Source: an uncultured Bacteroidales bacterium (lineage in GTDB: Bacteria > Bacteroidota > Bacteroidia > Bacteroidales > UBA932). Taken from it: a DNA stretch of 47,627 bases. Below are positions 1-47,627 of this stretch, piece after piece. The stretch is taken from contig CALVDI010000012.1 in the NCBI GenBank assembly GCA_944326225.1, positions 1 through 47,627 of the forward strand, written 5' to 3'. The stretch's first letter is position 1, and each line of letters starts with the position of its first letter. The notes beneath the pieces are model-generated. The model had not been told where the DNA came from and ran no database searches. It worked only from the letters and a program-made list of their open reading frames with translations. A program made the translations under genes and the position numbers.

Positions 1-297
1 GGCATGAGGACGGTCAGTATCTGCAAGGTGTTTATATACAGAGGGGGCGCGATAGTGCTCAGGGGTATGGTATGGGGCAATGTGGTGGCTCTGGTGCTGC
101 TGGCCGTGCAGAAATGGCTCAAGCCGTTCAGGCTCAATCCAGTGAATTATTTTGTCGATTTTATCCCGGTGAATCTCAATCCCCTGCATATATTGATGGT
201 GGACGCGACGGCCTTCGTGCTGATGCTGCTCATCATGATCATTCCCTCGCTGTTCATAGCCAGGGTATCTCCCGACAGGACAATTAAGGTAAGCTGA
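1..297 (+). CDS. FtsX/LolE-like ABC transporter permease, C-terminal fragment
   Basis: Only the last 98 or so residues lie in the window; the reading frame is open from base 1, so the gene begins upstream. The visible part holds a motif of the kind KVFIYRGGAIVLRGMVWGN followed by two hydrophobic segments (roughly residues 22-38 and 63-85) and a short end ARVSPDRTIKVS. This is the usual end of FtsX-fold permeases of the LolC/LolE type, which with an ATPase release lipoproteins from the inner membrane. No ATPase is visible here. The last 14 bases overlap the 3' end of the convergent nucleotidyltransferase gene. The family call rests on the last membrane segments and the R(V)xPxxxIK ending; a MacB-type permease cannot be excluded. 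Confidence 0.7.
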   Translation, partial: GMRTVSICKVFIYRGGAIVLRGMVWGNVVALVLLAVQKWLKPFRLNPVNYFVDFIPVNLNPLHILMVDATAFVLMLLIMIIPSLFIARVSPDRTIKVS

Positions 298-1063
298 GCC
301 GGGAAAGTTTGCCGATGTCTGTAATGACGGCTCCGGCTGGGGCATCCGTACAGCGGACAGGATGCCCGGCAGCGATATGGAGGTAGAAGTCTATGATTGA
401 GAACTTCTCGGGCCAGTCGCTCATAAGTCTCATGGCCTCGGCTGTGATGATGTGTATCCCGCTGAATGCGGACGGTGTAAGTCCCGGGATGGAGTGCGGA
501 TCAAGGGTGGCAGGGTGCCCGGTCGGAACGGAGGCATCCGGGCCGATGCCTTTGAGCATGCCTTTGGCGGGATATACCCAGCCTCGGAGCAGGCCGTCTG
601 AGCCGGCAAGCAGGTAGCGTGAGGAGGTGCGGTCACTCACCAGAAGTGTGGCTGCTGCGGGGCTGTCGGCAGCATGGGCGTAGAAGGCGTTGAGGTCAAT
701 CCCGGAAGTGATGATGTCCACGTTGTGGATTAACACCGGTCCGTCTCCCAGCAGACCTGACAGCCAGGCGTGCCGGATGCCGCCTCCGGTGTCGCGCAGC
801 AGGTCCCGTTCGTCGGAGAAAGCGATGTCCAGGCCGAAGCAGTCCCTTGACCTGACAAAGTCCTCCAGCATGTCGGCGAAATGATGCACGTTGATGACCA
901 GACGTGAGAAGCCGGCCGCCTTCAGCCGGAGGATGAGACTTTCTATCATGGGTACTCCGTTGTACGGCACCAGGGCTTTGGGCATAGTGTCGGTCAGCGG
1001 TCGGAGTCTGGTGCCCAGTCCTGCCGCGAGTATCATCGCCGTTCCGGGTCTGTATGTAGTCAT
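284..1063 (-). CDS. murU: MurU-like sugar-1-phosphate nucleotidyltransferase
   Basis: A 259-residue NTP-transferase-fold protein. The nucleotide-binding signature AAGLGTRLRPLTDTMPKAL lies at residues 13-31, and the acidic metal site is in HNVDI near residue 114. Such enzymes transfer a nucleotidyl group to a sugar 1-phosphate. The gene starts inside the last 4 bases of the upstream AmgK-like kinase gene, so the two are translationally coupled. In Pseudomonas and Tannerella forsythia this pair is AmgK and MurU, which turn MurNAc into UDP-MurNAc during peptidoglycan recycling; the assignment here is by pairing and fold. Alternative: another sugar-1-phosphate (mannose or glucose) nucleotidyltransferase. 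The 3' end overlaps the convergent permease gene by 14 bases. Confidence 0.78.
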   Translation of the reverse strand: MTTYRPGTAMILAAGLGTRLRPLTDTMPKALVPYNGVPMIESLILRLKAAGFSRLVINVHHFADMLEDFVRSRDCFGLDIAFSDERDLLRDTGGGIRHAWLSGLLGDGPVLIHNVDIITSGIDLNAFYAHAADSPAAATLLVSDRTSSRYLLAGSDGLLRGWVYPAKGMLKGIGPDASVPTGHPATLDPHSIPGLTPSAFSGIHIITAEAMRLMSDWPEKFSIIDFYLHIAAGHPVRCTDAPAGAVITDIGKLSRLSLP

Positions 1064-2496
1064 AGTACCTGCCTTTCAAGGTTCTGCTCGCGGTGTACGA
1101 GCCTTATTTGTATTGAGTCAGACCGGTTTGCGTATCTTCCGGCCAGATGTTCGGCCAGCCTCTCGGCGAAATATACCGAACGGTGCCGTCCGCCGGTGCA
1201 GCCGAAGCAGAACATCAGATCTGTGAATCCGCGCTCCAGATAGTTGTCTATATGCCTGTCCGCCAATGCTGCGGTGTCACGGGCAAAGTCCCCGGTCTCG
1301 GAATAGCCCTGCAGATATTCTATGACGGGGACATCGAGGCCTGTGAGGCTGCGGTACTCGGGCAGCCGTCCGGGATTGGGCAGCCCCCGGCAGTCGAACA
1401 CATAGCCGCCGCCGTTGCCGGAGGAGTCCTCCGGTATGCCGTTTTTATATGAGAAACTGAAAATACGCACCAGCAGCCGTCCGTCCTTGCGCGGCTCTCT
1501 GTGGCTGTAGAGCGGTATCAGCTGGCCTAGCAGCCGGCACAGGCAGGGATATTCGTCAAACGGTGCGGAGAGCAGTTCGCGGAGATTGTCCATCGCATAG
1601 GGTATACTTTCCAGGAAATGAGGTCGGCGCTCATACAGTCCCCTGAAACCGTATGCTCCGAGCACCTGCAGGGTCCTGAACAGGATGAAATGTCTCAGCT
1701 CAGAAAGAAAATTGCGTCTGTTGACAGCCTCGAAGTGCGACTGTGCTTCAAGGTATGCCTCTGTGAGTTCCTGTTTCAGCTCCGGACTGTACCGGGCCCT
1801 GGCCTGCCAGATGAAAGAGGCCAGGTCATAATGTACCGGTCCCATGCGGCCGCCCTGAAAGTCGATGAACCGCAGTTCTCCGTTCTCCGGCACCATGATG
1901 TTGCGGCTTTGGAAATCCCGGTACATGAAATGCCCGCTGTCGCACATCAGCAGCCTGTCACACAGGCGGTTGAAGTCCTCTTCCAGGTCGGTCTCGCAGA
2001 ACTCCACACCGGAAGGCTTCAAGAAGCAGTATTTGAAATAATTGAGGTCGAACATTATCGAGGTGCGGTCGAAATACTGTACCGGAAAGCATTTGGAGAA
2101 GTCCATCCCCGAGGCTCCGGCGTACTGGAATGCCGGCAGGGTCTCCACCGCCCTGCGCAGAAGCCTCCGTTCATCCCCGGAGTATTCTCCGCTTCTCCGG
2201 CCTGCCGCCACTGCGTCGAAAAGGGTAGTGCTGCCCAGATCCTCCTGCAGATAAGTCATGCCGTCGTCACTCACGGCCAGTATTCCGGGCACCGGCAGTC
2301 CCAGTCTTCCGAAGTGCCGGGCCATATACAGAAATGCGGCATTTTCCTCCTGACTGGTGCCTATGGCGGCAATGCAGCTGCCTCCGCTCCATGTAATCCT
2401 GAAATACTGCCGGTTGCCTCCTGAGGACGGCAGCGGACAGATATCGTACTCTGAGGATCCTGAATATCTCTCGAAAAGTGATTTGAATCTTTCCAT
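1060..2496 (-). CDS. amgK: AmgK-like sugar kinase fused to RapZ C-terminal domain
   Basis: A 478-residue two-domain protein. Residues 1-330 are an aminoglycoside-phosphotransferase fold: catalytic loop YRDFQSRN (192-199, Asp194) and metal-binding IDFQ (211-214, Asp212), as in AmgK kinases that phosphorylate MurNAc/GlcNAc at the anomeric position. Residues 341-478 match the C-terminal domain of RapZ, with FDCRGLPNP (367-375) and GCTGGRHRSV (432-441). The RapZ N-terminal P-loop kinase domain is absent. In enterobacteria the RapZ C-terminal domain senses glucosamine-6-phosphate and binds the sRNA GlmZ. The fusion, coupled to a MurU-like gene by a 4-base overlap, suggests amino-sugar sensing tied to cell-wall recycling; this is inference. 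A -7 box at 2504-2511 ends 7 bases before the ATG. Confidence 0.8.
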   Translation of the reverse strand: MERFKSLFERYSGSSEYDICPLPSSGGNRQYFRITWSGGSCIAAIGTSQEENAAFLYMARHFGRLGLPVPGILAVSDDGMTYLQEDLGSTTLFDAVAAGRRSGEYSGDERRLLRRAVETLPAFQYAGASGMDFSKCFPVQYFDRTSIMFDLNYFKYCFLKPSGVEFCETDLEEDFNRLCDRLLMCDSGHFMYRDFQSRNIMVPENGELRFIDFQGGRMGPVHYDLASFIWQARARYSPELKQELTEAYLEAQSHFEAVNRRNFLSELRHFILFRTLQVLGAYGFRGLYERRPHFLESIPYAMDNLRELLSAPFDEYPCLCRLLGQLIPLYSHREPRKDGRLLVRIFSFSYKNGIPEDSSGNGGGYVFDCRGLPNPGRLPEYRSLTGLDVPVIEYLQGYSETGDFARDTAALADRHIDNYLERGFTDLMFCFGCTGGRHRSVYFAERLAEHLAGRYANRSDSIQIRLVHREQNLERQVL

Positions 2497-2503
2497 ACAA
2501 TGG

Positions 2504-2511
2504 CAAATTTA
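2504..2511 (-). promoter_or_regulatory. -7 promoter box of the amgK-murU unit
   Basis: Read on the minus strand this is TAAATTTG, an exact match to the Bacteroidota -7 consensus TAnnTTTG. It ends 7 bases before the ATG, which predicts an almost leaderless transcript. I see no good -33 TTTG at the usual distance. Confidence 0.5.
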
Positions 2512-2554
2512 CTCAAAGTCCCGGATTGTTTAAGGAAAATCGGAGATTTTTGTT

Positions 2555-2562
2555 TATGTTTG
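2555..2562 (+). promoter_or_regulatory. -7 promoter box of the porin gene
   Basis: TATGTTTG matches TAnnTTTG exactly and ends 6 bases before the chosen porin ATG at 2569. The -33 position is poor. It is divergent from the amgK promoter, with about 43 bases between the two boxes. Confidence 0.5.
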
Positions 2563-2568
2563 CACGTT

Positions 2569-5274
2569 ATGAGCAAAAAAGGGTTAAGGGATATATTGTG
2601 TGCGTGCGTCATCATCCTGATGCTGCCGTGCTCTGCGTTTATTATACGCGGTATGTCCATGCCCTATGATGTCATGGCCGGTGTGCCGCAGGACTCTCTG
2701 TCAGTGGATACATCCATAGGACATGATTCGCTGCCGATTGACACTACTGTGACTATTGATACTTTTCCCATCCTTGATTCACTGGCGCTCACTGACTCGC
2801 TGGCTTTTCCGGACTCTCTGTCTCGTGCGGATACGCTCCGGTCAGTGGATTCTACAGCTGCGGATTCGGCCGAGGTGCTTACGGAACGTGATCTGAGGCG
2901 GATGGCCAGAGACAGTGCCAGAAAAAGAAAAGACGCGTATCTGGACAGTGTGGCTGCTGTCAAGCAGGCATACAGGGACAGCATCCATCATATACGTGAC
3001 AGTATAAAGGCGTTTAAGGACAGTGTGCGTCTGTCCAAGCCCAGAGTGCTTGAGACTGGATTTGTACCGGACAGTCTGTATTATAAAAGAGTGATGTCAT
3101 GGACGACAGGTCCGTATGTCAACGAGTATAAGGAGGCATATATGGATACTACATTCAATGACTGGTATACAGAGTATCCGTTCTACAAAGAAGACGTGGA
3201 TGCGGTCTATCTCGGTACGGTAGGTTCTGCTACTCAAAGTGTCAATTTTTTCCGTCGCAGGGAATTTGACATCTTCAAGGCCTATGCGCCTTATCTTACT
3301 TATTCGCATACTCCTGAGGACATGCCGTTCTTCAACACGAAATCTCCTTATACAGAACTGGCGTACTGGGGGACACTTTTTGCATTCAAGGACAGAGAGG
3401 AGCTCAATGTGCGCTTCATGCATACGCAGAATATTACCCCTGAGTGGAATCTGGCTGTCCTCTTTCAGGGATGGAAGGCAGCCGGTATGCTGGAACGTGA
3501 GGCTACATCCAACAACTCACTGGAGATAACTACGAACTATCTCGGCAAGCATTATGTAATGAATGCCGGTTTCATTCATCACAATATCAATCGCGAGGAG
3601 AACGGAGGCATTCAGGATTCGTACATGGTCCGTGACACTACTGTGGAGGCGAAGACAATCGCTGTCAATCTGCAGGACGCACAGAACAAGCTGTCCCGGA
3701 ATACGTTTTTTATCAGCCACTCATATGATATTCCTCTGGAACCCCGTCATGTACGTTTGCGCAAAGCAATGGATAATGACTCCTCGCTTGCGGCAGCAGT
3801 TGATTCTATTATAAAAGTTAAAATGGATGCATATGATGCTGCGTTCGAGGCAGCTGTGCAGGCAGCATTGAATCCGCCTCTGCATCTTTCTGACTCATCA
3901 TCTGCGCAAGTGGATTCTACGTCAGTATTACCAGAGGCAGTTAATGATACGATAACTTCTGGACCCAATATTCTGTCCGAGCAGGAGATGATAGAACAGT
4001 CGCAGCCGGTAGACGATTCTTTACTCAGGGCCTCTATTGCAGATTCTTTACCGCCTCCTACAGAGGAGGAGATACTTAACTCTCTTGCTGATTCCTTGCT
4101 TTTTGGAAAATCAGGAGAAGATCCACTGATAACTATAGGCCATATAGGCGAAGTTTCCAGGTATTACCGTTATTACACAGACCGGATTGCAGCAAATGAT
4201 GAAGTCGGTAGAAATTTTTATAATAATATGTTCTATGTCAATCCCACGATATCGGCTGATTCTACAAGGGTGTTGACAGTAGACAATAAATTGTTTTTCA
4301 GACTTCAACCTTGGTCAAGGGATGCAATAGTGTCGCAGATCAGCGGAGGTGTGGGTTATCGCTGGAACAGTATATATGCATTCAGACCGGAGATGTTCCT
4401 GACAGGTAACCGTAATGTCAATCAGCATAATCTGTATGTATATGCCGGAGCTGCCGGAGTGTATAAGAAGTATTTGAATTGGAGTGCGGGTGGAAGTTAT
4501 TATTTATTAGGTTATAATCAGCATGATTTCAATGTGGATGCGCAGGTAGGCGTCTCTTTCTATCCGTTTAAGGACAAGTCTGAGCCAATAACACTTAGCG
4601 GTAGGTTCAGTACTTCTTTAAAAGAACCGGACTGGTACTCGCAGCATTATTATTCCAATCACTATGTCTGGGACAACAGTTTCGGAAAGACCTCCACGAC
4701 GAAGGTGGAGGCGGCTCTGGATATACCCAAGTGGAGGCTGGAGGCCGGCTTCGACTATGCGTTGGTGAACAACTATCTTTATCACGACACATTGGGCATT
4801 GTCCGACAGCATGGTGGCCTGATCAACGTTATGAGCGCATATGTGCGAAAGGACTTCAAACTGTGGTGGTTTCATCTGGACAATGAGGTGCTCTTCCAGT
4901 ATTCTTCGGACAGAAGTGTGCTGCCGTTGCCGATGCTGACATTCCATCTACGGTACTATATAGAGATCGAGGCAGTCAAGAATGTCCTTACGCTTCAGCT
5001 CGGTGCGGATGCCCGGATGCATACATTGTATTATGCACCTGCATATAACCCTGCGTTAGGCACATTCCAACTGCAGACCAGAGAGCAGCTGGGCTATAAT
5101 CCTTACATCGACTTGTTCCTCAACATGCAGTGGAAGAGGGTCAATGTGTTCCTGAAAGTGGTCAATATAGGTGAGGGCTGGCCGGATGGAGGCTCCATGT
5201 TCTCGGCATATCACTACATAAAGCCTCCTATGAGCTTCAAAGTGGGCATCCACTGGCCTTTTTATATCGAGTAA
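2569..5274 (+). CDS. Putative outer-membrane porin (Bacteroidota Porin_10-like)
   Basis: A 901-residue secreted protein. The start at 2569 is chosen because it gives a clean signal peptide (MSKKGLRDILCACVIILML, then small residues); an upstream in-frame ATG at 2500 would add 23 residues and spoil it. After the signal comes an Asp/Ser-rich, low-complexity segment (about residues 30-150, many DSL/DSV units), then a long region rich in aromatic and alternating residues typical of a transmembrane beta-barrel, ending with HWPFYIE. A second Asp/Ser-rich insert lies near residues 425-520. It resembles the Bacteroidota putative porin family, which allows solute passage across the outer membrane. The middle part (about 3780-4620) is visibly more AT-rich than both ends. 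The next gene starts 11 bases downstream. Confidence 0.75.
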   Translation: MSKKGLRDILCACVIILMLPCSAFIIRGMSMPYDVMAGVPQDSLSVDTSIGHDSLPIDTTVTIDTFPILDSLALTDSLAFPDSLSRADTLRSVDSTAADSAEVLTERDLRRMARDSARKRKDAYLDSVAAVKQAYRDSIHHIRDSIKAFKDSVRLSKPRVLETGFVPDSLYYKRVMSWTTGPYVNEYKEAYMDTTFNDWYTEYPFYKEDVDAVYLGTVGSATQSVNFFRRREFDIFKAYAPYLTYSHTPEDMPFFNTKSPYTELAYWGTLFAFKDREELNVRFMHTQNITPEWNLAVLFQGWKAAGMLEREATSNNSLEITTNYLGKHYVMNAGFIHHNINREENGGIQDSYMVRDTTVEAKTIAVNLQDAQNKLSRNTFFISHSYDIPLEPRHVRLRKAMDNDSSLAAAVDSIIKVKMDAYDAAFEAAVQAALNPPLHLSDSSSAQVDSTSVLPEAVNDTITSGPNILSEQEMIEQSQPVDDSLLRASIADSLPPPTEEEILNSLADSLLFGKSGEDPLITIGHIGEVSRYYRYYTDRIAANDEVGRNFYNNMFYVNPTISADSTRVLTVDNKLFFRLQPWSRDAIVSQISGGVGYRWNSIYAFRPEMFLTGNRNVNQHNLYVYAGAAGVYKKYLNWSAGGSYYLLGYNQHDFNVDAQVGVSFYPFKDKSEPITLSGRFSTSLKEPDWYSQHYYSNHYVWDNSFGKTSTTKVEAALDIPKWRLEAGFDYALVNNYLYHDTLGIVRQHGGLINVMSAYVRKDFKLWWFHLDNEVLFQYSSDRSVLPLPMLTFHLRYYIEIEAVKNVLTLQLGADARMHTLYYAPAYNPALGTFQLQTREQLGYNPYIDLFLNMQWKRVNVFLKVVNIGEGWPDGGSMFSAYHYIKPPMSFKVGIHWPFYIE

Positions 5275-5285
5275 CAGGGACTGGC

Positions 5286-6353
5286 ATGAGAACAGTCCGT
5301 ATATCAGCAGCAGTACTCGGCATCTTCGTTTTAGGAAATATCGTATGGATGTGGGAGGGGCCATGGCGAAAAGATTGTGTTTTATGCTCACGCACTGTGA
5401 CGGACTCTCTTGTGGCGCTGATCCATCTTGAAGGATGCGGTATGTATGACGAAAATGTCTATGTGTCCGGATTCCAGTATACTCTGTTGTCAGCTATGGC
5501 GGATACGTTGGGATTCAATATGATGTTTGATGTCGCGGACAACTCTGTTGACCGCTGGAGGATGCTTCTGAGTGGAGAAGTTGATGTGCTTGCGATGGAT
5601 GTAGAGGATACGGTGCCCTCACTCTATGCACGTGACTTTGTGTCGAGCATGCCGTTTGACGACTTTGTCTGGACTGTCAGGTCAGAGGATGAGTGTCTGT
5701 TCTCGAAGATCAATCAGTGGCTTGGTTTTATGATAAAGGGCAGTGATTATGCGGAGATGAGGCAACGTTTTTCCCGTTCCTATGATCTGACCCCTTACCT
5801 GGATTCGGACAGGAAGACAGACAGGATATCTCCATATGACGGTATAGTGCGCCGATACACCAGGCTGCTGGGCTGGGACTGGCGGCTGCTGTCGGCAGTG
5901 ATCTACAAGGAGTCCCGGTTTATGATGGAGGCCTGCTCGCACAGGGGGGCTGTAGGACTCATGCAGGTCCGGCGGGCTACAGCAGGGATATTCGGAATAA
6001 CTGATCTGTTCAATCCTGATGAGAATGTGAGGGCCGGAGTACTGTATCTCAGACAACTGGAAGAACGCTATGAGGAGATGGGCCTGGATTCGGCCAACGT
6101 GGTCAAATTTACTCTGGCATCTTACAATGCCGGAGCAAGCAGGATAGATGACTGCATCAGATTTACGTATGCTCAGGGACGGGACGGCTTGGACTGGGAG
6201 ACCGTCGCCGCGACTATTCCGATGATGGCCGAGCCGGAGTATTACGAGGATGCGGAGTACCTGCGGCACGGTAAGTTCCATGGTAGAGAGACGATACGTT
6301 ATGTCAGGGACGTACTGTCCAAATATGAGGAATATCTGTCAGTGGTAGAGTGA
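5286..6353 (+). CDS. MltF-like membrane-bound lytic murein transglycosylase
   Basis: A 355-residue protein with an N-terminal hydrophobic segment (residues 4-24) that acts as a signal or anchor, a degenerate periplasmic solute-binding-like domain (about 45-165), and a C-terminal SLT lysozyme-like domain (about 185-350). The catalytic Glu lies in YKESRF, followed by GAVGLMQV and later ASYNAG, the standard motif order of family 1 lytic transglycosylases. These cut the MurNAc-GlcNAc bond of peptidoglycan and leave 1,6-anhydroMurNAc. The gene lies 11 bases after the porin stop, probably in the same operon. The stop is 2 bases from the 3' end of the convergent pseudouridine synthase gene. MltF is the closest architecture I recognise. 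Confidence 0.85.
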   Translation: MRTVRISAAVLGIFVLGNIVWMWEGPWRKDCVLCSRTVTDSLVALIHLEGCGMYDENVYVSGFQYTLLSAMADTLGFNMMFDVADNSVDRWRMLLSGEVDVLAMDVEDTVPSLYARDFVSSMPFDDFVWTVRSEDECLFSKINQWLGFMIKGSDYAEMRQRFSRSYDLTPYLDSDRKTDRISPYDGIVRRYTRLLGWDWRLLSAVIYKESRFMMEACSHRGAVGLMQVRRATAGIFGITDLFNPDENVRAGVLYLRQLEERYEEMGLDSANVVKFTLASYNAGASRIDDCIRFTYAQGRDGLDWETVAATIPMMAEPEYYEDAEYLRHGKFHGRETIRYVRDVLSKYEEYLSVVE

Positions 6354-6355
6354 GC

Positions 6356-7096
6356 CTACATGTCCTCCATCGGAGTGGGAGCGGTTACTGTGACCGGCTC
6401 TTTCCGGGTGGGGTGGAGGAATGTTATCTGTCTGGCGTGCAGACTGATGCTTCCGTCCGGATTGGAACGCCTGGCACCGTATTTAAGGTCGCCTTTGATC
6501 GGGCATCCTATCGAGGCAAGCTGACAGCGGATCTGATGATGCCGTCCTGTCAGCAGCTGCACTTCCACGAGAAAATAGCTTTTGGTGGGTCTGAGCAGGC
6601 GGTAGCGCAGCAGGGCCTCCTTGGCTCCGGGCTGCGGCTGCGGATGGCTGTAGGACTTGTTCTGCTTCTCGTTGCGGGTGAGCCAGGAACGGATCTCGCC
6701 CTGTGGCGGTTTCGGAGACTTTTCCACCAGTGCCCAGTATATTTTGCCAGCGTCGCCTTCCCTGAAGGCACCCGAGAGCCTTTCCAGGGCCTTTGATGTC
6801 TTGGCCAGGATAACGGCTCCGCTTACGGGACGGTCCAGGCGGTGGGGTACTCCCATGAAGACTCTGCCGGGCTTGTGGTCCCGGGCGGCGATGAATGCCT
6901 TCAACTTCTCGGGCAGGGGCTCGTCTCCGGTCTTGTCTCCCTGGGTTATCTCCCCGGCGCGCTTGTTCAGGACCAGTACATGGTTGTCCTCGTAGAGGAT
7001 GCGAGAGGCTATGTCATCATATTCCTCTTGGGAGAGTGTCCTGTATGCCGTATCAGTACTGCTCGCTGTCATTGGGGAAATCACAGGATTTGACAT
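6356..7096 (-). CDS. RluA-family RNA pseudouridine synthase
   Basis: A 246-residue protein of the RluA family without an S4 domain. The catalytic motif HRLDRPVSG starts at residue 85, with Asp88 as the nucleophile. Downstream motifs [11 protein letters not shown] and GDLKYG, followed by [11 protein letters not shown], complete the family pattern. It isomerises uridine to pseudouridine in rRNA or tRNA; which position cannot be told from sequence. The start at 7096 overlaps the end of panB by 44 bases; an internal ATG at 7072 would shorten the overlap and remove 8 residues that are not conserved in the family. It is probably co-transcribed with panB. Confidence 0.88.
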
Positions 7097-7868
7097 CCTC
7101 TATATACTGGCGGAATGCATTGAGACTGACATCGTGCAGGTCTGCGTAGCGGCGCAGGAACCTGGGAGAGAACTTGGTGGTCAGCCCGAGCATGTCGTGC
7201 ATCACGAGCACCTGTCCGTCCACGTATTTGCCCGCGCCTATGCCTATTACCGGTATCTTCAGGGTCTCTGCCACTTTCTTGCCCAGGGCCGCCGGTATCT
7301 TTTCCAGTACCAGCGCGAAGCAGCCTGCGTCCTCCAGGGCGATCGCGTCCTGCAGCAGTTTGGCCGCCTCGGCCTCTTCCTTGGCCCTTACAGCGTATGT
7401 GCCGAACTTGTGAATCGACTGGGGAGTCAGTCCCAGATGTCCCATGACGGGAATGCCGGAGGAGAGGATGCGCTCGACTGACTCGAGGATCTCCATGCCT
7501 CCCTCTATCTTCACCGCATCTGCCTCCGACTCCTTCATGATGCGTATCGCGTTGCTGACGGCCATCTTGGAGTTGCCCTGATATGAGCCGAAGGGCATAT
7601 CCACCACTACCAGAGGATTTTTCACTGCCCTCATGACACTCTGGGCGTGGTAGATCATCTGGTCTATGGTGATGGGAAGGGTGGTCTCGTGGCCGGCCAT
7701 CACGTTGGCGGCCGAGTCTCCTACGAGGATGATGTCGATGCCGGCCTCGTCCAGGATTCGGGCCGAAGTGTAGTCGTATGCGGTGAGCATGGCGATCTTC
7801 TCGCCGCTCTGCTTCATCTCCAATAGTCTGTGGGTCGTCATGACCCTTACATTGCCTTCTGTGGACAT
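7053..7868 (-). CDS. panB: 3-methyl-2-oxobutanoate hydroxymethyltransferase
   Basis: 271 residues, the usual length for PanB. It transfers a hydroxymethyl group from 5,10-methylene-THF to 2-oxoisovalerate, giving ketopantoate, the first step of pantothenate and CoA synthesis; it acts in the cytosol. The family motifs are clear: [19 protein letters not shown] near the N-terminus, [17 protein letters not shown] with the metal-binding Asp, [16 protein letters not shown], and [19 protein letters not shown] chose the ATG at 7868 ([15 protein letters not shown]) because the longer frame adds 34 non-conserved residues. No other pantothenate gene is nearby. Confidence 0.95.
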
Positions 7869-7937
7869 GTCTTTGCCTGTTTTGTGGTTTGGTATTTGGA
7901 CCTGCAAAGGAAGACAATAATTATCACAATTCCAATA

Positions 7938-7950
7938 TGACATGTTGTCA
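7938..7950. promoter_or_regulatory. Short inverted repeat between panB and dnaK
   Basis: TGACA-TGT-TGTCA is a perfect 5-3-5 palindrome in the divergent panB-dnaK intergenic region. It could be an operator; there is no direct support. It is not the CIRCE heat-shock element. Confidence 0.25.
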
Positions 7951-7991
7951 GTTCCGCTCATTTGGCACAATCTTCGTTGAGGAGAGTTACG

Positions 7992-8012
7992 GCCGCTTGA
8001 AAATCAGGCGGC
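7992..8012 (+). promoter_or_regulatory. Hairpin in the dnaK leader
   Basis: GCCGCTTGA-AAA-TCAGGCGGC forms a 9-bp stem (one G-U pair) with a 3-base loop, ending 35 bases before the dnaK ATG. It has no T-tract directly after it, so it is not a plain terminator. It may be an mRNA leader structure or an operator. Confidence 0.4.
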
Positions 8013-8047
8013 GTCAATTGTAGAAAAAAATTAAAAAATATAGAATT

Positions 8048-9979
8048 ATGGGAAAGATTATTGGAATAGACCTTGGAACCACCAACTCCTGCGTAGCAGT
8101 GATGGAAGGTAACGAGCCCGCTGTCATCATCAACAGCGAGGGCAAGAGGACCACTCCTTCGGTAGTGGCATTCACCGACAACGGTGAGAGAAAGATAGGT
8201 GACCCGGCCAAGAGGCAGGCTATCACCAACCCTTACAAGACCATCTTCTCTATCAAGAGATTCATGGGCGAGCCTTATGACAGGGTTCAGAACGAGATAT
8301 CCCGCGTGCCTTATAAGGTAGTGCGCGGTGACAACGGCACTGCACGTGTCGATATCGACGGCCGTCTCTATTCTCCTCAGGAGATATCGGCGATGATTCT
8401 TCAGAAGATGAAGAAGACAGCCGAGGATTATCTCGGACAGGAAGTGACTGAGGCTGTCATCACGGTACCCGCTTACTTCAGCGACTCTCAGAGACAGGCC
8501 ACGAAAGAAGCCGGTGAGATCGCGGGCCTGAAGGTTAAGCGTATCATCAACGAGCCTACCGCAGCCGCGCTGGCCTACGGTATGGACAAGAAGAAGAACG
8601 ATATGAAGGTGGCCGTATACGACCTCGGCGGCGGTACATTCGATATATCGATTCTGGAACTCGGTGACGGCGTGTTCGAGGTTAAGTCCACCAACGGTGA
8701 TACCCACCTCGGCGGCGATGACTTCGACCACAGGATCATCGACTGGATGGCTACTGAGTTCATGAATGACAATCCCGGCGTGGACCTGAGGAAAGACCCC
8801 ATGGCCCTGCAGAGACTGAAAGAGGCAGCCGAGAAAGCCAAGATCGAGCTTTCCAGCCAGACCTCCACGGAGATCAACCTGCCTTATATCATGCCTGTGG
8901 ACGGTGTGCCCAAACACCTGGTAAGGACTCTTACCCGCGCCAAGTTCGAGCAGCTTTGCGATGACCTGATCCAGAGGACTATCGAGCCTTGCCGCAAGGC
9001 AGTCGCCGATGCCGGTCTGAAGGTGTCCGACATAGACGAGGTGCTGCTCGTCGGCGGTTCGACCCGTATCCCCGCCATCCAGCAGATCGTCGAGAAGTTC
9101 TTCGGAAAGGCTCCCAACAAGGGTGTCAACCCCGATGAGGTAGTGGCTGTAGGCGCTGCCATCCAGGGCGGTGTCCTCGCCGGTGACGTGAAGGATGTCC
9201 TCCTGCTGGATGTGACCCCTCTGTCCCTGGGTATCGAGACCCTCGGCGGTGTGATGACCAAGCTGATCGAGGCCAACACCACCATACCTACCCGTAAGTC
9301 GGAGGTATTCTCCACCGCATCGGACAACCAGCCTTCGGTAGAGATTCACGTCCTCCAGGGCGAGCGTTCAATGGCCCGTGACAACAAGACCATCGGCCGC
9401 TTCCACCTCGACGGCATCACTCCCGCTCCCCGTGGTATCCCTCAGATCGAGGTTACCTTCGATATCGATGCCAACGGTATCCTGAACGTGTCCGCAAAGG
9501 ACAAGGCTACCGGCAAGGAGCAGAAGATACGTATCGAGGCTTCTTCAGGACTGAGCGAGGACGAGATCAAGAGGATGCGTGACGAGGCCAAGGCCAACGA
9601 GGCAGCCGACAAGGCCGAGCGTGAGAAGATTGACAAGATCAACGGTGCCGATGCCCTCATCTTCCAGAGCGAGAAGAACCTCAAGGAGTACGGCGACAAG
9701 ATACCCGCTGACAAGAAGGGTGCCATCGAGAATGCTCTCGGTCAGCTCAAGGAGGCTCACAAGTCGCAGAACATCTCCGACATCGACCGTGCCACCGAGG
9801 CTCTGAACAACGCATGGCACGCCGCTTCCGAGGATATGGCCCGCGCCGCACAGGCAGGTCCTTCCGCCGGTGCAGGCAGTCAGACCGGCAGCCAGACAAG
9901 CGGCGGATCATCCTCCAACAGCGGCTCCAACTCCGGTGACGACAACGTCAAGGACGTGGACTACGAGGAGGTCAAATAA
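8048..9979 (+). CDS. dnaK: Chaperone DnaK (Hsp70)
   Basis: 643 residues, full length. The ATPase domain (about 1-385) begins with [15 protein letters not shown] and contains the phosphate-binding segments [12 protein letters not shown] and [14 protein letters not shown]. The linker and substrate-binding domain follow ([18 protein letters not shown]), then a helical lid and a Gly/Ser-rich tail ending DVDYEEVK. It binds unfolded peptides in an ATP cycle driven by DnaJ and GrpE, which are encoded together 6 kb downstream rather than in this transcription unit. Codon use is strongly biased to GAG, AAG and CTC/CTG, as expected of a highly expressed gene. A terminator follows at 10026. I see no clear promoter consensus upstream, which may mean heat-shock control by another signal. 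Confidence 0.98.
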
Positions 9980-10025
9980 TCCCGAGATTTTCTTACTTAT
10001 ATAGTTTATTGATTAGTGTTGAAAG

Positions 10026-10058
10026 GCCGTTCCGGATTCATCCCCGGAGCGGCTTTTT
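10026..10058 (+). terminator. Rho-independent terminator after dnaK
   Basis: GCCGTTCCGG and CCGGAGCGGC pair over 10 bp (one G-U) around an 8-base loop, followed by five T. It lies 46 bases after the dnaK stop. Confidence 0.85.
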
Positions 10059-10121
10059 GTATTTAGGAAAGTATTGCTGAAAATTTTCTCGTTTCTCACT
10101 GCTCGCTTAGGATGGAATAGT

Positions 10122-10129
10122 TATCTTTG
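10122..10129 (+). promoter_or_regulatory. -7 promoter box upstream of the Rpn gene
   Basis: TATCTTTG matches the Bacteroidota -7 consensus exactly. It is 274 bases upstream of the Rpn start, so it either gives a long leader or drives a short transcript with the 17-codon frame at 10138. The -33 element is weak. Confidence 0.45.
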
Positions 10130-10403
10130 TGGTGTCATGGACAGAGAATTTAGAATCATTGCAATTTTAATCATTCGCTGGTTGTCTTAATCCTTGTTCT
10201 ATTGGAATATGGTCTGTGACTTATTACCTGCATCTATGTTGTGCCGGTAAACTGCCTTAAGGATTGAGGAGGAAGATTGTGCCGGTTTTTGGATGAAATT
10301 ACCAAAACTGTAAAAAAATAACTGTTTGTTAGGAAGTTAGGGGTAGGAGTATGGGAAATAATTCATAGCTTTGTCTCCAGTTAATTTAAAAAGTGTAGGA
10401 GAT

Positions 10404-11378
10404 ATGAAGTATTTGGACCCTAAGGCCGATCTGACTTTCAAGAAAGTGTTCGGCGAGCATCAGGATTTGGTAATCAGCTTTCTCAATGCGCTGTTGCCTT
10501 TTGAAAACGAAGAGGAGGAGATTAAGAGTGTGGAGTATCTGAGCCCCGAACTGGTACCTCTCAATCCTTTGAAAAAGGACAGCATAGTGGATGTGCGTTG
10601 CAAGGACGGTCTCGGCCGTCAGTTTATCGTGGAGATGCAGATGATGTGGACTCCGGAGTATAAGCAGCGCGTGCTGTTCAATGCATCGAAGGCTTATGTG
10701 AGCCAGCTTGGCAAGAGCCGTCATTATGAGCTTCTTCAGCCTGTGTATTCATTGAATCTGGTGAATGATGTATTCTGCGACGGAGATGAATATTACCACG
10801 ATTACCGTATAGTTGAAGTTGCTGAGACAAAGGAGGTGATAGAGGGACTTCGTTTTATCTTTATCGAACTGCCAAAGTTCACACCGAAGAGTTACGGTGA
10901 CAAGCGGATGCAGGTACTGTGGCTGCGTTATCTTACGGAGATAGACGAGGATACCCGTGAGGTGCCGAAGGAATTGCTGGACAATCCGGAGATAGGGAAG
11001 GCGCTTGAGGAGGTGGAGGAGTCAGCGTTTACAGAGGAGGAACTGCTCGGTTACGATCATTTTTGGGATATGCTGGGCGCATCAAGGCTTCTTATGATAG
11101 GCTCTATCCGTAGGGGGCTGAAAGAGGGAATGGAGAAAGGAATGGAGAAAGGAATGGAGAAGGGAATGGAGAAGGGAATGGAGAAGGGTTTGAAAGAAGG
11201 TTTGGAGAAAGGGATTAAAGAAGGAATGAAGAATGGGTTGGAGAAAGGCCGCGCGGAAGGTATGCGCGAGATGATAGCCAGGATGCGGGAAAGAGGACAG
11301 TCCGTATCCCGGATAAGTGAGTTGACAGGAATTCCTGAAAAAGAGATAGACGATATGACTCGGGATAAAGAGAAGTAA
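10404..11378 (+). CDS. Rpn-family PD-(D/E)XK nuclease (RpnL-like)
   Basis: A 324-residue protein of the Rpn/transposase_31-like PD-(D/E)XK family. It opens with MKYLDPKADLTFKKVFGEH, typical of the Bacteroidota members, and carries the nuclease core DSIVDVRC then FIVEMQMMW (Asp, then ExQ). The C-terminal third holds a run of 4-residue repeats (EKGM type, residues about 238-290) encoded by a 12-bp tandem repeat, then a helical end with RISELTGIPEKEID. In Escherichia coli, Rpn proteins are toxic nucleases in anti-phage toxin-antitoxin systems in which the C-terminal part is also translated alone as an inhibitor. I chose the ATG at 10404; a TTG 11 codons earlier is possible. It is convergent with nadD, with 7 bases between the stops. 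Confidence 0.88.
   Translation: MKYLDPKADLTFKKVFGEHQDLVISFLNALLPFENEEEEIKSVEYLSPELVPLNPLKKDSIVDVRCKDGLGRQFIVEMQMMWTPEYKQRVLFNASKAYVSQLGKSRHYELLQPVYSLNLVNDVFCDGDEYYHDYRIVEVAETKEVIEGLRFIFIELPKFTPKSYGDKRMQVLWLRYLTEIDEDTREVPKELLDNPEIGKALEEVEESAFTEEELLGYDHFWDMLGASRLLMIGSIRRGLKEGMEKGMEKGMEKGMEKGMEKGLKEGLEKGIKEGMKNGLEKGRAEGMREMIARMRERGQSVSRISELTGIPEKEIDDMTRDKEK
11094..11378 (+). CDS. Possible internal RpnS-like antitoxin within the Rpn gene
   Basis: An in-frame ATG at 11094 (residue 231 of the full protein) would give a 94-residue product made of the repeat helix and C-terminal domain. AAGG lies 6 bases upstream, a plausible ribosome site. Another in-frame ATG is at 11070. In the described Rpn systems the separately translated C-terminal part blocks the full-length toxin. 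That this happens here is inference from architecture only. Confidence 0.35.
   Translation: MIGSIRRGLKEGMEKGMEKGMEKGMEKGMEKGLKEGLEKGIKEGMKNGLEKGRAEGMREMIARMRERGQSVSRISELTGIPEKEIDDMTRDKEK
11115..11270 (+). repeat. 12-bp tandem repeat array in the Rpn gene
   Basis: Thirteen 12-base units in register with codons. Five central units (11127-11186) are nearly identical (GGAATGGAGAAA or GGAATGGAGAAG), coding for GMEK; the flanking units have diverged (GLKE, GLEK, GIKE, GMKN, GRAE). Copy-number change would keep the reading frame. Confidence 0.9.
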
Positions 11379-11385
11379 GTTTGTG

Positions 11386-11916
11386 CTAGTTCTGTTGCGC
11401 GGTGCGGATGCTGGTTGACGAGATGTCCAGAATGGGGGCGTCAGCTAGGAATCGGACGCCGCGCACACCCGGCATGGCGGAGATTTCGCGGCAGGCGTTT
11501 TCTCCGTCGTATCCATGGCGGGGATAGACCCATACTTCGAATTCTGCCAATATCTCCGATCCTCTGTACCATCGCCGGATGCTTTCTATGTTGTCTCCGC
11601 CGATGAGCAGGATCAGGTTGGTGTCCGGCTCTGTCTCTTTTATGCTGTGCAGGGTGCGGATGGTGTACAGGGGTTCCGGCATGTGATATTCGATGTCCGA
11701 TACAGTGATTTTCGGAGACAGGTCCTCGAAGGCTCGGTGTACCTGCTCAAGCCGGACTTTGGGGTCGGCCAGGGAGGCTGTATCCTTGAACGGGTTGTGT
11801 GGGGACGGTATGATCACCACTGCGTCCACTTCCGGCATGGCGGCGACATAGCGTGCAATGCCGGTGTGTCCGTAGTGTACGGGATTGAATGAACCGAAAT
11901 ACAGTACTTTATTCAT
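11386..11916 (-). CDS. nadD: Nicotinate-nucleotide adenylyltransferase, short C-terminus
   Basis: 176 residues. It adenylates nicotinate mononucleotide to deamido-NAD. The nucleotidyltransferase signature GSFNPVHYGHTG is at residues 8-19, LLIGGDNIESIRRW sits mid-protein, and the conserved ISSTSIR is at the end. The protein stops 4 residues after that motif (TAQQN), whereas the family normally continues for 15-25 residues with a segment like LPxxVxxYI. The following bases in any frame do not restore it. The stop is 7 bases from the end of the convergent Rpn gene. It lies 11 bases downstream of gmk and is probably co-transcribed with it. Activity is likely but unproven, since the catalytic motifs are kept. 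Confidence 0.9.
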   Translation of the reverse strand: MNKVLYFGSFNPVHYGHTGIARYVAAMPEVDAVVIIPSPHNPFKDTASLADPKVRLEQVHRAFEDLSPKITVSDIEYHMPEPLYTIRTLHSIKETEPDTNLILLIGGDNIESIRRWYRGSEILAEFEVWVYPRHGYDGENACREISAMPGVRGVRFLADAPILDISSTSIRTAQQN

Positions 11917-11927
11917 CCTTAGAACGT

Positions 11928-12500
11928 TTATGCCTTAAGACCGGTGAAGCTTTCAATCAGGCTGTCTGCCTCTGCAAGCGTACGTTCCAGACAGTCATTT
12001 TCAAGGACCTTGTCGAAGCGGGACTCGTAACCGAGTTCCTCGGCGGCTTTGGCGACCCGACGCTCAATGGCTTCAGGGGTGTCAGTCCCGCGGCATTCAA
12101 GCCTTCTCCGCAGCTCTCCGATCGAGGGCGGCTTGACGAAGACGGACATGGCGCTGTCTCCGAATATCCGCTTTAGATTGACTCCGCCCTTGACATCTAT
12201 ATCGAAGAGGATGACATGCCCTTTGGCCCAGATGCGCTCCACCTCTGACCGAAGTGTTCCGTAAAACGAGCCGGGGTAGACCTCTTCGTATTCCACAAAA
12301 GCGTCCCGGGCTATAAGTGCCCTGAACTGCTGTTCGGAGAAGAAATAGTATTCCACTCCGTCCCGCTCAGAACCTCTGGGGGATCGGGATGTCGCTGATA
12401 TGGAGAATTCCAGAAACGGGTATTTTTTCAGGAGATGGCCTACGACCGTGCTCTTGCCTGCCCCTGACGGAGCCGAGAATATGATTACTTTTTTGTTCAT
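11928..12500 (-). CDS. gmk: Guanylate kinase
   Basis: 190 residues, normal length. It phosphorylates GMP to GDP with ATP. The P-loop APSGAGKST is at residues 10-18, followed by the GMP-binding segment ISATSRSPRGSERDGVEYYFF, and VILFDIDVKGGVNLK. Upstream of nadD in a two-gene minus-strand unit. A -7 box (12505-12512) ends 4 bases before the ATG, suggesting a leaderless mRNA. The divergent aldolase gene uses an overlapping promoter region. Confidence 0.97.
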   Translation of the reverse strand: MNKKVIIFSAPSGAGKSTVVGHLLKKYPFLEFSISATSRSPRGSERDGVEYYFFSEQQFRALIARDAFVEYEEVYPGSFYGTLRSEVERIWAKGHVILFDIDVKGGVNLKRIFGDSAMSVFVKPPSIGELRRRLECRGTDTPEAIERRVAKAAEELGYESRFDKVLENDCLERTLAEADSLIESFTGLKA

Positions 12501-12522
12501 TCTGCAAAAATATTTAAATTTG
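12492..12522 (+). promoter_or_regulatory. Promoter of the aldolase gene
   Basis: TTTG (12492-12495), 19 bases, then TAAATTTG (12515-12522): a complete Bacteroidota promoter. It predicts a leader of about 40 bases before the ATG at 12567. Confidence 0.75.
12505..12512 (-). promoter_or_regulatory. -7 promoter box of gmk-nadD
   Basis: On the minus strand TATTTTTG fits TAnnTTTG and ends 4 bases before the gmk ATG. It sits inside the spacer of the opposing aldolase promoter, so the two may interfere with each other. Confidence 0.5.
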
Positions 12523-12566
12523 CGATAGATAAGAAAGAATATTTAACTCTAAAACAGATATAGACT

Positions 12567-13529
12567 ATGGTATCTTACAAAGATCTCGGCCTGGTGAACT
12601 CAAGGGAGCTCTTCAAGAAGGCCATCAACGGCGGTTATGCATTACCGGCATTCAACTTTAACAACATGGAGCAGATGCAGGCGATTATCCAGGCCTGCGT
12701 GGAGACCAAGTCTCCTGTTATCCTTCAGGTGTCCAGCGGTGCCAGGAAGTACGCCAACCAGACGATTCTCCGCTATATGGCTCAGGGCGGTGTCGAGTAC
12801 GCAAAGGAACTGGGCTGCCAGATTCCTATCGTACTGCATCTGGACCACGGCGATACTTTTGAACTCTGCAAGAGCTGTATCGAGTACGGTTTCTCATCGG
12901 TAATGATAGACGGTTCATCCAAACCTTATGATGAGAATGTGGAGCTGACCAGAAAGGTCGTGGAGTATGCCCATCAGTATGACGTTACTGTTGAGGGTGA
13001 GCTCGGTGTGCTGGCCGGTGTGGAGGATGACGTGAAGGCCGAGAGCCATACGTACACACGCCCTGAGGAGGTTGAGGACTTTGTCAGCAAGACGGGCGTG
13101 GATTCCCTCGCCATATCTATAGGTACATCCCATGGTGCTTACAAGTTCAAGCCGGGGCAGAAGCCGGAGATCCGTCTTGATATCCTGCATGAGATAGAAA
13201 AGAGGATTCCCGGATTCCCTATCGTCCTTCACGGCTCTTCATCCGTGCCTCAGGATATCGTGGCGGAGATCAACCATTATGGCGGCCATCTTAAAGACTC
13301 TATAGGTATTCCGGAGGATCAGCTCCGCGAGGCCGCCAAGTCAGCAGTATGCAAGATCAACATTGACAGCGACGGCCGTCTGGCCATGACCGCTGCCATC
13401 CGCAAGGTGTTCGTGGAGCATCCTGAGGAGTTTGATCCCAGAAAGTATTTAGGCCCTGCAAGAGAGAAACTTAAAGAGCTTTACAAGCACAAGATATACG
13501 ATGTGCTCGGCAGCAATGACAAGATGTAA
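12567..13529 (+). CDS. fba: Class II fructose-bisphosphate aldolase
   Basis: 320 residues. It splits fructose 1,6-bisphosphate into dihydroxyacetone phosphate and glyceraldehyde 3-phosphate in glycolysis and runs the reverse reaction in gluconeogenesis. Zinc and active-site motifs are visible: LPAFNFNN near the start, VLHLDHGDTFE (metal His and catalytic Asp), YGFSSVMIDGSS, VEGELG, AISIGTSHGAYKF, and VLHGSSSVPQ with the later INIDSDGR phosphate-binding segment. Monocistronic with its own promoter. A hairpin-forming repeat lies 22 bases after the stop. Confidence 0.97.
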   Translation: MVSYKDLGLVNSRELFKKAINGGYALPAFNFNNMEQMQAIIQACVETKSPVILQVSSGARKYANQTILRYMAQGGVEYAKELGCQIPIVLHLDHGDTFELCKSCIEYGFSSVMIDGSSKPYDENVELTRKVVEYAHQYDVTVEGELGVLAGVEDDVKAESHTYTRPEEVEDFVSKTGVDSLAISIGTSHGAYKFKPGQKPEIRLDILHEIEKRIPGFPIVLHGSSSVPQDIVAEINHYGGHLKDSIGIPEDQLREAAKSAVCKINIDSDGRLAMTAAIRKVFVEHPEEFDPRKYLGPAREKLKELYKHKIYDVLGSNDKM

Positions 13530-13551
13530 GAATATAAAAGTAAAAAAAATG

Positions 13552-13584
13552 TCACATTTTGGAGATACCCCGATTGAAATGTGA
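13552..13584. other. Inverted repeat after the aldolase gene
   Basis: TCACATTT (13552-13559) and AAATGTGA (13577-13584) form an 8-bp stem with a 17-base loop. There is no T-run after it on the plus strand, but a run of A precedes it, so it would read as a terminator on the minus strand, where no gene needs one. It could also be an operator for the lipoprotein gene. Confidence 0.3.
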
Positions 13585-13632
13585 AATTAGAAAATTTTAT
13601 ATTCAGTATTAATTTAATAAATTTTTAAACGT

Positions 13633-14217
13633 ATGAAAACAAAAATTTTTCCTATTGTATGCGCAGGTTTTGCCGTCATGATGGCTGTCAATTCATGTGG
13701 AGGACAGAAACAGGTAGTCAATGCAGGTAAGACAGAAATTGTAATGCCATTCAGTACTCCGGAATATAGAACTGATGCAGATTATTTCCGTGCCACTGCC
13801 TCTGGTACCAGTACGAATCTGGAAATGGCCCGTACTGCTGCTGAACTTAATGCCAGAAATGCGTTGGCATCTCAGGTTGAGATTGTCGTACAGTCCGTTA
13901 GTCTCAGCTATATGAATCAGAGGGATATTGCGGACCGATCAGAGTTTGAAGGTAAATTGGAGCAGGCTTCCAAGCAGATAGTCAATCAGAAACTGCCGGA
14001 AGTTAAGATTAAGGATACAAAGTTGTATCAGAATGCGGACGGCTCATATGAGTATTGGGCTAATGTCGAGATGCCGAAAACTGCTATAGTAGAAGGTTTG
14101 GAAGAAGTGATCAGCAGTGATGAAAAACTTGCTTTGGATTTTGATCAACATCTCTTTATGAAGACATTCGAGGAGGAGATGAAAGCGTACGGTGCTGAGG
14201 CCGGCCGTACATTATAA
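13633..14217 (+). CDS. LPP20-like lipoprotein
   Basis: 194 residues. A lipoprotein signal peptide runs to Cys22 (AVNSC), followed by a short linker and a domain with the pattern RATASGTS-(x)n-ARTAAELNARNALASQ, a feature of LPP20-like lipoproteins. The domain has several charged helices and a YWANVEMPK strand. Function is unknown; such proteins sit in the periplasm or outer membrane. The gene is AT-richer than its neighbours. An attenuator-like terminator lies between it and the next gene, so the two may be partly co-expressed. I am fairly sure of the lipoprotein call and less of the family. Confidence 0.65.
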   Translation: MKTKIFPIVCAGFAVMMAVNSCGGQKQVVNAGKTEIVMPFSTPEYRTDADYFRATASGTSTNLEMARTAAELNARNALASQVEIVVQSVSLSYMNQRDIADRSEFEGKLEQASKQIVNQKLPEVKIKDTKLYQNADGSYEYWANVEMPKTAIVEGLEEVISSDEKLALDFDQHLFMKTFEEEMKAYGAEAGRTL

Positions 14218-14237
14218 GTCTTCTATCTGTCATATGG

Positions 14238-14274
14238 GAGCTCTCACCGTCTATGGCGGGAGCTCTTGTTTTTT
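14238..14274 (+). terminator. Terminator or attenuator between lipoprotein and transglutaminase-like genes
   Basis: GAGCTC (14238-14243) pairs with GAGCTC (14260-14265), with CCG/CGG pairs inside; TTGTTTTTT follows. It ends 17 bases before the next ATG, so any co-transcription needs read-through. Confidence 0.65.
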
Positions 14275-14290
14275 AATTAAAGATTAGGTT

Positions 14291-15739
14291 ATGAAGATCA
14301 GAAAAATAATATTCTTGACATTCGCGATGATGTCAGTGTCTATGCTTTCCTATGCACAGGAAGACGAGTTCGGGGAATTCTACAAACAGCGGACGCAGGA
14401 ATTCAAAGACTGGCGGCATAAAGCTAATGCTGAATTTTCAGAGTATCTGGCAGCGGCATGGCAGGAGTTTATGATACAGAGAGGCAGAGAGGATCCTGTC
14501 GGACCTGTCTCAGATATCCCCGTATATTACGATAAGAATGAATTGCGTTCTTTGCCTCATGGTCTCCCGTCTCCTGGATACGGGTTTGCTTCGAACTTCT
14601 TGGAATATCCGATAGTGTCTGAAGGAGATTTTGATCACGATAGAAAAAATGTAGTGTTGGATTTTTACGGTATTAAAGAGGAAATACCGTTCGCAGACAA
14701 TATGTGTCTTCCAAGAATAGGCGCAACAGAGCAGGATGCATCCAACGGATGGAAAATTCTCTCTGATTCTGACTTCATGATGACAATTGAGGCCTTTCTT
14801 GCTATGCAGAGAAAATACTCACTGAGTGATTGGGCATTATATTCAGCGGTTAAAAAGTTTACGGATGCTGTGTATATAGCGGAGTATATCAACGAAAAAA
14901 TCTTGACGCAGATGTTCTTGTTGAATCAGATGCAGTATAGGGCCAGAGTCGGTTCTGTGGGAGGAGAACTTATTTTGCTGTTGCCTTTCACGCGGCCTGT
15001 TTATCAGGTGTCATATATCTCAGACGGAAGTGACGAATTATATATATTCTCATATTCTCGTATCAGCATGCAGGATCCATTGTATACGTTTTCAGATGAT
15101 TTTTCTGCTGCAAACCGTAAATTGGACCTTGTGATAGACAAACAGATGATGGTGGGAAAAGAGTTCTACCGTATGAAAAAAATGCCTGAATGGTCAGAAG
15201 CGGTAGGGGAAGATGTAATGGTTCCGTTAAATATTCCGTTTATTAAATTCACGCTGGATTATCCTCAGTCAGATTTGTCAATTTATCATAGATCCGATGT
15301 CGACTCAAAGTTAAAGGATGTTGTGTTTACTTTTATAAAATATAAGATGATTAAGGACACAATGGATACGGAAGAATCGGTCTCTTTCGTTCTTCGGCTG
15401 ATACAGAGGGGCTTTGAGTATAAAACGGATTATGAGATGTTTGGCCGTGCTAAACCGTTGTTTATTGAAGAGTCATTCTATTATGGTGCCAATAACTGTA
15501 AGGACAGAGTTCTGCTTTTTTCATGGATAGTTGAAGACTTGTTGGGGTTGGATGTTGTCGTATTCTGTTATAAAGGCCATGTTGCTTGCGGAGTAATGAT
15601 GCCGGATAGTGTTGCCGGGGACAGTTTTGAATATGAGGGACGCAGATATGTAATGTGCGATCCGACTTATATAGGAGCTCCTGTCGGTGCGACCATGCCT
15701 AAATACCGTAACGTGCAGCCTCAGATTATCAGACTATAA
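14291..15739 (+). CDS. Secreted transglutaminase-like protein
   Basis: 482 residues with a signal peptide (MKIRKIIFLTFAMMSVSMLSYAQ). Residues 25-60 are an amphipathic, aromatic-rich helix (FGEFYKQRTQEFKDWRHK). The C-terminal 90 residues hold a Cys-His-Asp arrangement in transglutaminase order: NNCKDRVLLF (Cys), GHVACGV (His) and CDPTYIGAPVG (Asp). This fold includes peptide-bond-modifying or protease-like enzymes; the substrate is unknown. The middle (about 60-390) is not recognised. It lies 73 bases after the LPP20-like lipoprotein gene, across a hairpin terminator. Base composition is AT-rich compared with the flanking core genes. Confidence 0.6.
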   Translation: MKIRKIIFLTFAMMSVSMLSYAQEDEFGEFYKQRTQEFKDWRHKANAEFSEYLAAAWQEFMIQRGREDPVGPVSDIPVYYDKNELRSLPHGLPSPGYGFASNFLEYPIVSEGDFDHDRKNVVLDFYGIKEEIPFADNMCLPRIGATEQDASNGWKILSDSDFMMTIEAFLAMQRKYSLSDWALYSAVKKFTDAVYIAEYINEKILTQMFLLNQMQYRARVGSVGGELILLLPFTRPVYQVSYISDGSDELYIFSYSRISMQDPLYTFSDDFSAANRKLDLVIDKQMMVGKEFYRMKKMPEWSEAVGEDVMVPLNIPFIKFTLDYPQSDLSIYHRSDVDSKLKDVVFTFIKYKMIKDTMDTEESVSFVLRLIQRGFEYKTDYEMFGRAKPLFIEESFYYGANNCKDRVLLFSWIVEDLLGLDVVVFCYKGHVACGVMMPDSVAGDSFEYEGRRYVMCDPTYIGAPVGATMPKYRNVQPQIIRL

Positions 15740-15811
15740 CTGACATTTTGTCCTCTCTTATTTTTGGCAGTGTTTTTGCGATACCTCTGCTGATTGATAA
15801 AAAGTGATATT

Positions 15812-16378
15812 ATGGCAGAAGTAGATATAGATAAAAAGGATGAGGCAAGAGTTCCTGAAGAAGGGAACGGAGATACAGGCCAGAAGAAGAAAAAGGCTGA
15901 CAAGTCTCATCATAAAGAAGAAAAGGAGAAAGAGCTCAGGGAACTGCAGGCCAAGATGGACGAGGTCAATGACAAGTACATCAGGCTTGCCGCTGAGTTT
16001 GACAATTACCGCAGGCGTACTGCCCGCGAGCGCCTTGATCTCATTTCTACAGCCGGAGAGGATATTATAAAAGGTATGCTCCCTGTGTTGGACGACTGCG
16101 AGAGGGCCTTGCAGGTGCTTAGGGAGTCTGGTTCGGACAAGGCTGCCGTAGAGGGTACGGAACTCATCTACAATAAGCTGATGTCCTATCTGAAAGGACG
16201 CGGACTGAGCGTCATAGAGGCCGTAGGGAAAGAACTGGATACCGACTTTCACGAGGCGGTGGCCCAGATGCCGGTTCAGGAGGCCGATAAGAAGAATAAG
16301 ATTATAGATGTCATCCAGCCCGGTTACAAGTTGAATGACAAAGTTATACGTTTTGCAAAAGTAGTAGTGGGGGTGTAA
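15812..16378 (+). CDS. grpE: Nucleotide exchange factor GrpE
   Basis: 188 residues. It releases ADP from DnaK. After a charged N-terminal tail (KKKKADKSHHKEEKEKEL) comes a long coiled-coil helix, the signature RLAAEFDNYRRRTARER, a four-helix bundle and the C-terminal beta-domain ending KVIRFAKVVVGV. I use the ATG at 15812; a TTG 6 codons upstream is possible. The stop is 6 bases before dnaJ, so the two form an operon. DnaK is encoded elsewhere in the window. Confidence 0.95.
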   Translation: MAEVDIDKKDEARVPEEGNGDTGQKKKKADKSHHKEEKEKELRELQAKMDEVNDKYIRLAAEFDNYRRRTARERLDLISTAGEDIIKGMLPVLDDCERALQVLRESGSDKAAVEGTELIYNKLMSYLKGRGLSVIEAVGKELDTDFHEAVAQMPVQEADKKNKIIDVIQPGYKLNDKVIRFAKVVVGV

Positions 16379-16384
16379 CGGACA

Positions 16385-17557
16385 ATGGCTGGGAAAAGAG
16401 ATTATTATGAAGTGCTCGGGGTGTCCAGGGATGCCTCGGCCGAGGATATAAAGAAGGCCTACCGAAAGATGGCCTTGAAGTATCATCCTGACAGGAATCC
16501 GGGTGATGCTGCCGCTGAGGAGAAGTTCAAGGAGGCGGCTGAGGCATATGATGTGCTCAGTAATCCGGACAAAAAGGCCAGATATGACCAGTTCGGCCAT
16601 GCGGGAATGAGCGGTGCTGCCGGCGGTGGTGGCGGATTTGACGGTTTCGGCGGCTTTACCATGGAGGATATATTCAGCCGTTTCGGAGATATCTTCGGAG
16701 GCGGTTTCGGCGGAGGTTTCAACGGTTTCGGCGGCTCGTCCGGCAGAGGGAGCTCTGCAAGAGTGCAGAAAGGCGCGAATATACGTATCCGTGTCAAATT
16801 GTCACTTTCCGAGATAGTCAACGGGGTTACGAAGACCGTTAAGATAAAGAAGGCTGTCAAGTGCTCTCACTGCAATGGCCGTGGAGCGGAATCGGAGGCG
16901 GATGTCCATACTTGTGAGACGTGTCACGGTACCGGTGTAGTTACCAAGATAGTACAGTCGTTTATGGGCAGGATGCAGACCACATCTCCTTGTCCGGCAT
17001 GTGGCGGAGAAGGCAAGGTCATCGCGAAACCATGTCCTAAATGTCATGGAGCCGGTGTTGTGGAGGAGACCGAAGAGGTGTCGTTCAAGATTCCCGCCGG
17101 AGTTGTGGAGGGTATGCAGCTGACAGTTCATGGAAAGGGCAATGCGGCGAAGGGCAACGGAGTGAACGGAGATCTGCTGGTACTTATAGAAGAGGAGGAG
17201 GACGGAGAACTCCAGAGGGATGGCAATGACCTTATATATACGCTGTTTGTCTCAATGCCGGATCTGGTGCTCGGTACTTCGGCCGAGATACCGGCGGCTG
17301 ACGGCAAAGTGAGGATCAAGATAGAGCCGGGGACTCAGTCCGGTACGTTCCTGCGTGTAAGAGGCAAGGGTATTCCGGATATAAACGGATACGGGCGGGG
17401 AGACTTGCTGGTATACATTCAGGTCTGGACACCTAAGAAGATAGACAGGGAAGAGAAGGAAATGTTCGAGAGGATGAAAGCTTCGGGCAATTTTGACCCT
17501 AAACCGACAAAGAAAGACCGCAATTTTTTTGACAGGATGAAAAAAATGTTCAGTTAA
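16385..17557 (+). CDS. dnaJ: Chaperone DnaJ (Hsp40)
   Basis: 390 residues with the full type I layout: a J-domain (about 1-70) with the HPD triad in [10 protein letters not shown], a Gly/Phe-rich region (about 75-125), four zinc-binding CxxCxGxG units ([32 protein letters not shown]; about 159-220) and the C-terminal peptide-binding domains. It delivers substrates to DnaK and stimulates its ATPase. It is the second gene of the grpE-dnaJ operon. Confidence 0.97.
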
Positions 17558-17568
17558 TGTCAAAAAAA

Positions 17569-17599
17569 TTTGGAATGTTTTCTCTTTTATCTATCTTTG
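17569..17599 (+). promoter_or_regulatory. Promoter of rplS
   Basis: TTTG (17569-17572), exactly 19 bases, then TATCTTTG (17592-17599): a textbook Bacteroidota promoter. The leader to the ATG at 17672 is about 68 bases. Confidence 0.8.
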
Positions 17600-17671
17600 C
17601 AGTCCCAAAAATCAAGCAACCTCTTGCACAGATATTTTAGAGCGGCAATGTTGCCAAAAAGTTAGAAAGAA

Positions 17672-18067
17672 ATGGATTTAATTAAAGTTGCAGAACAGGC
17701 GTTTTCACAGGGTGAGAGAAAGTATCCCGATTTCAAGGCAGGTGATACAGTAACTGTGACATACAAGATTAAGGAAGAGAACAAGGAGAGACTCCAGAAG
17801 TTCCGTGGTGTAGTGATACAGAGAAAAGGTGCCGGTACAACCCAGACATTCACTGTACGCAAGATTTCTAACGGTATCGGAGTTGAGAGAATATTCCCTC
17901 TTTACTCACCTTTCATCTCCGAGATAGACCTCAACAAGAGCGGAAAGGTACGCAGGGCAAGGATTTATTATTTGAGAGATCTCACCGGTAAGAAGGCTCG
18001 CATTAAAGAGAAGAGATTTATCGGACTTGCTCCCGGTGCAGAGGCAGTTAATTCTCCTGCAGAGTAG
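17672..18067 (+). CDS. rplS: 50S ribosomal protein L19
   Basis: 131 residues. Part of the large subunit at the interface with the 30S subunit. Family motifs [53 protein letters not shown] and [20 protein letters not shown] are all present. A 16-residue tail follows. It has its own promoter and is followed after 15 bases by tRNA-Arg, so both are probably on one transcript. Confidence 0.98.
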
Positions 18068-18082
18068 TAAGTTCAACATAAC

Positions 18083-18159
18083 GGCCTCGTAGCTCAACTG
18101 AATAGAGCATCTGACTACGGATCAGAAGGTTGTGGGTTTGAATCCCGCCGAGGTCACCA
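18083..18159 (+). tRNA. tRNA-Arg (anticodon ACG)
   Basis: 77 bases including an encoded CCA end. The acceptor arms GGCCTCG and CGAGGTC pair over 7 bp with one G-U, the anticodon stem TCTGA/TCAGA encloses the loop CTACGGA, and the T-loop GGTTTGAATCC region is normal. The ACG anticodon, read as ICG after editing, decodes CGU, CGC and CGA. Confidence 0.95.
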
Positions 18160-18165
18160 TTATGA

Positions 18166-18200
18166 AAGCGCAATGTATTGCAAGTCAATGCATTGCGCTT
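18166..18200 (+). terminator. Strong hairpin after tRNA-Arg
   Basis: A 15-bp stem (one G-U) begins AAGCGCAATG and ends CATTGCGCTT, with loop CAAGT. It starts 6 bases after the tRNA. There is no proper T-tract, so it may be a terminator without a U-run or a processing or stability hairpin. Confidence 0.55.
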
Positions 18201-18283
18201 ATGATTTATATATCATTCAGTAAAAGAGAGATAGATGCTTTTCAAGTTCTCTTTTGACAGGTGGGAGATAAGATATATAAGAT

Positions 18284-18907
18284 ATGGCAATAAATATTAC
18301 AACCATTGCGGTAGAAAATGACCTTAGGGGACGGAGTCACTGGTGGGGTGCGCCGGACTTGCCGGAGGGTATGGCATATCCCTGCATCGAGGTGGAGGAT
18401 AAGGACGGCGGCACTTATTTCGAGCCTCTGACGTTCGTGTGTCAGATACGGTGCTCGGATATTGCGGAACTGGATCCGGAGGGCTTGCTGCCGCACCGGG
18501 GAATGCTTTATTTCTTCGCACCGATAGACTATTTTCTCGGGGATGATGAGTCTCCGCTGGATTATCACGATTCGCCTGCGGTGCTTTATACAGAGCAGGA
18601 GGACGGGCTGAGGCCGTATGAGCTGTGCTGGGAGGGTACGGATGAGAGTGTCTTCCGGCCTGCAGAGGAAATGCTTTTCTCCAAGGCAGAATCTCCGCGC
18701 GGCGACGGTCACATCCTGCTGGGCGAGCCGTATCAGGACGAGATCCGCCAGGCTCATCCGGGCTGCCTGTCCCTGCTGCAGATAGACGAGGACGACCGCT
18801 GGGGCCTGCGCTTCTACGACTGCGGCATGTACTATTTCCTCGTCAGACCCAGCGACCTCACGGACCGCAGATGGCACCGCGTCGAAGGCGATCTGTTCTT
18901 CTATTGA
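18284..18907 (+). CDS. DUF1963 (YwqG-like) protein
   Basis: 207 residues. The pattern WWGAPDLPEGMAYP near the start, then FVCQIRCSDI, LPHRGMLYFF, and near the end HPGCLSLLQIDEDD and YYFLVRPSDL matches the DUF1963/YwqG family, whose role is not known. The protein is acidic and has no signal peptide, so it is cytoplasmic. It lies 24 bases before the SWIM-domain gene and is probably co-transcribed with it. Confidence 0.75.
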   Translation: MAINITTIAVENDLRGRSHWWGAPDLPEGMAYPCIEVEDKDGGTYFEPLTFVCQIRCSDIAELDPEGLLPHRGMLYFFAPIDYFLGDDESPLDYHDSPAVLYTEQEDGLRPYELCWEGTDESVFRPAEEMLFSKAESPRGDGHILLGEPYQDEIRQAHPGCLSLLQIDEDDRWGLRFYDCGMYYFLVRPSDLTDRRWHRVEGDLFFY

Positions 18908-18931
18908 AAACAATCGGAAGGAGAATGTTTT

Positions 18932-20593
18932 ATGAGATTGGATGACTTTGAGAATGAGATTTCTGCAGTGATTTTCCGAAGGGGAGAGGATTATTATGTG
19001 AATGGTCTTGTAGAGGACCTTGGGGAGGTAGCTCCGGGCAGATGGAATGCAGTAGTTGAGGGAACGACGGACTATGAGACTGAGGTTTGTGTTGAGAACG
19101 GTAAGATTACCTCATGGGACTGCGACTGCCCTTATGATGGATATATGTGCAAACATGTTGTGGCGGTGTTGCTTGCGGTACGCGATGAAATCTCTGATTT
19201 TAGTGATTATGAAGATGTTAGGGCAGAGCGGAAACAGTTGCTGCGGGAAGATGCTGTAATCAGCGGGGATTTGATGGCCCGTATCTCTTTATTGACGGAA
19301 AGGCAGCTTAGGGACTTTGTCGGGAATTATGCGCAGAAAGATGCCGTTTTTAAGGAAGAATTGCTTAAGTATGTTGTGTCCAAGCAGTTGTCTGGAACGG
19401 CGGAAACATATCGCCAGGAAGTCAGGAAGTATATCTGCTATGCTGACATATACGGTATTTTGGATAAGGGAATACTGCTTCTGGAGGCAGGACGTATTGA
19501 GGAAGCCGTCGCAATTGCGCTTCAGACATTTGAGTCGTTTGCCGACGAGTATGAATATGATGATTATGCGGATAATGATAATATTGATCCTGATGTGTGT
19601 GATAGGGCTGGAGATTTGATACGCAGGATAGTGGATGACAGCAGGACTGCTTCTGAACTTAAGCGGAGTATAGTTGTGGAACTGGACAGTTTGTCCGGGA
19701 AGGATGTCTATGCACAGTTTGATATGTTCGATATGGACGGCTTGGTTGCGGATGTCAGTCAGAGTATTTTTTCAAAGGAAGATATATTGGCGATGATAGA
19801 TATCCATCTGAGGACAGAACCGGAATATCGTTTGGCGGACTGGGTTCAACGTAAGGTGCATGTGCTGGCCGGGATGGGCCGGACGGATGAGGCTGCGGAA
19901 GTGGTTGACGGGTATCTATATCTTCCGGAGATACGCAGGGAGGAGGTGGATAAGGCGGTAGAGGCTGGAAATTACGAAAGGGCTCTGGCAATGTTGGATG
20001 AGGGTATTGATCTGGCGGAGAAGAACGGCCATTACGGAACCAGAAACAGTTGGAGGGAGCGTAAACGGGATGTTTTCGAGGCTCAGGGACGTGTGGATGA
20101 TGTCGTGGAGATAACCAGGGAAATGTTTCTGGACTCTCCGAAGATGGAAGATTACCGCAGGCTGAGGAGCCTGATTAAGGCGGAGAAATGGCCGGAGTAT
20201 CTAGACAGTCTGATAGGCAGGGCCAGGCTTGTAGATTATTCGTATTATACATCGTGTTCCCGGGCTGAGATATTCAGGGAGGAGAAGGAGTACGGCCGTC
20301 TCCTCGCTCTTATAGCAAAACTCCGGCCTGAAGACCGTCTTCATGCGTTGATGACGTATTCATCCGTGCTGCAAGCTGGATATTCGGCTCAGTTGCTGGG
20401 TATGTTCACACCTTTGATAAAGGACTATGCAGAGAGAAATGTTAACGTAAAGGCGTATCCTTACGTGGTACAGGTACTCCGTCAGATGCGTAAGCTTAAT
20501 GGCGGAGAGGAAGTCGTGTCGGAGTTGGTAAGTCTGTTTAGGTCTAAGTATGCAAGGCGTTTCCGTATGATGCAGGAACTTGACCGTCTGTAG
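18932..20593 (+). CDS. SWIM zinc-finger protein
   Basis: 553 residues. The SWIM motif is at residues 64-75: CDCPYDGYMCKH (Cys64, Cys66, Cys73, His75), a zinc site found in proteins that bind DNA or proteins. The remainder is alpha-helical with TPR-like spacing (LLEAGRIEEAVAIALQTFE; DEAAEVVDGYLYLPEI; ALAMLDEGIDLAEKNG). Similar proteins are annotated only as SWIM-domain proteins. It follows the DUF1963 gene closely and ends before a bidirectional terminator. Confidence 0.8.
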   Translation: MRLDDFENEISAVIFRRGEDYYVNGLVEDLGEVAPGRWNAVVEGTTDYETEVCVENGKITSWDCDCPYDGYMCKHVVAVLLAVRDEISDFSDYEDVRAERKQLLREDAVISGDLMARISLLTERQLRDFVGNYAQKDAVFKEELLKYVVSKQLSGTAETYRQEVRKYICYADIYGILDKGILLLEAGRIEEAVAIALQTFESFADEYEYDDYADNDNIDPDVCDRAGDLIRRIVDDSRTASELKRSIVVELDSLSGKDVYAQFDMFDMDGLVADVSQSIFSKEDILAMIDIHLRTEPEYRLADWVQRKVHVLAGMGRTDEAAEVVDGYLYLPEIRREEVDKAVEAGNYERALAMLDEGIDLAEKNGHYGTRNSWRERKRDVFEAQGRVDDVVEITREMFLDSPKMEDYRRLRSLIKAEKWPEYLDSLIGRARLVDYSYYTSCSRAEIFREEKEYGRLLALIAKLRPEDRLHALMTYSSVLQAGYSAQLLGMFTPLIKDYAERNVNVKAYPYVVQVLRQMRKLNGGEEVVSELVSLFRSKYARRFRMMQELDRL

Positions 20594-20685
20594 TTTCTGT
20601 AATATGGTGTGCTGACAAGAGAGGATAGATGGGAGGGAGAACTGGTAAGGTGGGGAGATTGTTGATGAAATATTTGGCAAAATGA

Positions 20686-20719
20686 AAACCCCGGGCGGGA
20701 AGACTCCTGTCCGGGGTTT
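20686..20719. terminator. Bidirectional terminator between SWIM gene and nqrF
   Basis: AAACCCCGG (20686-20694) and CCGGGGTTT (20711-20719) pair over 9 bp, with A-rich and T-rich flanks on either side, so it can stop the SWIM transcript and the nqr operon from opposite directions. Confidence 0.75.
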
Positions 20720-20756
20720 CGTGTGTATGCTGTCGGCTTTAGAGTCCGTGGCGGGA

Positions 20757-22022
20757 CTATGAGCCGAAGTTGTCGAAGAGGATGTTCTCGGGAGGTACTC
20801 CGAGGCTGTCCAGCATCTTGAGGACTGACTGGGTCATCATCGGAGGTCCGCACATCAGGTAGAGGCAGTCCTCGGGAGCCTCGTGGGCCTTGAGGTATGT
20901 CTCGTAGAGGACGTTGTGAACGAAACCGACCTTGTAGTCCACTCCTGCTGCATCGGCCTCGGGATCCTGACGGTCGAGGGCCAGATGGAACTTGAAGTTG
21001 GGGAACTCGCGCTCTATCTCGTGGAAGTCCTCGAGGTAGAAGGCCTCCTTCAGGCTGCGGGCACCGTAGAAGAAGTTGACCTTGCGGGATGTCTTCTCTG
21101 TCTTGAACAGGTGCATGATGTGGCTTCTCATGGGAGCCATACCGGCACCGCCGCCGATGAAGATGAACTCCTGGTCGGCAGGAGCGTTGTCCGGGATGAA
21201 GAACTCTCCGTAAGGGCCCGAGATGATCACCTTGTCACCCGGCTTGCGGGAGAAGATGTAGGACGAGCTGATTCCGGGAGGCACGTTCATGAAACCGCCC
21301 TTGGCCTTGTCGAATGGAGGGGTGGCGATACGGACGTTCAGCATGATGATGTCGCCCTCGGCAGGGTGATTGGCCATGGAGTAGGCCTTGAAGGTAGGCT
21401 CGGAGTTGTGGGCATGCAGGTTGAATACGCCCATCTTCTCCCAGTCGGCCCTGTAGGGTTCCTCTATGTCCATATCCTTGTAGTCGATATCGTATTTGGG
21501 GATGTCGATCTGGATATATCCTCCGGAGCGGAAGTTGAGATGCTCGCCTGCGGGAAGCTTCACTACGAACTCCTTGATGAAGGTGGCTACGTTCTTGTTG
21601 CTTACCACCTCGCACTCGAGTTTCTTGATGCCGAGGATGCTCTGGGGTACGAGGATCTTGAGGTCCTCGCGGACTTTCACCTGGCATCCGAGTCTCCAGT
21701 TGTTCTGCTGCTGCTTGCGGGTGAAGAATCCCACCTCGGTGGGCAGGATGCTTCCGCCTCCGGAGAGCACCTGGCATTTGCACATACCGCAGCTTCCGCC
21801 GCCGCCGCAGGCAGATGGCAGGAAGATCTTCTCGTTGGAAAGGGTAGCCAGCAGGGATGAGCCAGGATTGACATCAAGGACTCTCTCTCCGTTGTTGATG
21901 TCAATCTTGACGTTGCCCTGAGGGGTCAGCTTGGCCTTGGCCACCAGCAGAAGGGCGACCAGGATGAGTGTCACTATGAGGAATGTGACGATCGAAAGTA
22001 TAAGTATTGTTGTCAATGACAT
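20757..22022 (-). CDS. nqrF: Na+-translocating NADH:quinone reductase subunit F
   Basis: 421 residues. The NADH-oxidising subunit of Na+-NQR: an N-terminal membrane helix (4-26), a [2Fe-2S] ferredoxin domain with cysteines in SACGGGGSCGMC and the later LGCQ, then a ferredoxin-reductase module with FAD motif KAYSMANHP and NAD motif GGGAGMAPMRSHI, ending NILFDNFGS. It accepts electrons from NADH and passes them to the membrane subunits. Last gene of the minus-strand operon nqrABCDEF. Confidence 0.97.
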   Translation of the reverse strand: MSLTTILILSIVTFLIVTLILVALLLVAKAKLTPQGNVKIDINNGERVLDVNPGSSLLATLSNEKIFLPSACGGGGSCGMCKCQVLSGGGSILPTEVGFFTRKQQQNNWRLGCQVKVREDLKILVPQSILGIKKLECEVVSNKNVATFIKEFVVKLPAGEHLNFRSGGYIQIDIPKYDIDYKDMDIEEPYRADWEKMGVFNLHAHNSEPTFKAYSMANHPAEGDIIMLNVRIATPPFDKAKGGFMNVPPGISSSYIFSRKPGDKVIISGPYGEFFIPDNAPADQEFIFIGGGAGMAPMRSHIMHLFKTEKTSRKVNFFYGARSLKEAFYLEDFHEIEREFPNFKFHLALDRQDPEADAAGVDYKVGFVHNVLYETYLKAHEAPEDCLYLMCGPPMMTQSVLKMLDSLGVPPENILFDNFGS

Positions 22023-22034
22023 AGTCGTGTCCTC

Positions 22035-22649
22035 CTATAATTGAATACCCATGAAGCTCATGAATGCCAGGCCCATGAGACCGGTGATGATGAATGATAT
22101 ACCGAGACCCTTGAGAGGCTTGGGCACGTTGGAATAGGCGAGTTTCTCGCGGATGGCGGCGATGGTCACGATGGCCAGGAACCAGCCGATGCCGGAACCG
22201 AGGGCATATACCGTGGCATAGCCGAGGTTGGCGAAATCCCTCTCCTGCATGAAGAGCGACGCTCCCATCACGGCGCAGTTCACAGCGATAAGGGGCAGGA
22301 AGATACCGAGCGATGAATAGAGTGAGGGGGAGAATTTCTCCACAATCATCTCGACAAGCTGGGTCACTGCCGCGATAACGGCTATGAAGATGATGAAACT
22401 AAGGAAACTCAGGTCCAGATTGGCGAATGCCGGGCTGATCCAGTCCATGGCTCCGGGAGTGAGGAAGAACTTATTGAGGAGGTAGTTGATGGGCAGGGTC
22501 ACGAGGATCACGAAGATCACGGCGATACCCAGACCGAAGGCTGTCTTGACGTTCTTCGATACAGCCAGGAACGAACACATCCCCAAGAAGTATGCGAAAA
22601 CCATGTTGTCGATGAAAATCGACTTGACGAATAGATTTAAATATTCCAT
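22035..22649 (-). CDS. nqrE: Na+-translocating NADH:quinone reductase subunit E
   Basis: 204 residues with six predicted membrane helices. It contains the two conserved cysteine motifs LGMCSFLAVS (Cys25) and VNCAVMGAS, which together with those of NqrD hold the intramembrane iron cluster. Lies 12 bases upstream of nqrF. Confidence 0.97.
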   Translation of the reverse strand: MEYLNLFVKSIFIDNMVFAYFLGMCSFLAVSKNVKTAFGLGIAVIFVILVTLPINYLLNKFFLTPGAMDWISPAFANLDLSFLSFIIFIAVIAAVTQLVEMIVEKFSPSLYSSLGIFLPLIAVNCAVMGASLFMQERDFANLGYATVYALGSGIGWFLAIVTIAAIREKLAYSNVPKPLKGLGISFIITGLMGLAFMSFMGIQL

Positions 22650-22664
22650 AGCGATGTGTCTTTA

Positions 22665-23279
22665 TTATTTTTCTTCAATGAGCTCTTTCTGGTAGCTTCT
22701 CTGTATCCAGATGATGAGTCCGACGAGAATCAGTGCCATGGGAGGCATGATGATCAGGCCGTTGTTCATGTATCCTGCTGCATACCAGCTGTCAGGGATG
22801 ATCTGATGTCCGAAGAGACAGCCGGAGCCGAGCAGCTCGCGGAAGAAGGCCAGTACGACGAGTATCATACCGTAGCCGAGACCGTTGGCGATACCGTCAA
22901 CGAATGAGGGCCAGGGCTTGTTGCCGAGGGCGAATGCCTCGATACGTCCCATGACGATACAGTTGGTGATGATAAGACCGACGTATACGGAGAGCTGCTT
23001 GCTGACCTCGTAGGCGAAGGCCTTGAGGAACTGGTCGATGAGAATCACGAACAGGGATACGAGCACCAGCTGTACGATGATACGGATACGGTTGGGAATC
23101 GTATTTCTGAGAAGTGATGCGAACAAGCTTGAGAATCCGGTTACGAGGGTAACCGAGAGAGCCATTACGCAGGCAGGCTCAAGCTTTACGGTAACTGCCA
23201 GCGAAGAGCAGATACCCAAGACTAAGACCGTTACCGGGTTGGCCTTGAAAAACGGGTTTTTATAGATTTCCTTCTTCAT
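22665..23279 (-). CDS. nqrD: Na+-translocating NADH:quinone reductase subunit D
   Basis: 204 residues, six membrane helices, homologous to NqrE but in opposite topology. Conserved cysteines are in LGICSSLAVT and TNCIVMGR. The ATG at 23279 (MKKEIYKNPFFKANPV) matches the family start; upstream in-frame codons would add 57 foreign residues. The start overlaps the end of nqrC by 20 bases. Confidence 0.97.
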   Translation of the reverse strand: MKKEIYKNPFFKANPVTVLVLGICSSLAVTVKLEPACVMALSVTLVTGFSSLFASLLRNTIPNRIRIIVQLVLVSLFVILIDQFLKAFAYEVSKQLSVYVGLIITNCIVMGRIEAFALGNKPWPSFVDGIANGLGYGMILVVLAFFRELLGSGCLFGHQIIPDSWYAAGYMNNGLIIMPPMALILVGLIIWIQRSYQKELIEEK

Positions 23280-24081
23280 GATTGTCCACAGTATTGGTTG
23301 TTGAATCTGCGGCTGCCTGAGCCTGAGCTTTGGCGGCCAGCTGTTTTTCGAAATAGGGCTCGTAGTCCGTGAGCCACTGTCTGATGGCGTTCTCCAGTGC
23401 GCGGCTGGTGATGGTTCCGCCGGAGATGGCGTCCACTCCGTGCATGTCACCTTCAGGCACTCCGCCCTTTACTACCGAGATGGATACCATGTTGTCGCCC
23501 TCGAAGATAGTCTTGCCGGCGAACTGGTTGCTGAAGTGCGGTGTGGCTATCTCGGCACCGAGACCCGGAGTCTCTCCCTTGTGGAGGAATGTGGCTCCGT
23601 AGACGGTGTTGTAGTCGTCCTTAAGGGAGATGTAGCCCCAGATAGGTCCCCACAGACCTGCTCCGTAGATAGGGAAGATCTCGACTCTGCTGCCGTCGTC
23701 CAGAGTGCAGACGAATACGGGCAGGGTGAGCTTCGATACATCGGGATTGGCCTGCTTCATGATGTCGTACTGGGACTTCAGTCCTGATGCGAGAGCCATC
23801 GGGAAAGCCTCGCCCTCAACCTTGTCGCCTTTGACGTTCACGAGATAGGAGTCGGTGATGTATTTGTTGTATTCTGCTTCGATGTAGCTGTTCTTGTCCT
23901 TTGCCTGATCGGCTTCCTGAGCCAGATTGACTGAGTACAGGATGCTCTGACGGGTCTCTGTGGCCACGTTGGCGTTCTGCCTGTCGCTCAGGGATACGGA
24001 CACGAAAGCCAGGACAGCTGCCACTACCACCACAAGTATGATGGAGTAGATGACGGTATATGTGTTACTGTTGGTATTCAT
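23260..24081 (-). CDS. nqrC: Na+-translocating NADH:quinone reductase subunit C
   Basis: 273 residues. One N-terminal membrane helix (about 8-29) and a periplasmic FMN-binding domain. The FMN attachment motif SGGTITS near residue 220 has the conserved Thr to which FMN is linked by ApbE; the third position is Gly rather than the usual Ala (SGAT). The enzyme ApbE is not in this window. A 40-residue Ala/Gln-rich C-terminal tail follows the domain. Confidence 0.96.
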   Translation of the reverse strand: MNTNSNTYTVIYSIILVVVVAAVLAFVSVSLSDRQNANVATETRQSILYSVNLAQEADQAKDKNSYIEAEYNKYITDSYLVNVKGDKVEGEAFPMALASGLKSQYDIMKQANPDVSKLTLPVFVCTLDDGSRVEIFPIYGAGLWGPIWGYISLKDDYNTVYGATFLHKGETPGLGAEIATPHFSNQFAGKTIFEGDNMVSISVVKGGVPEGDMHGVDAISGGTITSRALENAIRQWLTDYEPYFEKQLAAKAQAQAAADSTTNTVDNHEEGNL

Positions 24082-24092
24082 AGTGCTGTATC

Positions 24093-25211
24093 TTATTGAT
24101 TGATTTGTGCCCTTTTGAGACGGTTCTTGATGTTCCTCTGCACTACGCAGTAGTCAATCAGCGGAGCAAATGTGTTCATAAGCAGGATCGAGAGCATCAT
24201 TCCCTCGGGATATCCGGGGTTGAACACTCTGAGGATGATGGTGAATGCTCCGATCAGAAAACCGTAGATCCACTTGCCGGTCTCGGTCTGAGCCGAGGTG
24301 ACGGGGTCGGTGGCCATGAATACGGCTCCGAAGGCGAATCCTCCCATGATCAGGTGCTCCCATGCGGGCATAGCCAGGTAGGAAGTGGGATCAGGCGCGA
24401 TGGCGTTGCAGAGATAACCCATTGCAAGACCGCCGACAACGGTGGACAGCATGATCTTCCAGCTTGCCACACCGGTGAAAATCAGTATCGCAGCACCGAT
24501 GAGTATGGCTATCGTGGAGGTCTCGCCGGGACATCCGGGCATCAGGCCGATGAACATGTTCAGTATGCTGTCGCTGCCGTTGGCCATTGTGGGGAAATTG
24601 CCGATGGCGGCCTCTGCAAGAGGAGTCGCTCCGGAATATCCGTCCACGCCGGCCACCCATACCTTGTCACCTGACATATGGCTGGGGTAGGCGAAGAAGA
24701 GGAAAGCCCTGGCGATCAGCGCGGGGTTCCAGATATTCATGCCGGTGCCGCCGAATACTTCCTTGCCGAGGATGACTGCGAAAGCCACTGCGAGGGCCAG
24801 GATCCAAAGGGGAATGTTGATGGGAACGATCAGCGGGATAATCATACCTGTGACCAGGTAGCCCTCGTTGACCTCATGGCCGCGTATCTGGGCCGATGCG
24901 AACTCTATGCCCAGACCTACGATGTAGGATACCAGGTAGAGGGGAAGTATCTTGAGGAAACCGTACCATACCATCTGCCAGAAGCTCATATCCGTGCCTG
25001 CGGCGAGGTTGTGCTGGTAGCCGATGTTATAGATACCGAAGAGGAGGGTGGGGATCAGTGCGACCACCACGATGATCATGACTCTCTTGAGGTCGTTGCA
25101 GTCCCTGACATGCGAGCCCCGTCTGGTGACGGTATTGGGCACTCTCAGGAATGACTGGAAAGCCTCGATGGTGGAATCAAATATTGAACCTTTTTTCTCT
25201 TTCTTTTCCAT
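24093..25211 (-). CDS. nqrB: Na+-translocating NADH:quinone reductase subunit B
   Basis: 372 residues, about ten membrane helices. The main ion-translocating subunit; it carries covalent FMN on the Thr of GYSGATPLAEAA and non-covalent riboflavin. FGAVFMATDPVTSAQTETGKW and GGTGMNIWNPALIARAF are family landmarks. The stop lies 11 bases before nqrC and the start 4 bases after nqrA. Confidence 0.96.
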   Translation of the reverse strand: MEKKEKKGSIFDSTIEAFQSFLRVPNTVTRRGSHVRDCNDLKRVMIIVVVALIPTLLFGIYNIGYQHNLAAGTDMSFWQMVWYGFLKILPLYLVSYIVGLGIEFASAQIRGHEVNEGYLVTGMIIPLIVPINIPLWILALAVAFAVILGKEVFGGTGMNIWNPALIARAFLFFAYPSHMSGDKVWVAGVDGYSGATPLAEAAIGNFPTMANGSDSILNMFIGLMPGCPGETSTIAILIGAAILIFTGVASWKIMLSTVVGGLAMGYLCNAIAPDPTSYLAMPAWEHLIMGGFAFGAVFMATDPVTSAQTETGKWIYGFLIGAFTIILRVFNPGYPEGMMLSILLMNTFAPLIDYCVVQRNIKNRLKRAQINQ

Positions 25212-25215
25212 ATTG

Positions 25216-26589
25216 CTATGCCATTTCTTTAATCATGATGTCAATACCCTTGGACACGATAGCCTGGATGTCTATCTTGGAAGGGTCTATGTACTCGCAG
25301 AGTGCGAAGTCCTCCTCGACCACCTCGTAGATGCCGAGCTGCTCCATCTTGTCGATGTCCTCGGCGAGGATGGCCTTGAGCAGATACACGGGATAGATGT
25401 TCATGGGGAACACCTTGGCGTATTTGCTGGTCATCACGAAAGCCCTAACACCGCCGTTGAGGTTGGAGTCCACCTTATACTTTTTCCTGGGAGTAAGCCA
25501 TGAGAAATAGGTGGATGCGAAACTGAACTTCTTGGGCCTGAATATCTTGGCCCAACCGAATGTCTCGTAGTAGTTGCCCTCGGTAATAAGGGACACGCAG
25601 TCGTCGTAGAATCCCAGATAGCCTTCCTTGCCGACATTGGTGCCGGTGAGTATGTTGCCGCTGATGAAGCGCACTTCACAGCCTTTCTGGAGTTTCTCGA
25701 CATTGTCGTTGGTCATGTCGGCGATGCCGCTCATGCACATGCCGCTGATGCACTTCACGTAGCCGGGAGTGCTTACGCGGGGACCTCCTACTGCGACGGT
25801 CTTGCGCATGTCCACCTTGCCTGTGGCGAAGAAGCGGCCGATGATGGCCAGCATCTGGAGATTGACAGTCCAGACCATATCACCCTTGTTTACAGGGCAG
25901 ATGTGATTGATCTGCACACCTACGTTGCCGGCGGGATGGGGCCCGTCGAATACATGGAACTCCACTCCGCTGAGTCTGTGGAACGGAGTGCAGGCATGTG
26001 TCTTGGCATTCAGACCGAAATGTATCTTGGGAGTAATCTTGGACAGTACACTGATAGCTGTCTGTATATTCTCCACCTCCTCCTTCAGGATGTAGTCATA
26101 GTCCGCAGCCAGAGGAGCGGAGTCGAATCCGGAGATGTAGAGTGCCTGGGGGCGTACTTCCGGATTGGGGATGATACCGTAGGGACGCTGCTTGATGCAG
26201 GGCCACAGTCCGCTCTCGAGGAGAGCGCTGATCACCTGCTCCGCAGTGATGGCCTCGGGCTTGGGAAGATCAAACCTGGCGTACTCCGTTTCCGGATCAG
26301 CCTTGACTCTGACCTCGAGAAGCTTTCTCTTCTCACCTCGGATAATTCCGCAGACAGTTCCGCTCACCGGAGAGGTGAATCTGACTTCAGGTCTTTTCTT
26401 ATCGAAGAAAAGGACGGATCCGGCCTTTACGGCGTCACCTTCCTTTACTGCGAGCTTTGGAATAAGGCCTCTGAAATCGGTGGGCTTTACAGCCACTGTC
26501 TCCGAAACTATACTCTTGAGGATACGGGCTTCCGGCACACCCTCTACAGGTATGTCCAGCCCTTGTTTCAATTTTATATAGTCAACCAT
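25216..26589 (-). CDS. nqrA: Na+-translocating NADH:quinone reductase subunit A
   Basis: 457 residues, first gene of the operon. A soluble subunit on the cytoplasmic face, related to RnfC but without iron-sulphur motifs; it contributes to quinone reduction. Landmarks: KLKQGLDIPVEGVPE at the start, SPVSGTVCGIIRGEKRKLLEV, and GNILTGTNVGKEGYLGFYDDCVSLI. The operon promoter is at 26620-26627. Confidence 0.96.
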   Translation of the reverse strand: MVDYIKLKQGLDIPVEGVPEARILKSIVSETVAVKPTDFRGLIPKLAVKEGDAVKAGSVLFFDKKRPEVRFTSPVSGTVCGIIRGEKRKLLEVRVKADPETEYARFDLPKPEAITAEQVISALLESGLWPCIKQRPYGIIPNPEVRPQALYISGFDSAPLAADYDYILKEEVENIQTAISVLSKITPKIHFGLNAKTHACTPFHRLSGVEFHVFDGPHPAGNVGVQINHICPVNKGDMVWTVNLQMLAIIGRFFATGKVDMRKTVAVGGPRVSTPGYVKCISGMCMSGIADMTNDNVEKLQKGCEVRFISGNILTGTNVGKEGYLGFYDDCVSLITEGNYYETFGWAKIFRPKKFSFASTYFSWLTPRKKYKVDSNLNGGVRAFVMTSKYAKVFPMNIYPVYLLKAILAEDIDKMEQLGIYEVVEEDFALCEYIDPSKIDIQAIVSKGIDIMIKEMA

Positions 26590-26619
26590 ATCCTTTTATG
26601 TAAAACAAAAATTTGGGTG

Positions 26620-26627
26620 CAAATATA
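26620..26627 (-). promoter_or_regulatory. -7 promoter box of the nqr operon
   Basis: On the minus strand TATATTTG, an exact -7 match, ends 30 bases before the nqrA ATG. The -33 element is weak. The opposing pcrA box is 14 bases away. Confidence 0.5.
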
Positions 26628-26640
26628 GATAAAACTTTTG

Positions 26641-26648
26641 TAGATTTG
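26641..26648 (+). promoter_or_regulatory. -7 promoter box of the pcrA-like helicase
   Basis: TAGATTTG matches TAnnTTTG and lies 25 bases before the ATG at 26674. The nearest upstream TTTG (26612-26615) is 25 bases away, longer than usual. Confidence 0.45.
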
Positions 26649-26673
26649 TGCTCCAATTTAAAAAGAATGTGAA

Positions 26674-29004
26674 ATGAATTTGTCGGGTTTGAATAGTGCT
26701 CAGCAAGAGGCAGTTAAGTGCGTGAGCGGAGCTTCGATGATTATCGCGGGAGCCGGTTCCGGGAAAACTCGTGTGCTTACATGGAAGATTGCGGCCATAA
26801 TCGAGAGCGGAATCGAGCCTTCCTCCATCATGGCCCTGACCTTTACCAACAAGGCGGCCAGGGAGATGAAGGAGCGTGTCGCGGCCATAGTCGGCAGGGA
26901 CAAGGCCCGCCGCCTGTGGATGGGTACTTTCCATTCCATATTTGCCCGCATATTGAGGGACAATGCCGGACTTCTCGGATTTCCGAAGGCATTCACCATC
27001 TACGATGCATCCGATGCCAGGAACGCCATAAAGGCCTGTATCAGAGAACTTCAGCTGGATGACAAGACATACAGGCCGGGAGAGGTGCTTTCCCGCATAT
27101 CCACGGCCAAGAACTACCTGGTGACGGCATCGGACTATATGAACAACCATGAGGCGATACGCAAGGATACCCAGATGCGCAAGGGCCGGATATGCGATGT
27201 CTATAAGCTCTATGCGGAGAAATGTAAGGCCGAGGGGGTAATGGACTTCGATGACATACTCCTGTATACCAATATCCTGCTCAACAAGCATCCGGAAGTG
27301 GCGGAAAGTCTAAGGAGTGTCATATCGCACATACTGGTGGATGAGTATCAGGATACCAACATGGCACAGTACCGGATAGTGAGGATACTTGCGGCCCGTA
27401 ACCACAACATCACTGTGGTCGGGGATGACTCCCAGAGTATCTACGCATTCCGTGGTGCCAGGATACAGAACATCCTCAATTTCAAACGGGATTATCCGGA
27501 GGCCAGGGAGTTCCGCCTGGAGCAGAATTACCGCTCCACTCAGACCATAGTCAACGCGGCCAACTCGGTCATCGCGCACAATACGAACCGTCTGAAGAAA
27601 GAGTGCTTCTCGGAGGGAGACAAAGGCGAGAAGATAGAGCTGATACGTGCATACGACGACAGGGAGGAGGCGGCCTCCATCGTGTCTTCCATCATTAGGC
27701 GGATCTATTCCACAAAGGCCTCTTACGACTCCTTCTCGATACTCTACCGTGTCAATTCCCAGTCCAGGGTGCTGGAGGAGGCCCTGCGCAAGAAGAATAT
27801 ACCTTATATAATATATGCTGGCCATTCGTTCTATGAGCGCAAGGAGGTCAAGGATATGCTGGCCTATATGAGGCTGGTGCTCAATCACAGTGACAACGAG
27901 GCTTTCCGCCGGGTAGTCAATCTGCCGGCCAGGGGCATAGGGCAGACTTCGATGGCCAGGCTGTCGGAGGCAGCGTCCGCATCGGGGATGTCGTTGTGGG
28001 AGATGTGCTCGAGTCCGGAACTTGGCCGCTGGGACATCAAGGAGGCTGCTGCTGCCAAGCTGCGGATGTTCGCGGATATGATAGACAGTTTCAAGGCCCG
28101 CATATGGACGGACGACGCATATACTCTGGCTGTGGCCATAGCCGAAGGCTCCGGGCTGCTTCCGTCGCTGAGGGCCGACATGTCGGTGGAGGGTATGTCG
28201 GCTCTGGGCAATGTGACAGAGCTGCTCAACGGAGTTCAGGAATTTGTGGCCAATGAAGTGGAGACGGCGGAGCAGATGGGAGAGCACGGCAAGATACCGA
28301 CTCTGGAGGCCTATATGGAGAATGTGGCCCTGCTTACCGATGCCGACAAGGCTGAGGACGAGGATGAGAACAACCGGGTGAAGCTGATGACCGTCCACGC
28401 ATCGAAGGGCCTGGAGTTCCCGTATGTGTATATCGCCGGGATGGAGGAGAATCTGTTTCCGTCGTCCATGTCCTCCACTGCGGAGAATGTGGAAGAGGAA
28501 AGACGGCTCTTCTATGTGGCTCTGACCAGGGCTGAGAAGGCCGTGACACTCTCATATGCGGGCAGCCGCTTTTTGAACGGCAAGACCTCGGCCTGCCGTC
28601 CGAGCCGCTTTCTCAAGGAGATAGACCCAAGATACCTGAACGGGACTGTGGAGGATTTCTCCTCGGTAGGAGGAGATGACTACGGGGATGACGACAGCGG
28701 ATGGAATGGTTGGCGGCAGCATCGGAGCCAGCCTCAGATCCATAATCAGGTGCAGGCCCGGCAGGAAGCGGTCAGTGTCAGACCAGATATGTCCAGATTT
28801 AAGCCGGTAGAGAAAGTCAGGACATTTTCCGGGCCGATAGCGGATTCGGTCTCGGCGGGGGATAAGGTACGGCATGACAAGTTCGGTATCGGGGAGGTAA
28901 TCTCGGTGTCCGGATCAGCCCCGGACATCAAGGCCGTTGTCAGGTTTGACGCAGCCGGAGAGAAGACTTTGCTGCTGAAGTTTGCCAGATTGCAAAAAGT
29001 ATAA
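26674..29004 (+). CDS. pcrA: UvrD/PcrA-type superfamily 1 DNA helicase
   Basis: 776 residues. An SF1A 3'-5' helicase in repair and replication-conflict resolution. Motifs in order: Q-motif GLNSAQQEAV, Walker A AGAGSGKT (25-32), Walker B ILVDEYQDTN, motif III VGDDSQSIYAFRGA, motif IV EQNYRSTQTIVNAA, motif V LMTVHASKGLEFPYVYIAGMEE and motif VI RRLFYVALTRAEK. The C-terminal 50 residues (VRHDKFGIGEVI, VRFDAAGEKTLL) are the PcrA Tudor-like domain that contacts RNA polymerase. Monocistronic, divergent from nqrA. Confidence 0.96.
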   Translation: MNLSGLNSAQQEAVKCVSGASMIIAGAGSGKTRVLTWKIAAIIESGIEPSSIMALTFTNKAAREMKERVAAIVGRDKARRLWMGTFHSIFARILRDNAGLLGFPKAFTIYDASDARNAIKACIRELQLDDKTYRPGEVLSRISTAKNYLVTASDYMNNHEAIRKDTQMRKGRICDVYKLYAEKCKAEGVMDFDDILLYTNILLNKHPEVAESLRSVISHILVDEYQDTNMAQYRIVRILAARNHNITVVGDDSQSIYAFRGARIQNILNFKRDYPEAREFRLEQNYRSTQTIVNAANSVIAHNTNRLKKECFSEGDKGEKIELIRAYDDREEAASIVSSIIRRIYSTKASYDSFSILYRVNSQSRVLEEALRKKNIPYIIYAGHSFYERKEVKDMLAYMRLVLNHSDNEAFRRVVNLPARGIGQTSMARLSEAASASGMSLWEMCSSPELGRWDIKEAAAAKLRMFADMIDSFKARIWTDDAYTLAVAIAEGSGLLPSLRADMSVEGMSALGNVTELLNGVQEFVANEVETAEQMGEHGKIPTLEAYMENVALLTDADKAEDEDENNRVKLMTVHASKGLEFPYVYIAGMEENLFPSSMSSTAENVEEERRLFYVALTRAEKAVTLSYAGSRFLNGKTSACRPSRFLKEIDPRYLNGTVEDFSSVGGDDYGDDDSGWNGWRQHRSQPQIHNQVQARQEAVSVRPDMSRFKPVEKVRTFSGPIADSVSAGDKVRHDKFGIGEVISVSGSAPDIKAVVRFDAAGEKTLLLKFARLQKV

Positions 29005-29102
29005 GATTTATTAATGATAATTGCAAATCCGCGGCAATCTTGGCACGGGAATTGTAGTGGTATTCAATGAAGTTTTTCATAGTTTAAGTTTAGGTTAAGT
29101 AG

Positions 29103-29137
29103 CTGGGCCGCGTCCGATCTGAAGGATAGTGGCCCAG
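29103..29137 (+). terminator. Terminator after the helicase gene
   Basis: CTGGGCC (29103-29109) and GGCCCAG (29131-29137) form a 7-bp stem, with GTCC/GGAT pairing inside, then GAATTTTTAT. It ends 8 bases before the convergent dehydrogenase stop. Confidence 0.55.
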
Positions 29138-29144
29138 TGAATTT

Positions 29145-30458
29145 TTATAGCAGCTCGATGTTGTTTCTCTCCTTGACATCCTTCATGGCATTCCTTGTGT
29201 CGAATACGAATCGGGCATATTGCTGCACTATATTGTAGTCAATACAAGTGTGAGCGGTAGTAATGACGGTGATGTCAGAATCAGACAAAAGTGATCGGCT
29301 TAGTTCGGTTTCACCGGTATATGTAACTCCTTTGTCGTGATATTCCTTTACATATGGATCATAGAAGCGTACGTTTGCTCCCTTTTTGCGCAATACATTA
29401 ATAACTCTTATGGCTGGACTCTCCCGACAGTCATCTATATCGGCCTTGTAGGCCACTCCAAGCACCAGGATGTCCGAGCCTTTTAAGGATTTGGAAAATT
29501 CATTCAGAATGTTGGCGATACGCTGCACGCAATATTCAGGCATCCGGTCGTTGATCATCATGGAGGTCTCGATCATGGAGGTGTGGAATGCGTATTCCCG
29601 TACCTTCCAGCTCAAATAGTAGGGGTCCAGCGGTATGCAGTGGCCTCCCAGACCTGGGCCGGGATAGAATGCCTGGAATCCGTATGGCTTGGTCCTGGCA
29701 GCGTCAATCACTTCCCAGATATTTATCTTCATTCTGTCGCAGAGCATGGCCATCTCATTGATGAGGCCAATATTGATGTTGCGGTATGTGTTCTCAAGAA
29801 TTTTCTCCATCTCGGCAATTGCCGGAGATGATACGGGATATACCCCTCCTTCCAGGAAACTCTCGTACATGGTCTTGATGACATCTTCTGCATCCTGTCC
29901 TATGGCCCCTACAACCTTAGGTGTGTTATGGGTCTTGTAGTGTACATTGCCGGGGTCTACTCTTTCAGGGGAGAAGGCCAGGTAGAAATCTTTCCCGCAT
30001 ACGAGACCGGAGCCTTTTTCCAGGATAGGACGGACTATGTCGGAAGTGGTGCCGGGGAACGTCGTGGACTCCAGCACCACCATAGTGTCTTTCTTCAGAT
30101 ATTCAGCAATCTGTATGGAGGAATGCTCTATGTATGACAGATCCGGCTGCTGATGCGTGTCAAGCGGTGTGGGAACACAGATGGCTATGAAATCCATTTC
30201 TGCTATCCGGCTGAAATCCGTCGTGGCTTTCAGCATACCGTCGGCTGTTAAGGTTTTCAGGGTCTCGCTGTTTACATCGGATATGTAGTTTTCCCCGTTG
30301 TTGACTTTGCTGACTTTGTCATCCAGCAGGTCGAATCCGGTGGTCTTGAATCCTGCTCTGGCTATCTCGACAGCAAGGGGAAGTCCTACATATCCGAGTC
30401 CTACCACACCTGCCGCTATGCTTTTGTCTGAGATTTTCTTTAGAAGCTGTTCTTTCAT
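29145..30458 (-). CDS. UDP-N-acetyl-hexosamine 6-dehydrogenase (WbpA/WecC-like)
   Basis: 437 residues of the UDP-glucose/GDP-mannose dehydrogenase family. NAD Rossmann motif VGLGYVGLPLA (about 19-29), ICVPTPLD, STTFPGTT, FSPERVDPG, and the catalytic Cys274 in GGHCIPLDPYYLSWK. It oxidises C6 of a UDP-GlcNAc-type sugar twice to the uronic acid, a precursor for O-antigen, capsule or glycan. Substrate is inferred from overall likeness to WbpA-type enzymes. No other polysaccharide genes are adjacent, so it is a stand-alone gene with its own -7 box. Confidence 0.88.
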   Translation of the reverse strand: MKEQLLKKISDKSIAAGVVGLGYVGLPLAVEIARAGFKTTGFDLLDDKVSKVNNGENYISDVNSETLKTLTADGMLKATTDFSRIAEMDFIAICVPTPLDTHQQPDLSYIEHSSIQIAEYLKKDTMVVLESTTFPGTTSDIVRPILEKGSGLVCGKDFYLAFSPERVDPGNVHYKTHNTPKVVGAIGQDAEDVIKTMYESFLEGGVYPVSSPAIAEMEKILENTYRNINIGLINEMAMLCDRMKINIWEVIDAARTKPYGFQAFYPGPGLGGHCIPLDPYYLSWKVREYAFHTSMIETSMMINDRMPEYCVQRIANILNEFSKSLKGSDILVLGVAYKADIDDCRESPAIRVINVLRKKGANVRFYDPYVKEYHDKGVTYTGETELSRSLLSDSDITVITTAHTCIDYNIVQQYARFVFDTRNAMKDVKERNNIELL

Positions 30459-30478
30459 TTTCAGTCTGTTTATCCCGA

Positions 30479-30486
30479 CAAAGATA
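30479..30486 (-). promoter_or_regulatory. -7 promoter box of the UDP-sugar dehydrogenase
   Basis: On the minus strand TATCTTTG, ending 20 bases before the ATG. The -33 position is weak. Confidence 0.5.
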
Positions 30487-30506
30487 GGGCTTTTTATGAC
30501 AGGCTG

Positions 30507-31601
30507 TCATTCAAGGAGGAATTCCTTTATACTTTTGACACCCGGATAACCGAAATAATTCTCAATGTCTCCCTTGACGTACAGTTTCCTGCCTATGTAG
30601 CCTGGATGGTCCACAAGGTTGACCGCGTCCCTCATGTCGCCTGAAGATGGCAGCTCGATGGCGGCGCATTCTTCTCTCGTGGAAGCTTTGACATTATCTG
30701 CCAGAGCCAGGTGGGATTCTTTTGTAAATGGCGGATCGAAACTTACCTTGGATGTGCTGACATCGCCTCCGACGATGTAGCCGCATACCCATACGTCTTC
30801 CGCTCCCAGGTTCATGGCCAGATCAGCGATTTTCAGAGCTTTCTCCATCGATGATCCGTCATTGCCGCTGCCGAGCGTGAAGTCCTCGTACATCCAGTTG
30901 CGTACAGTGTCTATCTCTACTGAGAATGAGTCTGATGTCTCGGCGGATGCGGACAACTTTATGGTCAGCATGTCAGCGGCTTCCAGCTGTCTGGACAGAA
31001 TCGGCACTTCGTTGCCGTTGTCCGTGCAGGTGACCCGCAGTATGCCGGGCAGGAAGAAGGCCGTCCTGGTCTCTGAATACGGATAGGCCAGGGACTGACC
31101 GTCTGAATGTATGGCCACATCCGATGCCGGAAACCTGTCCTTGAACGAATCGGCGAATATAAGCTTCATGCCGCAGTTGAGCTGAGTGCAGTTGAATGCG
31201 ACCGATACGGTCTGTCCGCTTCCTACCACCACTGTCCTCAGGTCTCCGAACTGGGGCATGTCGAATCCGGGCTTTTCAAATTCAATGGACTGCAGCGACA
31301 CGTCGTAGCTGCCGGACTGTACTCTGACTGGGTCGGGCCGTTCCCCGTACGGACCTTTATATATGATATCTCCGCCGGAGGAGGCGACTGTGAGGATGAA
31401 GTCGTTGGTGTCAGGCAGATTGAGACTGCTGCCGGCGGATTTGAACAGCTCTCCCAGACGTCGGCTCATGTAGATGTCACTGTAATCGGTAGACAGGCCA
31501 AAAGAAATATACGAGTCTCCCGTCGTCATCTCGTCCTTGCACGCAGTCATCGCAACCACGGCCATCAGGAGGACGAATCCCTTCAAAATTCTCTGTGTCA
31601 T
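30507..31601 (-). CDS. Lipoprotein, DUF4493/DUF6359-like domains
   Basis: 364 residues. The start at 31601 (MTQRILKGFVLLMAVVAMTAC) gives a lipoprotein signal with Cys21; an in-frame ATG 11 codons earlier would add a needless leader. The N-terminal part (about 35-250, beta-rich: SYISFGLST, FILTVASSGGDIIYKGPYG, GSYDVSLQS) resembles DUF4493-type domains, and the last 110 residues (EDVWVCGYIVGGDVS; YIGRKLYVKGDIENYFGYPGVKSI) resemble the DUF6359 OB-like domain of Bacteroidota surface lipoproteins. Ligand unknown. Domain names are from pattern memory and are moderate. Confidence 0.6.
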   Translation of the reverse strand: MTQRILKGFVLLMAVVAMTACKDEMTTGDSYISFGLSTDYSDIYMSRRLGELFKSAGSSLNLPDTNDFILTVASSGGDIIYKGPYGERPDPVRVQSGSYDVSLQSIEFEKPGFDMPQFGDLRTVVVGSGQTVSVAFNCTQLNCGMKLIFADSFKDRFPASDVAIHSDGQSLAYPYSETRTAFFLPGILRVTCTDNGNEVPILSRQLEAADMLTIKLSASAETSDSFSVEIDTVRNWMYEDFTLGSGNDGSSMEKALKIADLAMNLGAEDVWVCGYIVGGDVSTSKVSFDPPFTKESHLALADNVKASTREECAAIELPSSGDMRDAVNLVDHPGYIGRKLYVKGDIENYFGYPGVKSIKEFLLE

Positions 31602-31631
31602 AGTATTTCTTTTTAAAATTAAAGTTGTCGG

Positions 31632-31639
31632 CAAAGATA
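31632..31639 (-). promoter_or_regulatory. -7 promoter box of the lipoprotein gene
   Basis: On the minus strand TATCTTTG, ending 30 bases before the ATG at 31601; the -33 region is AT-rich without a clear TTTG. Confidence 0.5.
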
Positions 31640-31708
31640 TGTTCCTGGGCGGATTAAAAATTTAATAGAAAAAAACGTGTGAGAATATTTTTGTTTTTAG
31701 AAAAAAAT

Positions 31709-31716
31709 TAAATTTG
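31709..31716 (+). promoter_or_regulatory. -7 promoter box of the large oxidoreductase
   Basis: TAAATTTG, exact consensus, ends 25 bases before the ATG at 31742. A TTTG at 31690-31693 is 15 bases upstream, shorter than the usual 19. Confidence 0.5.
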
Positions 31717-31741
31717 TAACAACGACACTAACTTGTACAAT

Positions 31742-34700
31742 ATGTATCGAATAACATCCCATCCGATTCTTCCCGTACCAGCGGAAGATACTGTATCATT
31801 TAAGTTTGAGGATAAAACAATAACAGGGCAGAAGGGGCAGACCATCGCCGCCGCCATGCACCAGGCCGGCTGTCCTGTACATAGTCTCAGTCTCGACCAC
31901 CGCAAGAGGACTATGGAGTGCGGTATCGGCAAATGCGGCGCTTGCGAGATGCTCGTGGACGGCAAGATCCGCCGTATCTGCATAACCAAGGTGGACGGAG
32001 TCCGGGAGGTCGCAAGGCTCAGCGCCGACAGCGGCTTCAAGGGCGTTCTGGTTACAGAGAAGGACGGAGTGGAGGAGGAAAAGGAGGTCTACAGGACTAC
32101 CGTGGCCATTATCGGTGCCGGACCGGCCGGTCTGGCAGTCCGCGAGGAGCTGCTGAAAGAGGGCGTGGACTGTATAGTAATCGACAGTAACAGCGAGATA
32201 GGCGGTCAGTTCCTGATGCAGACCCATCAGTTCTTCTTCTTCGAGAAGGAAAAGCGTTTCGGAGGGATGAGGGGATTCGATATAGCCAGGACTCTGGCCG
32301 GGGACTCTCACGAGGGCATTATGCTGGACTCTGTGGTCTGGGATATCCTCGATGGCAAGAGGCTGGCTGTCAAGAATATCGCTACCGACAAGGTCTTCTA
32401 TGTGGATACCGACGAGCTGGTCATCGCCACCGGAGCCGTGCCCTTCATGCCGGCCTTCAAGAACGACGATGTGCCTGGAGTTTACACCGCCGCCGTGGTC
32501 CAGAGGATGATGAATACCCAGTTTACGCTCTTGGGCAAGAACATCCTTACGGTCGGAGCCGGCAACATCGGCTACCTGACATCCTATCAGGCCATGCAGG
32601 CCGGGGCCAACGTCAGGATGATCATCGAAGGTATGCCCCGCGAGGGAGGCTTTCCCGTGCAGGCCAACAGGGTGCGCCGTCTCGGCATCCCGATTCTGAC
32701 CTCCCACGTGCTGGTGGAGGCTGTGCCCAATGCCGACCATACCGGCATTACCGGAGCCATCATCGCCGAGTGCGAGAACTTCAAGCCCATCCCCGGTACC
32801 GAAAGGCTCATCGATGGTATCGACTGCATCAACATCTGTACCGGTCTGATGCCTGACAACCAGCTCTTTGTCAAGGGTAATGCCGTATTCGGCCGCAGCT
32901 GCCACGGAGTCGGCGACTCCGTCCGTATCGGCGAGGGTACCTCAGCCGTCCTCCGTGGAAGACAGTGCGCGTATGAGATCCTCCAGAACCTCGGCCGCCG
33001 CTTCAATTATGACAACTACCTTCAGATCTCGAAGGAATACATTGACTCCCAGCAGCATCCCGTGAGGATACTCCAGGAGCCCGCGATGCCCTCCGCCGAG
33101 AGAGCCGCTGCCGCTCCATTTGTAATCATGGACTGCCTTTACGGATTTGCCTGCAACCCGTGTTCATTTGCCTGCAAGAGCGGAGCCATTGCCAAGAGTT
33201 CCACATCCACTACTCCCAAGATAGACTACGACAAGTGTATCGGTTGTATGCAGTGCGTGTACCAGTGCCCCGGCCTGGCCATTTTCGGCTATGATACCCG
33301 TGCCGGCAAGCTCTTCCTGCCTATCGAGTACGAGGTACAGGAGGGTTCCGGGGTATTCCTGGTGGACGACAACGGCAGGAAGGTCGGAGAGGGTGTCGTC
33401 GAGAAGATCATGCTCAAGCCCAACAAAACCAATGTGGCCCGCGTCAAGGTGGCTCAGCTCTATGACGGCGGCGTGCTGACCGATGCCCGCGGCTTCATCG
33501 TCAAGGAACGCTATCCCGCTCCCGTGGAGATGAAACCGGCTCCGTCGGTGGACGGCAAGACCTATATCTGCCACTGCGAGGACCTTACATTGGAGAGGAT
33601 ACTGGAGTTGATAGGCGACCGCAAGACTATCTCGGCCGACGAGCTCAAGCACATCTCCCGTCTTGGCATGGGACCCTGCCGCGGCAAGCGCTGTCTCCCG
33701 AGGGCCAAGTCCGCCCTGCGCCCCTACGGCATAGAGTTGACCGGTGACTTCACTCCCCGTGCGCCCATGGCCAGTCTCGTGGAGCTGGGCAATGTCATCA
33801 ACAAGGCCGGGGCGGAGAAGATAGTCCTGCCGTCCGGGGCTGTTGCCGACGGCGGCAAGGTGGGGGCTCTCGTTGCAGGAGGCGGTATGGCGGGCTCGGC
33901 GGTGTTCCGCTATCTGGCCGAGGCCGGTTTCGCTCCCGTGCTGGTCAATAAGGACCGCGGCAGCTCGTGGAGAAATATCGCCGGCGGACGTCCGGCATTC
34001 TCCCTGCCCGCGCTGGCCGACATCGCCAACCACAACCTCGAGATATTCCGGGACCTGCAGCAGCATGCGAATATAGACTTCCGCCTGATCCGCTATGTCA
34101 ACTTCGCCCACGATGAGGCGACCTACCGCTCTCTCGACGCCGCCCGCGCCTGGTCCAAGGCCTACATGGTGGATCCCAAGGATTTCCAGAAAGAGATATC
34201 GCCCTACATGCGTCCGGGTCTGGACATGTACGTGGCCGCTCAGGTGACGGAGGACTGCTGGCAGGCGACTCCGGGCAAGACCATCAACGCCGTCCGCCTG
34301 ATAGGGCGCAGCCACGGCGGCCGGATCCTCGAGGAGACCGAGCTGGTGGATGTACGCAAGGTAGGCGGAGAATACGAGGTGCTGGTACGTGACAGTGCCC
34401 GCCGCTACACTAGGTTCCGCACGGAGATATTTGTCAATGCCCTCGGATACGGCGCGGAGAAATTTGCCCACATGCTCGGCATCGAGACCGGCCTGTATCC
34501 TGTAAAGCACCAGGCCTTCATCACCAAGCGTCTGCCGCTTTTAGGCAAGGAGGGTGCTCCTTTAGACATGCTCATCGACCGCCGTCATTACAAGGGCTTC
34601 TCGGCTGTCTACGGGCAGCAGCTCGCCGACACAGGCCAGATTATCGGCTGCGCCTCTCCGGCTACCGATCCTGCAGAGGCCGGCAAGGATCTCAGAATCA

Positions 34701-34984
34701 ATACCCAGGCCTTCCTCGAGATAGCCTCCGAAGTATTCTCCGAGTGGATCCCTGCTCTCAAGGAAGTCGGTATCCAGGCCACCTGGGCAGGCTACTATGT
34801 GGAGCCGCGCTATATCGTCGACCCGGCCCTCGGCCTCTTCATCGGCATGCGCGGCCACGGCTTCATGCTCTCGCAGTACATCGGCAAGCTCTACGTGGAT
34901 GCCCTCCTCGGCCGTCCCGTGCCCGAGTACTTCAAGGACCTGGCCCTCAGCGGCACCGGCCTCAGCGAGCAGGCCTTCAAATAG
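31742..34984 (+). CDS. Multi-cofactor FAD/iron-sulphur amine or amino-acid dehydrogenase (HcnABC-like fusion)
   Basis: 1080 residues joining what are usually three subunits. Order: [2Fe-2S] ferredoxin domain (Cys60, 65, 68, 80); FAD/NAD reductase with GAGPAG (125-130) and GAGNIG (272-277); a ferredoxin-like segment with CNPCSFAC (471-478) and a classic [4Fe-4S] run CIGCMQCVYQCP (499-510); a BFD-like [2Fe-2S] domain (Cys610, 612, 646, 651); and a D-amino-acid-oxidase-type FAD domain starting GGGMAGSA (713-720). Separate homologues form hydrogen cyanide synthase HcnABC, opine oxidases and hydroxyproline or proline dehydrogenases. It probably oxidises an amino or imino acid and passes electrons on; substrate and acceptor are unknown. 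The gene is GC-rich and well expressed by codon use. The first Met in the frame is at 31742. Confidence 0.82.
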   Translation: MYRITSHPILPVPAEDTVSFKFEDKTITGQKGQTIAAAMHQAGCPVHSLSLDHRKRTMECGIGKCGACEMLVDGKIRRICITKVDGVREVARLSADSGFKGVLVTEKDGVEEEKEVYRTTVAIIGAGPAGLAVREELLKEGVDCIVIDSNSEIGGQFLMQTHQFFFFEKEKRFGGMRGFDIARTLAGDSHEGIMLDSVVWDILDGKRLAVKNIATDKVFYVDTDELVIATGAVPFMPAFKNDDVPGVYTAAVVQRMMNTQFTLLGKNILTVGAGNIGYLTSYQAMQAGANVRMIIEGMPREGGFPVQANRVRRLGIPILTSHVLVEAVPNADHTGITGAIIAECENFKPIPGTERLIDGIDCINICTGLMPDNQLFVKGNAVFGRSCHGVGDSVRIGEGTSAVLRGRQCAYEILQNLGRRFNYDNYLQISKEYIDSQQHPVRILQEPAMPSAERAAAAPFVIMDCLYGFACNPCSFACKSGAIAKSSTSTTPKIDYDKCIGCMQCVYQCPGLAIFGYDTRAGKLFLPIEYEVQEGSGVFLVDDNGRKVGEGVVEKIMLKPNKTNVARVKVAQLYDGGVLTDARGFIVKERYPAPVEMKPAPSVDGKTYICHCEDLTLERILELIGDRKTISADELKHISRLGMGPCRGKRCLPRAKSALRPYGIELTGDFTPRAPMASLVELGNVINKAGAEKIVLPSGAVADGGKVGALVAGGGMAGSAVFRYLAEAGFAPVLVNKDRGSSWRNIAGGRPAFSLPALADIANHNLEIFRDLQQHANIDFRLIRYVNFAHDEATYRSLDAARAWSKAYMVDPKDFQKEISPYMRPGLDMYVAAQVTEDCWQATPGKTINAVRLIGRSHGGRILEETELVDVRKVGGEYEVLVRDSARRYTRFRTEIFVNALGYGAEKFAHMLGIETGLYPVKHQAFITKRLPLLGKEGAPLDMLIDRRHYKGFSAVYGQQLADTGQIIGCASPATDPAEAGKDLRINTQAFLEIASEVFSEWIPALKEVGIQATWAGYYVEPRYIVDPALGLFIGMRGHGFMLSQYIGKLYVDALLGRPVPEYFKDLALSGTGLSEQAFK

Positions 34985-35006
34985 CCTACCGCAGATATCA
35001 TCCATT

Positions 35007-35042
35007 CAGGGCGCGGCACTTTTATGTCACGCCCTGTTTGCT
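35007..35042 (+). terminator. Terminator after the large oxidoreductase
   Basis: CAGGGCG (35007-35013) and CGCCCTG (35030-35036) form a 7-bp stem followed by TTTGCT. The TTTG of its tail is also the -33 element of the next promoter. Confidence 0.6.
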
Positions 35043-35067
35043 TTCAGGCATTAAATACTTACATTTG
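35037..35067 (+). promoter_or_regulatory. Promoter of the DinD-like gene
   Basis: TTTG (35037-35040), exactly 19 bases, TACATTTG (35060-35067): complete consensus. The leader to the ATG at 35120 is about 48 bases. No LexA-like operator was recognised. Confidence 0.75.
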
Positions 35068-35119
35068 TATCATCTTTCGTCCCGCAGCCGTCCCTGCTGT
35101 AGTTATGCGTTTAACTTAA

Positions 35120-35599
35120 ATGATACGTGATACAATGAAAGCAGATGAGATTATGGAACTGTTCAGACAGTTCGAGTCAATCGCCAATGACTATGAGGGC
35201 GTGGAGTGCTGGAGTGCCAGGGAATTGTCTAAGTTGCTGGGTTACACGCAGTGGCGGAATTTTGAAAACATTGTGGAGAAGGCCAAGGCGGCATGTCGGA
35301 ATGCCGGTCAGGATGTCTCATATCATTTTGCTGACGTCAGCAAAATGATAGACTTGCCGAAAAGTGCTCAGCGTGAGGTAGATGACTTCGTGCTTACGCG
35401 CTATGCATGTTGTCTTATTGCACAGAACGGAGATGCCAGGAAGCCGCAAGTCGCTTTCGCTCAGAACTATTTCGCAGTTCAGACCAGGCGTGCGGAGCTC
35501 ATTCAGAAACGCATACTTGAGTACGAACGCGTGCAGGCCCGGAACAAACTCGCTGAAACAGAGTGGAGAAGAGGCTTAAGTCAGATGAGAAGAAGATAA
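35120..35599 (+). pseudogene. dinD: DinD-like protein, truncated
   Basis: 159 residues matching the N-terminal part of DinD, the DNA-damage-inducible protein [58 protein letters not shown] and [19 protein letters not shown]. Full DinD proteins run to about 270 residues; this one ends soon after KLAETEW. In the alternative frame from 35563 the reading continues [14 protein letters not shown] to a stop at 35632, which looks like a better continuation, so a 2-base frameshift near 35563 is possible. It keeps an intact promoter. In Escherichia coli DinD inhibits RecA filaments; whether this short form does anything is unknown. Confidence 0.65.
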
Positions 35600-35641
35600 A
35601 AGTTGATAAAAATGATACAGTTACAAAGAAATAACACCGAA

Positions 35642-36469
35642 ATGGAGGATGTGCGTCGGATGCTGAGGCCGAGGCCGGAAGATACGCACAAGGGAGACTT
35701 CGGACATGCGCTTTTAGTGTGCGGTTCGCGTGGGATGGCCGGGGCGGCTGTACTGGCCGCCATGGGGGCGCTACGCTCCGGCTGCGGCCTGGTGACGGTG
35801 CATCTGCCGGAGTCCGAGCGGACGGTGATTCACTGCACCTGCCCTTCGGCTATGGTGGACTGCGACCCACAGGGGCATTTTTCCGCATTGCCTTCAAATA
35901 TGGAACGGTATACAGCGGTAGGATGCGGGTGCGGCCTCGGACGGCATCCCGAGACGGAGGCGGCCCTTAGAAGCCTGCTGCGTGCATGGCAGCGGCCGAT
36001 GGTCCTGGATGCGGATGCCCTGAACATCATTGCCGCCGGGCCTGATTTGCTTGGGCTCGTGCCTGAAGGCTCCATCCTCACGCCCCATCTCGGAGAACTC
36101 CACCGTTTAGTGGGCAAATGGGCCACTGCGGAGGAAAGGCTGGCGAAAGCTGCTGACCTGGCCGTACGGACGCGCAGCTGTGTGGTGGTCAAGGGGCCGC
36201 ATTCGGCTGTAATCTCTCCGGAAGGACAGGCGGCATTCAACACCACCGGCAATCCTGGGATGGCGACCGGCGGCAGTGGAGATGTGCTGACCGGCCTGCT
36301 GACAGGGTTGCTGGCCTCTGGCTACGGGGCGTTCGAGGCGGCCCGCCTGGGAGTGTGGCTGCACGGCAGGGCGGGGGACCTCGCCGCCTCCCGCTACGGG
36401 CAGAACGGCATGAACAGCCGCGACATCGCCGACTGTCTCGGAGAAGCTTTCCGCTGTGTTGAAGGTTGA
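35642..36469 (+). CDS. nnrD: ADP/ATP-dependent NAD(P)H-hydrate dehydratase, stand-alone
   Basis: About 275 residues of the ribokinase-fold NnrD family, which repairs damaged NAD(P)H hydrates. Motifs: THKGDFGHALLVCGSRGMAGAAVLAAMGALRSGCGLV at the start of the domain, DADALN, LTPHLGELHRLVG, VVVKGPHSAVI, and the phosphate-binding NPGMATGGSGDVLTGLLTG. In most Bacteroidota the dehydratase is fused behind an epimerase (NnrE) in one protein of about 500 residues; here only the dehydratase half exists. The ATG at 35642 starts just before the domain; in-frame ATGs at 35603 and 35612 would add up to 13 residues. Confidence 0.9.
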   Translation: MEDVRRMLRPRPEDTHKGDFGHALLVCGSRGMAGAAVLAAMGALRSGCGLVTVHLPESERTVIHCTCPSAMVDCDPQGHFSALPSNMERYTAVGCGCGLGRHPETEAALRSLLRAWQRPMVLDADALNIIAAGPDLLGLVPEGSILTPHLGELHRLVGKWATAEERLAKAADLAVRTRSCVVVKGPHSAVISPEGQAAFNTTGNPGMATGGSGDVLTGLLTGLLASGYGAFEAARLGVWLHGRAGDLAASRYGQNGMNSRDIADCLGEAFRCVEG

Positions 36470-36511
36470 ATGTCTCGCCGACTGTTAGGGTCTTGTTACG
36501 TGTTTATCTTC

Positions 36512-37582
36512 CTATCGGAGCTGCAGTTTCTGTATTTCATACAAAAAGAAAAAAGCCTCAATATTCGATTTCTTCAGTTTATTGAGTTTTGTCGGCAATG
36601 GTGATTGAATGACAGCATCGGCCAATGCTTTAACTTCTTCAGGATTATAGTGTTTGACATCCGTTATTCCTTTCTCGATAAGTTTTGACAGATATGCGGC
36701 TTTGGCAGCATTGGTTATCGCGCTGTCAATGCTGTACACCTCGCTGTGTATAAATCCTCTTACTCTCTTGATGCCGTCCTGCAGTAATTCAAACTCATGC
36801 GGATTGTATAGTCCTCTCTGCATAATACAGAGAGCCGTGTCATAAATGTCGTTTAGAACGGATTGTAAGTCGGTTGTTTTGTTATTCCTATACTGTAACT
36901 CCGTTGAAACGAATTTGCGGAATGTTTCAGTTGTAACAGTCAGATCGGATATGCTGTCAAACAATGTGGCGATGTCGAACAACTGTTTGCATATTTCCAT
37001 CGAATAGTTTTTTTCTCCTTTGAAAAAGGGAATACCTGTAGTATGTGGTGCAAAGGCCGTGAGTTTATCACCCAGCAAGTCTTCTTTACTGGGCAGCTTT
37101 ACCATGACAGGTTCTCCCTGTTGTTTTAGAAAGCGACTCTGGATAGGTGCTTTTATTATATTGCCGTAACGACTTTCTTCAAGGAGCACATCCAACAAAA
37201 TTTTATCCTGCCTGCCCCCTGTAGGATAAGATACTTCGTAGAAAAACTTGGCATGTTGTTTCGGAACATGTGTGCGGGATATGCGTTGAACCAATTCGAC
37301 ATTGCCGAATCCGTATTCAGCGGAATACTTTTCAATATAATCTTCGATCCGGGTTCCGGGAGGGCAGATTACATCTATATCTATCGAAAGTCGCCGGTTG
37401 CTGTCGAAATGAAGTAATAGAGATGAGCCTCCCTTGAACAGAAGTGGACATTCGGAGCGGACAAGAGCTTCCAGTAAGGAGAAAGCCCGGATAGTTTTTT
37501 CAACAAGGGCAATATCACGTACATTATTCTTGCTGGCTACGGTTTCTATCCATGCCAATGTTCTACTTTCCGGATGTATCAT
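36512..37582 (-). CDS. AbiEii-like nucleotidyltransferase toxin
   Basis: 356 residues. The DNA polymerase-beta-type nucleotidyltransferase signature GGSSLLLHFDSNRRLSIDID (residues 51-70, with the paired Asp) and the later LPSKEDLLGDKLTAF are features of AbiEii/AbiGii toxins. Its start overlaps the end of the upstream antitoxin-like gene by 20 bases. In the AbiE systems the toxin modifies RNA and halts growth on phage attack. More AT-rich than the flanks and GAA-preferring in places, suggesting acquisition. Convergent with nnrD. Confidence 0.85.
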   Translation of the reverse strand: MIHPESRTLAWIETVASKNNVRDIALVEKTIRAFSLLEALVRSECPLLFKGGSSLLLHFDSNRRLSIDIDVICPPGTRIEDYIEKYSAEYGFGNVELVQRISRTHVPKQHAKFFYEVSYPTGGRQDKILLDVLLEESRYGNIIKAPIQSRFLKQQGEPVMVKLPSKEDLLGDKLTAFAPHTTGIPFFKGEKNYSMEICKQLFDIATLFDSISDLTVTTETFRKFVSTELQYRNNKTTDLQSVLNDIYDTALCIMQRGLYNPHEFELLQDGIKRVRGFIHSEVYSIDSAITNAAKAAYLSKLIEKGITDVKHYNPEEVKALADAVIQSPLPTKLNKLKKSNIEAFFFLYEIQKLQLR

Positions 37583-38324
37583 ATTCTATATTTTTCAAAA
37601 TGCGTTCTACTTTATCTTTTCTGTTCCGTCTTGATGCATAACGTAAGAGGCGGTGTATATTAATGAAGTAACTGGAGAAGGCATTGGCATATATCGTGTG
37701 TATTTCATTACCTTGCATGAACGACAGTTCATTGTCGCTTACAGCATCCACCAGCATTTTCTCTATCGTGGGTAGGTGGCATCCGTCAAATTCCGTCACA
37801 GGGGCTTCTCTTACCAACAACCTCACAATGATTGTTATATCGTTTGTAATATACCTCATACATTCCTGTCTTGTAGGGTTGAGAAGAATCGGCATGTCCA
37901 GTCCAAGTCCTTGCAACGACTGGAAAACAGATTCCATGGCGACTCTTTCCACATCGATAAGTATAATTCTGGATGCCGGCACATGCTGCATCAGCGGAGT
38001 CAGTACGGATGAGCTCCATATACAGTAATCTACAAACGGATAATGTTCTTTTATATGTCGGCATAGATTGCGTTCTGTCTCATCCGGAGTATAAATGAAC
38101 CTTGTTTTTTCATCAAGAACAAGATATGTCCCGTGGGAGATTCTTGTAATCAGCTGATTGGCGACCATGCGGTTTAAAATGACATCAATTGATTTTTCAG
38201 ATATGCCATTTGTTCCTGAGCATAATACTTCCAGGAGTTCACGTCTTTTGATAAGACCGTCTTTCATCATTGCGTAATCTAATATCTGATGTGCTATGCT
38301 CATATTTACATAGGTGTGTTTCAT
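37563..38324 (-). CDS. AbiEi-like antitoxin (winged-helix regulator)
   Basis: 253 residues. N-terminal winged-helix-like region (MKDGLIKRRELLEVLCSGTNGISEKSIDVILNRMVANQLI), then a C-terminal domain with ISHGTYLVLD and YPFVDYCIWSSSVL as seen in AbiEi/DUF6577-type partners. Paired by overlap with the AbiEii-like toxin gene. Candidate starts are the ATGs at 38324 and 38303; the former lies 2 bases from a -7 box, so the latter is also plausible. In known AbiE systems this protein represses the operon by binding 23-bp inverted repeats, and a 23-bp palindrome lies just upstream here. Confidence 0.78.
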   Translation of the reverse strand: MKHTYVNMSIAHQILDYAMMKDGLIKRRELLEVLCSGTNGISEKSIDVILNRMVANQLITRISHGTYLVLDEKTRFIYTPDETERNLCRHIKEHYPFVDYCIWSSSVLTPLMQHVPASRIILIDVERVAMESVFQSLQGLGLDMPILLNPTRQECMRYITNDITIIVRLLVREAPVTEFDGCHLPTIEKMLVDAVSDNELSFMQGNEIHTIYANAFSSYFINIHRLLRYASRRNRKDKVERILKNIEYDTSGK

Positions 38325-38326
38325 CG

Positions 38327-38334
38327 CAAATATA
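38327..38334 (-). promoter_or_regulatory. -7 promoter box of the AbiE-like operon
   Basis: On the minus strand TATATTTG, exact -7 consensus, 2 bases before the ATG at 38324. The 23-bp palindrome covers the -33 position. Confidence 0.5.
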
Positions 38335-38344
38335 TAACAAAAAA

Positions 38345-38367
38345 GGCAAATCTTATTAAGATTTGCC
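38345..38367. promoter_or_regulatory. 23-bp palindromic operator of the AbiE-like operon
   Basis: GGCAAATCTT-ATT-AAGATTTGCC: two perfect 10-base arms with a 3-base centre. It overlaps the -33 region of the antitoxin promoter. A second palindrome AATATT-GTT-AATATT follows at 38368-38382. Binding by the antitoxin is inferred from AbiEi systems, where 23-bp inverted repeats are used. Confidence 0.55.
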
Positions 38368-38386
38368 AATATTGTTAATATTTTAT

Positions 38387-38417
38387 ATTGCAGAATACGG
38401 ATTAATTGCTAAATTCG
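38387..38417 (+). promoter_or_regulatory. Promoter of the TPR/HTH gene
   Basis: ATTG (38387-38390), 19 bases, then TAAATTCG (38410-38417), one mismatch from TAnnTTTG. The box ends 4 bases before the GTG start at 38422, predicting a leaderless mRNA. Confidence 0.5.
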
Positions 38418-38421
38418 GGGC

Positions 38422-39888
38422 GTGAAAATAAGAATCGACATATTCCGGCTGGCAGTGGCCGCTCTTGCGGCTGCCGTTATCATCTACGGACTTTCCTGCT
38501 CTTCCGGCAACGGAAAGGCCACGCCGCTGCTTGAGACTGCGGACTCGCTGATGGCCTCGGATCCTCAGGCTGCCAGGCAGGTGCTTTCCTCTGTCGCAGA
38601 CGGGAAGGATATCCGGATGAGCCGTGCCGAGAGGGCTTATTACCTGCTGCTTGTGGCTGAGGCCGATTATCTTTGCGGTGAGCCGATGATCAGGGATACG
38701 GCTGTGCATGAGGTGGTGGAGTTCTTCCGGAGCGGAGCTCAGAAAAGGCTTTGCGCCCGTGCTCTGCTGATGCGGGCTGCGGTCCGGCAGGAGATGGCGG
38801 ATACGCTGGCGGGGCTCGGGAGCTGGTGGAATGCACTTCCGGCTTCTGAAAGGGCGGGCGACGGTGAGTCGATGCGGCTGCTGCGCTCAGTCGTGGGCAG
38901 TATGTACACTCTGATGCCGGATTGCGGTGCGGAGCAATATGCCGCTGCGCTGGACAGCCTTGAGCGGAGAACCGGTGTGGAGGAGGCGGCTGAGGTATAT
39001 CTGTCATTGGCCCGCGGATTATTCAGCTATGCAGCGGGACAGGCTGCTGACGATATTGCTCTCGGTATGAGGCTCGCACGGGAGGAGGGAGACGGAAGGG
39101 CTCTGACTATCGGGGAGGAATTGCTTGGGAAGCAGTCCGTCATTATGGGCGGGACGTATGTCGGGAACCGTGCAGATGCGGAGGCTCTTCGGCTCGCCGG
39201 GCTGATACTTGAGAATGAGTCGCTGCGCTTGCAGTCGGCGGAGGCACGTCTGCAGGTGATGGCCCTTGTGCTTGTGCTGGTGGTAGTGCTTGCCGTGGTG
39301 CTTGCCGAGGCCGGGATTCTGTGGCTCAGGGTGCGGAGGCTCAGATTGGAGAATTGTGCTCTGAAAGCGTCTATCGAGACCTTTGGCACTGTTTCTGAAG
39401 CGATTGCCGGATCATCCGGGGACGCGGAGCAAAGAACAGGGTGCTGTGGCGGGGAAGCCACGGGTGGAGAGGCCGGGACAGAGGCAGGTGCTGAAATCCA
39501 GTCGGTTCTGCGCGATATGGTGGCACTCATCGGCGAGATGAACGAGGCCTGCGGCCGGGATGGTGACGGAAGCGCCTCTACCGTTGACATCCGGAAGATG
39601 CTCGACCGCTATTTCCCCGAAGAAGAGGTGCATAACCGCATCCGGAGGATATGCGACCTGCTGTATCCCGGGGTACTTTCCGAGATAGAACGCGAACATC
39701 CGTCCCTTACCCGCAACGACCTCCTGCTCATTGCCTTGATGGCCTGCGGCTTCCCCACCGGAGCCATCTGCGCCGTCCGCCGTCTCAACGTGCATTCGCT
39801 CAATGTCCAGAAGACCCGTACTGCCCGGAAGATAGCTCCGGGCCTGCGCCTTTCCGATTTCGTCGCGCAGAATTTTCCTAGAAAGTAA
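38422..39888 (+). CDS. Membrane-anchored TPR protein with C-terminal HTH-like domain
   Basis: 488 residues, GTG start. N-terminal signal or lipoprotein-like segment (5-26, Cys26), then helical repeats (about 35-270: SLMASDPQAARQVLSSV, AERAYYLLLVAEADYL), one transmembrane helix at about 279-302 (LQVMALVLVLVVVLAVVLAE), a basic stretch RVRRLRLEN, and a C-terminal DNA-binding-like domain (about 385-488) with SLTRNDLLLIALMACGFPTGAICAVRRLNVHSLNVQKTRTARK, a HTH pattern. This layout of periplasmic TPR, one helix and cytoplasmic LuxR-like end occurs in Bacteroidota sensory regulators. The ligand and targets are unknown. The next gene on the same strand is an ABC permease. Confidence 0.7.
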   Translation: MKIRIDIFRLAVAALAAAVIIYGLSCSSGNGKATPLLETADSLMASDPQAARQVLSSVADGKDIRMSRAERAYYLLLVAEADYLCGEPMIRDTAVHEVVEFFRSGAQKRLCARALLMRAAVRQEMADTLAGLGSWWNALPASERAGDGESMRLLRSVVGSMYTLMPDCGAEQYAAALDSLERRTGVEEAAEVYLSLARGLFSYAAGQAADDIALGMRLAREEGDGRALTIGEELLGKQSVIMGGTYVGNRADAEALRLAGLILENESLRLQSAEARLQVMALVLVLVVVLAVVLAEAGILWLRVRRLRLENCALKASIETFGTVSEAIAGSSGDAEQRTGCCGGEATGGEAGTEAGAEIQSVLRDMVALIGEMNEACGRDGDGSASTVDIRKMLDRYFPEEEVHNRIRRICDLLYPGVLSEIEREHPSLTRNDLLLIALMACGFPTGAICAVRRLNVHSLNVQKTRTARKIAPGLRLSDFVAQNFPRK

Positions 39889-40073
39889 ATATTTTAAGGT
39901 CAGCATTGCAGTTTTCCTGTACCTGATTCACGCTGTTCGTCCGGCTGTAAGCGGTGTTGGTATTGATGCTGACAAAATGTAAGTCAGCATCAGTTGAAAA
40001 TCAGTTAGTTGCGGGTGTCTTGCTAACTGCCCGGATATTTGGAGAGAGGCATTTTCCGTGTTATGTTTGCGGT
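39889..40073. other. Intergenic region with repeat before the permease
   Basis: GTCAGCAT occurs at 39899-39906. A 10-bp inverted repeat, TGATGCTGAC (39964-39973) and GTCAGCATCA (39983-39992) around a 9-base loop, follows. There is no T-run. It could be an operator or an mRNA hairpin. The permease promoter lies at its end. Confidence 0.45.
40038..40069 (+). promoter_or_regulatory. Promoter of the FtsX-type permease
   Basis: TTTG (40038-40041), 20 bases, TATGTTTG (40062-40069). It ends 4 bases before the ATG at 40074, again predicting a leaderless mRNA. Confidence 0.65.
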
Positions 40074-42461
40074 ATGAAGAATCTGGAAATTGCAATGAGA
40101 CTGCTGCGGCGGCACGTGTCGCTGCGGATGGTCAATCTGGTGGGGCTGTCGGTGGTGCTCGCCTCGCTGCTTGTCTCGGTGAACTATATCCGGCGGGAAT
40201 TGAGCTGGGACAGGTACAATGGGAATGCTGACCGTATCGTCCGGCTGACTCTGGCCTCGGAGGGGGAACAGGTGGACGGAAGGGTATGGGGCAATATGAC
40301 GGACGACCCTATCCGCCAGATACCGGAGGTCAGGGCCATCGCCAAACTGCACGAGGTGTATCGGCCGGACTTGAAATATCAGGGTACGTACCTGACAGCT
40401 GAGGAAAAGGTATTCCGTGTCAATAGGGATTTTCTCGGGACATTCGACCTGGAGATGGTGGAGGGCGGAACGACCGCGGGTGCGCTGGAGGCTGCCGGTC
40501 AGGTGATAATCAGCGAGAGCCTGGCCCGGAAGCTGGCAGGAATGCAGGATATGGCGGGAGGCGTCTTGGGGACTGACCTGGAAATCGAAGGTGTCCCGAT
40601 GCAGATTACCGGTATTTATAAGGATATTCCGGAGACCTCGCACTGGAGAGGGGACGCACTGATGCTCCTGCCAGAGGACATGAATACGTTCTGCTATACC
40701 TATCTGCTGCTTGAGGAGGGTAGTGACATAGCGGATGTGGAGGGAATGATAACGGAACTGGTCCACGGGATGACACCCGAGAATGCGGCACCGCTCCAGG
40801 CCCGTCTCATGCCCTTGACCGATATCCATCTGTACAGCCACAATCTCCGCGAGCTGAGTGTAAACGGCAACATCTTCTACATCTGGCTTACGGTCGGGGC
40901 CAATGCCCTTCTGCTCATAGTCGTGCTGTTCAATCTCTGGCTCAACAACAGTCTGATATTCTCCTATAACCGCCGGCTCTACCAGCTGCTCCGCCTGCAT
41001 GGGGCGCCGGTGTCTGTGATTCTCAGGGACGAGGCGTTTCAGGCCATGGTTTTGGTGCTGGTGTCGGTCATTGCCGGCCTGGCCCTGACAGCTATAGTGT
41101 ACGCTTATGGATGGATTCCCGGCAGCATGACGCTGTGGCCCACTGTATTGACTTCGTTGGGATTTGTGGCGGCAGTTATCGCTGTAGCCCTCATTCCGGC
41201 AGTCCGCAGCATGGCATTGACCCGCTTCCTCAATACGGAGAACGACAGCCGGCCCGTGCATTTCTCCTACGGCAATGTACGCTGGATGCTCACGGTCCAG
41301 TATGCCGTGGTGATATCCGTTCTGATTTTAGCCATAGGTATCAGCCGCCAGCTGACTCACATTGCGGGAGTGCAGCCGGGAGGGGACGGCCGCGATGTCC
41401 TTGTTATGAGCGGTCTGCCCGAGACGGTTATGGACAAATATCCCCTGCTGCGGGAGCGTTTTGAACAGAGTCCCCTCATCCGCGGGGTGACTACCTCTTT
41501 CCAGTTGCCGGGGGATGCGATACGGGATCATGTCAGCGTGCGGTGCGGAGGCTCGCCGGACTGGGTGCAGGTGCCCGTGATGGTTGCCGGAGACGGATTC
41601 CTCCGCTTCTACGGCATACCGCTCATAGCCGGCCGGGATTTCTCTCCGCTCAGGCGCGGGGTGGCTCAGGAGCAGGAGATGCTGAGGCAATTCTTTATGT
41701 CCCGCGAGGCGTCCGGCAGCGGCGAGGAATATATCGTCAACCGCAAGGCCCTGGCGCTTCTCGGATTCAGCACACCGGAGGAGGCCATAGGGCAGCCTCT
41801 GAATATCCGGCAGGGAACCTTGGACTACATCGACAGCGGGGTGATTGTCGGAGTCGCGGAGGACTATGGCTACACCGGGGCATTCGAGGAGGCTCCCCCG
41901 CTCATCATGCTGCACCGCAGTCTCTTCCAGTTCTGCCTGATGGTCCGTATTGACGCATCCAGTCCGGACGGGGCGATGCAGGCTGTTGAGGAGGCGTGGG
42001 ACGAGGTGTATCCTGACCGTCAGAGCAATTTCGTTCCTCTCAGCGACATTTATGGCTCGTTGTACCGCAACGAGATGAATGCCAAAAAGTTAGTGCTGGT
42101 GTTTACTTTCCTGTGCTTCCTTATAGCCGACCTCGGGCTGATTATCTTCATGGCCTTTATCATCCGCCGGCGGACCAAGGAGATAGCCGTCCGGAAAGTG
42201 AACGGGGCCACGGCCGGTCTGATTGTCCGGATGCTCAATACCAACTTCGTCCGCTATATCGCAGTGGCCTTTGTAATAGCGGTACCGGTCTCGTGGCTGA
42301 TTCTGCACAACTGGCTGCGGCGTTTCGCCTACAGGACCGGTATCGACTGGTGGATATTCGCCGTCTCAGGTGCGGCGGTGCTGCTCATATCCCTGCTGTC
42401 GGTCTCCCTCCAGAGCTGGCGCGCGGCGACCGTTAATCCTGCCAATGGCCTTCACAAATAG
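40074..42461 (+). CDS. FtsX/MacB-type ABC transporter permease
   Basis: 795 residues. Begins MKNLEIAMRLLRRHVSLRMVNLVGLSVV, the typical start of the Bacteroidota permeases with two MacB-periplasmic and two FtsX modules. Helices are visible near 18-38, 280-305 (WLTVGANALLLIVVLFNLWL), 325-400, 420-440 and three in the C-terminal 120 residues (FLCFLIADLGLIIFMAFIIRRRTKEIAVRKVNGA; YIAVAFVIAVPVSWLIL; FAVSGAAVLLISLLSVSL). Such permeases may export peptides or act in envelope stress. No ATPase gene is adjacent. I chose the ATG at 40074; an upstream in-frame ATG adds 40 non-conserved residues. Confidence 0.85.
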   Translation: MKNLEIAMRLLRRHVSLRMVNLVGLSVVLASLLVSVNYIRRELSWDRYNGNADRIVRLTLASEGEQVDGRVWGNMTDDPIRQIPEVRAIAKLHEVYRPDLKYQGTYLTAEEKVFRVNRDFLGTFDLEMVEGGTTAGALEAAGQVIISESLARKLAGMQDMAGGVLGTDLEIEGVPMQITGIYKDIPETSHWRGDALMLLPEDMNTFCYTYLLLEEGSDIADVEGMITELVHGMTPENAAPLQARLMPLTDIHLYSHNLRELSVNGNIFYIWLTVGANALLLIVVLFNLWLNNSLIFSYNRRLYQLLRLHGAPVSVILRDEAFQAMVLVLVSVIAGLALTAIVYAYGWIPGSMTLWPTVLTSLGFVAAVIAVALIPAVRSMALTRFLNTENDSRPVHFSYGNVRWMLTVQYAVVISVLILAIGISRQLTHIAGVQPGGDGRDVLVMSGLPETVMDKYPLLRERFEQSPLIRGVTTSFQLPGDAIRDHVSVRCGGSPDWVQVPVMVAGDGFLRFYGIPLIAGRDFSPLRRGVAQEQEMLRQFFMSREASGSGEEYIVNRKALALLGFSTPEEAIGQPLNIRQGTLDYIDSGVIVGVAEDYGYTGAFEEAPPLIMLHRSLFQFCLMVRIDASSPDGAMQAVEEAWDEVYPDRQSNFVPLSDIYGSLYRNEMNAKKLVLVFTFLCFLIADLGLIIFMAFIIRRRTKEIAVRKVNGATAGLIVRMLNTNFVRYIAVAFVIAVPVSWLILHNWLRRFAYRTGIDWWIFAVSGAAVLLISLLSVSLQSWRAATVNPANGLHK

Positions 42462-42516
42462 AAGCGGAAGCATTCTGGATATACCTCATGAATTGTCACT
42501 AACAACACGTATAAAC

Positions 42517-44529
42517 ATGGATAGGAAACACATTCTCAGCAGTTTTGTCATGGCTGCGGCCTTTTCTGTACACGTATTTTCCGCTCAGGCCCAAACTACA
42601 TGGCTCTGGCCGATAAAAGGTCAGGAGGCCGGACAGGGAGTGATCTGCACTCCGCAGCAGTATGTCGGGGAGGAACTTAATTTTGGAAATCTTATCGTAG
42701 CTGCGCCCGAGGGTACCGATGTGCTGTGCCCTGCCGACGGAGTGGTGCTCAATTTCGGAGTCGGATATGAAAAATCGCTTCATGAATCCGTCTCCTTTCA
42801 TGCCGGCTCGGATAATTTCGACTCAATACTCGGAGAGCTTGAAGAGGCCGGGGAGCTCAAGGATCTGCCCGTTCCGACCAGATATGTGGGAGGGGATATA
42901 TTCATACGGCTGGAAGACGGCAGGATGATATTCATTTCCGGTCTTACCGGCGGTATCCCGATGAAGACCGGAATGAGAGTCAACAAGGGGGAGGTCATAG
43001 GCAGGGTAGGATATGCGTATCATAAGATAGGCAGGCCGCACATTATATTGTCTGTCACCGGCAGGACGGGGCGGCCTGATGACCCTATGGCGCCGTTCGG
43101 AATCCCGACTACTTTCCTGGAACCTGAGGAGATGACAACTCCGGAGTTTCTGACTGAGGAACAGGCCGTTGAGGACATATCGGTGCTGCTGGATGCGTAC
43201 AGGGAACTTTTTCCGTCCATGGATGAGATTGTGACCCCGGTGCAGTTTGATACTTTCCGGTCCGAGGCTTTGGAAGCGGTCAGTGGAGGCATCAGCTATT
43301 CAGATCTTTACGATATCGTGTACAGTTCCATTACATCCAGACTCATGCATGATTCGCACATACGGATCCGGACACCGAATCCGAGGGTTGATGTTGCGTC
43401 TCAGAAGTATGTCCCGAACATCATTCACGGAATACTTGGCGATACAGTATTTGTCCGTCATGCATCGGAACGGTACCGGGAGCATGTGGGCAAGCGGATC
43501 GTGTCCATAGACGGTATGCGGCCCGAAGAAATATGCCGCAGGAGCAGGGACATGGTCTCCGGGTATGACGGGGACAACCAAAGCGTGGTAAACAGACTGC
43601 TGCTCGTCAAGTACTGGTATCTCTATGGCGGTGTGGATGCTCCAAGAACGGTTGAGGTAGTTTTGGAAGACGGTACTGTAATCGAGGATGAGTGGGTCCG
43701 GCAGGAGGAATCGGGTGCGTATTACCCTCTGATGACGAAGAGTACCGCGCAGTACAAGCGGATGGCGGAGAGTGCCTCCGGGAAATACAGTCTCGGGATG
43801 CTTGACGACAATACGGTGCTGTTCCGTCTCGGCTCGTTCGACTTGACGGATGTGGACCTGGAGAGTATAGCGGACTCCCTGGCGCGTTATCAGGATGTGC
43901 CGAATATGATAATCGATGTAAGGTACAATGCCGGAGGTGAAGTTGCGGCGGTCAGGACGGTCGCATCATATCTGCTCGGAGAACCCTCGGTGAATACCGG
44001 TTCATACCGTATGGTGAACGATACTGTCTTCAGCAGTCTGATGTATTCCGTGAACTATTCGGAGAGGGCTGTTTTCAGCGGCTATGAGCGCGTGGACGGC
44101 CGCAGTGGCTTTTACTCTTATGACGACTGCGGCATAATAACACCGGACACATGCGTGAACTATAAAGGCCGTCTGTATATTCTTACAGATGAGACATCGA
44201 ATTCCGCTGCGACTCTTTTCCCGTCGATATTGTCCAGAAATCACCGTGCCGTGACAGTCGGCCGTGAAACCGGCTCGGGCTATCATTATATGACGGGTTA
44301 TGACTTTGCCCGTATCATGCTGCCCAATTCCAGGATTATGATACAGATTCCTGTCGTCAAATGTGTTCTGGACGATGCTGTGACCGAACGTTATCCTGCC
44401 GGACGCGGTCTGCTGCCGGACTATGAGGTGCCGCTTACTTATGAGGAGGTCTATACGAGTCCGACCGACCCTGTCCTGTCCCAAGCCCTTTCGCTCATCG
44501 CTCGGCAGTCATCCCGGTACGGCAGATGA
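42517..44529 (+). CDS. Secreted LytM(M23)-like domain fused to S41 peptidase
   Basis: 670 residues. Signal peptide (MDRKHILSSFVMAAAFSVHVFSAQA), then an M23/LytM-type beta fold (about 30-190) with the landmarks GTDVLCPADGVVLNF, RVNKGEVIGRVGY and RPHIILSV. The usual zinc ligands are missing: the second His of HxH is Ile, and the HG and HxxxD motifs are lost, so this domain is likely non-catalytic. Then a helical part and a C-terminal S41 tail-specific protease (about 370-670) with NMIIDVRYNAGG and the catalytic-type Ser in DETSNSAATLFPSIL, followed by GSGYHYM. It may act on envelope proteins while binding peptidoglycan. The ATG at 42517 follows the permease stop by 55 bases, probably the same transcript. 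Confidence 0.78.
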   Translation: MDRKHILSSFVMAAAFSVHVFSAQAQTTWLWPIKGQEAGQGVICTPQQYVGEELNFGNLIVAAPEGTDVLCPADGVVLNFGVGYEKSLHESVSFHAGSDNFDSILGELEEAGELKDLPVPTRYVGGDIFIRLEDGRMIFISGLTGGIPMKTGMRVNKGEVIGRVGYAYHKIGRPHIILSVTGRTGRPDDPMAPFGIPTTFLEPEEMTTPEFLTEEQAVEDISVLLDAYRELFPSMDEIVTPVQFDTFRSEALEAVSGGISYSDLYDIVYSSITSRLMHDSHIRIRTPNPRVDVASQKYVPNIIHGILGDTVFVRHASERYREHVGKRIVSIDGMRPEEICRRSRDMVSGYDGDNQSVVNRLLLVKYWYLYGGVDAPRTVEVVLEDGTVIEDEWVRQEESGAYYPLMTKSTAQYKRMAESASGKYSLGMLDDNTVLFRLGSFDLTDVDLESIADSLARYQDVPNMIIDVRYNAGGEVAAVRTVASYLLGEPSVNTGSYRMVNDTVFSSLMYSVNYSERAVFSGYERVDGRSGFYSYDDCGIITPDTCVNYKGRLYILTDETSNSAATLFPSILSRNHRAVTVGRETGSGYHYMTGYDFARIMLPNSRIMIQIPVVKCVLDDAVTERYPAGRGLLPDYEVPLTYEEVYTSPTDPVLSQALSLIARQSSRYGR

Positions 44530-44638
44530 GGTGGCGAATGTCGCCGAATTGTTGATGAGCAAGCAGGGAGCATTCATCACAGGTTCAGATTTCTTGATGG
44601 ATGGCGGGGCTACGGCTGCATATTTTTATGGAGAATAG
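44516..44638 (+). pseudogene. 3' remnant of a short-chain dehydrogenase
   Basis: About 40 residues, GTADEVANVAELLMSKQGAFITGSDFLMDGGATAAYF and so on, match the very C-terminus of SDR oxidoreductases (the ITGSDFLMDGG signature). No N-terminal Rossmann or YxxxK part exists; the upstream DNA is the end of the S41 peptidase gene, in another frame, overlapping by 14 bases. This marks a deletion or recombination boundary near 44515. Confidence 0.75.
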
Positions 44639-44645
44639 GAATGCT

Positions 44646-45536
44646 TTATTTCCTCACCATCTTGTTCCGATACTCCGTTGGCGACACACCCAACATATTC
44701 TTCACATACCGGCTGAAATGTGAGGGGGTATAGAAGTTCATCCGGTCTGAAATCTCGGCAATCGTTAGGTCAGGATTTTTCAGCAAAGCGGCAATCTCTT
44801 GCGTCGCATAACCATTTATCCAGTGCGAGGCGGGATAGCCGCTGCTTTCACGGCTCACTTGCGAGAGGTATTTAGGAGTGACGCAAAGCTTGCTGGCATA
44901 GAAAGCCACCTCTCTGTTTTGCGTGGAATACTGCCGCACCAAATCCATAAAGCGATTGAACAGATTACCTTGCACGTTGCTCAGTTGCTGCTGCCTGTTG
45001 ATGGCGTTGGCATAGATGTTCCACAGGTCGTAAAGGAATATCTGCATCTGCTTGCCCAGTATCTCCCGGCGGAAAAGATGCTCTTTGTTGGTCAGTTGTT
45101 CGCGGAAACGCTGGAAATCGGCCATACAAAGAGCTATATCTTTCTCCGTCAGCGGAAAGACCGGATGTGTCTTGATATACACATAACCTTTGGTTGCCCA
45201 CACCGTCTCCGGATTGTTCTCAACGAGGAAGATTCGCGATACGAGCAGAAAGTCCGCATCGAAATCCGGTGAATAGTCCGTGTAGTCAATGTAAGACCCC
45301 ATTTGCCAAATGACAAGGCTGCCGGGTCCTATCTCAAATGAAACTCCCGTCATAGAGAACTGCGCCCTTCCTGCATGGCAGAGAATATGGATATGATACT
45401 GCCCTACAAAATCAGATGGCTTGCACTTGTCGCGCAACGTATTGAACAGAAGGACATCACCCTCGTGGTACTTCCCCACCTCAAATTGTCTGCCAATATC
45501 CAATTTTCCCAAATCAGGATTTATCTGTTCGCTCAT
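44646..45536 (-). CDS. AraC-family transcriptional regulator
   Basis: 296 residues. N-terminal cupin-like sensor region (about 1-170, QYHIHILCHAGRAQFSMTGVSFEIGPGS) and a C-terminal double HTH (about 190-296): VTPKYLSQVSRESSGYPASHWI and LTIAEISDRMNFYTPSHFSRYVKNMLGVSPTEYR. Divergent from the aldo/keto reductase gene with 202 bases between, so it probably controls it. Codon use and GAA preference differ from core genes in the window, matching the downstream genes of this cassette. Confidence 0.92.
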   Translation of the reverse strand: MSEQINPDLGKLDIGRQFEVGKYHEGDVLLFNTLRDKCKPSDFVGQYHIHILCHAGRAQFSMTGVSFEIGPGSLVIWQMGSYIDYTDYSPDFDADFLLVSRIFLVENNPETVWATKGYVYIKTHPVFPLTEKDIALCMADFQRFREQLTNKEHLFRREILGKQMQIFLYDLWNIYANAINRQQQLSNVQGNLFNRFMDLVRQYSTQNREVAFYASKLCVTPKYLSQVSRESSGYPASHWINGYATQEIAALLKNPDLTIAEISDRMNFYTPSHFSRYVKNMLGVSPTEYRNKMVRK

Positions 45537-45738
45537 AAATGTATGTAAATTGATTATTTAGCTGTAAAAATAAATGATTTCCGCCATATCCATTTTCAAT
45601 TTTTACTTTTTCTCTTAACGATATGCCCGATTTCAGATAGCATCGGGAAAAATGTGAAAGAACAGACGCATTTTATGTATGGCAAGAAGCCGTATGGCCC
45701 TTTATTTTTGTTGTAAATAATCAAAACGACTGAAGTGT
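45537..45738. other. Divergent regulatory region of the AraC-AKR cassette
   Basis: 202 bases, AT-rich. Holds a -7 box TATTTTTG (45703-45710) for the reductase, and on the minus strand a near-match TATTTTTA for araC. I see no clear repeat for AraC binding. Confidence 0.4.
45703..45710 (+). promoter_or_regulatory. -7 promoter box of the aldo/keto reductase
   Basis: TATTTTTG ends 28 bases before the ATG at 45739. The -33 element is weak. Confidence 0.4.
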
Positions 45739-46593
45739 ATGAAACAGACATTTATCACATTGAACAACGGTCGCCGGATTCCTCAATTCGGACTTGGCTT
45801 ATTTATGGTTACTGGCGATGAAGCTACTCGAAAGGTCTGCCTCGATGCCATTCGTTTGGGCTACCGCCATATCGACACGGCACACGCCTACCAGAACGAG
45901 CGGGGTGTTGGGCAAGCTGTTCGCGAATGCGGCGTACCGCGCGAAGACCTGTGGATAACCAGTAAGCTTTGGCCGAGTGAGTATGGCGAGGGCAAGACAT
46001 TGGCAGGTATAGACAAGATGCTTTCCCGTTTGGATACGGATTACATCGACCTGCTTCTGTTGCATCAGCAGTTTGGCGACTACCTCGGCGCATGGCGCGA
46101 CATGGAGAAAGCCGTTGCTACCGGAAAAGTGCGCAGTATAGGATTGAGCAACTTTGAATCTTCCCGTTTAGAGGAAGTGTTGGACGCGGCACAGATAAAG
46201 CCCGCCACCCTTCAGGTGGAATGCCATCCCTACTATCAGCAGGAAGCCTTGAAATGCCGCATCGCCCCATATGGAACGGTCATCGAAAGCTGGTATCCGC
46301 TGGGACACGGCGATGTCGGACTTTTGAACGAGCCGCTTTTTAACCGCTTGGCTCAGAAATATGGCAAGACCAGCGCACAAATCATCCTGCGGTGGCATAT
46401 CCAAGAAGGGAATATTATCTTCCCCAAGTCCACAAACCCAAAGCATTTGGCGGAGAACATAGACATCTTCGACTTTGCTTTGACGGGCGAAGAAATGGCG
46501 GAAATACGCAAGCTGGACAAGAACCAACGCTATTTCACGCTGGATTTGGAAGAACAGGAGGCGCATTTGAGTCAATTTATCCCGGCAGACTAA
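45739..46593 (+). CDS. Aldo/keto reductase
   Basis: 284 residues, a single (beta/alpha)8 barrel of the DkgA-like subgroup. The catalytic tetrad is in order: Asp in HIDTAHAYQNE with its Tyr, Lys in WITSKLW, His in LLLHQQFGDY. NADPH-binding elements IIFPKSTNPKHLAENIDIFDF close the protein. It reduces an aldehyde or ketone using NADPH; the substrate is unknown. Likely regulated by the divergent AraC protein; the acyltransferase gene follows after 56 bases. Confidence 0.93.
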   Translation: MKQTFITLNNGRRIPQFGLGLFMVTGDEATRKVCLDAIRLGYRHIDTAHAYQNERGVGQAVRECGVPREDLWITSKLWPSEYGEGKTLAGIDKMLSRLDTDYIDLLLLHQQFGDYLGAWRDMEKAVATGKVRSIGLSNFESSRLEEVLDAAQIKPATLQVECHPYYQQEALKCRIAPYGTVIESWYPLGHGDVGLLNEPLFNRLAQKYGKTSAQIILRWHIQEGNIIFPKSTNPKHLAENIDIFDFALTGEEMAEIRKLDKNQRYFTLDLEEQEAHLSQFIPAD

Positions 46594-46649
46594 ATATTTG
46601 AAGAATATGAAAAAGGAAGGTAAGGAAGAAAAACAAACGATAAACGAAT

Positions 46650-47204
46650 ATGGAAGAGAAAATCATTGACCCAAGAGAACCGAACAACGACCGTCAGGCA
46701 GACGGTATGCGCACCGCCCGCCTGACTTTCAAACTCAACCACACAATGCCTTATACCGACGAGTACAACGCCGTGTTGAAAGAACTTTTCCCCGACAACC
46801 TGGGCGAAGGAAGTCTGGTGATGGCCCCGCTCACGCTGATGCTCTCACGCGAGGTGAAGATTGGCAAACGTGTAATGATTATGAACAACTGCCTGATGAT
46901 GTCCGCCGGAGGCATCACCATCGACGACGATGTGATGATTGCAGCCAACGTGCAGCTCATCACAAACAATCACGACCCGTATGACCGTCATCTGCTGCAC
47001 TGTAAGCCTGTCCACATTTGCCGTGGCGCGTGGATTGGCGCGGGCAGCAGTATCCTGCCGGGCGTTACCGTTGGAGAATATGCCATTGTGGGCGCAGGCA
47101 GTATCGTAACAAAAGATGTACCGCCGTATGCCGTAGTGGTAGGAAGTCCGGCACGGGTGGTGAAGTATTTGGATAAGGAGAAATTCTTGTCAGACTTGCC
47201 TTGA
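46650..47204 (+). CDS. Hexapeptide-repeat O-acyltransferase
   Basis: 184 residues. A left-handed beta-helix acyltransferase of the maltose/galactoside/xenobiotic acetyltransferase type: helical N-terminus, then hexapeptide repeats (VKIGKRVMIMNNCLMMSAGGITIDDDVMIAANVQL), the catalytic His in ITNNHDPYDRH, and the final coils CRGAWIGAGSSILPGVTVGEYAIVGAGSIVTKDVP with VVGSPARVVK. It transfers an acetyl group from acetyl-CoA to an unknown acceptor. Same strand and cassette as the aldo/keto reductase. Confidence 0.9.
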   Translation: MEEKIIDPREPNNDRQADGMRTARLTFKLNHTMPYTDEYNAVLKELFPDNLGEGSLVMAPLTLMLSREVKIGKRVMIMNNCLMMSAGGITIDDDVMIAANVQLITNNHDPYDRHLLHCKPVHICRGAWIGAGSSILPGVTVGEYAIVGAGSIVTKDVPPYAVVVGSPARVVKYLDKEKFLSDLP

Positions 47205-47328
47205 GCCAGTTGAACTTGTTGAACCTGTTGTGCGTCGGGTTTCTGTCTGTTTTCGTTATATTTATCTAAACTGTTAATATACAGCAAAGTAGCTTGAAAT
47301 GTCAATTACAGACTGGATGCGAAATTCT

Positions 47329-47370
47329 TCAGTCTGTTCTGTTATATTTTGCTTATATGCCTGTTGTATA
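47329..47370 (+). repeat. Imperfect direct repeat, copy 1
   Basis: Begins TCAGTCTGTTCTGTTATA; matched by copy 2 at 47577-47618 with about 9 mismatches in 42 positions and no gap. Confidence 0.55.
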
Positions 47371-47576
47371 GGTTTTTATGGCAATTGCAGCGAAACAGAC
47401 TCATTGCGGTAAAATGCTATGACGGCTTCCTGCCCTTGCCACAGTGCCTTCTGCAGCGGGTTCCGGGATAAAATTACGTCAACATGCCAACAATCTGTTT
47501 TTGTCAATATAGCGTAACGTATTGTATCTCAGATATTTGTGTTGTAGTGTGAATTTCAGACTGAAGGGGTGAGTCA

Positions 47577-47618
47577 TCAGTCTGTTTGGTTATAATATGC
47601 TTATCTGATTGTTACATA
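47577..47618 (+). repeat. Imperfect direct repeat, copy 2
   Basis: Begins TCAGTCTGTTTGGTTATA; pairs with copy 1 at 47329-47370. Confidence 0.55.
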
Positions 47619-47627
47619 GCTGTTTGT

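Follow-up and report, generated by a model that had tools for sequence, protein, structure and literature searches.

A candidate sigma-54 promoter with a helically phased upstream repeat before dnaK and other chaperone genes of Bacteroidia

Features between panB and dnaK

The window analyzed here is a stretch of 47,627 nucleotides from an uncultured Bacteroidales bacterium, in which dnaK occupies positions 8048 to 9979 of the forward strand. Its ATG lies at 8048, and translated searches gave full-length matches at 92 to 99% identity in 14 other genomes of the genus. The next gene downstream (10371 to 11378, forward strand) encodes a PD-(D/E)XK family transposase. On the other side and divergent from dnaK is an open frame assigned by Pfam to panB (ketopantoate hydroxymethyltransferase; 7053 to 7970, reverse strand), the true start of which is probably near 7869.

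The inverted repeat TGACA-TGT-TGTCA, pointed out in the first-pass annotation, is present at 7938 to 7950 (no strand assigned) and is treated here as a putative activator site (UAS) from its conservation and helical phasing. After 11 bp it is followed by a -24 element, TTGGCAC (7962 to 7968, forward strand; recognized from the sequence and from alignments), and by a -12 element, TTCGT (7973 to 7977, forward strand), whose G at 7976 lies 10 bp from the GG of the -24 element. This GG-N10-G geometry is the spacing of sigma-54 promoters. Judged by its sequence, TTGGCAC-N5-TTCGT at 7962 to 7977 is a sigma-54-type -24/-12 box, in which T replaces the usual C after the -12 G; an earlier description of the region as having no clear promoter consensus is thereby corrected. 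From sigma-54 promoter geometry, transcription on the forward strand is predicted to start at 7988 to 7989, 12 to 13 nt after the -12 G, which would place the palindrome center about 44 bp upstream of the start.

A 9-bp hairpin, GCCGCTTGA-AAA-TCAGGCGGC (7992 to 8012, forward strand), begins about 4 nt past the predicted start and ends 35 nt before the ATG. The rest of the leader (8013 to 8047, forward strand) is A rich and, in the fold predicted at 37°C, mostly unpaired. The stability previously ascribed to the hairpin was borne out, with segment 7975 to 8060 folding at -16.3 kcal/mol (z score, -2.5) and 2 of 200 shuffled sequences folding as well. The hairpin was kept in 15 of 18 genus members (it was lost in loci L043, L044, and L045), and 18 of its 21 positions were invariant across those 15. 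Both its stability and this invariance would suit a thermosensor or attenuator of dnaK acting in the RNA, but such a role is most unlikely, given the loss in 3 of 18 genus members and the scarcity of stable leaders in relatives: z scores below -2 were obtained for 3/15 family dnaK, 4/23 family groES, and 1/36 class dnaK leaders. Furthermore, the A-rich stretch before the ATG was left unpaired in the predicted 37°C fold, which lacked the structure hiding the ribosome-binding site that marks an RNA thermometer; the scan found no terminator-like site, and the three Rfam matches were weak, none near the gathering score. The hairpin sequence occurred in 24 of 364 loci searched, every one of them a dnaK region of the same genus. 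The hairpin was rejected as the main element because it is absent beyond the genus and few leaders in relatives are stable. On this distribution it is a side feature outside the conserved module, which may perhaps stabilize the 5' end of the mRNA.

The absence of CIRCE stated in the first-pass annotation also held. The best matches to CIRCE in 18 same-genus dnaK regions missed 6 to 9 of 18 bases, and none of the 59 family genomes searched (59/59) gave a match to HrcA; control of dnaK by CIRCE and HrcA was rejected on these two grounds.

Conservation and helical phasing of the repeat and the box

Chance would supply about 0.16 exact inverted repeats of 5 bp with a 3-nt loop in a region of this size (1/1024 per position), so the palindrome alone is unremarkable and constitutes weak evidence. 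It is significant because both arms are conserved among same-genus dnaK regions, being invariant in 18 of the 18 regions aligned (the window and 17 others). In that alignment, 14 of 16 box positions (7961 to 7976) were invariant, as were 0 of 8 in part of the spacer (7953 to 7960) and 0 of 15 at 7977 to 7991.

Across family regions covering 25 genera, with repeat-to-box gaps of 8 to 26 allowed, the repeat and the -24 box were found with no more than 3 mismatches of 16 in 26 of 27 dnaK regions and 23 of 25 groES regions. Before groES of the window's own genome, TGACATTTTGGCA is followed after 11 bp by GTGGCACTTAATTTG, 87 bp upstream of the groES start. Of 99 family genomes, 57 contained the strict pattern TGACANNNTGTCAN{8,26}TGGCA, with 90 matches in all, compared with 8 for a reversed-pattern control. 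For the 30 strict-pattern loci returned, the next gene, called from open frames read by eye, was dnaK in 13, groES in 10, and another gene in 6, and 1 locus ran to the contig end. At two loci (L058 and L059, about 1500 to 1550), the palindrome before groES is flanked by TGGCA on both sides, the far-side copy overlapping the start of a divergent lipoprotein-like gene.

The 99% level of 600 shuffled sequences was exceeded by 29 of 36 dnaK regions from same-class genomes of other families and by 6 of 24 from other classes; only gaps of 10 to 12 and 21 to 23 were considered in this comparison. A narrower pattern matched only 7 of 148 phylum genomes, all of the same class. Of the two features whose conservation in relatives the first-pass annotation had set as a test, the palindrome is kept throughout the genus (18/18) and in most dnaK regions compared from the family and class, but the hairpin is not kept beyond the genus.

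The position of the repeat was compared across 78 promoters (32 class dnaK, 22 family dnaK, and 24 family groES) with the box position fixed; a box score of at least 7 of 8 was required, which removed 4/36, 3/25, and 1/25 promoters, respectively, and 1/35 in the hold-out set described below. GG was present in all 78 boxes, a count that partly reflects the score cut, which itself weighs GG. Class dnaK boxes aligned on GG read tTGGCAtAa..aTTGA. The C after the -12 G was usually missing, with GC found in 0/32 class dnaK, 3/22 family dnaK, and 11/24 family groES promoters, which counts against a sigma-54 promoter.

Repeats scoring at least 9/10 amounted to 61 sites in the 78 promoters, at 10 to 12, 21 to 23, 42 to 45, 53 to 54, 64 to 65, 75, and 85 to 86 bp before the box, with a best period of 10.75 bp (R = 0.94). 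The 28 distal sites of this quality alone gave a period of 10.70 (R = 0.91, reached by 0 of 2,000 random sets), and the 104 sites scoring 8/10 gave a period of 10.60 (R = 0.79). Repeats with shuffled arms served as the control. A 9/10 site at a gap below 70 occurred in 57 of 78 promoters (59 shuffled-arm repeats: mean, 0.2; maximum, 2), and an 8/10 repeat at gaps of 0 to 33 occurred in 59 of 78 (control mean, 1.4; maximum, 12). Gaps of 34 to 67, where a repeat was present in 15/32, 7/24, and 2/22 promoters, were unusable as a control region because the repeats there are the distal phased sites.

A hold-out set consisted of 35 previously unused dnaK regions, which share their family, and for the most part their genera, with the family set. 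The box was found in 34 of 35, and 30 of those 34 had an 8/10 repeat at a gap below 70. The 37 sites of 9/10 had a mean cosine of 0.84 to the earlier phase (0 of 20,000 random sets), with a mean cosine of 0.62 for the distal sites (n = 14); in one genus, a second site at 45 bp, beside a phased site, was about 2 bp off phase. Smaller hold-outs, with a box score cut of 6.5, were class groES (n = 7, P = 0.026) and other-class dnaK (n = 13, P = 0.034, with random gaps drawn from 16 to 129, yet four of the observed gaps at 11 to 12). No phasing was seen for second sites in named loci (n = 4, P = 0.41). Since the promoters are related by descent, the phasing P values are overstated and serve as a guide.

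Good repeats keep to one face of the helix relative to the box. A factor bound at the repeat must therefore meet the polymerase on one DNA face; an activator accounts for this more readily than does a -35 hexamer or a repressor acting by simple blockage. By eye, the hexamer and spacing also permit a sigma-70-type promoter, TTGTCA-N17-CAATCT, whose -35 element would be the right palindrome arm. This reading is barely credible: a sigma-70 consensus scan of 7860 to 8060 found none, an alignment of 68 promoters showed only recurrent A-richness and no TAnnTTTG downstream of the box, and the shifts of the repeat by whole turns relative to the box exclude a -35 role. It is also highly unlikely that the repeat is the operator of a stress-released repressor blocking the sigma-54 promoter. 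In the family the repeat is near enough to the promoter that a bound repressor could overlap the polymerase, but in relatives its distance from the box reaches about 86 bp with the phase retained, as suits an activator, and sigma-54 promoters require an activator regardless.

Chaperone genes sharing the element and a candidate activator

A scan of all prokaryotes, with one genome per species, for TGACANNNTGTCAN{9,13}TTGGCAC yielded at least 115 stretches. Among the 115 listed, the next gene (BLAST and Pfam) encoded a chaperone in 85, namely, dnaK in 33, groES in 37, htpG in 8, hsp20 in 4, clpB in 2, and grpE in 1. According to titles and taxonomy, 97 of those listed were from Bacteroidota, mainly Bacteroidales with some Flavobacteriaceae and Cytophagales, and 18 were labeled otherwise. 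Of these listed 18, a chaperone gene followed the element in only one (L173, titled Clostridium sp.). The GroEL encoded there shares 72% identity with that of the window's genome, and the DNA of the locus is 72 to 76% identical to the eight Bacteroidota loci compared, so the contig is probably mislabeled or misbinned. At another locus (L234, match at 1670 to 1699, reverse strand), the element is followed by a META-domain gene and then by groES-groEL, perhaps as one operon. From their distribution, the palindrome and box look like the chaperone switch of Bacteroidia.

The genome of the window encodes a full RpoN, with AID, CBD, and DBD (Pfam) and an intact RpoN box, and a PF04552 match was found in 18 of 19 genomes of the genus. 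In the remaining genus member (G014, rated 99% complete), neither RpoN (PF04552) nor a true dnaK match was found. Because its groES (locus L068) retains the element, both absences probably reflect an assembly gap. A second PF04552 match occurs in the window's own genome alone among the 19; this 309-amino-acid protein (L093:3735-4664, reverse strand; C4:12752-13168) carries, by Pfam, the sigma-54 DNA-binding domain only and neither the activator-interacting nor the core-binding domain.

The same genome contained four strong matches (E below 1e-60) to PF00158 (Sigma54_activat), the domain of sigma-54 enhancer-binding proteins (EBPs), and four weaker ones. Of the four strong EBPs, only the one at L089:1775-2974 (reverse strand; PF00158 and HTH_8 by Pfam) combines a GAFTGA-type loop, here GSFTGA, with a Fis helix-turn-helix; its Walker A motif is GESGVGKE, and it has no receiver domain. 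Of the remaining three, one lacks a helix-turn-helix and two carry GAFTDA. The latter two are receiver-domain EBPs (L090:4035-5357, reverse strand, and L091:4167-5657, forward strand), and with GAFTDA in place of GAFTGA, it is questionable whether either acts on sigma-54.

Orthologues of the receiver-less EBP (E ≤ 1e-90) were found in 36/36 same-class and 78/111 other-class genomes, although this cutoff splits one genus (present in G123, absent from G144). Gene order was compared in 20 chosen neighborhoods (11 same-class and 9 other-class), with miaB labeled by eye. In the same class, miaB-EBP-lptE was found in 11 of 11 genomes, 9 of which had groES-groEL next; in the 9 neighborhoods from other classes, lptE followed the EBP gene in 7 and groES in none. 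In the window's own genome, the EBP gene is followed by lptE, by a gene that we take to encode a TPR protein, and by secG, and this cluster (contig C48) lies apart from groES (C19). In the 8-kb stretches examined at 38 named groES loci, lptE or secG was present in only 2.

The last two observations, and the occurrence of the orthologue in genomes whose dnaK lacks the element, count against this EBP. On its domains and its gene order in relatives, the receiver-less EBP is nevertheless rather likely to be the activator at the repeat. Alternatively, the sigma-54 promoter could be correctly identified while a different protein, either a receiver-domain EBP or some unrelated regulator, occupies the repeat and an EBP acts from solution. 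The genome does offer four strong EBP matches, and outside the class no link was found between the presence of the EBP and that of the element, with several EBP-containing genomes lacking the element before dnaK. This alternative is nevertheless unlikely, in view of the GAFTDA loops or missing helix-turn-helix of the other three EBPs and the identity of the receiver-less EBP with the one adjoining groESL in relatives.

Proposed chaperone control and known systems

Conservation, promoter geometry, sharing among chaperone genes, phasing, the RpoN and EBP genes, and the EBP-groESL order in relatives were all computed. We consider it probable that the region before dnaK comprises a sigma-54 (RpoN) promoter and an activator site and belongs to an EBP-driven chaperone regulon. 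In this model, sigma-54 RNA polymerase would sit on TTGGCAC-N5-TTCGT (7962 to 7977), and a dimeric activator, most likely the receiver-less AAA+ EBP, would bind 7938 to 7950 through its Fis-type helix-turn-helix. The bound EBP would assemble, contact sigma-54 through its GSFTGA loop, and open the promoter with ATP under protein-folding stress, and transcription would begin near 7988, just upstream of the hairpin. Binding of the repeat by this EBP, activation through that binding, and heat or misfolded protein as the signal are inferred.

The same arrangement would drive groESL, htpG, clpB, hsp20, and grpE in relatives, and its occurrence at their chaperone genes suggests that dnaK is part of a class-wide chaperone regulon. 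The EBP itself lacks a sensor domain, so it is probably held inactive in unstressed cells by a partner, which may be a chaperone, much as PspA restrains PspF. We give an even chance to the broader proposal that the cytosolic chaperone regulon of Bacteroidia is under sigma-54 and one sensor-less, groESL-linked activator, with an enhancer that moved in whole turns; during evolution it would have shifted from about eight turns to one turn off the promoter, on the same helix face throughout. The suggestion in the first-pass annotation that an unknown element may control dnaK needs dividing: the palindrome does belong to a conserved element other than CIRCE, but the promoter is recognizable as sigma-54 type, so that an unrecognized element was rightly suspected and, as far as the sequences indicate, half of it was seen.

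Sigma-54 control of chaperone genes is already known in kind. In Flavobacterium psychrophilum, according to the accessible text of PMC9723704, mapped transcription starts with sigma-54 motifs place groESL, lon, dnaK, grpE-dnaJ, and htpG in one coexpression cluster and clpB in another. Induction is reported on blood agar and, in part, under osmotic stress and in plasma and freshwater; "heat shock" is absent from that text, and the induction conditions given there are not heat, a point against the model. Its sigma factors are described as a primary factor, sigma-54, and seven ECF factors, with distinct activators possibly involved (PMC9723704). The SM4 promoters resemble those described here in having -24/-12 elements before dnaK, groESL, grpE-dnaJ, htpG, and clpB, and locus tags place EBP-lptE just before groES, as in same-class relatives (PMC9723704). 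Unlike the present analysis, the account in that text includes no upstream palindrome, phasing, or activator assignment, and the main text contains no instance of "palindrom," "inverted repeat," or "TGTCA" (PMC9723704).

A PSSM-based study, in its accessible text, predicts sigma-54 control of GroEL, GroES, IbpA, GrpE, DnaJ, and DnaK, enriched in Bacteroidota, and cites grpE and groES of B. thetaiotaomicron as sigma-54 dependent (PMC12316311). Unlike the analysis presented here, it covers the promoter only, and its main text has no instance of "palindrom" (PMC12316311). The accessible text of PMC3162934 mentions neither Bacteroides nor dnaK nor groE, and that of PMC10434189 has no bearing on these points. 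The repeat, its phasing, and its activator were not described in the open-access literature searched; as far as that literature goes, the repeat, its phase-locked placement down to one turn, and the activator assignment are new.

The same literature names no regulator that switches on chaperone genes in Bacteroidia, a main class of gut bacteria and here without HrcA. The present result offers a candidate binding site, a promoter type, a regulon, and one candidate gene.

Among characterized systems, HrcA/CIRCE likewise places a palindrome before dnaK and groESL, but its sequence differs from that of the palindrome in the window, and the family genomes searched have no HrcA. PspF of Escherichia coli resembles the candidate EBP in joining an AAA+ domain to a helix-turn-helix with no receiver domain; its targets are different, and the candidate EBP has no known restraining partner. 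At lonD of Myxococcus xanthus, a heat-inducible gene is controlled by HsfA, an NtrC-type activator, which resembles the model proposed here, although HsfA is a receiver-domain regulator in another phylum and is not known to govern a dnaK/groESL regulon.

The closest parallel in architecture lies in the sigma-54 enhancers of NtrC and NifA, at which a dyad-symmetric upstream site is bound by an AAA+ activator with a Fis-type helix-turn-helix and function depends on the face of the helix. Those sites usually lie about 80 to 150 bp upstream and act through a DNA loop, whereas here a single turn separates the repeat from the promoter in most family members. The site in the window, about 44 bp before the predicted start, falls short of that classical distance, and several class relatives, with gaps of 53 to 86, come near it. 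Movement of a phase-locked site provides natural evidence on how a sigma-54 activator might reach its promoter at short range. If the broader proposal of an enhancer moving in whole turns is true, the dnaK element would be a natural sigma-54 enhancer free of looping and a type of heat-shock control of its own.
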